In this document: one piece after another, positions 1 to 42,722 of the stretch | Numbering within the stretch: position 1 is the stretch's first letter | Layout: every line of letters starts with the position of its first letter | From: Deltaproteobacteria bacterium RIFOXYD12_FULL_56_24 | GTDB taxonomy: Bacteria; Desulfobacterota; Desulfobulbia; Desulfobulbales; Desulfurivibrionaceae | Assembly: GCA_001799285.1 (NCBI GenBank) | Contig: MGTD01000019.1 | Coordinates: forward strand, 1 to 42,722 | DNA: 42,722 bases | Direction: 5' to 3' | Position numbers and translations under genes: made by a program | Notes under the pieces: generated by a model | Told to the model about the DNA's origin: nothing | What the model saw: the letters and a program-made list of their open reading frames with translations, nothing else | Database searches by the model: none

Positions 1-720
1 CAGGTCTTCGTCGAGAACCTCCATCTCCTCAGGGTGTTCTGTCTCTGTCGCTCCGCCGTCTCCCTCCGTCCCCAGGCCCTCGCCCGAAGCAGGCTCTTCC
101 TTCGGCACCTCTGCCAACTCATCGGCAGCGATGATTTCCACCTCCTCTTCCAGGAGTTCGATATCCTCCGAATCTTCGGCCACGATCTCCTCGACCAGGT
201 CTTCGTCGAGAACCTCCATCTCCTCAGGGTGTTCTGTCTCTGTCGCGCCGCTGCCTCTCTCCGCCCCCAGGCCTTCGCCCAAGGCAGGCTCTTCCTTCGG
301 CGCCGCTGCCTCCGGCGCCGCTGCCTCCGGCGCCTCTGCCTCCGGCGCCTCTGCCTCCGGCGCCTCTGCCTCCGGCGCCTCTGCCAACTCATCTTCTTCG
401 AGGATTTCCACCTCCTCTTCCAGGAGTTCGGTATCCTCCAAATCTTCGACCTCGATCTCCTCGACCAGGTCTTCGTCGAGAACCTCCATCTCCTCAGCGT
501 GTTCTGTCTCTGTCGCGCCGCTGCCTCTCTCCGCCCCCAGGCCTTCGCCCAAGGCAGGCTCTTCCTTCGGCGCCGCTGCCAACTCATCGGCAGCGAGGGT
601 TTCCGCCGCCTCTTCCAGGAGGTCGATATCCTCCGAATCTTCGACCTCGATCTCCTCGACCAGGTCTTCGTCGAGAACCTCAACAGCCTTATTGCTTTCT
701 TTTTTTGACGGTCCGGTCTC
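1..720. repeat. 195-bp tandem coding repeats with a 15-bp sub-repeat array
   Basis: The motif caggtcttcgtcgagaacct starts at 1, 196, 466 and 661, giving spacings of 195, 270 and 195 bp. The 270-bp spacing equals one 195-bp unit plus 75 bp, which are five extra copies of a 15-bp unit (about 299-388, six units of ggcgcc-g/t-ctgcctcc). All lengths are multiples of three, so unit gain or loss keeps the minus-strand gene in frame. The array continues past the left edge. Confidence 0.9.
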
Positions 721-1347
721 TGCCTCTGCGTCCGGGGTGGTGCCCCCTCCTTCTTCGGTAGTTTTTGCTGTGGCGTTTCCAGCCCAGCCACTTGCTTCAC
801 CACCGGTGGTGCCCCTTCCTACTTCCGGCGCAAGACCGGCTATCTTTCGTAATTCTTTTTGGGTTTCGGCAAACTCCGCCAGCAGATCCTTGACCTCCTG
901 AATGTTTTGTCCCTTGATGTTTTTGGAGAAGAAATCTTTGAAGGCCGTGAACATGTCGTGCAGAAGATGCGGGTTGTCTGGAGAAAATCCCATCTGTTTG
1001 AGGAGGTCATCCTTGCGCTCTTCGGAAACAATAAAGACATTGTTTCGACCCAGAATGATGCCGGTCTGATTTCCCCCTGTCTTGGCGAGATCCTTCAGGG
1101 ATTTATTGAGCGCGGACTTGAGGCTGCTGAAGTTTTTCTTGCGGGCTTTGAGTTCATCATTCCGGCACCCTCCCCAAAGTTTGAAGATGATCTCCTCGGT
1201 GGGGATGCTGGAGATGGTTTGCAGGGATTGCTCGTCAACAAAATACGCGCGGACAGCCATGGCTAATTCCGCTTTGAGGGTTCCCGGGGGCAAGGGCAGG
1301 TTATTCAGGGTTTCATCAAGGTCTTGGAGGGTGAACAGGGAAGGCAT
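1..1347 (-). CDS. Acidic repeat protein of unknown function, C-terminus beyond window
   Basis: An open frame of 449 codons runs from ATG at 1347 to the window edge without a stop, so the gene is partial. Residues 1 to about 165 form a soluble, mixed-charge domain (starts MPSLFTLQDLDETL) that I do not recognise. From about residue 220 the protein is very acidic and repetitive: a 65-residue unit recurs, each containing VLDEDLVEEIE and ALGEGLGAERGSGATETEH, rich in Glu, Asp, Ala and Pro. One unit carries five extra PEAEA/PEAAA pentapeptides. No signal peptide or membrane segment is seen. A weak GGAG lies about 10 bases upstream of the start. The strand is chosen because only this frame joins a non-repetitive N-terminal domain to the repeats; the long plus-strand frames here are Ser/Arg-rich shadows. 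It is divergent from the topoisomerase-like gene. Function unknown. Confidence 0.75.
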   Translation of the reverse strand, partial: MPSLFTLQDLDETLNNLPLPPGTLKAELAMAVRAYFVDEQSLQTISSIPTEEIIFKLWGGCRNDELKARKKNFSSLKSALNKSLKDLAKTGGNQTGIILGRNNVFIVSEERKDDLLKQMGFSPDNPHLLHDMFTAFKDFFSKNIKGQNIQEVKDLLAEFAETQKELRKIAGLAPEVGRGTTGGEASGWAGNATAKTTEEGGGTTPDAEAETGPSKKESNKAVEVLDEDLVEEIEVEDSEDIDLLEEAAETLAADELAAAPKEEPALGEGLGAERGSGATETEHAEEMEVLDEDLVEEIEVEDLEDTELLEEEVEILEEDELAEAPEAEAPEAEAPEAEAPEAAAPEAAAPKEEPALGEGLGAERGSGATETEHPEEMEVLDEDLVEEIVAEDSEDIELLEEEVEIIAADELAEVPKEEPASGEGLGTEGDGGATETEHPEEMEVLDEDL

Positions 1348-1375
1348 GGAGGACTCCGGCTGAAAGAATCGACAC

Positions 1376-1405
1376 GTAGGGGCACGGCATATCGTGCCAC
1401 TCTAC
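1376..1405. repeat. Short GC-rich inverted repeat
   Basis: Arms GTAG-GGCACG and CGTGCC-CTAC enclose gcatat. It lies about 30 bases upstream of the acidic-protein start, where it could form a hairpin in the leader. It has no T-tract on either side, so it is not a standard terminator. Confidence 0.5.
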
Positions 1406-1458
1406 AAAAGTAGACGGATAATGGGTTGTATAAATTCTCCGTGGATTATATGTTATTT

Positions 1459-1555
1459 TTGTTGAAATCGCAAAAAACCGCGATTACAACGGTTGTCGTT
1501 GCGTAACCATTTGATTTTGTGTCTCGGACCTGTGACCTTTTCCCCTTTTTACGAG
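1459..1555 (+). repeat. Family B intergenic repeat, copy 1
   Basis: About 97 bp beginning gttgaaatcgcaaaaaacc and ending tttttacgag. It shares with 20746-20840 and 38506-38600 an initial hairpin (AATCGC / GCGATT), then tacaacgg, ttgattt, a g-g-cctgtg block and a terminal acgag or gcgag at closely similar spacing. It lies in the 354-bp gap between the divergent acidic-protein and topoisomerase-like genes. Confidence 0.7.
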
Positions 1556-1620
1556 ACCATCTTTTTTCGTGAAGGTGGTGGAATTCCTTTACTGTTTTCT
1601 TGTAAGGCAATAATCTTTTG

Positions 1621-1675
1621 CACCCAGAGGGTATAAGTTTCGTTTGAGCAGGCAAGCTGCTCAACTCAGCTTTAT
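1621..1675 (-). repeat. Family A palindromic element, copy 1
   Basis: About 55 bp: cacccagagggtataagttt, cgttt, then the palindrome GAGCAG-gcaag-CTGCTC and aactcagcttta. A small ACCC-aga-GGGT hairpin precedes the main palindrome. It ends 26 bases before the topoisomerase-like start, so it forms part of that gene's 5' leader. Confidence 0.8.
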
Positions 1676-1701
1676 CGTTTGAAAATCATGGGGAGAGCAG
1701 C

Positions 1702-4341
1702 ATGGCAAAGCCCATAGTCATTGTCGAGGCGTTGGCCAAGGGCAAGACCTTGGAAGATCAGCTTGGCGGGGAAGTGGAGACCCTCCTGGTGCAGGTGGCT
1801 CCAGCCAAGGCCTCCTATGTCTCGGATAAGGACCAGATGCACCAAGGCAAGCCGCATTTCGATTTCACTCCGGAAGCAAAGGAGAAAGCATTTCTGGATA
1901 GACTTCTGGCCTGTCAGGGCCGGGAGATATATCTCGCCCTTGACGGTGACTGGCGGGGAGAGTTCTGGGCTTGGCTGATCAACGGCTATTGGGCCGCGGT
2001 CGCCCCCGGCAGTATGCAGCTCAAGAGACTTGCTTTGACCGGCCTTGCCGGAGAACCGCTTCGGGAATCCTTTCGGCAGATGGAGCCGGTCAACGGCGAG
2101 AAGGGCGCGGCGACCTATGTCCGGATGCTTTTTGAATCCTGCCTGGGGAGACACCTGCAACGCCTCTTGGGCAGCCGTTCCGGCCCCAATGGCCTGCCGC
2201 TTAATTATCTGAGTCTCACCGCTCTTTTTTTGCTGGCGGAGAGGGAAACCGAGATTCGGATGTATACGCCGGCCGCCAAATGGAAAATGGAGGTTAAGAT
2301 CAGCAGCGGGGGGGAAGATAGCTTTCTCAGCCTGAACGAGGCCCGCGGGGTCACGGCCGATGGATTTTTGCGCAACGAGAAAGAGATGCATGCCGCAGTC
2401 AACCTGTTCAACAAGGCGTCGTTTCAGGTTCTGGACGTGGTGGGGTCTCCCCTTGCCGTGGCCCCTCCGGAGCCGTATCGTTTGGTGGAACTGTTGCAGG
2501 ACGGGGTTGCCCAGGCTGGGCTTTCGCCGCTTGCGGCAATGAGCGCGATTCGCAATCTATATTGCGGTATACAGGTGGATGGTCGCTGGCGGGGGCTGAT
2601 CACTGCTTTTCTTCCTCCGGCCATGGCGCAGGAATCCCAAGCAGTCCAGTTTGTCAGGATCAGGGAGCAGATCGGGCTAAGGCTGGGAATGGCCTGCCTG
2701 GGGCCAGAAATCAATCCGGAAGACACCAGGGGCTTGGTCCTGCCCACCGAACCTGCGCTTGGCCCGGAAGAGCTTTCCGGAAAACTGGGGGCGGACGAGG
2801 ATAAAATTTACCGTCTGGTCTGGGCCAGGGCTCTGGCAAGTCAGATGAAAGAGGCGCAAGGCGAGTTGCGCACGGTAACGGTGGCGGCCGGGGCGGACTG
2901 CATCTTCCAGGGCAGCGCCAAGGTTTTGTCCGATAAGGGGTTTCTTGCCATCTATCCTGGCTGCCAGGAGCATGAACTTTTGCCGGCGCCCTCTTTTTTG
3001 GCCGAGGTGCAACCAGGACAGTCGCTGCGCTGCGTGCAGATTATTCCGAAAAAAACAACCGGCCTTTCCTCTGAATATTACAGCGTTGTGAGTTTGGCCG
3101 CTGATCTGGCCGATTTTTTTCTGGCGGTCGACGGGATGACCGTGGCCATGCTCCAGCAGATGCTTGACAATGATTATCTTAGCCTGATGCCGGACGGATC
3201 TTTCCGTTGTGCCGAGAACACCCGCAAGCTTGTCAGCGTTATGAATCGCGCTTTTCCGACCATGAAGGGGATCCAGCTTTCCGCCTATCTGGCCCAGACA
3301 ATCGAGGAGGCGGTGAGCGGCAGAAAACCCCTGGCCTTTGCTCTGCAGCAGTTTGAGCAGACCATGATGATGCGGGGCGAGGTCCTGGTGAAAATGGTGA
3401 TGCCGATTACTGCTCAGAGGCGGGGAATAAGCTCGCGCAACGTGATCAGGCGGGTCGAGCAAGTGGTTCCCGCAAAAGTTCAGGCAGAAAAATTGGTGCG
3501 GGATGCCTCTGTTACGGAGCCGCCTGAGGTGGCAGGGGAAAGCACCCAGCCGGGGCCGGAATCCAGCAGTGAGGCTTTTGCCGTCCCGATTTCGGCAGTC
3601 GAGCCGGCAACGGATGAGGCAACGCAGCTTTTGCCTGCGGAAGAAGCTCAGGAATTCCTTGCCCTGGATGAAGCAGCGGCGGCGGAAGAGGTGGAATCTC
3701 CTGAGCTTGCCGCAGCCACGGAAGAGATGTTTGCCGAGGCTGCGGCCTTCGAGAGCTCTGGCGACGAACCGGGATCATCGATGATGGATCCTGGGCTTTC
3801 TGTCACCAGGGAAACAAGTCCTGCGTTGGCGGCACCGGTCAGAATGTGCCCTGATTGCGGCAGGGTGCTGCTGTTGAAGGAAGATCGTTTCGGCAAGTAC
3901 TGGTCCTGTTCGGGGCATCCCGAATGTCGGCATTCGGAATCATACGAAAAAGACGGAGGGGTGGGGCTGCTCTGTCCGGTGTGCCGGATTGGCTCCGTGG
4001 TTACCAAACATACGCCGACCGGGAAGATTTTTTATGTTTGTCCCGAGCAGGATTGTGCCTTTATGGCTTGGTCCAAGCCACATGCCATACCATGTCAGGT
4101 ATGCGACTCGCCGTTTCTGGTGGAGAAAAAAGGGCTTGATGGCCTAGTTTCTCTGCGCTGCCCCAAGGCCGGCTGCACCTACACGCTCCCGCTGTCCGGA
4201 ACCGGCGGTGCAGAGCAAGAGTCTGCCGGCGCGCCGGTGAAAAAAAAGGTGCTGGTGCGCCGCGTTGCTCCCGGAAGCGGGGGGGCGGGCGGGGCGGGCG
4301 GGGCAACGAAAAAGGTTCGGATAGTTCGGAGAAAGAAATAA
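1702..4341 (+). CDS. Degenerate type IA topoisomerase paralogue with C4 zinc fingers
   Basis: 879 aa, start ATG 1702 behind GGGGAGAG. The order of TopA landmarks is kept. The Toprim start is VIVEALAKGKT (VIVESPAKAKT in TopA). LDGDWRGEFWAW at 80-91 stands for TDLDREGEAIAW, keeping two Asp but with Arg for the third acidic residue. GLPLNYLSLTALFLLAERE stands for GLSAGRVQSVAVRLVVERE. GLITAFLPPA at 298-307 stands for the active-site YITYMRTDS, so the nucleophilic Tyr is gone. DKIYRLVWARALASQM matches the following helix. An Ala/Glu-rich linker (about 490-710) leads to three Cys4 fingers from C716 and a basic Lys/Arg tail. I infer a DNA-binding protein that cannot cut DNA. The homology is my own comparison with E. 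coli TopA. The true topA is presumably elsewhere. Confidence 0.8.
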   Translation: MAKPIVIVEALAKGKTLEDQLGGEVETLLVQVAPAKASYVSDKDQMHQGKPHFDFTPEAKEKAFLDRLLACQGREIYLALDGDWRGEFWAWLINGYWAAVAPGSMQLKRLALTGLAGEPLRESFRQMEPVNGEKGAATYVRMLFESCLGRHLQRLLGSRSGPNGLPLNYLSLTALFLLAERETEIRMYTPAAKWKMEVKISSGGEDSFLSLNEARGVTADGFLRNEKEMHAAVNLFNKASFQVLDVVGSPLAVAPPEPYRLVELLQDGVAQAGLSPLAAMSAIRNLYCGIQVDGRWRGLITAFLPPAMAQESQAVQFVRIREQIGLRLGMACLGPEINPEDTRGLVLPTEPALGPEELSGKLGADEDKIYRLVWARALASQMKEAQGELRTVTVAAGADCIFQGSAKVLSDKGFLAIYPGCQEHELLPAPSFLAEVQPGQSLRCVQIIPKKTTGLSSEYYSVVSLAADLADFFLAVDGMTVAMLQQMLDNDYLSLMPDGSFRCAENTRKLVSVMNRAFPTMKGIQLSAYLAQTIEEAVSGRKPLAFALQQFEQTMMMRGEVLVKMVMPITAQRRGISSRNVIRRVEQVVPAKVQAEKLVRDASVTEPPEVAGESTQPGPESSSEAFAVPISAVEPATDEATQLLPAEEAQEFLALDEAAAAEEVESPELAAATEEMFAEAAAFESSGDEPGSSMMDPGLSVTRETSPALAAPVRMCPDCGRVLLLKEDRFGKYWSCSGHPECRHSESYEKDGGVGLLCPVCRIGSVVTKHTPTGKIFYVCPEQDCAFMAWSKPHAIPCQVCDSPFLVEKKGLDGLVSLRCPKAGCTYTLPLSGTGGAEQESAGAPVKKKVLVRRVAPGSGGAGGAGGATKKVRIVRRKK

Positions 4342-4380
4342 GAAGTTGTAGCAATCAGCTTGCGGCTGTCAGTTTACTTG

Positions 4381-4485
4381 TAAGCGTTCAGCAGTGCTGC
4401 AGATGCGCGGAAGAGGTCTGCGAAGTGTGCTATTGCACATGAGCAGGCCGATGACAAAGCAGATGTGGTGCTGATGAACGCTTAC
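4381..4485 (+). mobile_element. Family C palindromic element C1 with 9-bp target duplication
   Basis: A 105-bp element starting TAAGCGTTCAGCAG and ending CTGATGAACGCTTAC, whose ends pair. It is flanked by the perfect 9-bp direct repeat GTTTACTTG (4372-4380 and 4486-4494). It lies between two convergent genes, and the right target copy contains the stop codon of the phospholipase D-like gene, which remains intact. Its core matches, inverted, that of C6 at 29962-30067. Confidence 0.85.
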
Positions 4486-4487
4486 GT

Positions 4488-5087
4488 TTACTTGAGGATT
4501 GTTTCCAGGTAGGCCAGGATCTCCTCGGCTAGGGCCGAGTTGTCAAGCAACAGGGAAAACTCGTGGTTGTATTTGAGGGCTGACTGGGTGAGGTTGTGGC
4601 TGCCCACTAAGCAGTAGCGGCGGTCGATGACCGCCAGTTTGGTATGGGTAGTCCGATTCGGGGAGTCGAAAAAAACCGCGATGCCGCCTTTTGCCAGGGC
4701 TTGGGCCGTCTCCTGATTAGCCTGGTTTAGGCTTTGGTCATGGCCTGAATATTCCAGGATAACCCGCACCTCCACCCCCCGTTGTCTCGCCGCCAGCAGA
4801 TCCCTGACCAGTTCTGCCGGAAGGTTGTTTCTGGTCTGGCTGGTTTTGAAAATAAACATGGCCAAATCAATGCGCTGGCCGGCGTTTTTGATCAAGCCGG
4901 CCAACGCCGCGCCATAGTCCCCATCGGCCAGAATCCGGACGGTGTCTGGTTGGCTGGCAATTTTTGTCTTTGGTTGCGGGCTGCCTGCCAGGGCCGGACT
5001 TGAGGCCAGCAGGCATAGCAGGAGAACAGCCGCCCAGGATATCGGGCGGCAGACTCTCTTCCCGCTTTGGCTGGCTGGAGAGATCAT
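4488..5087 (-). CDS. Secreted phospholipase D-like protein with a single HKD motif
   Basis: 199 aa from ATG 5087, whose ATGA overlaps the stop of the upstream oxidoreductase gene, so the two are translationally coupled. A signal peptide (basic start, WAAVLLLCLLASSPALA) is followed by a PLD fold: DLAMFIFKTS and the catalytic motif H148-x-K150-x4-D155 ending GSHN. One HKD motif and short length fit the PLDc_2, Nuc-type endonucleases that act as dimers, as well as other small exported PLD proteins. The substrate cannot be told: phosphodiester bonds of nucleic acid or lipid are the family options. It should act in the periplasm or at the membrane. Confidence 0.82.
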   Translation of the reverse strand: MISPASQSGKRVCRPISWAAVLLLCLLASSPALAGSPQPKTKIASQPDTVRILADGDYGAALAGLIKNAGQRIDLAMFIFKTSQTRNNLPAELVRDLLAARQRGVEVRVILEYSGHDQSLNQANQETAQALAKGGIAVFFDSPNRTTHTKLAVIDRRYCLVGSHNLTQSALKYNHEFSLLLDNSALAEEILAYLETILK

Positions 5088-6808
5088 CTGGGCCACCAGT
5101 CCACGCCCATCCGCCGGATAAGGTTGAAGCCGCCGCCCAGCACCAGGTTGTTGGTCAGTCCCACCTGGTCGAGGATGATCTGAATCTCGGAGGAGCGGGT
5201 GCCCGCGTCGCAGATGATGAGCATGGTTTTGGTTTTGGGTAACTCCTGATATCGGTCCCGGATCTCGATGTAGGGGATGGAGAGCCATTTATCCTTGCCG
5301 TATTTGTCGACAAAGACTCCGGTCTCGTTGGGGTGGCGGAGATCAAGGGCCACCCAGTTCTGGTGGCTGGAAAAATCGTCCATCCAGTCGAGAAACTCCC
5401 TGGTGCTCACATACCGCAGCCGCCCGGCGGCCAGATTGTCGGCCACGTTGGCCGTGGCGTTCAAGGCGTCGAGGGCGGTGGCAAAGGGCGGGGCGTAGGC
5501 CATTTCCAGCTGGCTGAGATCGTCGATGCCGCCGCCCTGGCTGATAACGGCGGCGGCTGCGTCGATCCGGGCCAGCACTGCGTCACCCAGGGGGCCGAAC
5601 CCCTGGCAGCCGAGAACCTTGCGGGTCTTGGTGTCAAAAATCAAGCGGAGCGGGATCACGGCCTGATTGGGGAAAAAATGAGCCCGGTCGGACTGGGCCG
5701 TGGTCACGGCGGCAGCGGCAAAGCCCTCGGCCAGGGCCGCGTCCAGGGAGAGGCCGGTGGCGGCGATGCTGCGTTCAAAGGCCTTCATTATGAAACTGCC
5801 GACCCAACCCTTGTATTTGGTGGGGATGCCGGCCAGATTGTCGCCGACGATCCTTCCTTCGCGGTTGGCCAATGAGCCCATGGGGGCGATGGAGCCCTTG
5901 CCGGTGAGGATGTTTTTCACCTCGATGCAGTCTCCGGCCGCATAAATGTTTGGGTCCGAGGTTTGCAACCGTTCGTTGACCACGATGTTGCCCATGGCGG
6001 AGACGAGCAGCCCGGCAGCCTGGGCCAGTTCGCTTCGTGCTCTTACCCCCACGGCCATCACTACCAGATCAGCCTCCAGGGTCCGCGTGGGGGTAACCAC
6101 CCGGCAGACCTTGCCGTCTTTTCCCTCAATAGCTGAGGCACCCTCGCCGGTGAATACCGCCACCCCGTTTTCCTTGAGATGCGTTTCCAGCATGCGGGCA
6201 AAATCCCAGTCCACCAGACGGGGCATGAGTTGGGGCATGAACTCGAGGATGGTGGTTTCAAGTCCCCACAGTTCGGTGAAGGCCTCGGCCATCTCAATGC
6301 CGATGGCGCCGCCGCCGATGATCACCGCTCGGCTCACCTCGCCTTTGGCGATCCGCTCCTTGATGGCAATGGCCTTGTGCAGATCGCTGATGGTGAAAAC
6401 CCCGTCGAGATCCACGCCGGGAATGGGCAGGACGTTGGGGCGGGCGCCGGTGGCCAAGACCAGATTGTCGTAGGGGATGGACTCCTGAACGCCGGAGAAG
6501 AGATCCTCAACAAGGATGAGTTTTTGCCGGCGGTCGATGGCCAGGACCAGGGTGCTGGTTCTGGCTGTGACCCCCTTGGCCTTGAGAAAAAAGGCTTCGT
6601 CCCTGGTCATGTGGAAGCTGGTGTTGCGTAGCTCTTTTTCGTCGGAGACATCGCCGGAAACAAAGTAGGGAATGCCGCAACCTCCGTAGGAGATCAGGCT
6701 GTCCTGGTCGATGATGGTCACTTCGGCGTCCGGCTGGAGGCGTTTCACCCGGCAGGCTGTTTTAGGCCCGGCGGCAACCCCGCCGATGATCACGATTTTT
6801 TTCCCCAT
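5084..6808 (-). CDS. CoA-disulfide reductase/rhodanese fusion (FAD-dependent pyridine nucleotide-disulfide oxidoreductase)
   Basis: 574 aa from ATG 6808. The N-terminal FAD site is IVIIGGVAAGPKTACRVKR. C44 in SYGGCGIPYF is the single redox cysteine of the CoA-disulfide reductase/NADH oxidase/NAD(P)H sulfur reductase group. A second nucleotide site (VIIGGGAIGIEMAE) and the FAD-binding IYAAGDCIEV follow, then the dimerisation domain. The last roughly 100 residues are a rhodanese domain with active-site C533 in CDAGTRS. Such fusions (for example Npsr of Shewanella and CoADR-Rhd of Bacillus) use NAD(P)H and CoA to reduce polysulfide, persulfide or CoA-disulfide, which suits a sulfur-cycling cell and the divergent dsrA next door. 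The exact substrate is inferred. Cytoplasmic. Confidence 0.88.
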   Translation of the reverse strand: MGKKIVIIGGVAAGPKTACRVKRLQPDAEVTIIDQDSLISYGGCGIPYFVSGDVSDEKELRNTSFHMTRDEAFFLKAKGVTARTSTLVLAIDRRQKLILVEDLFSGVQESIPYDNLVLATGARPNVLPIPGVDLDGVFTISDLHKAIAIKERIAKGEVSRAVIIGGGAIGIEMAEAFTELWGLETTILEFMPQLMPRLVDWDFARMLETHLKENGVAVFTGEGASAIEGKDGKVCRVVTPTRTLEADLVVMAVGVRARSELAQAAGLLVSAMGNIVVNERLQTSDPNIYAAGDCIEVKNILTGKGSIAPMGSLANREGRIVGDNLAGIPTKYKGWVGSFIMKAFERSIAATGLSLDAALAEGFAAAAVTTAQSDRAHFFPNQAVIPLRLIFDTKTRKVLGCQGFGPLGDAVLARIDAAAAVISQGGGIDDLSQLEMAYAPPFATALDALNATANVADNLAAGRLRYVSTREFLDWMDDFSSHQNWVALDLRHPNETGVFVDKYGKDKWLSIPYIEIRDRYQELPKTKTMLIICDAGTRSSEIQIILDQVGLTNNLVLGGGFNLIRRMGVDWWPR

Positions 6809-6972
6809 GGCAACAGTCCTTATGATGATAAAGTTAGCGGCAAATTTGTCGTCAGAATGAATGGTAGCCTATCGCGATTGTCCCTTTCTGTCAATCGGCG
6901 GCGGCGAAAGAAAAGGAAAAGAGTAAAGAGCTGCGGAGATGAAAACCAGGGGTGTAAACATGTCATTTTTTA

Positions 6973-7001
6973 TTGACAAAGAGTTTGCCACTGGATATGG
7001 T
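6973..7001 (+). promoter_or_regulatory. Candidate sigma-70 promoter for dsrA
   Basis: TTGACA at 6973-6978, a 17-bp spacer, then TATGGT at 6996-7001, inside the 348-bp gap between the divergent oxidoreductase gene and dsrA. It leaves a leader of about 150 bases. The T-run plus attgacaaa context resembles that at 15565-15579 upstream of the ferredoxin. No other structure was seen in this gap. Confidence 0.5.
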
Positions 7002-7156
7002 CCTTTGACTGAATCACTGTTCACATTTTGCATGCAGTTGTTTGCCCTGCCTCGCGAAAACTCTTCAGTGCTGCGAGAGGGTAGCAGCGATGCGGTGCGG
7101 ACTGTTTATGTATTTTGAAACCCATTTAAATCACCTTAGTTAGGGAGGAATCGCCA

Positions 7157-8443
7157 ATGCCGAAGCATGATACGCCTTTGTTGGACGAGCTCGAAAAAGG
7201 CCCTTGGCCGAGTTTCGTCACTGACCTGAAGCGTCAGGCAGAGAAAAAGCCAGAATGTTTTGATATTCTGGGTCAGCTTGAGTTGTCCTACAAGGACAAG
7301 ATTACCCATTGGAAACACGGCGGCATCGTTGGTGTATTCGGTTACGGCGGTGGTATTGTCGGCCGTTATTCGGATGTGCCGGATCGGTTTCCCGGAGTGG
7401 CTCATTTCCACACCGTGCGTCTGAACCAGCCTTCCAGTATGTTTTACAACAGCGCAAAGCTTCGTGATATCTGCAATCTCTGGGAAAAATACGGTTCCGG
7501 CATGACCAATATGCACGGTTCCACCGGCGACTTGGTTCTGCTCGGCACCACCACCCCGAACCTTGAGCCTCTGTTCTACGATTTGACCCATGATCTTAAT
7601 CAGGATCTCGGCGGGTCCGGTTCCAATCTGCGGACCCCGTCATGCTGTCTTGGCCGGGCTCGTTGCGAGTGGGGCTGCTTTGACACCCAGGATCTCTGCC
7701 ACACTCTGACCATGCACTACCAGGACGAGATCCATCGTCCGGCCTTCCCCTACAAGTTCAAATTCAAGTTCTCCGGTTGCCCCAATGACTGCGTTGCCGC
7801 CATCGCCCGTTCCGATTTTGCTGTTATTGGCACATGGCGGGACGACATCCGCATCGATCAGGCTGCGGTCAAGGGCTACATCAGCGGTGAGTTCGCTGCC
7901 AATGCCGGCGCTCATTCCGGTAAGGATTGGGGCAAGTTCGATATCAAGGCCGAGGTTCTTGACCTCTGCCCCACCGGCTGTATGTGGATGGAAGGCGATA
8001 CCCTCAAGATCGACAACTCAGAATGCACCCGCTGCATGCATTGCCTCAACGTAATGCCCCGCGCGCTTCGTCCTGGTTTGCAGCAGGGGGCAACCATCTG
8101 TGTCGGCGCCAAGGCTCCGATTCTGGACGGCGCCCAGTTCGCCACCATGACCGTTCCCTTTGTTGAGGTGAAGAAGAACGAGGATGGAGAGTTCGCAGAG
8201 ATTGTTGAAGTTATCGAGAAAATCTGGGATTGGTGGATGGAAGTCGGCAAAAACCGTGAGCGCGTTGGTGAGACCATCCAGCGTATCGGTCTCCCGACCT
8301 TCCTGAAGGTTATGGAGATCACCCCTGCGCCGCAGCATATCAAAGAGCCCCGCTCCAATCCCTATGTTTTTTGGCAGGAAGACGAAGTCGAAGGCGGCTG
8401 GGAGCGTGATGTTGTTGAGTTCCGCAAGCGTAACGCCCAGTAA
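7157..8443 (+). CDS. dsrA: Dissimilatory sulfite reductase alpha subunit
   Basis: 428 aa, usual DsrA length, with a strong GGGAGGAAT site before ATG 7157. DsrA and DsrB form the cytoplasmic alpha2beta2 enzyme that reduces sulfite, passing the product to DsrC as a trisulfide. Siroheme/[4Fe-4S] cysteines are visible as C164-x5-C170 (in CCLGRARC) and C208-x3-C212 (in SGCPNDC). The inserted ferredoxin domain has CPTGC near 271 and C290-x2-C293-x2-C296. The presence of dsrD downstream and the absence of dsrEFH nearby fit the reductive bacterial type. It is first in a dsrA-dsrB-dsrD cluster with a candidate promoter about 155 bases upstream. A family A repeat separates it from dsrB. Confidence 0.98.
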   Translation: MPKHDTPLLDELEKGPWPSFVTDLKRQAEKKPECFDILGQLELSYKDKITHWKHGGIVGVFGYGGGIVGRYSDVPDRFPGVAHFHTVRLNQPSSMFYNSAKLRDICNLWEKYGSGMTNMHGSTGDLVLLGTTTPNLEPLFYDLTHDLNQDLGGSGSNLRTPSCCLGRARCEWGCFDTQDLCHTLTMHYQDEIHRPAFPYKFKFKFSGCPNDCVAAIARSDFAVIGTWRDDIRIDQAAVKGYISGEFAANAGAHSGKDWGKFDIKAEVLDLCPTGCMWMEGDTLKIDNSECTRCMHCLNVMPRALRPGLQQGATICVGAKAPILDGAQFATMTVPFVEVKKNEDGEFAEIVEVIEKIWDWWMEVGKNRERVGETIQRIGLPTFLKVMEITPAPQHIKEPRSNPYVFWQEDEVEGGWERDVVEFRKRNAQ

Positions 8444-8493
8444 GGTGTGTGGCTGTTGTTTGATACAACATTGAACATATTTGACATTACGAT

Positions 8494-8550
8494 ATAAAGC
8501 TAAGTTGAGCAGCTTGTCTGCTCAAACGAAACTTATGCCCTCTGGGCGCA
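8494..8550 (+). repeat. Family A palindromic element, copy 2, between dsrA and dsrB
   Basis: ataaagctaagtt, the palindrome GAGCAG-cttgt-CTGCTC, aaacgaaacttatgc and cctctgggcgc, ending directly against the dsrB ribosome binding site (AGGAGGAAT). It makes up nearly half of the 120-bp dsrA-dsrB spacer and would be transcribed in the dsrAB mRNA. Confidence 0.85.
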
Positions 8551-8563
8551 AGGAGGAATTATC

Positions 8564-9694
8564 ATGGGTTACGATCCAGCGAATCCGATGGCCGACAGAA
8601 TCACCGATATCGGTCCCCCACATTATGAGCAGTTTTTCCCGCCGGTAGTCAAAAAGAACTACGGCAAATGGCTGTACCACGAGATCCTGCAGCCCGGCGT
8701 TTTGATGCACAAGGGTGAGAGCGGCGACGAGTGCTACACCGTCCGCGTTGGCGCGGCCCGTCTCATCAGTATCGAGCATATTCGCGAGGTTTGCGACATT
8801 GCAGACAAGCATTGCGATGGTTATATGCGTTGGACCACCAGAAACAATATTGAGTTCATGGTGGACAACAAGGCAAAGGTTCAGCCTCTGCTGGACGATC
8901 TGAAGAGCCGTGGCAACAAGTTCCCTGTTGGCGGCACCGGCGCCTCTGTCAGTAACTGCGTGCACACCCAGGGTTGGGTTCACTGCCATACCCCGGCTAC
9001 CGATGCTTCCGGCGTGGTCAAGGCCGTCATGGACGAGCTGTTCGACTACTTCACCAGCCACAAACTGCCGGCCCAGGTTCGGGTTGCCCTGGCTTGTTGC
9101 CTGAACATGTGCGGCGCGGTTCATGCTTCCGACATCGCCATCCTCGGCGTACATCGTAAACCTCCGATGATCGACCATGATGCGATCACCGGGCTCTGTG
9201 AGCTGCCTCTGGCCATCTCCGCCTGTCCTCTAGGCGCGGTAAAGCCTGCAACCGCGAAGAACAGCAAAGGCGAGGACGTTAAATCCGTCAAGGTAAACGC
9301 TGATCGTTGCATGTTCTGCGGCAACTGTTACACCATGTGCCCGGCCATGCCTCTGGCAGATCCGGACGGCGACGGTATTGCCATTCTGGTTGGCGGCAAG
9401 GTTTCCAACTCCAGGTCCATGCCGATGTTCTCCAAGCTGGTTATTCCCTTCTTGCCCAACACTCCGCCCCGTTGGCCGGAGACCGTTGCCGCGGTGAAAA
9501 ATATCCTGGAGACCTACGCCAAGGATGCACGCAAGTACGAGCGGGTTGGCGAGTGGGCTGCCCGGATCGGCTGGGAGAAATTCTTTGAAAAGACCGGGAT
9601 CCCGTTCACCATCAAGTCTATTGACGATTATCGTCTGGCCTATGATACCTGGAGAACTACCACTCAGTTCAAGTTCACCAGCCATATCAAGTAG
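8564..9694 (+). CDS. dsrB: Dissimilatory sulfite reductase beta subunit
   Basis: 376 aa, normal length, ATG 8564 behind AGGAGGAAT. It is the catalytic partner of DsrA and holds the siroheme-linked cluster. It shows [11 protein letters not shown] (sulfite/siroheme pocket type), C141 in GWVHC, and the paired C178/C179 with C183 in ACCLNMC. The ferredoxin domain has C249-x2-C252-x2-C255-x3-C259 ([14 protein letters not shown]). The 120-bp spacer after dsrA carries a repeat element but no terminator, so cotranscription is expected. A hairpin follows the stop before dsrD. Confidence 0.98.
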
Positions 9695-9719
9695 GGCGAC
9701 AGCTCTTCAGCAGATTCAG

Positions 9720-9754
9720 GGTCAGTAGTTTCTTTATTTGAGGAGCTACTGACC
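9720..9754 (+). promoter_or_regulatory. Intercistronic hairpin between dsrB and dsrD
   Basis: A perfect 9-bp stem, GGTCAGTAG (9720-9728) and CTACTGACC (9746-9754), with a 17-base loop. It lacks a proper T-tract (ttgttccttt follows), so it fits an mRNA-stabilising or processing hairpin, or a weak attenuator, that could set dsrD levels apart from dsrAB. Confidence 0.5.
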
Positions 9755-9811
9755 TTGTTCCTTTGATTGTTGATGTGCCTGCGTAAAACCTTATTGAAAG
9801 GAGTAAGTACC

Positions 9812-10045
9812 ATGGCATTAAGCAGAGAAGATTTGAAAGCCAAGATCCTTGAAAAAGCGTTGACCGGACCCAAGGCCCAGCTCTATGTTAAGGATTTTTA
9901 TGCCTGTGATCCGGAATCCGGCCCCCGTGATATTAAAAATGCGGCTAATGATTTGGTAAAGGAAGGCAAGATGACCTTCTGGTCAAGCGGCAGCACTACG
10001 ATGTACGCTGCACAAGGCCGGGCCAAGGACGAAGAAAATCGTTAG
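9812..10045 (+). CDS. dsrD: DsrD, winged-helix protein of the dsr operon
   Basis: 77 aa, close to the usual DsrD length. ATG 9812 is chosen over an upstream in-frame ATG at 9767 because GAAAGGAG lies 8 bases before it and MALSREDLKAKILE matches known DsrD starts. DsrD has a winged-helix fold and is a marker of reductive dsr operons; it has been reported to raise DsrAB activity rather than act as a DNA-binding regulator. The conserved core here is KDFYACDPESGPRDIKNA. A strong terminator follows at 10177, closing the dsrABD unit. Confidence 0.95.
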   Translation: MALSREDLKAKILEKALTGPKAQLYVKDFYACDPESGPRDIKNAANDLVKEGKMTFWSSGSTTMYAAQGRAKDEENR

Positions 10046-10176
10046 TTTTATTTTTTTTGAAAGCCGCGCGAAAATAACTTGTCCTTTTCTGCTTCGCCTT
10101 GACGGCTGTCTTTCGCGTCATTATTGCAGGACTTGATGTTCAAGCTATTTTTGCGCAACGGCTCAGTTGGTATATG

Positions 10177-10211
10177 AAAAATGCAGAGGGTTTCCTCTGC
10201 ATTTTTTTTTT
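10177..10211 (+). terminator. Rho-independent terminator after dsrD
   Basis: AAAAATGCAGAGG (10177-10189), loop GTTT, CCTCTGCATTTTT and a run of ten T. A perfect stem with a long T-tract: a very strong terminator ending the dsrABD transcript. Confidence 0.95.
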
Positions 10212-10252
10212 GGTGATGGTCCTGCCGGTTTTTTGGGGAGGGGAGGCTGGTC

Positions 10253-10813
10253 ATGCTCAGTGATTTAGACAAGCTTTTTGTCGCCATTGATCAAGTATTC
10301 GAGTCGGTGCGTCAGAGGCATCCAGAGGAGATCGCCTGCGGGAAGGGGTGTGCGGACTGCTGCCAGGCGGTATTTGATGTGTCTTTTGTCGAGGCGGTTA
10401 ATCTTCAGGCCCATATTAAGCGGCTGGCACCCCTCGTGCGGGAACAGATAGCAGGGTCGGCGCTAGAGGCCAGGCAGGCCTGGGAGCAAATTATGGCTGC
10501 GGGTCTCGATCCGGCTGTGGCCAGAATCAGGTGTCCGCTTCTTGATGGGCAAGGACTCTGTCTCTGCTATGAAGCCCGCCCGATAAACTGCCGGACTTAC
10601 GGGATTCCCACGGAGATTGACGGCAAGGGACATGTCTGTGGCCTTTCCGGGTTCGAGCCGGGGAAATCATACCCCACGGTCAATCTTGCCTCCCTGCAAC
10701 GGATACTCCACGAACTTTCCGTTCAGCTGGCAGGAGAAGCAATGGGCTCAAAGCGCTGGCCCATTGCTTTGGTGATTTTTGAACAGTCTATTTTTCAGGT
10801 TGAAAGTCGGTAG
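10253..10813 (+). CDS. YkgJ-family cysteine-cluster protein
   Basis: 186 aa, ATG 10253 after GGGGAGGGGAGG. The YkgJ (CxxCxxCC, zinc- or iron-chelating) signature is seen as C29-x3-C33-x2-C36-C37 (CGKGCADCC). Downstream cysteines follow in RCPLL, LCLCYEARPINCRTYG and GHVCGLS, as usual for the family. Their biochemical role is not established; metal or Fe-S binding is inferred. The gene follows the dsrD terminator, so it is its own unit or read through weakly. It is convergent with the TPR gene; the 60-bp gap holds only a small TAGCC/GGCTA hairpin. Confidence 0.85.
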   Translation: MLSDLDKLFVAIDQVFESVRQRHPEEIACGKGCADCCQAVFDVSFVEAVNLQAHIKRLAPLVREQIAGSALEARQAWEQIMAAGLDPAVARIRCPLLDGQGLCLCYEARPINCRTYGIPTEIDGKGHVCGLSGFEPGKSYPTVNLASLQRILHELSVQLAGEAMGSKRWPIALVIFEQSIFQVESR

Positions 10814-10872
10814 TATTTCAGTCTGTTGGTTAGGTAGCCGCAGGCTATCCACCAGTGCTGGTACTATTTATT

Positions 10873-11445
10873 TTATCCCTTCTCGATCTCCGTTGCTTTT
10901 TGTAGGAACTTTTCCGCATGGCGGGTGTGTCTGAAGTTCTGGTGGATCGAGGCCGCTGTCCGGTATGCATCCGCAGCCTTGCTTTTTTCCCCTTTGGCCA
11001 GATAGATTTCCGCTAGAATCTCCAAGGTATCCACGGACCCCTGGGGATTTCTCAGGGCGCTGTATTCATTAAGGACATCACCATATAGGCGGATGGCTTG
11101 GTCATAGTCCTTGGCATCGTACATGAGTTTGGCTCTTTTCTTTTCAATGGCAAAAAGGCTGAAACGATCCGTGTGTTTCTGGCAGATGGCATAGGCCTGG
11201 TCGTAATGGCTCAGGGCCATTGCTGTATCGCCTCGGGTCGCGCAGATATCGCCCAGTTTATCCGAGGCGTTGGCAACGCCATTGTCATTGCCTTCGAGCT
11301 CGAAGGCAATCAGGGCGTTGTGAAAGGCGTTGGCTGCCTGGGCCGGCTCGAGGTTCTTGAGAAATTCCTGGCCGGCCTCGTAGTCCAGTTGGGCCTGGCT
11401 TTTTTCTTCCTTTGCTTCCTGTGCCTGTTTTTGTTGTTCAGTCAT
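10873..11445 (-). CDS. Tetratricopeptide-repeat protein
   Basis: 190 aa. ATG 11445 (MTEQQKQAQEAKEE) is preferred to an upstream start because the N-terminal extension has no TPR character and would run further into the gene before. A charged N-terminal stretch is followed by TPR-like helical pairs: YEAGQEFLKNLEPAQAANAF, ASDKLGDICATRGDTAMALS, KAKDYDQAIRLYGDVL-type and LAEIYLAKGEKSKAADAYRT. No signal peptide, so a cytoplasmic scaffold is likely. It overlaps the HEAT-repeat gene by 8 bp, indicating coupled translation. Specific partner unknown. Confidence 0.85.
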   Translation of the reverse strand: MTEQQKQAQEAKEEKSQAQLDYEAGQEFLKNLEPAQAANAFHNALIAFELEGNDNGVANASDKLGDICATRGDTAMALSHYDQAYAICQKHTDRFSLFAIEKKRAKLMYDAKDYDQAIRLYGDVLNEYSALRNPQGSVDTLEILAEIYLAKGEKSKAADAYRTAASIHQNFRHTRHAEKFLQKATEIEKG

Positions 11446-12586
11446 TTTTTGGCTCTCTTGTTCTCTGCAGCCGGGCGAGTGCTTCCCTGGCAAGTTCGGC
11501 CACGGTGGTGCGCACGGGTTGCCCCTGCTCATAAATGGTTAATTCGGCTTCATCGCCGGTAAGTTTTTCGATTTCGCTTTCAACCTCGGTGGCGGCAATT
11601 CGGCCCATGAGTCGGACCGCATGCCCCCTGGTGATTGCTTCCGGGTGGCTGACGAAGGGGAAAAGGCTGTAAAACGGGGTGGCGCGGACCTGGTCCGGCC
11701 GTTTTTCCGCGAGGGTCCCCAGTGCCCACAGTACCTGCACCCTGGTGGAGGGAACCCCCCGATGCATGAGCAGGTGCCGGGCAAAGGCGCCGTAGATATC
11801 CGGACGCGCAGCGATGATGGAGCCGATGGATTCCAGCAGCCCCCAATGGGCGGCGGCTGAATCGGCACATGCCTCGTAGAGCCGGTGCAGCAGGTCGCTT
11901 ACCGCCCCTGGTTTCCGGGTGGAAAGTCGCCGGCAGACCTGGCCCAAAATATGAGCGTATAGCCAGCGCTTGCCCTCGTCCGGGTCATAGAGCAGCCGCT
12001 GAATAAACCGCAGGGTCTTGAGATCGTCAAAGGCCAGGTCAACCAGTCCATCGATGTCCTGACTCTCCATCATTCTGGTGACTGTCCCCTTGTCGGCCTT
12101 CTGCTTCTTGCGTTTGGCGTCGCGGTCCGGCTCCATGGCCGGGAGGTCGCTTGCCGGATTTTCCTGGCAAAGGGCGCCTGCCTTGATTTTCTTGTCTGTT
12201 TGCAGGCGGGTGGCAAGGGCGGCCAGCTCCTGGTTGAGGCGGACAAAATAGAGAACCCCCGCTACCTTGCGGCCATCGACATTCTTGATTTCGTAGACCT
12301 GATGGGTCTGCTCGTCGTAATTGTCGATCCGACCGGTAAGGTAATCCTCGTCGGGGAGCAGTTCCCAAGCCAGATCCCAGTTGTCGTCGCAGGCATGGAC
12401 TATGGCCTCGACCATGGCCGCTCCCACATTAAAGCCGGTGGGATCGCAGGTATAGATAGCGCCGCATTGGCATTCACCCAAGGTAAATTCGTCCAGCTTG
12501 CGCTGCATCGGTTCCTTGGGGCGACCCACTTCCTGGCCGCAGAACGGGCACCAGGGACGAACCTTTATCTGCGTATTTTTCACCAT
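11438..12586 (-). CDS. HEAT-repeat protein with N-terminal zinc ribbon
   Basis: 382 aa from ATG 12586. The N-terminus has paired cysteines (WCPFCGQ, then ECQCGAIYTC), a likely zinc ribbon. A segment ending around DYLTGRIDNYDEQTHQVYEIKN follows. The rest is alpha-helical HEAT/PBS-lyase-like: DDLKTLRFIQRLLYDPDEG, WLYAHILGQVCRRL, HWGLLESIGSIIAARPDIYG, VQVLWALGTLAEKRPDQ and RGHAVRLMGRIAATEVESEI. It resembles proteins named after DVU0298 of Desulfovibrio, though I recall that family only approximately. It lies 2 bp after one TPR gene and overlaps the next. Function unknown; protein-protein scaffold inferred. Confidence 0.8.
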   Translation of the reverse strand: MVKNTQIKVRPWCPFCGQEVGRPKEPMQRKLDEFTLGECQCGAIYTCDPTGFNVGAAMVEAIVHACDDNWDLAWELLPDEDYLTGRIDNYDEQTHQVYEIKNVDGRKVAGVLYFVRLNQELAALATRLQTDKKIKAGALCQENPASDLPAMEPDRDAKRKKQKADKGTVTRMMESQDIDGLVDLAFDDLKTLRFIQRLLYDPDEGKRWLYAHILGQVCRRLSTRKPGAVSDLLHRLYEACADSAAAHWGLLESIGSIIAARPDIYGAFARHLLMHRGVPSTRVQVLWALGTLAEKRPDQVRATPFYSLFPFVSHPEAITRGHAVRLMGRIAATEVESEIEKLTGDEAELTIYEQGQPVRTTVAELAREALARLQRTREPKND

Positions 12587-12588
12587 GA

Positions 12589-13212
12589 TTACAGCTCGTT
12601 CTCTATGGCCTCGACCAGGCGTTGGTCAACCGTGTAGCCGAGTTCCTTCGCTTTGGTGAGCGATTTTTTGGCTGCTTTGAAATCATTGTTGTAATAGAGC
12701 GCCACGGCGAGATTGTTGTGAGCCATGGGGGCGTCCGGTTCAAGCTTCACCGCTTCCCTGGCCGCTTTGACCGCAAGCGCGAAATTTCCGGCCATGACCT
12801 GAGCCGAGGCCAGGTTGATCCAGGCCATGTGCATCTTCGGGTCGTTCATCGTGGCCAGGGTATAGGAAGCGATGGCCTTTTCCGAGTCGCCTTTTTGTTG
12901 CCAGATCAGGCCGATGTTGTTGTGGGGCAGGGCCAGGGCAGGATTTACCTGTACCGCCGCCTGATTGGCGGCCAGCGACTTGTCGAGCTCGCCCTGTTCA
13001 AAATGCATGGCCCCGATGTTGATCAGGGCTTCCACGGCATGAGGGTCAATCTCCAGACATCTTTCCAGCGACTGCATGGCCTCGGCGGTTCTGCCGGCCT
13101 TGCGGTAGACCAGGGCCAGATGGTGATGGGCCACGATATTGTCCGGGAGTTCAAGGCATTTCTGCTTAAGTTCTTCAATGATCTTGGTCAAGTCTTCCTG
13201 CTGGGCAGACAT
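12589..13212 (-). CDS. Tetratricopeptide-repeat protein, first gene of a TPR-HEAT-TPR operon
   Basis: 207 aa. ATG 13212 is chosen because GAGGATA lies just upstream; a TTG further up would add seven residues. At least four clear TPRs of the canonical 34-residue kind are seen: AHHHLALVYRKAGRTAEAMQ, ALINIGAMHFEQGELDKSLA, PHNNIGLIWQQKGDSEKAIA, and MAHNNLAVALYYNNDFKAAK, between alternating E/D-P turns. Cytoplasmic, no signal. The three minus-strand genes sit between the dsrABD/ykgJ genes and dsrN, which suggests, but does not show, a link with sulfite reduction. Confidence 0.88.
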   Translation of the reverse strand: MSAQQEDLTKIIEELKQKCLELPDNIVAHHHLALVYRKAGRTAEAMQSLERCLEIDPHAVEALINIGAMHFEQGELDKSLAANQAAVQVNPALALPHNNIGLIWQQKGDSEKAIASYTLATMNDPKMHMAWINLASAQVMAGNFALAVKAAREAVKLEPDAPMAHNNLAVALYYNNDFKAAKKSLTKAKELGYTVDQRLVEAIENEL

Positions 13213-13633
13213 AGAGGTATCCTCGTTTTGCAAAATGGTTGAAAATCGTTAGCCGTTATAACAAAATAGCCATGTCGTTTAAATGGCAAATCGGCATAAG
13301 GATCCGTAACGGAATGGTTAATAACCGGAGTGCTAACGACCTGTGTATTCCGTAACGGTTCCTAAATCCGCTTTGTAATTTCAAGAGAAAAGCAGATGGC
13401 GTTTCAAAAAAGCTCTGGCGCGGTAAGCACCGGCAAAAAGCCAAAGTGGGGATATATATAAGCATGGCCATAGCGGTGTGCAAGGTGGCCAAGGTACCAT
13501 ATGCTGAAAACTTCGTCAAAATCTTTGCCGGTCTTGGTGGTGGCCGCGAGTTGACCGCCGCAACCGCTTGACAGCGGAGGCCCTGGATGTTTTTCTGTGC
13601 GCGGGATAATCAGAATGCGAAGGATACTAAGTA
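13213..13633. other. 421-bp divergent intergenic region with a family D-like hairpin
   Basis: Between the TPR operon (minus) and dsrN (plus). It contains inverted arms aggatCCGTAACGGaat (13299-13315) and attCCGTAACGGttcct (13347-13363), preceded by ggcata, which is the family D layout (ggcataaggagccgta ... aacggctcctaa). No cobalamin riboswitch or clear promoter was recognised. A short minus-strand frame here (13256-13519) has no ribosome site or recognisable sequence. Confidence 0.6.
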
Positions 13634-15055
13634 ATGAAGACTATGGGAGGGAAGGGTTTGGCCGCAGAACGAGGATATTCCGCAAAAGGTCTGATAGTGG
13701 CCGGGCTGGGGGGCGGCTCAGGGAAAAGCGTGATTGCGGTTGGGATGGCCGCGGCTTTTTTTGGGCAAGGGCGATTGGTCGTTCCTTTCAAAAAAGGGCC
13801 GGACTACATTGACGCAGGCTGGTTGGCCCTGGCCGCAGGCTATCCTTGCTACAATCTTGACCCCTATCTCATGACCCCGGAAGCGCTTGGCCATTCTTTC
13901 CGCACCCATGCGCACGGGCGGGAGTTGGTCATTATCGAGGGGAACCGCGGTCTATATGACGGGGTTGATGCCGAGGGGACCTTCAGCACGGCCGAGCTTG
14001 CCAAGGCTCTTGGGCTGCCGGTGCTGCTGGTAGTTGACTGCACCAAGACCACCCGCACTGTGGCAGCCCTGGTCCTGGGCTGCCAGAACTTTGATCCTAA
14101 GGTGAAAATCGGTGGGGTGATTTTAAACCGGGTGGGCACCCCCCGGCATGAGACCATTGTCCGGCAGGCAGTGGAGCAGTATACCGGAATCCCGGTTCTG
14201 GGCGCCATGCCCCGTTCCAGGGAAGACGTCTTCCCGCAACGGCATCTGGGGATAACCCCTTGCCATGAGCATACGGGAGCCGAGGCGGCGGTGCAGACTT
14301 TGGCCGGGAAGGCGGAGCGTTATCTGGATCTTGCCGGGATAGAAAAGATGATGGCTCCCTGCGCCAGCGAGCCGGAAGCGCGGCGCCCGGAGCAGAAGGG
14401 TGGGGAAGAGCCGGTGCGGATCGGCATCCTCAAGGATGCAGCCTTTCAGTTTTACTATGCGGAAAACCTGGAGGCCCTGGTCCGGTGCGGCGCTGAGCTG
14501 GTGGAGATCAATGCCCTGACCGCCCCGGAGCTGCCGGTGCTTGACGGTCTTTATATCGGGGGGGGATTTCCGGAAACCAGCGCCAGGGCATTGTCCGCCA
14601 ATGGTTCCTTCAGGGATTCTCTGAAAAGGGGTGCCGAGGCAGGACTACCCATTTACGCGGAGTGCGGCGGTCTGATTTATCTTGGCGAGAGCATGGTGCT
14701 TGGTGATGAGGTTTTTTCTCTGGTGGGTCTTTTTCCGGTACGCTTCGGGCTGATGAAAAGGCCCCAGGCCCATGGCTATACCGTACTTAAGGTCGAGGGC
14801 CAGAATCCTTACTATCCGGAGGGAACCGAGATCAAGGGGCACGAATTCCGTTACAGCCGGGTGGAGGAGTGGGGCGGGGAGAGCAGCCGGCTTGCCCTGC
14901 GGATGGAGCGGGGGGTGGGGTTTGTTGGTGGCCGGGATGGGCTGGTGTTCAAGAATGTCCTGGCCCTGTACACCCATATCCACGCCTTGGGCACCCCGGC
15001 CTGGGCACCGGCTTTGCTGGCCAGGGCGCGGGAGTATCGGGCGGCGCGGGGTTAA
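13634..15055 (+). CDS. dsrN: Cobyrinate/sirohydrochlorin-type a,c-diamide synthase (DsrN)
   Basis: 473 aa, CobB/CbiA family. ATG 13634 is preceded by AAGGA. The N-terminal P-loop ATPase is GLGGGSGKSVIAV (about 24-36). KKGPDYIDAGWL and the VIIEGNRGLYDG block match the synthetase domain. The C-terminal class I amidotransferase domain has nucleophile C344 in PIYAECGGLIYLGE, with GHEFRYSR further on. CobB amidates acetate side chains a and c of cobyrinate with glutamine and ATP. In dsr clusters the homologue DsrN is proposed to make siro(heme) amide for DsrAB. The location in the dsr region favours DsrN, but a cobalamin role cannot be excluded. It nearly abuts the convergent gene at 15058. Confidence 0.88.
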   Translation: MKTMGGKGLAAERGYSAKGLIVAGLGGGSGKSVIAVGMAAAFFGQGRLVVPFKKGPDYIDAGWLALAAGYPCYNLDPYLMTPEALGHSFRTHAHGRELVIIEGNRGLYDGVDAEGTFSTAELAKALGLPVLLVVDCTKTTRTVAALVLGCQNFDPKVKIGGVILNRVGTPRHETIVRQAVEQYTGIPVLGAMPRSREDVFPQRHLGITPCHEHTGAEAAVQTLAGKAERYLDLAGIEKMMAPCASEPEARRPEQKGGEEPVRIGILKDAAFQFYYAENLEALVRCGAELVEINALTAPELPVLDGLYIGGGFPETSARALSANGSFRDSLKRGAEAGLPIYAECGGLIYLGESMVLGDEVFSLVGLFPVRFGLMKRPQAHGYTVLKVEGQNPYYPEGTEIKGHEFRYSRVEEWGGESSRLALRMERGVGFVGGRDGLVFKNVLALYTHIHALGTPAWAPALLARAREYRAARG

Positions 15056-15057
15056 GG

Positions 15058-15420
15058 TCAGTGGCTGGTGTAAACGCCGAGAACCTTGGCCTCGATCTTC
15101 ATTCTGGTGGCACCATCAGGCAGCGGGTCCTGCCAGTGGATGAACTGGGTCAGCACCCTGGCAAAGGCGCCATTGTCCTCTTTGCAGGCATCGCAGATGC
15201 TCTCGGCCTCGTCCCGGTAGATGATCACCTTGCTGGCCGGCTCGCCCTTTTTATCAACCGCCGCCATCTTCCGGCAGCCGCATTCCAGCCGGATGACCGC
15301 CACCCCGATCCCGTCGGGGCTTCCTTCCAGAATACCGGCAATCATGGCCTCTTCATTTTTCTGGGCCTTGAGTTCCTGGCTGGGGGGGGTCTTTTTTTTG
15401 ATTTTTGGTTTGCTGCTCAT
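15058..15420 (-). CDS. Small conserved cysteine-containing protein, unknown function
   Basis: 120 aa from ATG 15420, with AAGG upstream. The first 20 residues are Lys-rich (MSSKPKIKKKTPP). The rest is a compact domain with two cysteine pairs, ECGCRK and ICDAC, spaced about 40 residues apart, which could bind one zinc or an Fe-S centre. It ends FIHWQDPLPDG...KVLGVYTSH. No signal or membrane segment. It is convergent with dsrN, 2 bp between the stops. I do not recognise the family. Confidence 0.75.
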   Translation of the reverse strand: MSSKPKIKKKTPPSQELKAQKNEEAMIAGILEGSPDGIGVAVIRLECGCRKMAAVDKKGEPASKVIIYRDEAESICDACKEDNGAFARVLTQFIHWQDPLPDGATRMKIEAKVLGVYTSH

Positions 15421-15570
15421 AAAAAAGGGCCTTTTGGGACAGTTTGAGAATAATGCAAAGAAACGCCTGCCAAAAACAACGTTTGGTATCCTAAAAGATC
15501 AGAGCAAACAGGTCAACCTGAATCGTCTTTTCTCGTGGGTTGGCCAGATTGTGGCATAGTTTCTTTTTTA

Positions 15571-15598
15571 TTGACAAAAAAATGGGGGTGAATTAGAG
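15571..15598 (+). promoter_or_regulatory. Candidate promoter for the ferredoxin gene
   Basis: TTGACA 15571-15576, a 16-bp spacer, then TTAGAG 15593-15598. The -35 is consensus and sits after a T-run, as in the dsrA candidate; the -10 is weak. It leaves a leader of about 115 bases. Confidence 0.4.
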
Positions 15599-15713
15599 GG
15601 AAAGGGAAATTTATCTCTTTTCCCGGAAGCAATGGACTCGATATGCTTGTTCGGGTTTGTGGCAGTTAGATCTTGGCTATCAATTTATTCAACCTTTATA
15701 TGGAGGAAGTACC

Positions 15714-15899
15714 ATGTGGCAGATTGATGTTGACAAGGATAAGTGTACTGGTGATGCAGAGTGTGTAAATGCTTGCCCCGCGCAGGTTTATGAGATGGTT
15801 GACGGCAAATCCGAGCCGGTTAACGCTGACGAATGCCTGGGCTGTGAGACCTGTGTGGAGGTTTGTCCCGAGGGGGCAATCACCGTCACCGAGGTGTAA
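15714..15899 (+). CDS. Seven/eight-iron ferredoxin with Asp at the cluster I position 14
   Basis: 61 aa. ATG 15714 follows GGAGGAAG; an in-frame upstream ATG (15657) would add 19 non-ferredoxin residues. Cluster II ligands are C41-x2-C44-x2-C47 and C51. Cluster I has C11, D14, C17 and C21 (CTGDAEC-x3-C): the second cysteine is replaced by Asp. This matches D. africanus ferredoxin III and Pyrococcus ferredoxin, whose cluster I changes readily between [3Fe-4S] and [4Fe-4S] and can bind other metals. Length and sequence (VDKDKCTGDAECVNACPAQV) are very close to D. africanus FdIII from memory. A soluble cytoplasmic electron carrier, possibly for DsrAB. It is monocistronic, with a terminator at 16028. 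Confidence 0.93.
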   Translation: MWQIDVDKDKCTGDAECVNACPAQVYEMVDGKSEPVNADECLGCETCVEVCPEGAITVTEV

Positions 15900-16027
15900 T
15901 GGAGAAATTCAGGAGCCGTTAAACAATTTGTCCATGGACGTTCTTTCCTGGCTCCTCATGCCGTCCTTGCCAGGGTAATGGTAAGGTGTTTTGTGCCAAC
16001 GGCTTGCAGAATAATCTTTGAAGTGTG

Positions 16028-16066
16028 TAGGCCTATTCCCACGATTGGGGATAGGCCTATTTATTT
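16028..16066 (+). terminator. Strong hairpin terminator after the ferredoxin gene
   Basis: TAGGCCTATTCCC (16028-16040) and GGGGATAGGCCTA (16047-16059) form a 13-bp stem with one G-T pair and a 6-base loop, followed by tttattta. It is 130 bases after the ferredoxin stop. Confidence 0.75.
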
Positions 16067-16224
16067 AGGAGCCGTTCAGAAACAACATGGCCATTTATGT
16101 TGCCTTACTGTACGGCTCCTTATGCCATTTGGCTGCGCTAAAACGTCCACGTTATTTTTTACAATGGCTTAGGAGCCGTTCAGAAACAACATGGCCATTT
16201 ATGTTGCCTTACTGTACGGCTCCT
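16067..16224 (+). repeat. Family D paired hairpin repeats, 104-bp period
   Basis: Two 54-bp hairpins (16067-16120 and 16171-16224) with perfect 9-bp ends AGGAGCCGT and ACGGCTCCT. They start exactly 104 bp apart and are identical over the hairpin; the spacer (tatgccatttgg ... atggctt) differs slightly between copies. The same arrangement, inverted, with a different loop, is at 33753-33909. The remainder of the 15900-16319 gap has no gene I can support. Confidence 0.9.
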
Positions 16225-16319
16225 TATGCCATTTGGTTGCCTAAAACGTCCATGTTATTTTTCGATAATGGCTTAGGGGCGGGGCCTGGGTTCTTTATGC
16301 AAGTCCGGAAGGGGGAAGC

Positions 16320-16754
16320 ATGAGCTGGTTGGCGCGATTCAAACCGAGGGCGAGCACCAGCACCAATCTTCTTGTTGCCGCTCTGATGTGGAGTTTTATC
16401 GGCCTGTATCTGATGGTGCGGGGCTACCTCCTGTCCGAGGTTTTGTCTGGGATTTTTCTGGGGCTGGCCCTTGGACTTGGCACGCTGAAGGCTTTCCTGG
16501 TTATTGAACGAGCGGCCCGAAAGAATATCGCTCGGATTTTGGCGCGGCCTGCGGGGATGTGCCTTGGCGGGATATATTCCTGGGGAATGTGGGGATTGGT
16601 CATCTGTATGATGCTTGGCGGGCGTCTGTTACGTAATTCCGCCGTGCCTCCCTTGGTGGTTAGTGTTATATATCTTGCTGTCGGCTGGGCGCTCTTTTGG
16701 TCGAGCAGGCTTATCTGGCAGGCATGGAAGGCGCGGAAGTCTCTTCGCTGGTAA
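16320..16754 (+). CDS. Small integral membrane protein, unknown
   Basis: 144 aa, ATG 16320 after GGAAGGGGGAAG. Four hydrophobic segments are visible: about 20-35 (LLVAALMWSFIGLYLMV), 40-58 (LSGIFLGLALGLGTLKAF), 80-100 (CLGGIYSWGMWGLVICMML) and 108-132 (PPLVVSVIYLAVGWALFWSS), with basic loops. No catalytic motif. The stop codon TAA (16752-16754) lies in the first bases of family C element C2, so the C-terminus may have been set by that insertion. Function unknown. Confidence 0.8.
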   Translation: MSWLARFKPRASTSTNLLVAALMWSFIGLYLMVRGYLLSEVLSGIFLGLALGLGTLKAFLVIERAARKNIARILARPAGMCLGGIYSWGMWGLVICMMLGGRLLRNSAVPPLVVSVIYLAVGWALFWSSRLIWQAWKARKSLRW

Positions 16755-16905
16755 CCGTTCACCGGGGCGGTCACCAAAGTACCAAAACCGCCGGACTGTA
16801 ACCGTTCAGCAGTGGTGCAGATTTGGACAAGCGGACCGGCGCTGCGTACCTCGTGTACGTAAGCCTGGCCGATCGTCCGAAGATGTGGTGCTGCTGAATG
16901 GTTAC
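16751..16905 (-). mobile_element. Family C palindromic element C2 (long form)
   Basis: About 155 bp starting GTAACCGTTCACCGG and ending CTGCTGAATGGTTAC, with a second GTAACCGTTCAGCAG at 16799 that pairs with the end. The core holds GCGTACctcgtgTACG. It is nearly identical to C3 at 18112. Flanks CTTCGCTG (16743-16750) and CTTTGCTG (16906-16913) match at 7 of 8, a probable aged target duplication. It supplies the stop of the upstream gene and ends 25 bases before alr. Confidence 0.8.
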
Positions 16906-16930
16906 CTTTGCTGAAAGAACGGGTTTTGAT

Positions 16931-18064
16931 ATGGGAACTCCTTCCTGGAACAGAGTGGAGGTCGATCTTGGTGTCCTGCGCTATAATTTTCAGCAGGTGC
17001 AAAAACTGGTCGGCGCAGACGTGGGTATTCTGGCGGTGGTCAAGGCCGATGCCTATGGGCATGGGCTTGTCCCGACGGCCCAGGCTTTTGCCGAGGCAGG
17101 AGCCACGGCTTTCGGCGTGGCCGAGGTCGAAGAGGGAGTGCGGCTGCGGCAGGCCGGGATAATCGGGCAGATCGTGATTATGCTCGGGGTGGACCGGCAG
17201 GGGGCGGCGGAGGCGGTGGCCCATGATCTCACCCCCGTGGTCTATACCATGGAGGCGGTGGAGGCGTTTGCCGAGCAAGCGGCACGGGCAGGTTGCAGGA
17301 AAGGGGTGCAGATCAAGGTCGATGTCGGCATGGGGCGTTTTGGTCTTCTCCCCCACGAACTGGAACCGTTCCTTGCCGCCTTGCGCCGGTTTCCCGCGCT
17401 TTATCTTGCCGGAATCGCCAGCCATTTCCCCAAGGCCGATGCGGAAGACGACGCAATTACTGAAGAGCAGTATCGAGTTTTTCAGGAATTGCTGGCCGGG
17501 ATACAGGGCGACGGTGACGGGCGAATCATCCATACCGCCAATTCGGCCACTCTGTTGCGGTATCCCGGAATGCGCTGTGATATGGTGCGGCCTGGCATTT
17601 CACTGTATGGCTGTTATCCGGCGGACTGGCTGCAGCAGGCTTCGGGCCTGGACTTGCGGCCGGTTATGCGTTTTGCCACCACGGTGCTCCAGGTCAAGGA
17701 AGTACCTGCGGGGCAGGGGATCAGCTACGGACACCGATATGTAACCGACAGGCCCACCCGGCTGGCGGTTCTGCCGGTTGGCTATGCGGACGGCTATTTG
17801 CGGCGAATGACGGGCAAGGCCGAGGTTTTGCTGGCCGGGCAGCGGGCGCCGGTTCGTGGTATGATCTGTATGAACGCCTGCATGGCCGATGTGACCGAGA
17901 TCCCCGGAGTAAAGGCCGGAGATGAAGCGGTGTTGCTTGGTCGGCAGGGGGCGGGGGAGATCAGGGCCGAGGAGATCGCCCGCTGGTCAGACACCATCAA
18001 TTATGAGATTCTCTGCCTTTTTGGTTCCTGCAACCGGCAGGTTTATATTGACAGGGAGGCTTAG
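16931..18064 (+). CDS. alr: Alanine racemase
   Basis: 377 aa. ATG 16931 (MGTPSWNRVEVDLGVL) is preferred over GTG/ATG codons in the repeat element upstream because it gives the standard Alr N-terminus. Alr is a PLP enzyme converting L-alanine to D-alanine for peptidoglycan. K38 in AVVKADAYGHG holds PLP; GMGRFG, HTANSATLL and the catalytic Tyr motif GISYGHRYVT follow; MICMNACMADVT and DTINYEILC end the C-terminal domain. Usual length. The upstream region has been replaced by element C2, so any promoter lies in or before it. A hairpin and element C3 follow. Confidence 0.96.
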   Translation: MGTPSWNRVEVDLGVLRYNFQQVQKLVGADVGILAVVKADAYGHGLVPTAQAFAEAGATAFGVAEVEEGVRLRQAGIIGQIVIMLGVDRQGAAEAVAHDLTPVVYTMEAVEAFAEQAARAGCRKGVQIKVDVGMGRFGLLPHELEPFLAALRRFPALYLAGIASHFPKADAEDDAITEEQYRVFQELLAGIQGDGDGRIIHTANSATLLRYPGMRCDMVRPGISLYGCYPADWLQQASGLDLRPVMRFATTVLQVKEVPAGQGISYGHRYVTDRPTRLAVLPVGYADGYLRRMTGKAEVLLAGQRAPVRGMICMNACMADVTEIPGVKAGDEAVLLGRQGAGEIRAEEIARWSDTINYEILCLFGSCNRQVYIDREA

Positions 18065-18079
18065 GAGGTTGTTCAGGCC

Positions 18080-18110
18080 ATAGTCTTTCAGGTAATAGCC
18101 TGAAAGACTA
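18080..18110 (+). terminator. Hairpin after alr
   Basis: TAGTCTTTCAGG, loop taatag-type, CCTGAAAGACTA: a 12-bp perfect stem 16 bases after the alr stop. There is no T-tract, so termination is uncertain; element C3 inserted directly at its 3' edge and duplicated AAAGACTAC from its right arm. Confidence 0.5.
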
Positions 18111-18111
18111 C

Positions 18112-18267
18112 GTAACCGTTCACCGGGGCGGTCACCAAAGCACCAATAACCGCCGGACTGTAACCGTTCAGCAGTGCCGCAGATTTGGACAAGCGGATCG
18201 GCGATGCGTACCTCGTGTACTTAAGCCGGGCCGATCGTCCGAAGATGTGGTGCTGCTGAACGGTTAC
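18112..18267 (-). mobile_element. Family C palindromic element C3 with perfect 9-bp target duplication
   Basis: 156 bp from GTAACCGTTCACCGG to CTGCTGAACGGTTAC, close to C2. It is flanked by AAAGACTAC at 18103-18111 and again at 18268-18276; the match stops on both sides at the element edge. It separates alr from argS. Confidence 0.92.
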
Positions 18268-18316
18268 AAAGACTACAGCCTATCCACCTGACAAGTTCTT
18301 CTGGGATTAAATTGCG

Positions 18317-19978
18317 ATGATCAAGACACGTCTGAAGACACTGATAGACCACTGCTTTAACCAGGGAGTCGAGGCCGGGTTCTGGTCCGCTGCCGCGGCG
18401 GGAGCGTATTCCCTGGATGAACCCAAGCACGCGGGCCAGGGCGATCTGGCCACCAATCTGGCCATGGTGGTGGCTGGAAAGGATAAAAAGAATCCCAGGG
18501 CCATTGCCGCCCAGCTGGTGGAGATGCTTGCCCCCCATGCCGAGCTGCTGGACCGGGTGGAGATCGCTGGGCCGGGCTTTGTCAATTGTTACATCAACAA
18601 GAATGTCTGGCAGTCGGTGCTGCCCGAGGTTTGCGGCCAGGATGCGACCTTTGGTCTGAGTAAAATCGGGCAGTCCAAGAAGGTGCTGGTCGAGTTTGTC
18701 AGTGCCAATCCCACCGGTCCCTTGAGCGTCGGGCACGGACGGCAGGCGGTTTTAGGCGACGCCATCGCCGGTCTGCTTGCCGCCACCGGCCATCAGGTCA
18801 CCAGGGAATATTATTACAACGACGCTGGCCGGCAGATGCGGGTGCTGGGTGAATCCACTCGGGCCCGCTATCTGGAAGCGCTGGGCCTGCCCTTCACCTT
18901 TCCGGAAGACGGTTATCAGGGCCAGTACATCCGGGATATCGCCCAGGCGCTCATCGAAGAGCACGGCGATTCTCTTAAGGATGAGCCGGAGGTCACGCCG
19001 TTTAAAAACAAGGCCGAGCAGGTCATCTTTGCCGACATCAACGGGACCCTGCACCGCCTGGGCATCGTCTTTGACAACTATTACAACGAACATTCCCTCT
19101 ACGAAAACGGCCTGGTTGATGATGTGGTCGCCTCCCTGCGGGAAAAGGGGCTGGCCTACGATCAGGACGGGGCGGTGTGGTTCAAGGGCACCGAGTTCGA
19201 CCTGCCCCAGGACCGGGTGATCATCAAATCGACCGGCGAGCCCACCTACCGGCTGCCGGACATGGCTTACCACCGGGAGAAATTCCGCCGCGGCTTCGAC
19301 TGGATGGTGGATATCTTCGGCTCCGACCATATCGCCACGGTGCCGGATGTGCTGGCCGGGGTCAAGGCCCTGGGCTATGATCCGGGCAAGGTGACCGTGG
19401 TTCTGCACCAGTTCGTCACCCTGCTCCGCGACGGGCAGCAGGTGAAGATGTCCACCCGCAAGGCCAATTTCGTCACGGTGGACGAACTGCTTGACGAGGT
19501 CGGCCCGGATGTGGCCCGTTTCTTTTTTCTTATGCGCAAGGCGGACAGCCAGCTGGAGTTTGATCTGGATCTGGCCACTAAGACCAGCCAGGAAAATCCG
19601 GTCTACTATGTTCAGTACGCCCATGCCCGGTTGCACAGCATCCGCAGGCAGGCCGAGGCCAAAGGGGTTGCCCCTGGTAGCCTGGCGGAGGCGCCGCTTA
19701 ACAGGCTGATCCTGGAGGACGAGACCCTGCTGCTTAAGGCCATGGCCTCTTTTCCCGCTCTGGTGGAGGGCGCGGCCCTTGATCTGGCTCCGCACCGGCT
19801 GGTCTTTTTTCTCCAGGATCTTGCCGGGCAGTTCCATAGTTACTACAATAAGCACCGGATCGTCTCCGCCGAGGATGAGGAATTGAGCCGGGCCCGGCTC
19901 TGGCTGGCCATGGGCTTGCGGATCGTCTTGCGCAATGGCCTCGCCCTGATTGGGGTGAGCGCTCCGGAATCCATGTAG
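18317..19978 (+). CDS. argS: Arginyl-tRNA synthetase
   Basis: 553 aa, usual length for the short bacterial ArgRS. It charges tRNA-Arg with arginine and needs the tRNA for adenylate formation. The N-terminal Add1 domain is followed by the HIGH motif as ANPTGPLSVGHGRQA (His retained in GHG), the DMAYHREKFRRGFD region, the KMSTR signature in QVKMSTRKANFVT, and the C-terminal anticodon domain (YYVQYAHARLHSI ... GQFHSYYNKHRI). ATG 18317 gives a standard start. Followed by a double family A repeat and the SPOR gene. Confidence 0.97.
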   Translation: MIKTRLKTLIDHCFNQGVEAGFWSAAAAGAYSLDEPKHAGQGDLATNLAMVVAGKDKKNPRAIAAQLVEMLAPHAELLDRVEIAGPGFVNCYINKNVWQSVLPEVCGQDATFGLSKIGQSKKVLVEFVSANPTGPLSVGHGRQAVLGDAIAGLLAATGHQVTREYYYNDAGRQMRVLGESTRARYLEALGLPFTFPEDGYQGQYIRDIAQALIEEHGDSLKDEPEVTPFKNKAEQVIFADINGTLHRLGIVFDNYYNEHSLYENGLVDDVVASLREKGLAYDQDGAVWFKGTEFDLPQDRVIIKSTGEPTYRLPDMAYHREKFRRGFDWMVDIFGSDHIATVPDVLAGVKALGYDPGKVTVVLHQFVTLLRDGQQVKMSTRKANFVTVDELLDEVGPDVARFFFLMRKADSQLEFDLDLATKTSQENPVYYVQYAHARLHSIRRQAEAKGVAPGSLAEAPLNRLILEDETLLLKAMASFPALVEGAALDLAPHRLVFFLQDLAGQFHSYYNKHRIVSAEDEELSRARLWLAMGLRIVLRNGLALIGVSAPESM

Positions 19979-19998
19979 GGCAAAGGGGTATGCCCTGT

Positions 19999-20109
19999 TA
20001 AAGCTGAGTTGAGCAGCTTGTCTGCTCCTAAGAAACTTATGCCCGCTGGGTGTAAAGCTGAGTTGAGCAGCTTGTCTGCTCCTACGAAACTTATACCCGA
20101 AGGGTGCAA
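19999..20109 (+). repeat. Two tandem family A elements, copies 3 and 4
   Basis: Two copies in direct order (about 19999-20053 and 20053-20109), each taaagctgagttgagcagc, ttgtctgctcct, a-gaaacttat, then a ccc-gggt hairpin. They differ at a handful of positions. They occupy most of the argS to SPOR gap, followed by GAGGAGG. Confidence 0.85.
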
Positions 20110-20163
20110 AGATCAGCATGAGGAGGCGTTGTCCGGGGATGCCCGGCAATGGAGAATCCGCTT

Positions 20164-20727
20164 ATGAGTGCAGCGAACAAGAAAGACAGATTTGTTATCC
20201 GTTTTGAACTGGGGTTGTTGGGGATGCTCAGTCTGACCCTGGTCACCGGCTGCATTTTTTTATGGATGTTTATTATCGGCATCTGGGCCGGGCAGACTAT
20301 CCTCCAGCCTGCCCCGGGAGAGGGAAAATCCTCGCTGGCAGAGATTGCCGGGGCGCTGCAGCCGGAAACGACCGTTGTCGAGCCCCTAGTTTCTTCCGAG
20401 CCAAAGAAAGATCCGGAGCCGGAACAGGTCCCTAGTTCCGAATCGGAATGGGCTGCAGCCGAGCCTTCCTTTTTTGCCCTGCAGGTTGCCGCGGTACCTG
20501 ATCAGGACCGGGCGCAACAGGAGGTGGCTCAATGGCGGGAAAGAGGTTATGAGGCTTTTCTCTTGCCACCCGAGGATAAGGATGATCCTTTTATCCGGAT
20601 CTATGTAGGCAAGTTTGACAAGCTGGCCGAGGCCAATCAGCTTATCGCCAAGCTGGAAAAAGAGGAAAAGATCAAGGCCTATATCGCCTTGCTGCCAGCT
20701 TCTCGGCTTCAGGCCCCCCCTGATTAA
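20164..20727 (+). CDS. SPOR-domain inner-membrane protein
   Basis: 187 aa from ATG 20164, which has GGAGA 7 bases upstream; an in-frame ATG at 20149 would add MENPL and is spaced poorly from the nearest Shine-Dalgarno. One transmembrane helix (about 18-42, LGLLGMLSLTLVTGCIFLWM) is followed by a Glu/Pro-rich linker and a C-terminal SPOR domain (FFALQVAAVPDQDRAQQEVA ... IRIYVGKFDKLAEANQLIAK). SPOR domains bind denuded peptidoglycan at division sites. Its position after argS matches many delta-proteobacterial genomes. Topology: short cytoplasmic N-terminus, periplasmic SPOR domain. Confidence 0.85.
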   Translation: MSAANKKDRFVIRFELGLLGMLSLTLVTGCIFLWMFIIGIWAGQTILQPAPGEGKSSLAEIAGALQPETTVVEPLVSSEPKKDPEPEQVPSSESEWAAAEPSFFALQVAAVPDQDRAQQEVAQWRERGYEAFLLPPEDKDDPFIRIYVGKFDKLAEANQLIAKLEKEEKIKAYIALLPASRLQAPPD

Positions 20728-20745
20728 TGGTGAGACCGTTATGAT

Positions 20746-20840
20746 TTTTGAAATCGCAAAAAAACGCGATTACAACGGTTATTGCTTGGCTCTTTTTGAT
20801 TTCAGGTTACGGACCTGTGGCTTTTTTCCTTTTTAGCGAG
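20746..20840 (+). repeat. Family B intergenic repeat, copy 2
   Basis: tttttgaaatcgcaaaaaaa, cgcgattacaacggtt, ttgattt, acggacctgtgg and ttttagcgag, as in copy 1. It ends 8 bases before the acetyltransferase ATG, so it includes that gene's leader and ribosome site region. Confidence 0.75.
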
Positions 20841-20847
20841 ATTGTTC

Positions 20848-21318
20848 ATGATTCGTGATGCCAGGATGGACGATGTAAAGGTAATGTATGCTCTGTTACA
20901 GCATTTTGCCAACAAGGATCTGCTCCTTGGCCGGTCTTTGAGTTCTCTCTACGACCAGCTACGTGATTTCAAGGTCTTTGTCAAGGAAGGAGGTGACCAT
21001 TCTCCCCCCGGGCAGATTCTCGGGATCTGCGCCTTGCATGTCTGCTGGGAAAACCTGGCGGAGATTCGTTCCCTGGCGGTGGCGGAGGAAGTTCAGGGCC
21101 AGGGGATTGGCCGGCAGCTGGTGGAGGCCTGCCTGGCCGAGGCCGATCATTTCGGTATTACCAAGGTTTTTACCCTGACCTACCAGCCCGTTTTTTTTGA
21201 ACGGCTCGGATTCAGGCCTATTGATAAGAGCGAACTCCCCCATAAGGTTTGGAGTGATTGTATTCAGTGCCCGAAATTTCCGGATTGTAACGAAGAAGCC
21301 TTGGTCTGGGAAAAATAA
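20848..21318 (+). CDS. GNAT N-acetyltransferase, short ArgA type
   Basis: 156 aa. ATG 20848 (MIRDARMDDVKVMY) is used; an upstream TTG at 20842 adds only two residues. The GNAT acetyl-CoA site is visible as VAEEVQGQGIGRQLVEACL. The C-terminal half, FFERLGFRPIDKSELPHKVW followed by SDCIQCPKFPDCNEEALV, is typical of the short N-acetylglutamate synthases that replace the two-domain ArgA in many delta-proteobacteria. It would then make N-acetylglutamate, the first step of arginine synthesis, alongside ArgJ at 24829. Family B repeat occupies the leader, leaving no clear Shine-Dalgarno except agcgag. Confidence 0.8.
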   Translation: MIRDARMDDVKVMYALLQHFANKDLLLGRSLSSLYDQLRDFKVFVKEGGDHSPPGQILGICALHVCWENLAEIRSLAVAEEVQGQGIGRQLVEACLAEADHFGITKVFTLTYQPVFFERLGFRPIDKSELPHKVWSDCIQCPKFPDCNEEALVWEK

Positions 21319-21396
21319 AAAAGCGTAAAAAACTATGATCGCGTTGGGGTGTGCCTTGCGGCATGCCGGCGGCGTTGACCTCCTGGAGCGGGAAAT

Positions 21397-23934
21397 ATGG
21401 TCGGTTCTGTTTTGAAAATGATTTTTGGCAGCAAGAACGAACGGGTTCTCAAGGCAATTCAGCCCCTGGTGACGGCAATCAACCAGCTGGAGCCCGAGAT
21501 CAAAAAGCTCGATGACGCCTCTCTGGCGGCGAGTACCGGACTCTTCAAGGAGCGGCTCGCTGCCGGGGCAACCCTGGACAGCCTGTTGCCCGAGGCCTTT
21601 GCCGTTTGCCGGGAGGCGGCCTGGCGGGTTCTGGAAATGCGTCATTTCGACGTGCAGCTTATCGGCGGCCTGATCCTCCATCAGGGCAAGATCGCCGAGA
21701 TGAAAACCGGCGAGGGAAAAACCCTGGCCGCCACCCTGGCCGTATATCTCAATGCTCTTACCGGCCGGGGCGTGCATGTGGTCACGGTCAACGATTATCT
21801 GGCCCGGCGCGATGCCGAATGGATGGGCAAACTCTACCGCTTTCTCGGTCTTTCCGTAGGTTCCATCCTGCATGAGATGGATGACGCGGCCCGCCGGGAG
21901 GCCTACGCCTGCGACATTACCTACGGGACTAACAACGAGTTCGGCTTTGATTATCTGCGCGACAACATGAAGTTTGATCTTAAGGAGTTCTGCCAGCGCG
22001 AGTTCCACTTCGCCATTGTCGACGAGGTGGACTCCATCCTGATCGACGAGGCAAGAACTCCGCTGATCATTTCCGGACCGGCTGAGATGTCCACCGAGCT
22101 CTACGAGAAGGCGGATCGGATCATCCCGAACTTCAAGGTCGACGAGCATTACACCATGGATGAGAAGGCCCGGTCGGTTTCACTCACCGAGGATGGAGTG
22201 TCCCTGGGCGAGAAGCTTGTCGGGGTGGACAACCTCTATGATCCCCGGAATATCGAGTGGCTGCATCACTTGAACCAGGCCTTGAAGGCCAATGTACTAT
22301 TCAAGCGGGACGTGGACTATCTGGTGCGCAACGATCAGGTGGTGATCGTGGACGAGTTCACCGGCCGGGCCATGGAGGGCCGCCGTTTCAGCGATGGGCT
22401 CCATCAGGCCCTGGAGGCCAAGGAGCGGGTCAAGGTGGAGCGGGAGAATCAGACCCTGGCCTCGATTACCTTCCAGAACTATTTCCGGATGTATGAAAAA
22501 CTCGGCGGCATGACCGGCACCGCGGACACTGAGGCAGCGGAGTTCAAGAAGATCTACAATCTCGACGTGGTGGTGATTCCCACCCACAACAACATGATCC
22601 GCCGGGATTATGCCGATGTCATCTATAAGAACGCCAAGGCCAAGGATCGCGCCATCATTCGGGAGATCCAGGAGCTGCATAAAAAGGGTCAGCCCGTGCT
22701 GGTCGGCACCATCAGCATTGATGTTTCCGAGAAGATCTCGGCCATGCTGAAAAAAGCGGGGGTGCCCCATGCGGTGCTCAACGCCAAGCAGCATGAGCGG
22801 GAGGCCGAGATCGTTGCCGATGCCGGGCAGAAGGGCAAGGTGACCATCGCCACCAACATGGCGGGGCGCGGCACCGACATAAAGCTGGGCGAAGGGGTGG
22901 TTGAGCTGGGCGGCCTGCATATCCTGGGTACCAGCCGGCACGAGAGCCGACGGATCGACAATCAGCTGCGCGGCCGTTCGGGCCGTCAGGGCGATCCTGG
23001 CTCCTCCCGCTTTTACCTGTCGCTTGAGGACGACCTGTTGCGGATCTTCGGTTCCGACCGCATCTCGGGGATCATGGACAAGCTGGGCATGGAAGAGGAC
23101 GAGCCCATCGAGCACGCCATGATCAGTCGGGCCATCGAAAACGCTCAGCGCAAGGTGGAGGGGCATAACTTCGATATCCGCAAGCACCTGCTCGAATATG
23201 ACGACGTGATGAACAAGCAACGTGAGGTCATCTACCGCCAGCGCCGCGAGGTTCTGGGCACGGACGATGTCCATGAGGTGGTGACCGATATGCTGCCGGA
23301 ACTGGCCGAGATGGTGGCGCATGAATTTGCCGAGTCAAGGGTCTCCTCGGAAGAGTGGGATTGGGCCGGAGTCTCTGAAAGGATGTTTGGACTGTTCGGG
23401 TTTGCCGGGGAGTGGAGTGAAGCGGAAAAAAAGGAGCTTGATCCGGCCGCCTTTGCCGAGCTGATCATCACCGCTCTGACCGACCGCTATGCCCGGCGGG
23501 AGCAGGAGATCGGTGCCGCCAACATGCGCCATCTGGAACGGGTGGTCCTTCTGCAGATCGTTGATCACCACTGGAAAGAGCATCTGCTCAACATGGATCA
23601 CCTCAAGGAAGGCATTGGCCTCCGCGGCTATGGGCAGAAGAATCCTCTGGATGAGTACAAGAAGGAAGGCTTCAACATGTTCGGCGAGATGATCGGGACC
23701 ATGAAGTCCCAGACCGTCAGCACCCTGTTCCGCCTCCAGCTGGTGCGGGACGAGGAGGTGGCCGAGCTGGAGCGCGAGCAGCGGCAGCAGCGGCAGCCCA
23801 TGCAGCTCAGTCGCGGCGTCGATGAGGATGACGAGCACAAGCCGTTTTCCCGCGAGGGAGAGAAGATTGGGCGTAATTCAGACTGCCCCTGCGGCAGTGG
23901 ACAAAAATATAAACGGTGCTGCGGCAAGAAATGA
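21397..23934 (+). CDS. secA: Protein translocase ATPase SecA
   Basis: 845 aa, ATG 21397 after GGAG. SecA drives preproteins through SecYEG. Walker A MKTGEGKT (about 102), DEVD in [15 protein letters not shown], the preprotein cross-linking domain, the motif [32 protein letters not shown], and the helical scaffold. The C-terminus has the zinc-binding [16 protein letters not shown] that binds SecB or ribosomes. Full length for the family. Its stop overlaps the start of the FGE-like gene by ATGA, so the two are coupled. Confidence 0.98.
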
Positions 23935-24794
23935 GAGCTGCGGCGATAGCGGTGGTTCTTGCCTGTCTGGGCCTGGGAGTTGGTTTTGCTTGTCGGCAAG
24001 CAGAGGCTCCGGCATCTGGCTCTGTTTTGACCGATCCGCTTACCGGGATGAAGTTTGTCTATGTCAGGGGCGGCTGTTACCGCATGGGTGACACCTTTAA
24101 CGATCCCGGTTCGCATGGGATGAGTGTGCACGAGGCCTGCGTTGATGATTTTTGGCTGGGCATGTACGAGGTGACCCAGGAGGAATGGGGGCAGGTGATG
24201 AGCAAGGGCGGCAACCCAGCCGCCTTCCAGGACGGGCCGCGTTATCCGGTAGAGAGTGTGAACTGGCAGGACGCCCAGGATTTTATAGCTGAGTTGAACA
24301 GCATGTCTGCTCAAACGAAACCTGGCAGCGGCAGGCAGTATCGGCTGCCAACCGAGGCGGAGTGGGAGTATGCGGCCCGCGGCGGTGGGAAGGAGATCCG
24401 CTTTGGTACCGGAAAAGATACCATTGGGCCGGACGAGGCGAACTTCGATGCCGGGAAAAAACATAAAGAGCTTTATAGCCGCTCTGGTGAAAACAGAAAA
24501 GCACCGCTTGCGGTGGGGAGTTTCCCCCCCAATGGTTTAGGTCTGTACGATATGACCGGCAATGTCTGGGAGTGGTGTTCGGATTGGTATGGCGAGGATT
24601 ACTACACCAGCGCGAGCCGGGACAACCCTAAGGGGCCGGCCTCCGGCACGCATCGCGTCTTTCGCGGCGGCAGCTGGTACTGTAGCCCTGGGCACGTGCG
24701 GGCCTCTTTCCGTGACGGGGGACTGCCGGATCTGCGGGCCGCTCATCTGGGGTTGCGGCTGGTGTTGACTTCGGAGGAGCAGCGGCAGAGGTAG
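23931..24794 (+). CDS. FGE/sulfatase-modifying-factor-like lipoprotein
   Basis: 287 aa from ATG 23931, overlapping the secA stop (ATGA). A hydrophobic N-terminus ending GLGVGFAC suggests a lipoprotein signal, though the lipobox is imperfect. The FGE-sulfatase fold is clear: [83 protein letters not shown] and [20 protein letters not shown]. The two active-site Cys of true formylglycine-generating enzymes are not clearly in place, so a binding or structural role is as likely. A 39-bp family A element is embedded in frame at 24284-24322, coding about [12 protein letters not shown]. Confidence 0.85.
24284..24322 (+). repeat. Family A element inside a coding region, copy 5
   Basis: tatagctgagttgaacagc, atgtctgctcaaacgaaacc: matches intergenic copies at all but about four of 38 positions. 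It is read in an open frame as [12 protein letters not shown] between DAQDFI and the conserved [12 protein letters not shown], a place where FGE proteins usually have a shorter loop. Confidence 0.8.
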
Positions 24795-24828
24795 GGGATT
24801 GGCTGAGGCAGAGGCTTGACAACGATTT

Positions 24829-26043
24829 ATGGATGACGTGAGCATGACACAACCGAACTTCACCATACCGGGCTTTAGGGCTGCGGCGGTAAACTCCGGC
24901 ATTCGCGGCAAGGATCGACTCGATCTGGCCCTGATAGTGAGCGACAAGCCGGCCGTGGCAGCCGGGGTGTTCACCGCCAGCCTGGTCAAGGCGGCGCCGG
25001 TGCTGCTTGACATGGAGCGATGCAAAACCGGCAAGGCCCAGGCCATTTTGGTCAATTCAGGAATCGCCAATGCCTGCACCGGCGAGGAAGGGATGCGGCT
25101 GGCCCGCTTTACCACGGCCATGGCGGCGGATGCCTTGAATATCGCTCCGGAGCTGGTGCAGGTCTGCTCCACCGGCATCATTGGCCAGCAACTGGAGCTG
25201 GCCTGTTTTCAGCGGGGGATTCCCAAGGCGGCGCAAGCCCTTGCCGCCGACGGCCTTGCCGATGTGGCCCAAGCCATTATGACCACCGACACCGTGCGGA
25301 AGATCGCGGTTCGCACCGCCCTCATCGACGGCAAGCCGATCAAGCTTCTCGGCATGGCCAAGGGCGCGGGAATGATCATGCCCAACATGGCCACCATGCT
25401 TTCCTTTATCCTTACCGATGCGAAAATCGAGCACGATCTTCTTCAGAGTACCCTGAGAAAGGTGGTGGCCAGCACCTTTAACGCCATAACCGTGGACGGA
25501 GACACCAGCACCAATGACACGGTGCTGCTCCTGGCAAACGGCCTGGCGGAACACCCGCCCATTGCCGAGGACCGGCCCGCGGCGCTCTCGGCCTTTGCCG
25601 CCGCCCTGGAGGACCTGTGTAAGGAACTGGCCCTGATGATTGTCCGGGACGGGGAGGGGGCGACCAAGCTGGTGACCATAAGGGTGCAGGGGGCGGCCTC
25701 GGAGGTGCAGGCCGAGCAGGCGGCGAGAACCGTGGCCAATTCCAGCCTGGTCAAGACCGCCTTTTTCGGCGAGGATGCCAACTGGGGCAGGATCATCGCC
25801 GCTCTGGGCCGCTCCGGCGCTCAATTTGATCAGCACCGGGTGGATATCGCCTTTGACGAGGTGCTTATGGTGCAGCACGGCCTGGGGCAGGGCGGTGAGG
25901 TAGAGGCCCTGGCCACGGCGGTCCTCAAGAAACCGGAGTTTGTGGTCACCATCGACCTGCATGCCGGTGAGGGACGCAAGGATATTTACACCTGCGATTT
26001 TTCCCTGGATTATGTGAAGATCAATGCGGACTACCGCTCTTAG
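24829..26043 (+). CDS. argJ: Glutamate N-acetyltransferase (bifunctional ornithine acetyltransferase/N-acetylglutamate synthase)
   Basis: 404 aa from ATG 24829; ATG 24844 (MTQPNFTIPG) is an equally good start since neither has a strong ribosome site. ArgJ moves acetyl from N-acetylornithine to glutamate in the arginine pathway, and self-cleaves before a Thr nucleophile. That site is seen as KGAGMIMPNMATMLSFI. VNSGIANACTGEEGM, STGIIGQ, NTDTVR-like TTDTVRK, VDGDTSTNDT and ANWGRIIAALG are further family blocks. Cytoplasmic. With the short ArgA-type gene at 20848 it gives two sources of N-acetylglutamate. Confidence 0.95.
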   Translation: MDDVSMTQPNFTIPGFRAAAVNSGIRGKDRLDLALIVSDKPAVAAGVFTASLVKAAPVLLDMERCKTGKAQAILVNSGIANACTGEEGMRLARFTTAMAADALNIAPELVQVCSTGIIGQQLELACFQRGIPKAAQALAADGLADVAQAIMTTDTVRKIAVRTALIDGKPIKLLGMAKGAGMIMPNMATMLSFILTDAKIEHDLLQSTLRKVVASTFNAITVDGDTSTNDTVLLLANGLAEHPPIAEDRPAALSAFAAALEDLCKELALMIVRDGEGATKLVTIRVQGAASEVQAEQAARTVANSSLVKTAFFGEDANWGRIIAALGRSGAQFDQHRVDIAFDEVLMVQHGLGQGGEVEALATAVLKKPEFVVTIDLHAGEGRKDIYTCDFSLDYVKINADYRS

Positions 26044-26092
26044 GGCGACGTCCTGCCCCTGATTCAGTTGAAAATTTTTCGGCGGAGGCGGC

Positions 26093-27220
26093 ATGCGTAA
26101 GTTTCTTTTTCCGGCCCTGCTCCTTGCCGTTATAGCCATCGGCCTGCTCCATCTTTTCACCCCCGGTGATTTCTTCCTGTCTCACAACATCTATCGGCGG
26201 CTCAGTTACTTTCCCATCGTTCTGGGCGGCCTCTGGTTCGGGGTGCGCGGCGGCCTGGCTCTGGCGGTGCTTTCCTCCATTGCCTTCATCCCCCATGTTC
26301 TTCTCTATGTCGGCCACGGATCGCAGGCGGTAAGCGAGCTGATGGAGATTGTTCTCTATCTGGCGGCCGGTCTGCTGGTCGGAGTGATCTCCGGGCGACA
26401 GACCCGGCTGCGGGAAGGCTACCAGCAGCTGGCTGAAAAACTGCAGGCCTCCTATGCCCGGCTCCATGATGAAACCGCCCAGCTTATCGAGGCGGAGACC
26501 AGGCTGGCCGCGGCCCAGAAATTTTCCGCTCTGGGCCGACTCTCCGCCTCCCTGGCCCACGAGATAAAGAATCCCCTCGCTTCCATCAAAGGTACGGCAG
26601 AGATTCTCCGCGAGGAATTTCCTGGAGATCATCCAAAGCGGGAGTTTGTGGATATTCTTTTCAAGGAAACCGGCCGCTTGCAAGACACGGTGGAGGAGAT
26701 TCTCCGCTATGCCAAGGGGCGGCCGCCGGAAAGAGAAGAGATCCTTGAGCCCCTGGCAGCGGTGGCCCGGCACGTCGGCGCCCTGCTGGAAAGACAGCTG
26801 CGGGAAAAACAGGTGCGTCTCAGCCTGCCGGAAAATGACGAGGCCCAGCAGCTGCTGGTGGAGGGCGCCAAGTTTTCCCAGGTTCTCCTGAATCTTGCGC
26901 TTAACGCTCTGGACGCGGTACGGCCTGGCGGCCGGATCTGGCTTTTGGCCGAAACCGCAGCGGATGGAGGCTGGCTGATCTCGGTCTGTGACGATGGCCC
27001 GGGCGTACCGGAGGCGGAAAAGGAAAGAATCTTCGAGCCGTTTTATTCCGGCAAGTCCGATGGCACAGGTCTTGGCCTGGTGATCAGCCGCAAGATCGTG
27101 GAGAGTTACGGCGGCAGCCTTCGGGCCACGGACCGTTCGGGAGGCGGGGCCTGTTTAGAGATTCTTTTGCCCGGCAAAAACGGCCCCGAGGTCAGGCTGA
27201 CACCGGAGGAGATTGCATGA
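26093..27220 (+). CDS. Membrane sensor histidine kinase (NtrB/AtoS-like)
   Basis: 375 aa, ATG 26093 after GGCGGAGGCGG. The N-terminal region has about three hydrophobic segments (8-22, 38-65, 80-100; the sensory part is membrane-embedded, with no large periplasmic domain). A coiled linker leads to the H-box ALGRLSASLAHEIKNPLASI (H156) and an HATPase domain: N-box LLNLALNALDAV, G1 VCDDGPGVPE, F-box IFEPFYSG, and G2 GTGLGLVIS. The gene ends in GAGGAGATTGCATGA: in the ancestral arrangement its TGA overlapped the ATG of the response regulator, now 160 bp apart because of element C4. Signal unknown. Confidence 0.92.
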   Translation: MRKFLFPALLLAVIAIGLLHLFTPGDFFLSHNIYRRLSYFPIVLGGLWFGVRGGLALAVLSSIAFIPHVLLYVGHGSQAVSELMEIVLYLAAGLLVGVISGRQTRLREGYQQLAEKLQASYARLHDETAQLIEAETRLAAAQKFSALGRLSASLAHEIKNPLASIKGTAEILREEFPGDHPKREFVDILFKETGRLQDTVEEILRYAKGRPPEREEILEPLAAVARHVGALLERQLREKQVRLSLPENDEAQQLLVEGAKFSQVLLNLALNALDAVRPGGRIWLLAETAADGGWLISVCDDGPGVPEAEKERIFEPFYSGKSDGTGLGLVISRKIVESYGGSLRATDRSGGGACLEILLPGKNGPEVRLTPEEIA

Positions 27221-27375
27221 TAAGCGGTCACAGGGCACCACATCTTGCAGCGATCGGTCCGGCTCACGTACAAAAGTACGCATCGCCGTCCCGCTTGCCG
27301 CAACCTGCGGCACCCTGTGGCCGCTTATTCCGTGGTAATTTGACTTCCGGGGCACCCTCCCCCGTGATCGGTTAC
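27221..27375 (+). mobile_element. Family C element C4 in the kinase/regulator overlap, 9-bp target duplication
   Basis: 155 bp, from TAAGCGGTCACAGGGC to CCCGTGATCGGTTAC, with central CACGTACaaaaGTACG. It is flanked by ATTGCATGA at 27212-27220 and 27376-27384, a perfect 9-bp repeat. The left copy ends with the kinase stop TGA, the right copy holds the regulator's ATG. Confidence 0.95.
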
Positions 27376-27380
27376 ATTGC

Positions 27381-28727
27381 ATGAAACCCAGGATACTGCT
27401 GATCGATGATGATCCGAGTCTGCGGCGGGTTACCGAGTACAACCTGAGCAGCGCCGGTTTTACCGTACTATCTGCGGCTTCGGGCCGGGAAGGATTGGCG
27501 CTTTTTCAGCAGCACAGCCCGGATCTGGTCATTACCGATGTGCAGCTTGGCGATCTGGACGGCTTGCAGATTTTAGCCGCGGTGAAAAAGGATTCGCCCC
27601 TTACCCCGGTGCTGGTGATCACGGCCTTCGGCTCCATCGAACTGGCGGTCAAGGCCATGCAGGAGGGGGCTTTCACCTTTCTGGCCAAGCCCTTTGACCG
27701 GGAGGCCCTGCGGCTTTCCTGCCGGAAGGCCTTGGAGATGCGGGAGCTCTATGAGCAAAAACAGCAGCTGCGCGGCGAGGTCAACCGGCTCACCGGCACC
27801 GAGGGCATGGAAACCGCCAACCCGGCCATGGCAGCCTTGCTCGACACGGCAAAGCGCGCGGCCAACAGCGAGGCAACCGTGCTCATTGCCGGGGAATCGG
27901 GGACCGGTAAGGAAGTGCTGGCCAGGCTTATCCATCAGCACAGCCCCAGGGCGCAGGGATCCATGGTGGCGGTGAACTGTGCCGCCATCCCGGAAAACCT
28001 GCTGGAGAGCGAACTTTTCGGTCATGTCAAAGGAGCCTTTACCGGCGCGGTGAGCAGCCGCAAGGGGAGGTTTCAGTCCGCCGCAGGCGGCACGTTGTTT
28101 CTCGACGAGATCGGTGAGCTGCGCCTGGATTTGCAGGCCAAGCTGCTCCGCGCTATTCAGGAACGGGTGGTGGCGCCGGTCGGTGCGGAGCAGCCGGAGG
28201 CGGTGGATGTCCGGTTGATTGCCGCCTCCAACCGGGATCTCTACGCGGCCATCGGCCAGGGCACCTTCCGGGAGGATCTTTACTACCGGCTTGGGGTTAT
28301 TCTCCTGCATCTTCCGCCCCTGCGGGAGCGGCGGGAGGATATTCCGGGGCTGGTGGCTCATTTTCTCCTGAAGGTGGGCGCTCCAGCAGGGGTGCGCTTT
28401 TCCGTCGGCGCCTTGGCCAAGCTCAAGGCCCATCATTGGCCCGGCAATATTCGCGAACTGCAAAACATTGTCGAGCGCGCGGTTATTCTGCGCAAGGGGC
28501 TGCGCATCGAGGCTGCTGAACTCCAGCTTGCTGCCGCTCACCAGTCGGCATCCGCAAACGGGCTTCTAGAAATCCCGGATGAGGGCCTTTCCCTGGAAGC
28601 GGTGGAGCAGGAGCTGATCAAAAAGGCCATGCTCAAGGCCAACGGCAATCGTTCCGAGGCTGCTCGCCTGCTCCGGATTCCGCGTCATGTTCTGATCTAT
28701 CGCCTGGAAAAATTCAAAATCTTGTAA
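27381..28727 (+). CDS. NtrC-family sigma-54-dependent response regulator
   Basis: 448 aa. Receiver domain MKPRILLIDDDPSLRRV with phosphoryl acceptor D53 (VITDVQLGD) and K in AKPFDRE. The AAA+ domain has Walker A GESGTGKEVLARLI, the sigma-54 loop GAFTGA in FGHVKGAFTGAVSS, Walker B TLFLDEIGEL, and R-finger region YRLGVILLHLPPLRER. A C-terminal Fis-type helix-turn-helix follows, NGNRSEAARLLRIPRHVLIY. It should activate sigma-54 promoters on signal from the kinase at 26093. The start ATG lies in the right target duplication of element C4, and the original Shine-Dalgarno (GAGGAG in the kinase end) is now 160 bp away. Its stop TAA lies at the edge of element C5. Confidence 0.95.
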   Translation: MKPRILLIDDDPSLRRVTEYNLSSAGFTVLSAASGREGLALFQQHSPDLVITDVQLGDLDGLQILAAVKKDSPLTPVLVITAFGSIELAVKAMQEGAFTFLAKPFDREALRLSCRKALEMRELYEQKQQLRGEVNRLTGTEGMETANPAMAALLDTAKRAANSEATVLIAGESGTGKEVLARLIHQHSPRAQGSMVAVNCAAIPENLLESELFGHVKGAFTGAVSSRKGRFQSAAGGTLFLDEIGELRLDLQAKLLRAIQERVVAPVGAEQPEAVDVRLIAASNRDLYAAIGQGTFREDLYYRLGVILLHLPPLRERREDIPGLVAHFLLKVGAPAGVRFSVGALAKLKAHHWPGNIRELQNIVERAVILRKGLRIEAAELQLAAAHQSASANGLLEIPDEGLSLEAVEQELIKKAMLKANGNRSEAARLLRIPRHVLIYRLEKFKIL

Positions 28728-28830
28728 CTGCCCAGCAGCACCGGATCTTGCGGCGATCGGGCCGGCTCACGTACTGAAGTACGCATCGCCGTCCCGCTTA
28801 CCGCAACCTGCGGCACTGCTGGACAGTTAC
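28724..28830 (+). mobile_element. Family C element C5 (short form)
   Basis: 107 bp, from GTAACTGCCCAGCAG to CTGCTGGACAGTTAC, ends nearly fully paired. The core (atcttgcggcgatcgg, ggctcacgtac, gtacgcatcgccgtcccgct) matches C4 and C7. No target duplication is recognisable. The stop codon of the response regulator is formed by its second to fourth bases. Confidence 0.85.
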
Positions 28831-28838
28831 TTTTTCTG

Positions 28839-28879
28839 ATGAAGAATATTCTTTAAGGGCCTTGGCGAATATTCTTCAT
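28839..28879. promoter_or_regulatory. Perfect 13-bp inverted repeat, operator or terminator
   Basis: ATGAAGAATATTC (28839-28851) and GAATATTCTTCAT (28867-28879), 15-base loop. AT-rich arms and no T-tract on the plus strand make a dimeric repressor site, or a bidirectional weak terminator, both possible. It is about 140 bp upstream of the HMA gene that opens the metal module. Confidence 0.5.
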
Positions 28880-29017
28880 AATTCCGCCGCCTCTCTCTGT
28901 TTTTCATCCGAGTCCTTTTCGTTAAACCTTTCAGACAAAGGGCTGCCGTCATTCATTGCGCGGCTGGCATGACGTTTGCTAAGTCTGGATGGTGTTTAAA
29001 GAAAACAGGAGGCAGTA

Positions 29018-29476
29018 ATGGAAACGGAAAAGAAAAACATGAGGCGTTATATCTTTGGAACCATGGCGGGAATCTTAATCCTGGCAGGGGGTTGGTGGGG
29101 ATTGGGCAACGCCCCTTCTTTTGCCGGGAAGCTGGAAAGCACAACATTTCTGGTGCCGGGGATATCCTGCGGCGCCTGTCTGCCCCCCATCCGCGAAGAA
29201 CTTTTTAAGCTGCAAGGGATGGTGGACATGCAGGCTGAGCTGGATAGAGGTCTCCTGCGCATCGATTACCGGCCTCCCCTGAGCGAGGAAGCCATTGTCC
29301 TGGTGTTAGGCGATCTCGGCTATCCGGCAAAATCGGTGCCGGAGCAGGGTGCTTCGGCAGGCGGAGAAGCAGCGGTAAAGGGTTGCTCCTCCGGTTGCGG
29401 CCCGAATGGCTGTTCGGCAACGGCGTCTTCCTGGGGAGAACTTTGCAGAAAAATATTCGGTAGCGGCAAGCCATAA
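29018..29476 (+). CDS. Membrane-anchored heavy-metal-associated (HMA) domain protein
   Basis: 152 aa, ATG 29018 with GGAGG upstream. Basic start, one hydrophobic segment (about 14-35, IFGTMAGILILAGGWWGLG) acting as anchor or signal. It is followed by a HMA-like beta-alpha-beta fold with metal site GISCGAC (C51, C54), the usual GMTCxxC loop altered by Gly-Ala. The C-terminal tail is Cys-rich (KGCSSGCGPNGCSATAS). It could bind Cu, Hg or another soft metal outside the membrane. It is first of a run of five same-strand genes (to 32453). The 18-bp gap to the DUF2318 gene supports an operon. Confidence 0.8.
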   Translation: METEKKNMRRYIFGTMAGILILAGGWWGLGNAPSFAGKLESTTFLVPGISCGACLPPIREELFKLQGMVDMQAELDRGLLRIDYRPPLSEEAIVLVLGDLGYPAKSVPEQGASAGGEAAVKGCSSGCGPNGCSATASSWGELCRKIFGSGKP

Positions 29477-29496
29477 GGAAAACAAGGAGAAGCGTG

Positions 29497-29961
29497 GTGA
29501 AAAAAACATCTGTAGCAGTGGTGGCGGTGGCAATGTTTGTGATGCTGATCGGCACGGCCATGGCCGGGTTTTGGGGGGATAAGGTGAAGGTCCTCACTCC
29601 GAGCAACGGTCGGCTGGAAATCCCGGTGGCCTCCGTCAATGACGGCAAGGCGCACTATTTCAAGGCTCAGGCCAGCGACGGGATCATGGTTACTTTTTTT
29701 GTTTTGCAAAGCAATGACGGCGTCATCAGGGCGGCCATAGACGCCTGTGATGTCTGTTATCGGGCGGGCAAGGGCTACGAACAGAGCGGGGAGGAAATGG
29801 TCTGCCTCAACTGCGGCATGCGTTTTGCTTCGGCCAGGATCAACGAGGTGAAAGGCGGCTGCAACCCGGCTCCCCTGACCAGAGCAATCGAAGGGGACAA
29901 ACTGGTGATCGCCATGGCCGACATCGACCAGAACAGTTGGTATTGCAAATTCAAAAAGTAA
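29497..29961 (+). CDS. Exported DUF2318 (Fe-S/metal-binding) protein
   Basis: 154 aa. GTG 29497 is preferred to GTG 29494 because AAGGAG then sits 7 bases before. Signal peptide MKKTSVAVVAVAMFVMLIGT ending AMA. The mature part matches DUF2318: HYFKAQASDGIMVTFFVLQS, IDACDVCYRAGKGYEQSG, MVCLNCGMRF and GGCNPAPL, with Cys pairs CDVC and CLNC plus the GGC motif. DUF2318 proteins sit with FtsX-type permeases and thioredoxin-like proteins beside P19/Ftr1 iron uptake genes in Campylobacter and others. Their direct role is unproved. Acts in the periplasm. Stop is immediately followed by element C6. Confidence 0.85.
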   Translation: MKKTSVAVVAVAMFVMLIGTAMAGFWGDKVKVLTPSNGRLEIPVASVNDGKAHYFKAQASDGIMVTFFVLQSNDGVIRAAIDACDVCYRAGKGYEQSGEEMVCLNCGMRFASARINEVKGGCNPAPLTRAIEGDKLVIAMADIDQNSWYCKFKK

Positions 29962-30067
29962 GTAACTGTCCAGCGGCACCGCAGCTGCTTTGTCATCGGC
30001 CTGCTCATGTGCACCAGCACACGTCGCAGGCCTCTTTCGCGCATCTGCGGCACTGCTGAACAGTTAC
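29962..30067 (-). mobile_element. Family C element C6 (short form)
   Basis: 106 bp, from GTAACTGTCCAGCGGCACC to GCACTGCTGAACAGTTAC, ends paired. The core (ctgctttgtcatcggcctgc, tcatgtgca, agcacac) matches the reverse complement of C1, so C1 and C6 form a second core subtype. No target duplication is visible. It lies inside the metal module between two genes probably transcribed together. Confidence 0.85.
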
Positions 30068-30121
30068 TGTTTTTCTGGTTTGCATTTTGAATTGAAAACA
30101 AAGGAAGAGGCAACACCGCAG

Positions 30122-30562
30122 ATGTCTTACGATCTTGAAAAATACCGGGAAAAACGGGAACGAGTCTTGGGGGTGAAGAGGCGCGGCCTGGAGTTCGGCC
30201 GCGTGATGACTATTTTCTCCCTTGTCGTTCTCCTTGGTTTGGGATTGGTGGTCATCCCCAGATCCATCGCCTTCTTGCAAAACCGGCAGCTTGAGGACGC
30301 CATTTACAAATTATCCGGAGAGCGGGCCGGAGCGGAACAGGTGCTGGCGGAACTAAAAAAGCAGGAAGGGGTGCGCGAGGTGGTGATGGACCCCCACGGC
30401 TCGCGAGTGGTTGTTACCTTCAACAAGGGAAAGCTTGATACTGCAAGGATTTCCGCCTTTTTCCTGCAGCAGGGGGCGCAGGCGGTGCTTCTCAATGAGG
30501 TCGGCCACCATCAGCGGCTGCACACCATGAAAAAGGAGGCCGCTGAGAGCGGCGGCCGGTAG
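30122..30562 (+). CDS. Single-pass membrane protein with a cysteine-less HMA-like domain
   Basis: 146 aa. ATG 30122 (MSYDLEKYREKRERV) is chosen; an upstream in-frame start would read through element C6. A cytoplasmic charged start, one helix (about 28-48, VMTIFSLVVLLGLGLVVIP), then a coiled segment and a fold like HMA domains: LAELKKQEGVREVVMDPHGS, RVVVTFNKGKLDTARISAFF. The CxxC metal loop is missing. I infer an adaptor of the metal module, perhaps a partner of the permease encoded 28 bp downstream. No known family recognised. Confidence 0.75.
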   Translation: MSYDLEKYREKRERVLGVKRRGLEFGRVMTIFSLVVLLGLGLVVIPRSIAFLQNRQLEDAIYKLSGERAGAEQVLAELKKQEGVREVVMDPHGSRVVVTFNKGKLDTARISAFFLQQGAQAVLLNEVGHHQRLHTMKKEAAESGGR

Positions 30563-30590
30563 CGGCCATGCTTGCGCGGAGAAAAAACAG

Positions 30591-31748
30591 ATGAAGCTCT
30601 ATCATATTTCTTACAACAACCTCAAGCGTCGCAAGGGCAAGGTGATCTTTCTCGTGCTCGGCCTGGTGCTGGGGATCGCCACCATTGTCACTCTGCTGTC
30701 CATTACGGAAAGCATGACCCGCGATATCGAAGACCGGCTGGACCGCTTCGGCGCCAACATCGTCATGGTTCCCAAGAGCGAGAATCTTGCCTTAAGCTAT
30801 GGCGGCATCACGGTGGGCGGCGTGAATTATGCGGCCCAGGAGTTTGCCGAAAAAGATCTGGTCGGAATCCGGGAGATTGAAAATCGCGAGAACCTCGGGG
30901 CGGTGGCCCCCAAGGTCCTCGGCGCGGCCCAGGTCATGGGCCGGCAGGTGCTCCTGATGGGGGTAGATTTTGCCGTGGAACTGCCGCTCAAGACCTGGTG
31001 GCACCTGGACGGAACTGCTCCGGCTGGCTCCGACGAACTGATTGTCGGGGCAGAGGCGGCGGCGACTCTGGATCTTGCCCTGGGCAACACCGTGCCTCTC
31101 GGGGGCCGGACCTTTACGGTGGCCGCCATCCTCCAGCCCACCGGGGCTGCGGAAGACGGCCTGATCATCGGCGATCTTCATGCCATGCAGGAGGTGCTGG
31201 GCAAGCAGGGCATCGTTTCCCTGGTGGAGATCGCCGCCTTCTGCCGGGATTGCCCGATCACCGAGCTGGTCTTGCAGATCGCCGAAAAATTCCCCGCTGC
31301 CAAGGTCACCGCCCTCAAGCAGGCGGTGATGGCCAAGATGCAGTCCGTCGAGTTGTTCAAGGCCTTCAGCTACGGCATTGCCGGGCTGGTTATTTTTATC
31401 GGGGCGCTTCTGGTTTTTGTCACCATGATGGGCGCGGTGAACGAGCGGACCCGCGAGATCGGCATCTTCCGGGCCATCGGTTTCCGGCGGGGCCATGTCA
31501 TGCAGATCATTCTGCTGGAGGCCATGGTGGTCGGGTTTCTCGGCGGCTTTCTGGGTTTTGTCATAGGCAACCTCATCGCCTGGTCGGTGCTGCCCCTGGT
31601 CATCCCCAAGGGAACCTTTGCCGGGGTGAATCTCTCCCTCGGCGCCCTGGCCATTCTGCTTTCCATTTCCCTCAGCCTGCTGGCCAGCCTCTATCCGGCC
31701 AGGAAAGGCAGCAGTCTTGACCCCAGTGAAGCGCTGCGGGCCCTGTAA
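30591..31748 (+). CDS. FtsX/MacB-type ABC transporter permease
   Basis: 385 aa, ATG 30591 with GGAG upstream. Typical order: TM1 near the N-terminus (VIFLVLGLVLGIATIVTLLS), a large periplasmic MacB-like domain (about 45-255), and three C-terminal helices (GLVIFIGALLVFVTMMGAVN, then EAMVVGFLGGFLGFVIGNLI and ALAILLSISLSLLASLYPA). NERTREIGIFRAIGFRRGHV is the coupling segment of FtsX permeases, and the end is PARKGSSLDPSEALRAL. Such pumps act mechanically on periplasmic partners rather than moving substrate across the membrane. It works with the ATPase 9 bp downstream. Confidence 0.92.
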   Translation: MKLYHISYNNLKRRKGKVIFLVLGLVLGIATIVTLLSITESMTRDIEDRLDRFGANIVMVPKSENLALSYGGITVGGVNYAAQEFAEKDLVGIREIENRENLGAVAPKVLGAAQVMGRQVLLMGVDFAVELPLKTWWHLDGTAPAGSDELIVGAEAAATLDLALGNTVPLGGRTFTVAAILQPTGAAEDGLIIGDLHAMQEVLGKQGIVSLVEIAAFCRDCPITELVLQIAEKFPAAKVTALKQAVMAKMQSVELFKAFSYGIAGLVIFIGALLVFVTMMGAVNERTREIGIFRAIGFRRGHVMQIILLEAMVVGFLGGFLGFVIGNLIAWSVLPLVIPKGTFAGVNLSLGALAILLSISLSLLASLYPARKGSSLDPSEALRAL

Positions 31749-31757
31749 GGAGAAGTC

Positions 31758-32453
31758 ATGCCAGCAAAAGAAAACGCAGTGAACCATCTTATAGAGATAA
31801 GGGATATCGGCAAGGATTACCAGGCCGGCGCTAATACGGTGAGCGCCATCCGGCACATGAACTTTCAGGTGGACGATGGGGAGTTCATCAGCATCATGGG
31901 CCAGTCCGGTTCCGGAAAAAGCACCCTGCTGGCCGTGTTGGGCGGGCTCAATCATCCCAGCCGGGGGCAGGTTCTGGTCGATTCTCTGGATATCTATGGG
32001 CTGAGCAGCGAACAGCGGGCCGATTTTCGCAGCGAATATATCGGCATTATCTTCCAGTCCTTCCAGCTAATCCCCTACCTGACGGTGCTGGAAAACGTCA
32101 AACTGCCCATGGCCATTACCGGGATCTCCGCTAAAGAGCAGGACGGGATGGCCCGTTCGGTTCTTGCCAAGGTGGGGCTCGAAGCCAAGGCGGATCGCTT
32201 GCCGGATCAGCTTTCCGGCGGCGAGCAGGAACGGGTCGCCATTGCCCGGGCCATTGTCAACCGGCCCCCCATTCTCCTGGCCGACGAGCCGACCGGCAGT
32301 CTCGACAGCGAGACGGCCGCAGGGGTCATGGCCCTGCTCCGCCAGCTGAATAAGGAAGGGTTGACCATCATCATGGTGACTCATAACCCGGATGCCTGCC
32401 ACCATGCCGATCGGACCATTCTGGTCCGGGACGGGCTCTGTTTGACGCAGTGA
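31758..32453 (+). CDS. LolD/MacB-type ABC transporter ATP-binding protein
   Basis: 231 aa, ATG 31758; AAGGAGAAG begins in the permease stop codon region. Walker A MGQSGSGKST, Q-loop FQSFQLIPYLTVLENVKLPM, signature QLSGGEQERVAIARAI, Walker B ILLADEPTGSLDS, H-loop MVTHNPD. It energises the FtsX-like permease. As last gene of the module it is followed after 16 bp by element C7, then convergent ribF. Confidence 0.95.
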   Translation: MPAKENAVNHLIEIRDIGKDYQAGANTVSAIRHMNFQVDDGEFISIMGQSGSGKSTLLAVLGGLNHPSRGQVLVDSLDIYGLSSEQRADFRSEYIGIIFQSFQLIPYLTVLENVKLPMAITGISAKEQDGMARSVLAKVGLEAKADRLPDQLSGGEQERVAIARAIVNRPPILLADEPTGSLDSETAAGVMALLRQLNKEGLTIIMVTHNPDACHHADRTILVRDGLCLTQ

Positions 32454-32469
32454 GCCCATAGCCGGAAGG

Positions 32470-32623
32470 TAAGCGATCACAGGGCACCACATCTTGCGGC
32501 GATCGGTCCGGCTCACGTACCAAATGTACGCATCGCCGTCCCGCTTGCCGCAACCTGCGGCACCCTGTGGCCGCTTGTTCCGTGGTTATTTGACCTTTGT
32601 GGGATTGCCCCGTGATCGGTTAC
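32470..32623 (+). mobile_element. Family C element C7 with perfect 9-bp target duplication
   Basis: 154 bp, from TAAGCGATCACAGGGC to CCCGTGATCGGTTAC, nearly identical to C4. Flanked by GCCGGAAGG at 32461-32469 and 32624-32632, perfect on both sides. It lies between convergent genes and breaks neither. Confidence 0.95.
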
Positions 32624-32661
32624 GCCGGAAGGTATTTCAGGTTGAGTCCGGGTTATGGCTT

Positions 32662-33636
32662 TCAGCGGTTGTATTTTTCTTCGCAGGAGAGAACCAGTTC
32701 ATTTTTGGCCTCGGCCAGAATCTTCCTGGCCTCGGCCACATCCAGGGCAATCTGGCGGGCCAGCTCTTCAGGGCCGGAGAATTTCATCTCGCTGCGTAGA
32801 AAACGGAGCAGGTTGATCTTGATCTGCTTGCCGTAGATATCCTGATTGAAATCGAAGATATGGGTCTCGGCGGAAAGGTGGCTGCCGGCAAAGGTGGGGT
32901 TATAGCCGATGTTGAGCACCCCGCCGTAGCATTTGCCGTCGTAGATCACCTGGGTGACATATACGCCAAGGCGCGGACTGAGATCCTCTTCGGAGAGGGC
33001 TAGATTGGCGGTGGGAAAGCCCAGGAGCGGGCCGCCGCGCTGCTTGCCCATTCTGACCTCGCCCCGGATCTGGTAGTAGCGGCCCAGCAGTTTCCGGACA
33101 TACTTCATTTTGCCCAGCCCCACCAGCTCCCGGATTTTGGTGCTGCTGGCCAGCATGCCGTCCACATAATACGGCTCCACCACCGAGACAGTGAAGCCTT
33201 TGCCCTGGCCCTGCGCCTGGAGAAAAGGGATATCCCCCTGGCGGCCCTTGCCGAAGGCGTAGTCGTAGCCGACCACCAGATCCCGGACGCCGATGGCCTG
33301 GCGCAAGACCTGATCCACAAAGACTTCCGCCGGGGTGGCGGCGAACTCCCTGGTGAAGGGGATGATGACCAGTTTGTCGATGTTGGCCAGGGCGATGAGT
33401 TCTTTTTTTTGCTCCAGGGTGGAGATGAGTTTAAGGCCGATGTCGGGGCGGACCACCTTGAGCGGATGCGGCTCAAAGGTGACGGCCACGCTGGGGCCTT
33501 TGTTGCGGTAAGCCCGGCTGACCACTTCTGAGAAGAGAATCTGGTGGCCAAGATGGACGCCGTCAAAGTTGCCGATGGTGACTGCGGCCCTGGGAAAAGG
33601 CCCCGGTATGTCGTTGATGTTTGTATATATATCCAT
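32662..33636 (-). CDS. ribF: Bifunctional riboflavin kinase/FAD synthetase
   Basis: 324 aa. ATG 33636 (MDIYTNINDIPGPFP) is preferred to GTG 33666, since it gives the usual N-terminus. It makes FMN from riboflavin and then FAD. The adenylyltransferase domain has AVTIGNFDGVHLGHQ, and ASSTKIRELVGLG near its end; the kinase domain has RGGPLLGFPTANLAL, GVLNIGYNPTF and ETHIFDFNQDIYG. Normal length. Cytoplasmic. It is a single gene here, with 327 bp of upstream region holding the paired family D hairpins. FMN/FAD serve many enzymes, including the FAD protein at 5084. Confidence 0.96.
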   Translation of the reverse strand: MDIYTNINDIPGPFPRAAVTIGNFDGVHLGHQILFSEVVSRAYRNKGPSVAVTFEPHPLKVVRPDIGLKLISTLEQKKELIALANIDKLVIIPFTREFAATPAEVFVDQVLRQAIGVRDLVVGYDYAFGKGRQGDIPFLQAQGQGKGFTVSVVEPYYVDGMLASSTKIRELVGLGKMKYVRKLLGRYYQIRGEVRMGKQRGGPLLGFPTANLALSEEDLSPRLGVYVTQVIYDGKCYGGVLNIGYNPTFAGSHLSAETHIFDFNQDIYGKQIKINLLRFLRSEMKFSGPEELARQIALDVAEARKILAEAKNELVLSCEEKYNR

Positions 33637-33752
33637 GGTGTTGGCATCCTGATTTGGTGTGCCCACACAATAGGCGACAACCGGGAAAAGGTCAAGCCGG
33701 CGCCGGGCGTGATTTTTTATGGCGGATCAGGTAAAAAGACACGAACGGCATA

Positions 33753-33909
33753 AGGAGCCGTACCGGACTGATTGTGAAAATACATGTTATTTCTAAACGG
33801 CTCCTAAGCCGTCGATAAATGATAACTTGAATTGTTGTGATCCCGCGAACGGCATAAGGAGCCGTACCGGACTGATTGTGAAAATACATGTTATTTCTAA
33901 ACGGCTCCT
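33753..33909 (-). repeat. Family D paired hairpin repeats, 104-bp period
   Basis: Two identical 53-bp hairpins (33753-33805, 33857-33909), AGGAGCCGT... and ...AACGGCTCCT, each preceded by cgaacggcata. Starts are exactly 104 bp apart, the same period as at 16067-16224 but with inverted orientation and a different loop (accggactgattgtgaaaat). They lie between ribF and the tRNA-Leu promoter. Confidence 0.9.
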
Positions 33910-33917
33910 AAATTGTC

Positions 33918-33946
33918 TTGACAAACACCATCCGAAAAAATTATTA
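33918..33946 (+). promoter_or_regulatory. Promoter of tRNA-Leu
   Basis: TTGACA 33918-33923, a 17-bp spacer, TTATTA 33941-33946; the tRNA begins 18 bases later. It starts 9 bases after the family D pair. Confidence 0.7.
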
Positions 33947-33963
33947 TCGCTTCTCATTGATGT

Positions 33964-34050
33964 GCCGAAGTGGCGGAATTGGTAGACGCGCTAGGTTCAG
34001 GGCCTAGTGGGGGTTTCCTCGTGGAAGTTCGAGTCTTCTCTTCGGCACCA
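33964..34050 (+). tRNA. tRNA-Leu (anticodon CAG)
   Basis: 87 bases including an encoded CCA. Acceptor stem GCCGAAG with CTTCGGC and discriminator A. D-arm TGGCGGAATTGGTAGACGC, anticodon stem CTAGG-TTCAGGG-CCTAG giving CAG (reads CUG), a long variable arm (tgggggtttcctcgtgg), and T-arm GTTCGAGTC, as for type II tRNAs. A terminator follows within 11 bases. Confidence 0.97.
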
Positions 34051-34060
34051 GCGAAAGATC

Positions 34061-34096
34061 AAGGGCTTGGTCAGATTGACCAGGCCCTTTTTTTAT
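34061..34096 (+). terminator. Rho-independent terminator of tRNA-Leu
   Basis: AAGGGCTTGGTCA and TGACCAGGCCCTT form a 13-bp stem (one G-T) with a 4-base loop, followed by seven T. Confidence 0.93.
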
Positions 34097-34326
34097 CCCT
34101 GCTCGCCATTTGCTAAACACTTTGCTGCCATGATTACCTTCTCGGGCCAGCCGTACTTCCTCATAAATGTGAGGTTAAGTTGTGCCGTGGCTTAGGGAAG
34201 GTGAGGCCATTGCGTTGCGTTTTCCGGTCATATGCGTGCCTGCCTGAATTAAAATACTATGGCAGAAGTTGGTGATATGCTATAGTCAAATATCGGATTT
34301 ATCTCCGTTTTATATGGTGATTATGG

Positions 34327-35139
34327 ATGCGCTGGTGTTGTAAGCCCATAGCAGCTCTAATAGTGACGATGTTGTTGTTTTGCGTGCCGCTCAGATCGGG
34401 CAGCGCAATCCCTCCTTCTAATTTCCTTTATTTCAATCCTGATTCCATTCACAACAACCTGTCCGGCCTTAAGGAAGCCATGGATGCATTTTTATCCGCA
34501 TCAGGCTTTTCTTTCTCCTTTCAGCCGTTTGCCAGGTTTCACGATTTTGATCGTGAGGTGCGCAACAATGCGTCAGCATTTATCTTTCTGCCGGAATGGT
34601 ATCTCCATCAAGATGGCAACGATAAACGATTCAAGCCGTTTCTGCTTCCGGTCCGTCGTGGGGGCACCACCTATCGCAAGGTATTGCTCGTCGCCGCTGA
34701 TTCGCTTTTGACGGCGGAAAAGCTGGCCGACACTACCATTGCCATGACGCCGGTGGGGCAGGCCGGGCTTGCCGTATTGGATGAGGCTATTTTCAAGCGG
34801 ATCGGCCTCCGCGGCAAAGAGCTTAATTTTATTACCACGGCCAAGGATTCAGATGCCATTTTTGCCCTGGCTTTGCGGCAGGTGAATGCCGCCCTTGTTT
34901 CCCAGGATAATCTTGAGCATGTCGGCAGCATTAACCCGCGTCTTTTTAAAATGGTCAAGGTCCTTGCCGTTTCGAATCCTGTTCCTTTGCCGGTGCTTTG
35001 TTATGTTAATGGCGCGGTTTCGGCCCGCGAAGTCGACAGGATGCGCAAGGTTCTCCTCGCCGGCAAGGACGGTGGCCCGGCAGCACATATTATGGATATG
35101 CTCAAAATTGATACGTGGCGGATTCCCAATGCTGAGTAA
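34327..35139 (+). CDS. PhnD/SsuA-type periplasmic substrate-binding protein
   Basis: 270 aa from ATG 34327. Signal peptide (KPIAALIVTMLLFCVPLRSG). The mature protein has the type 2 periplasmic binding layout of PhnD-like proteins: an early block on GLKEAMDAFLSASGFSFSF, FIFLPEWYLH, TYRKVLLVAADSLLTAEKLA, the hinge TTIAMTPVGQAGLAVL, and DAIFALALRQVNAALVSQDN. Ligand unknown: the family covers phosphonates, thiamine and others, and many members act as sensors for neighbouring kinases. It overlaps the next binding-protein gene by 11 bp. No ABC permease or ATPase is nearby. Confidence 0.8.
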   Translation: MRWCCKPIAALIVTMLLFCVPLRSGSAIPPSNFLYFNPDSIHNNLSGLKEAMDAFLSASGFSFSFQPFARFHDFDREVRNNASAFIFLPEWYLHQDGNDKRFKPFLLPVRRGGTTYRKVLLVAADSLLTAEKLADTTIAMTPVGQAGLAVLDEAIFKRIGLRGKELNFITTAKDSDAIFALALRQVNAALVSQDNLEHVGSINPRLFKMVKVLAVSNPVPLPVLCYVNGAVSAREVDRMRKVLLAGKDGGPAAHIMDMLKIDTWRIPNAE

Positions 35140-36205
35140 ATTGATGAACCAGAGATTGTTTTTTACACCCAGAGGGCATAAGTTTCGTTTGCACCCTAAA
35201 GGGCATAAAATCCGACAAGCTGCTCTCCTCAGCTTTTCACCCAGAGGGTATAAGTTTCGTTTGAGCAGACAAGCTGCTCTACTCAGCTTTATCCTTATGA
35301 TGCTTGGCATTTTGCTTGCCACTCCTGCGCAGGCTGCCGAGCCCAGCGGACCGGTTGCCATTTTGCTTTCAGACAGTGAAAAGGCCTATGAGCAGCAGGT
35401 TGTTATCTTCAGCGAAGAAATTGGCCTGCCGGTGCAGGTTTTCAATCTGCATGGCAGCCTTACCCATGATCCGCTGTTGAAGAAAAAACTTTTTGCGGTA
35501 AAGCCTTCCCTGATTTTTGCCCTGGGCGCCAAAGCCGCTTATGCGGCAAAGCTCTGGACTAAAGATCGTCAGGACATTCCGGTTCTTTTCGCCATGGTGT
35601 TGAACTGGAAGCGTTATAAGCTGCTGCACGACAGCAGCAATATTGCCGGGATTGCCGCTGAAATTTCGCCCGGCGCCCAGTTTATCAATATGACCTTGTT
35701 TTCCCCGGCTATCCGGCGGATTGGCATTATTTACAGCCCTCGTTCTGCAGCAATTCTCACCCAGGCCAAGGAAGCTGCTGCGTTGCTCGGCCTGGAACTG
35801 GTCGCCGAGCCCATCGAACGTTCGGGGGATTTCCAGCGCGTTTTCAAGCGGCTCTCAAGCCAGGTTGATGCCTTTTGGGTGCTGAACGATCCTGTGGTCT
35901 ATACCCTGGAAAATCTGGACTGGCTTGAGAACCGCTGCCTTAAGGATAAGCTTCTCTGTGTCGGCCAGAGCCAGAATCTGGCCAAAATGGGCCTGGCGCT
36001 TACCATCAATCCGGATGTTCTGCAGATTGGCGCCCAGGCTGCGGCCATGGCCCGCAACATCCTGTTGCATGGGCAGAAGCCCGTGGTAATCGGGGCGATG
36101 GAACCCATCGGCACCCAGCTTTTCGTCAATATTAAGACCGCGGAACGCATAGATCTGTCTATCACCCCCGAGGCCCTGAATATAGCTACTTCCATTATTC
36201 GGTGA
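35129..36205 (+). CDS. ABC_sub_bind-type substrate-binding protein with repeat-invaded signal peptide
   Basis: 358 aa from ATG 35129; ATG 35144 (MNQRLFF) is an alternative. The mature part (AAEPSGPVAILLSDSEKAYE onward) is a type 1 binding fold of the PF04392 kind: PSLIFALGAKAAYAAK, IPVLFAMVLNWKRYKL, AEISPGAQFINMTLF, IRRIGIIYSPRSAA, VDAFWVLNDPVVYTLE and QIGAQAAAMARNIL. The N-terminus is odd. MNQRLFF and ILMMLGILLATPAQA, together a normal signal peptide, are split by 42 residues coded by three partial family A elements (126 bp, in frame), giving a strongly basic region with two RQAALLSF copies. Export may be altered. Coupled to the PhnD-like gene upstream and the TonB receptor 50 bp downstream. 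Confidence 0.85.
   Translation: MLSKLMNQRLFFTPRGHKFRLHPKGHKIRQAALLSFSPRGYKFRLSRQAALLSFILMMLGILLATPAQAAEPSGPVAILLSDSEKAYEQQVVIFSEEIGLPVQVFNLHGSLTHDPLLKKKLFAVKPSLIFALGAKAAYAAKLWTKDRQDIPVLFAMVLNWKRYKLLHDSSNIAGIAAEISPGAQFINMTLFSPAIRRIGIIYSPRSAAILTQAKEAAALLGLELVAEPIERSGDFQRVFKRLSSQVDAFWVLNDPVVYTLENLDWLENRCLKDKLLCVGQSQNLAKMGLALTINPDVLQIGAQAAAMARNILLHGQKPVVIGAMEPIGTQLFVNIKTAERIDLSITPEALNIATSIIR
35165..35291 (-). repeat. Family A elements inserted in frame in a signal peptide, copies 6-8
   Basis: cacccagagggcataagttt then cgttt (partial), a diverged copy gcaccctaaagggcataaaa to agctttt, and a full copy cacccagagggtataagttt, cgttt, GAGCAGacaagCTGCTC, tactcagcttta (35238-35291). Total insert is 126 bp, a multiple of three, with no stop in the reading frame of the host gene. 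Confidence 0.85.
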
Positions 36206-36254
36206 GATGATCAGGCTTTTTCATCTTTTTCAATGGCGGTATGGAGGAAATGGG

Positions 36255-38372
36255 ATGCGTACAAAACGAGCTCTTGTAGCAGCGCTTTTGTCTTGTTTGT
36301 CCTGCTTTACCGTGGCCAGGGCTGCGGAGCCCCTCCCTGCGAGTGCCGACCCGGACGAGGCTACCTTTGCCGAGATGTTCGGCCGGGGGCCGCAGGAGGA
36401 GGATGTCTACCGCACCGACCGGCTGCTGCTCACCGCCACCGGCTCGCTTAAGCCGGTCCATCTGGCTCCCTCGGTGGCCTCGGTCATCACCGCCGAGGAT
36501 ATCAAAGGGTTGGGGGCCACTACTCTGGACGAGGTGCTGGAGTCGGTGCCGGGGTTGCATGTGGAGCCGTCCGGCATTGCTTATTTCTCCTCAATCTGGT
36601 CGATTCGCGGGGTACATACCAGCACCAATCCCCAGACCCTGCTGTTGATCAACGGGGTGCCTTTTATTTCCAATTATCAGGGCAGCCGTTATGTCGGTTA
36701 TCAGATGCCGGTGGCGATGATCTCGCGGGTTGAGGTGGTGCGGGGTCCTGGTTCGGCCCTCCATGGCGCCGATGCCTTTGCCGGGACGGTCAACGTCATC
36801 ACCAAGGACAACTTCGAGATCGACGGTACCCAGGCCGGGGCGCGCTACGGCTCTTTTGACAGCTCCGACCTCTGGGCCCAGCATGGCGGGCAGTACAATG
36901 GCTGGGATGTGGCCTTCGGGGTGGAGCACCGCAAGACCAGTGGCGACAAAGGCAGGATCATCGAGCGGGATTATCTCCACGCCTTCGGGGCGGGAGCACT
37001 CTCCAATGCTCCCGGCTATATCGATACCTGGAACGAACAGCTCGATACCCACCTCAACCTGCGTAAAGACAACTGGACCCTGCATCTCTATGGCACCCTG
37101 CAGGACTCCAGTCTGGGAGCCGGGATATCCCAGGCCATCACCTATGGCAACGATATCGACACTAAATCCCTGCTTGCTGATCTGACCTGGCACAACGACA
37201 AGCTGGTGGAAAACTGGGAGCTGGAGAGCCGGATCTACTACTCCTATATTAATGCGGATTCCTTTTTGCAATTCTATCCGCAAGGCGTTCCCAATTTTTT
37301 ACTTGGTAATCCAATCTATACCGCTCAGGACGGTGGCATCGAGGCCGGCGGATTGTACAAGGGCTTTCGTGATCACCGGCTCCGCATCGGCGTCGGCGCG
37401 AAATCCTACGATCTTGGCCGGGACCAGTACAAGAATTTCGCGGCGCCTGGCGCCACCAGCCCTCCCGGACCCATGGTGCATGTGACCGATCCGGCCTATA
37501 TCTACATCGACGAGGCGAGCCGGACCCTGTGGTACGGCCTGGTTCAGGATGAGTGGCAACTGGCCCCTACCTGGACCCTCACCGTTGGGGTGCGTTATGA
37601 CGAATACTCCGACTTCGGCTCCACCGTCAACCCCAGGGCGGCCCTGGTCTGGGAGACCCGCTATGACCTGACCACCAAGCTGATGTATGGCCAGGCCTTC
37701 CGCGCGCCCTCCTTCGGCGAACAGTACGTCAAGAACAACCTGCAAGTTGAGGGAAACCCACGCCTTACCCCGGAGGAGATCGAAACCATCGAACTGGCCT
37801 TCGACTATCAGCCGACCAAGAACCTGCGTCTGATTCTCAGCCTGTTCAACTACGAGGCCACAGACCTTGTTGAAATTATCGGAGCATCGTTTCCTCAGGC
37901 ATATACCAACTACGGCGAACAGGAGGGGAGGGGTTTCGAGGTAGAGATGGACTGGCGGCTGCACCAGGATTTTAGACTTCGCTCCAACTTGGCCTATCAA
38001 CGCTCGATCAACAAGAAACTGGATGACGCAGTGGTGCCGGACGCCCCGGAGATGCAGTTTTACCTGAACCCCAGTTGGACCTTCCTGCCGGATTGGACCT
38101 TCGATGGCCAGTTCTACTGGATCGGCGATCGCCACAGGGCCAAGGGCGACCCCCGGGGAGACATTGGCGACTATGAGGTAGTCAACCTGCTGGTCCGGCG
38201 CAAAAATATCATCAACCACTTGGAGGCGGCAGTGGGAATTCGCAATCTTTTCGACGAAGTCGGCCGCATCCCCAGCCCCTTTGCGGCCGCAGCCCCTGAG
38301 GGTGCCTTTATCCCCAACGACTATCCTCTCGAAGGACGTTCAATCTTTGCCCAGATAAGCGGCCATTTTTGA
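36255..38372 (+). CDS. TonB-dependent outer-membrane receptor
   Basis: 705 aa. ATG 36255 has GGAGGAAA 6 bases before; an ATG at 36207 would spoil the signal peptide (MRTKRALVAALLSCLSCFTV ending ARA). The plug domain spans about 55-170: LAPSVASVITAEDIKGLGAT, LDEVLESVPGLHVEP, WSIRGVHTSTNPQTLLLING, ISRVEVVRGPGSALHGADAF and AGTVNVITK. The barrel follows and ends in IFAQISGHF with C-terminal Phe, as outer-membrane barrels do. TATEDYLE-like Ton box not clear. Substrate unknown: siderophore, cobalamin or another scarce compound. It sits after two binding proteins and before two histidine kinases, all on the same strand. Confidence 0.94.
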   Translation: MRTKRALVAALLSCLSCFTVARAAEPLPASADPDEATFAEMFGRGPQEEDVYRTDRLLLTATGSLKPVHLAPSVASVITAEDIKGLGATTLDEVLESVPGLHVEPSGIAYFSSIWSIRGVHTSTNPQTLLLINGVPFISNYQGSRYVGYQMPVAMISRVEVVRGPGSALHGADAFAGTVNVITKDNFEIDGTQAGARYGSFDSSDLWAQHGGQYNGWDVAFGVEHRKTSGDKGRIIERDYLHAFGAGALSNAPGYIDTWNEQLDTHLNLRKDNWTLHLYGTLQDSSLGAGISQAITYGNDIDTKSLLADLTWHNDKLVENWELESRIYYSYINADSFLQFYPQGVPNFLLGNPIYTAQDGGIEAGGLYKGFRDHRLRIGVGAKSYDLGRDQYKNFAAPGATSPPGPMVHVTDPAYIYIDEASRTLWYGLVQDEWQLAPTWTLTVGVRYDEYSDFGSTVNPRAALVWETRYDLTTKLMYGQAFRAPSFGEQYVKNNLQVEGNPRLTPEEIETIELAFDYQPTKNLRLILSLFNYEATDLVEIIGASFPQAYTNYGEQEGRGFEVEMDWRLHQDFRLRSNLAYQRSINKKLDDAVVPDAPEMQFYLNPSWTFLPDWTFDGQFYWIGDRHRAKGDPRGDIGDYEVVNLLVRRKNIINHLEAAVGIRNLFDEVGRIPSPFAAAAPEGAFIPNDYPLEGRSIFAQISGHF

Positions 38373-38505
38373 TTTTTCTGAGCGTGGCAGGTAAAGAAGG
38401 CTCCGATCTTGCGGCGTCCCCCTTCAATCTTCAGGAAATTAGTAACCGATCACAAGGGAGTACCCCGGAAGTCAAATAACCATGGAATCACCCTTCGGGT
38501 ATAAG

Positions 38506-38600
38506 TTTGTTGAAATCGTAAAAAGCCACGATTACAACGGGTATTAATGTAACTGCTTGATTTAGCGTGGTGGGCCTGTGAGCTTTTCAGACTGTTACGA
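38506..38600 (+). repeat. Family B intergenic repeat, copy 3
   Basis: tttgttgaaatcgtaaaaag, ccacgattacaacggg, ttgattt, gggcctgtgagc and gttacgag: same order and spacing as copies 1 and 2. Nested in C9. Confidence 0.7.
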
Positions 38601-38605
38601 GTTCA

Positions 38606-38646
38606 TTGAGTTTCGTTTGAGCAGACAAGCTGCTCAACTCAGCTAA
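38606..38646 (-). repeat. Family A palindromic element, copy 9 (partial)
   Basis: ttgagtttcgttt, GAGCAGacaagCTGCTC, aactcagcta. Lacks the cacccagagggtata part, but a separated fragment of that part (cacccttcgggtataagttt) occurs on the other side of family B copy 3, as if B had inserted into A. Confidence 0.75.
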
Positions 38647-38680
38647 AAGCGGCCACAGGGCACCACATCTCACGGAAATT

Positions 38681-40438
38681 ATGCGGAAACAGCCGACAAT
38701 CAGCGTATATCTGCTGGGGATGAACCTGCTTCTGCTTTGCGGGCTCTTTCCTCTCTTCAGTTATTTTATCCTCCGTGAAACCGCTCAGCTTCGTGACGTC
38801 CAGCTTGAGCGCAACGTCAATATGATCCGCCAGAGCCTGGTCATCAGGAGCGCCTCCCTGACCCGAAGTACGGCCATGAGCGTCAGGGAGGCCGTGGCCG
38901 GTTATGACTTTACATTTTTACAGAATCTGGTTGTCGAGGTGGCCAGGGACGATCCGGAAATTCTTTACTGCATGATCATGGACCTCTCCCAGAATGTTGT
39001 CGCGCATAGTGATATCAATCTGGTCGGTATTCGTTTAACAGGGGAGCTTGATAATAAGGCCGCTTCGTTGATGAAGATGAAGTTTCCTGCGCAAAGGCCG
39101 AGCGGGATAATCCCGGTTGAAAATTTTGGGCCGCCGAAAGAAAATGCCAATGGCAAAGGCGTGTTGGAAACGGTTTTCCCCGTTTATAGCGGGGACGAGC
39201 TTTGGGGGATAATCCGTTGCGGCTATTCGTTGGCGCCCTTGGAAGACGAAATAGCCAGAACGAAGACGGAGTGGCTCGAGCAGATGAGCCATGTCACTAT
39301 CTACATTGTTTCAGTCCTGGCTGTTTTTTTTCTTGCGGGACTGACGATGGTTCTTGCCACGACCCGTTACTTTGTCCGGGCGACCAGGGCGCTGCATACC
39401 GGGGTGCAGCAGGTAGCGGCAGGGGATCTTTACCGGGAAATAGCCCCGCAGGACATGGTTTGCCGGGAATTTGCCGATCTGGCGGGCTCGTTTAACCGGA
39501 TGACCCAAAAACTGCGCCTGATGCGGCAACAGCTTGATGAGTATACCTACTCTCTTGAAAAGAAGGTCCTGGAACGGACGCAGGAACTTCAGATGGCGCA
39601 GGACATTATGGTTCGGCAAGCCCACGAAGCAGGCATGGCCGAGATTGCGATAGGCGTATTGCATAATATCGGCAACGCCATTACTCCCGCGCAGGTGGGG
39701 ACCACGGTGTTGTGTAACCATCTGGCCGACAGCCCTCTTCGCCACAGACTGGCGGAATCCCTTGCCCCGCTCCTCGATTTTCTTGCGGGAAAGAGGGCGC
39801 TCAGCCCGGCAGAAAAAGAGCGCTGCTTTAATATCATCCGTTATCTGCCCGACGGGATTACCGAGGAGTTGGACAATGCCGTCAGCGAGCTTCGGGCGAT
39901 TATCGACAAACATCGGCACATAGAAAGCATTATCCGCTTGCAGATGCGCTATGCGCGGATTATGGATTTTTGTGAGTTGCTCGACATCAACAATCTCGTG
40001 AAGGATGCGCTGAAAATTCTGGGGGACGATATTGCCAAGCGTAAGATTACGGTGGTAATGCATCTGGAAGAGGTGCCTCCGGTTAAGGTGGAGGAGACCA
40101 AGCTGCTTCAGGTTCTGGTAAATCTGCTCAAGAACGCTTATGAGGCCATGGATGGCTCCGAAGGGGAAGAGCGGGAGTTGGTCATTACCACCAAGACCCG
40201 TCAGTATAAAGAGCAACTAATGGTCCTCTTTTCCGTTGCTGATAGTGGCTGCGGATTTACAGAAGAAGAAAAGAAAAGTTTTTTCAAGTTTGGCTATTCC
40301 ACCAAGGAACGGGGCAGCGGCTTCGGTTTGCATGCCTGCGCCAACTACGTGATTGCCAATAACGGAGTTATTGAGGCTGCAAGTGACGGGCCGGGGAAAG
40401 GGGCGCGGTTTAGTGTGCTTTTCCCTGCTGCCGGGTAG
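38681..40438 (+). CDS. Membrane histidine kinase with periplasmic sensor, HAMP and HNIGN H-box
   Basis: 585 aa, ATG 38681; no strong ribosome site (only CACGGAAA), because element C9 lies directly upstream. TM1 about 12-30 (LLGMNLLLLCGLFPLFSYFI), a periplasmic sensor domain 31-205 (PAS-like/dCACHE-like, with IVAHSDINLVG type block), TM2 about 208-232 (VTIYIVSVLAVFFLAGLTMV), HAMP, a coiled coil, then an H-box of the unusual kind IAIGVLHNIGNAITPAQ with H328. The ATPase domain has NLLKNAYEAMDG, ADSGCGFTEEE, FFKFGYSTKERGSGFGLHAC. It precedes the hybrid kinase by 24 bp. It may read the signal bound by the two periplasmic binding proteins upstream; this is inference from position. Confidence 0.9.
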   Translation: MRKQPTISVYLLGMNLLLLCGLFPLFSYFILRETAQLRDVQLERNVNMIRQSLVIRSASLTRSTAMSVREAVAGYDFTFLQNLVVEVARDDPEILYCMIMDLSQNVVAHSDINLVGIRLTGELDNKAASLMKMKFPAQRPSGIIPVENFGPPKENANGKGVLETVFPVYSGDELWGIIRCGYSLAPLEDEIARTKTEWLEQMSHVTIYIVSVLAVFFLAGLTMVLATTRYFVRATRALHTGVQQVAAGDLYREIAPQDMVCREFADLAGSFNRMTQKLRLMRQQLDEYTYSLEKKVLERTQELQMAQDIMVRQAHEAGMAEIAIGVLHNIGNAITPAQVGTTVLCNHLADSPLRHRLAESLAPLLDFLAGKRALSPAEKERCFNIIRYLPDGITEELDNAVSELRAIIDKHRHIESIIRLQMRYARIMDFCELLDINNLVKDALKILGDDIAKRKITVVMHLEEVPPVKVEETKLLQVLVNLLKNAYEAMDGSEGEERELVITTKTRQYKEQLMVLFSVADSGCGFTEEEKKSFFKFGYSTKERGSGFGLHACANYVIANNGVIEAASDGPGKGARFSVLFPAAG

Positions 40439-40462
40439 CCTCAGAAGGAGCGAAGCAAGATA

Positions 40463-42538
40463 ATGATGCGGGATATGAGGCAACAGGACCGGCGTATTCT
40501 GGTGGTTGACGACGATCGGGATGTCTGGAAGGCATATCGGCTGGTTTTGACTCCTCAAAGCGGATATTCCGGGACCTCCGCTGAAAAAATAAATCGGTTG
40601 CTCTCCCCTGAAATGGATGATGATCCGGCCGCGGCAATTTTTTCGCTGTCTTTTGCCGCACAGGGCCAGGAAGGGGTCGCCATGGTGCAGGAGGCGGTGG
40701 CCAGGGATGAGCCTTTTGCCTTGGCCTTTATCGATGTTCGGATGCCGCCTGGCTGGGATGGCATGGAGACAGCAAAGCGAATCAGGGCACTGGACCCGGA
40801 GATCGAACTGGTAATTGTCACCGCTTATTCAGATCGCAGCATTGAAGAAATTGTCCGGGCGGTGGGTTCTTCGGAGAAGCTGCTTTTTTTGCGTAAACCC
40901 TTCGACCCCGATGAACTCAGACAGCTTGCCCTCTCTCTTACGGCTAAGTGGGCTCTAGCCCGTCTGGCCGACAAGCAGCGCAAGGATCTGGCCGTTTCGG
41001 AGTATCGGTTTCGTTCCCTGGTGGAGACAACCAGCGATTTTGTCTGGGAAGTAGATCGCGAAGGACGTTTTCTTTACTGTTCCCCGATAAGCATGGATCT
41101 GTACGGGTATGCTCCGGATGAACTGTTGGGGAAACAATTTTTTGCGGTGCTGGACGCCCCGGAAAACCAGGAGCAAGCCCGCCGGATTTTTGACGAGTGC
41201 GTTGCCGCCGGCAGTCATTTTCAGAATGTGGAAAATACTTGTCTTACTAAATTCGGGACAATTATTGTCATCGAGTCAAGCGGTACGCCGGTGTTTGATG
41301 AACGAGGGCAAGTCTGCGGCTATCGCGGCATAGACCGGGATATCACGGGGAGAAAAGCGAACGAAGCAGAGCGGCAACGACTGGAAACAAGACTCCGGCA
41401 ATCCCAGAAGATGGAGGCCATCGGCACCCTGGCCGGCGGCATCGCCCATGATTTCAACAACATCTTGTCCCCCATTCTCGGTTACACCGAACTGGCCCTG
41501 ACCAGGATTTCCCCGACCGATCCCCTGGCCGCCGACTTGCAACAGGTCATCAAGGGGGCCATGCGGGCCAAGGATCTGGTTCAGCAGATTCTCGCCATCA
41601 GTCGCCAATCCCCCAAGGAGCGAAAGCCCCTGCAACCGCATCTGGTGGTGAAGGAGGCCCTCAAGCTGCTGCGGGCCTCACTGCCATCCACCATCGAGAT
41701 CCGCGAGGATATTTCCACCGAGTGCGGAGCCATTCTGGCCGACCCGACCCAGCTGCATCAGATCATCATGAATCTCTGTACCAACGCCTATCATGCCATG
41801 CGGAAAACCGGCGGGGTGCTGGGGGTGAGTCTCGCGGAAGTGATTGTCGGGGAAGAGGACAGCAAGGTAACAAGTTTTGAGCTTGTCCCTGGAAACTATG
41901 TGCTGTTCGAGGTCAGCGACACCGGTTGCGGCATGGACCAGACAACCCTGGCCAGGATTTTTGAGCCCTACTTTACCACCAAGGCCATGGGGGAAGGGAC
42001 CGGCCTGGGGCTTTCCGTGGTCCACGGCATTGTCAAAAGCCACCATGGCCAGATCACCGTATACAGCGAACCGGGCCGGGGCACGAGATTTAATGTTTAT
42101 CTGCCCAGAGCCGCGGAAGAGAATATCTTGCAGATCGGGGCGGTCTGCCGGGAGACCATCCCCACCGGCACGGAGCGGCTGCTGGTGGTGGACGACGAGG
42201 AGATGATCACCGGAATGCTGCTGGTGATCCTGCAAAATCTCGGCTATCAGGTCACTATTTCCAACAGCAGTCTGGAAACACTGGAGCTTTTGGCACAAGA
42301 TCCCGCGGGCTTTGACCTGCTGATCACTGATTTGACCATGCCCGGCCTGACCGGCTTTGAGCTGTCCCAAAAGGTTCTGGCCATCCGTCCGGACCTGCCC
42401 GTTATCCTCTGTACCGGCTTCAGCGAACTGATCAACAAGGAACAGGCTCAGGCCATGGGGATCCGGGCCTACCTGATGAAACCGGTTTCGGTGCGGGAGT
42501 TGGCCCATACGGTGCGCAAGGCTCTGGATGAGAAATAA
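40463..42538 (+). CDS. Hybrid histidine kinase, REC-PAS-HisKA-HATPase-REC
   Basis: 691 aa, ATG 40463 after AAGGAG (ATG 40466 equally possible). Receiver 1 (RRILVVDDDRDVW, acceptor D91 in FIDVRMP) with an insert of about 35 residues after the first helix. PAS domain about 185-305 (FRSLVETTSDFVWEVDREGR). H-box GTLAGGIAHDFNNILSPILG with H329, N-box MNLCTNAYHAM, G1 VSDTGCGMD, G2 GEGTGLGLSVVHG. Receiver 2 (RLLVVDDEEM, D623 in LLITDLTMPG). Soluble, no membrane segment. Receiver 1 is probably the target of the kinase at 38681, giving a phosphorelay. There is no DNA-binding output domain in either protein, so an output partner lies elsewhere or beyond the window. Confidence 0.95.
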   Translation: MMRDMRQQDRRILVVDDDRDVWKAYRLVLTPQSGYSGTSAEKINRLLSPEMDDDPAAAIFSLSFAAQGQEGVAMVQEAVARDEPFALAFIDVRMPPGWDGMETAKRIRALDPEIELVIVTAYSDRSIEEIVRAVGSSEKLLFLRKPFDPDELRQLALSLTAKWALARLADKQRKDLAVSEYRFRSLVETTSDFVWEVDREGRFLYCSPISMDLYGYAPDELLGKQFFAVLDAPENQEQARRIFDECVAAGSHFQNVENTCLTKFGTIIVIESSGTPVFDERGQVCGYRGIDRDITGRKANEAERQRLETRLRQSQKMEAIGTLAGGIAHDFNNILSPILGYTELALTRISPTDPLAADLQQVIKGAMRAKDLVQQILAISRQSPKERKPLQPHLVVKEALKLLRASLPSTIEIREDISTECGAILADPTQLHQIIMNLCTNAYHAMRKTGGVLGVSLAEVIVGEEDSKVTSFELVPGNYVLFEVSDTGCGMDQTTLARIFEPYFTTKAMGEGTGLGLSVVHGIVKSHHGQITVYSEPGRGTRFNVYLPRAAEENILQIGAVCRETIPTGTERLLVVDDEEMITGMLLVILQNLGYQVTISNSSLETLELLAQDPAGFDLLITDLTMPGLTGFELSQKVLAIRPDLPVILCTGFSELINKEQAQAMGIRAYLMKPVSVRELAHTVRKALDEK

Positions 42539-42550
42539 CCAGGTTCCGAG

Positions 42551-42722
42551 TAAGCGGTCACAGGGCACCACATGTTGTCGGCACTTCTGCCGACGATTGA
42601 CAGCGGCGATCGGTCCGGCTCACGTACAACAGTACGCATCGCCGTCCCGCTTATAGCTGAGCTTGGCAGCTTGCCTGCCTAGCGAAACTTATACCCTCTG
42701 GGTGCGCCGCAACCTGCGGCAC
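42551..42722 (+). mobile_element. Family C element C8, running off the right edge
   Basis: Starts TAAGCGGTCACAGGGCACC as C4 and C7 do. It has an extra hairpin GTCGGCActtcTGCCGAC (about 42577-42594) and a family A element inserted at 42651, after which the C sequence continues (gccgcaacctgcggcac). It starts 12 bases after the hybrid-kinase stop. GGTTCCGAG (42542-42550) is the expected left target copy. Confidence 0.85.
42651..42705 (+). repeat. Family A element nested in family C, copy 10
   Basis: ttatagctgagcttggcagc, ttgcctgcctagcgaaact, tataccctctgggtgc. It interrupts the C8 sequence between cgtcccgctt and gccgcaacctgcgg, which are adjacent in C4 and C7. Confidence 0.85.

Follow-up and report, generated by a model that had tools for sequence, protein, structure and literature searches.

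A short multi-copy repeat lies in frame within the signal peptide of an ABC_sub_bind transport protein in a deltaproteobacterial genome

In the current study, a short, many-copy repeat (here termed family A) was confirmed to sit in frame within the signal peptide of an ABC_sub_bind transport protein encoded in the window, i.e. the 42,722-nucleotide stretch of DNA that was analysed, which is contig C19 of the 3.04-Mb draft genome (67 contigs; G000) of Deltaproteobacteria bacterium RIFOXYD12_FULL_56_24. The reading that we favour, with a probability of approximately 0.58, is that a mobile, REP/RPE-like repeat of this family entered the signal peptide recently, as a composite of two units placed between its n- and h-regions, and that the extended leader is translated by read-through, exported and cleaved. 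The target is a genuine example of selfish DNA that a cell can translate, though one with precedents, and it brings a relative of Desulfobulbaceae at genus level into the range of such repeats.

The insert occupies positions 35165-35290 (126 bp, 42 codons) and is composed of two family A units of 72 and 54 bp. The initial annotation had described it, from the letters of the window, as an in-frame, stop-free stretch of family A splitting a signal peptide, with a very basic extension carrying two RQAALLSF repeats; its sequence, its frame and the nature of the extension were all upheld, both units ending in RQAALLSF. The open frame runs from ATG 35129 to 36205 and encodes MLSKLMNQRLFF, the 42 inserted residues, ILMMLGILLATPAQA and the ABC_sub_bind domain, in that order (Table 1). 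This ATG overlaps the stop codon of the upstream gene and is present in all six genus members compared (the window and five orthologues), while a second candidate start, ATG 35144 (MNQRLFF), is present in five of the six. The gene order at 34327-38372 is Phosphonate-bd, ABC_sub_bind, TonB-dependent receptor.

Based on hydropathy and alignment, the features of a Sec (type I) signal peptide are present, namely a charged n-region, a hydrophobic core and an AxA cleavage motif; the difference from such a signal lies in the length of the leader, which in its long form has 69 residues, approximately 48 of them, including 12 K/R, preceding the core. An n-region of this length and charge is unusual for a Sec signal. 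The maximum Kyte-Doolittle value over 12 residues is 2.78 with the insert and 3.08 when the flanks are joined, the five same-genus orthologues ranging over 2.51-3.05, and this closeness to the orthologues is due to RQAALLSF of unit 2 abutting the host residues ILMMLGILL. Initiation at ATG 35297 would leave 13 residues before the cut, with a best hydropathy window of 1.42. The RNA structure of the start region was no stronger than that of shuffled sequences (z -0.25).

Table 1. Coordinates of the target gene, its insert and the other family A copies in the window
Feature	Position	Strand	Remarks
Upstream gene, Phosphonate-bd domain (PF12974)	34327..35139	+	Stop overlaps ATG 35129
Host 5' coding segment	35129..35164	+	Codes MLSKLMNQRLFF; original n-region and first part of h-region
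Family A unit 1	35165..35236	+	72 bp, 24 codons; subfamily with internal duplicate CACCCTAAAGGGCATAAAATCC
Family A unit 2	35237..35290	+	54 bp, 18 codons; standard form, two small hairpins
In-frame TTG within unit 2	35261..35263	+	Candidate restart giving MSRQAALLSFILMMLGILLATPAQA; AGAGGG 12 nt upstream, by eye, long spacing
Host 3' signal-peptide part	35291..35335	+	ILMMLGILLATPAQA; aligned with orthologue h/c-regions; predicted cleavage after AQA, by eye; then AEPSGP
Mature ABC_sub_bind protein and stop	35336..36205	+	PF04392, E 1.5e-23
Partial, diverged family A copy	24284..24349	-	In frame in FGE-sulfatase domain gene (23913-24791); putative insertion
Family A copy outside scored gene frame	1617..1679	+	Reference unit; DNA fold z -2.73
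Further family A copy	8495..8560	-	
Tandem pair of family A units	19999..20118	-	Period 54
Family A right half	38590..38652	+	Fused to other repeat sequence

The assignment of the insert to family A is far beyond chance, as the core GAGCAGACAAGCTGCTCNACTCAGCT occurs 151 times in G000 at up to three mismatches and the reversed-pattern control not at all. Matches to family A were found in 15 of 17 genus genomes, with a very uneven copy number that ranges from 0 to 101 exact cores. The standard unit, as read from the sequence, has a single stop-free frame per strand (18 residues one way and 19 the other), and the unit lengths of 54 and 72 bp are both multiples of three. The insert in the signal peptide is read in the single frame that is open on its strand. 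Two standard units (unit 2 of the insert and the reference unit) fold as DNA into two separate small hairpins, one with 4 bp and the other with 6-8 bp, rather than a single palindrome, with z values of -2.40 and -2.73, respectively; unit 1 gives a z of -0.63, no better than shuffles, and the insert as a whole, at -1.29, lacks clear structure too. With respect to the hallmarks of a MITE (terminal inverted repeats and target duplication), the ends of the unit (CACCC.. and ..CAGCTTT) are, by eye, not inverted repeats of each other, and TTT or AAA flanks both sides at several sites, which may reflect duplication or a site preference. Within G000, 116 copies were examined, the window having been supplemented with 80 stretches (278,759 bases) selected from the listed matches; 112 of these copies are among the 151, of which the remaining 39 lie outside the sample, such that rates are rough. 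The coding score was trained on the same stretches.

Unit 1 belongs to a subfamily with representatives elsewhere in the genome on contigs C8, C11, C31 and C35, and of the four subfamily copies compared with it the closest, C35:12527, shows 3 differences over the 72 positions, with the Gln-to-Leu codon accounting for two. For unit 2, the closest of 71 ungapped copies is C31:12236, with 2 mismatches over the 54 positions, and a comparable two-unit arrangement is present at C8:3854-3985 (89% over 132 bp). Parts of the insert match other family A copies in G000 at 96-97% identity, and the insertion therefore looks recent.

The insert is absent from the orthologues examined. Scanning the region between 300 bases upstream and 150 bases downstream of the point where homology starts recovered both units at the window's own locus, the control, and no family A module in any of 13 orthologues (five same-genus and eight same-order). 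Nor was one found near the match start in 26 named GTDB loci, a set that overlaps the 13, at least five named loci looking by their N-termini like the five same-genus species. The gap that was anticipated for an orthologue alignment is indeed present, at approximately 42 residues, and no examined orthologue, distant or close, carries the same extension, which the initial annotation had named as grounds for refutation. The five same-genus orthologues share 76-79% identity over the mature part, and the remaining genus genomes contain distant relatives of the target protein only; named relatives with the gene comprise Desulfurivibrio, Desulfobulbaceae, other deltaproteobacterial assemblies and a few more distant ones, most of them metagenome-assembled. 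The mature part is under normal constraint, with dN/dS values of 0.14-0.18 between the window and six orthologues and 0.11-0.22 among the others, although values this low carry little information on the period that follows a recent insertion.

Both units share a further peculiarity. The codon preceding LSF is CAA (Gln) in 108 of the 116 copies, and it is CTC in unit 1 and CTA in unit 2, both encoding Leu. Across the 17 genomes, the exact 20-base core is present with the T variant in two copies, both of them in the insert, and without it in 300 (101 in G000 and 199 in the other 16 genomes). The Leu-codon changes are the sole private ones relative to the compared copies, in which the other differing bases are also seen. 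This pair of changes hints at selection on a hydrophobic translated tail, or at homogenisation, and it is equally possible that one mutation spread between the units. Resetting the Leu of unit 2 to Gln leaves the best hydropathy window at 2.78, and a gain in core strength is therefore unsupported; that unit 1 lies outside the hydrophobic core is also a point against selection.

In the favoured reading, a family A element would insert at an A/T-rich site (judged by eye), insertions into genes would survive where they fall in an open frame at a tolerant place, and tandem growth by 54- or 72-bp units would preserve the frame. Frame keeping would thus follow from the anatomy of the family (54/72-bp units with one open frame per strand) together with selection against other genic insertions. 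The conserved ATG would start translation and the ribosome would read through the insert to produce the 69-residue leader with its very basic n-region. In this leader, the element tail R-QAALLSF would bring a positive charge and form the opening portion of a rebuilt hydrophobic core, with ILMMLGILL as its continuation. Cleavage by signal peptidase I between AQA and AEP would then discard the whole insert and so leave the mature transport protein unchanged; the signal peptide would tolerate the insertion because the insert is removed along with it.

The main rival places a restart at TTG 35261, in which case the upstream ATGs would yield nothing useful and the working signal peptide would be MSRQAALLSFILMMLGILLATPAQA, part element and part host; under this and the read-through account alike, the signal peptide is an element/host chimera. 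We regard a restart as possible, albeit clearly less probable than read-through from the conserved ATG. PMC3733652 warns that many N-terminal REPs may be extragenic, with a downstream translation start being possible. The 25-residue product of the TTG has a plausible n/h/c layout and a maximum hydropathy of 2.78, and an AGAGGG motif precedes the codon at 12 nt (by eye). Against this, the original ATG 35129, shared by all six genus members, has been preserved with no interruption of the frame that follows it, AGAGGG lies rather far from the TTG for a ribosome site, TTG is a weaker start codon, and the Leu change is also present in unit 1, where a restart would not need it.

Damage to the gene, whereby a long basic leader would block or lower export and the gene would be heading towards a pseudogene in this lineage, is unlikely: while the insert does part the charged n-region from the h-region and none of the examined orthologues keeps it, there is no stop or frameshift in the gene, the dN/dS of the mature part is like that of other pairs and the hydrophobic core scores much as it does in the orthologues. 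An assembly artefact, in which family A repeats were mis-joined into the gene, might be suspected in view of the 67-contig draft, the mostly metagenome-assembled status of the named relatives and the high copy number of the repeat, but it is very improbable given that, of the 302 exact-core copies counted in the genus, none outside the insert has the Leu codons and that an exact 42-codon fit would be unlikely for a mis-join. Sequencing error is likewise implausible, because the insert is a member of the family with private variants. The least credible account, for which nothing was found in favour, is that of an ancestral extension lost in other species, considering its absence from 13 of 13 orthologues over two taxonomic tiers and the apparent recency of the insertion indicated by the 96-97% identity to other copies.

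The target does not stand alone, as family A also lies in frame in several other genes of G000: approximately 11 of the 116 copies, in about ten genes, with evidence of differing strength. The best supported sites are those in HypF, in an acyl-CoA synthetase and at the N-termini of RmlB, Ddl and LpxI; in the latter three the start codon lies right before the element and the family models begin right after it. Among the acyl-CoA synthetases, that of G000 alone carries the element, which is missing from 12 of 12 orthologues compared with it. The count also takes in weaker cases, namely a small protein with no match to any family, the FGE-sulfatase gene in the window, and an Ogt-like methyltransferase (C67, near 5358) with a long family A composite in frame between two domains, which adds an estimated 55-60 residues and is placed between a sub-threshold PF02870 match and PF01035.

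In HypF, a 54-bp unit is present at one site in five of 16 species, and the other 11 are empty. Four of the alleles contain 54 bp and one, in genus genome G013, contains 54+72 bp, a total of 126 bp as in the target, and all five stay open. No purifying selection on the element codons was detected in the four 54-bp alleles (pooled pN 0.099, pS 0.037; G013 left out). The 16 species represent a natural series of empty, one-unit and two-unit alleles in which tolerance of the element can be followed. Element-peptide matches were also noted in long open frames of up to 781 aa in genus genome G009 and 818 aa in G013, the latter being HypF, and G009:C55 (781 aa) and G013:C10 (556 aa) are possible further in-gene copies; HypF and one frame of G009:C17 were followed further. 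Of the 35 copies in 20 stretches of G009, by eye, one is a likely fusion at a C-terminus and none is clearly internal to a gene, which speaks against generality.

A second leader also contains the repeat. In a prepilin-type protein (TIGR02532, 21.6 bits against a cut-off of 16.3, matching from residue 54), a family A copy (C33, ~35469) sits between the cleavage motif and a GTG that matches the ATG start of an 87%-identical G013 protein; an ATG inside the copy could act as an alternative start. This closest relative has the short leader MKG, and all ten relatives examined lack the insert. The inserts of the target, the prepilin leader and the acyl-CoA synthetase are thus absent from all relatives compared, and that of HypF from 11 of 16, each at a precise site. 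A rule is suggested whereby an insertion into a cleaved leader would be cheap, as it does not persist in the mature protein. A doubtful extension of it, which we advance tentatively, is that cleavable leaders are safe landing sites for a translated repeat since peptidases erase it from the final protein, that here the repeat was adapted through the Gln-to-Leu change in both units, giving a more hydrophobic tail next to the part-element, part-host core, and that the prepilin leader is an independent case. For annotation, unusually long basic N-termini may be repeat-derived.

Several in-gene candidates (a heptosyltransferase on C60, a radical SAM protein on C65, a NosL-like protein at C43:1070, an S4 protein on C48, an ExbD-like protein on C8, and those on C35 and C41) were dropped, as translation could plausibly begin beyond the element; several of the names were assigned by eye. 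A scan for coding-like flanks on both sides returned 14 of the 116 copies, and the ten inspected by eye were mostly operon junctions and opposite-strand shadows. At C18:48404, C19:8498 and C64:4239, frames that are weakly coding-like on both sides have a stop inside the element and may represent broken genes. At the operon junctions of an acyltransferase (LpxA-like) with LpxI and of RmlD with RmlB, the TAA of the upstream gene lies at the element edge and the downstream gene reads the element in frame; this arrangement resembles descriptions of the mycobacterial MIRUs.

Genic insertions had been considered in the initial annotation to be known mainly from Rickettsia, which is not upheld in the form given: PMC3733652 places REPs inside ORFs of several genera, with clusters encoding up to 82 aa, and cites R. 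conorii proteins with N-terminal RPE-1 as expressed in vivo, while palindromic coding repeats of Wolbachia and Methanocaldococcus are cited in PMC2996958. A case within an export signal had been deemed unusual; to the prepilin leader described above can be added a Yersinia repeat which PMC2759123 and PMC2229807 report as residues 1-30 of a predicted signal peptide, the contribution of a repeat to a signal peptide having been proposed there previously (PMC2759123). That repeat, YAPL/RU-2 in YPO1552, differs in forming the start of its ORF, whereas family A lies inside a signal peptide whose orthologues do without it.

Family A resembles the RPEs in being a short repeat that is both intergenic and in frame in conserved genes, translated and tolerated, as these are portrayed in PMC10969869 and PMC2229807. 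It differs in lineage, its named relatives being Desulfobulbaceae and similar, and in its 54- or 72-bp units with two small hairpins, RPEs being approximately 150 bp long. The whole RPE forms a single palindrome. The NCBIfam library includes RPE models, and no RPE model was among the NCBIfam matches listed (E up to 10) for eight proteins (the best 25 matches for three of them, and the complete list for the target); by this route, RPE membership found no support. With the GTAG/CGTC intragenic REPs, as set out in PMC3733652, the family shares a high copy number, small hairpins, tandem units and ORF copies often near the N-terminus, and it differs in that, among the 116 copies, just 8 have GTAG ahead of the hairpin (59 have GTTT). 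A link to RAYTs was rejected, as the 1.5-kb flanks of the three Y1_Tnp (PF01797) matches in G000 contain no family A module, and no mobiliser is therefore named. The Wolbachia, Methanocaldococcus and PARCEL repeats are similarly palindromes translated inside genes, and are set beside family A by description only, following PMC2996958. Family A works like RPEs and intragenic REPs, without being an established member of either group. Neither family A nor protein-coding palindromes of Desulfobulbaceae were found among the literature matches listed, one of the searches covering titles and the starts of abstracts. As far as these searches show, what is new comprises the family and its genus, an existing signal peptide that is interrupted here and empty in the orthologues, and the series of HypF alleles across several species.

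The window also contains other short repeats, including near-perfect pairs spaced 104 bp at 16065-16240 and 33742-33911 (families D11 and D12), which by eye share GGAGCCGT/ACGGCTCC arms, and long direct repeats with spacings of 195 and 75 bp at positions 1-736 (family D1).
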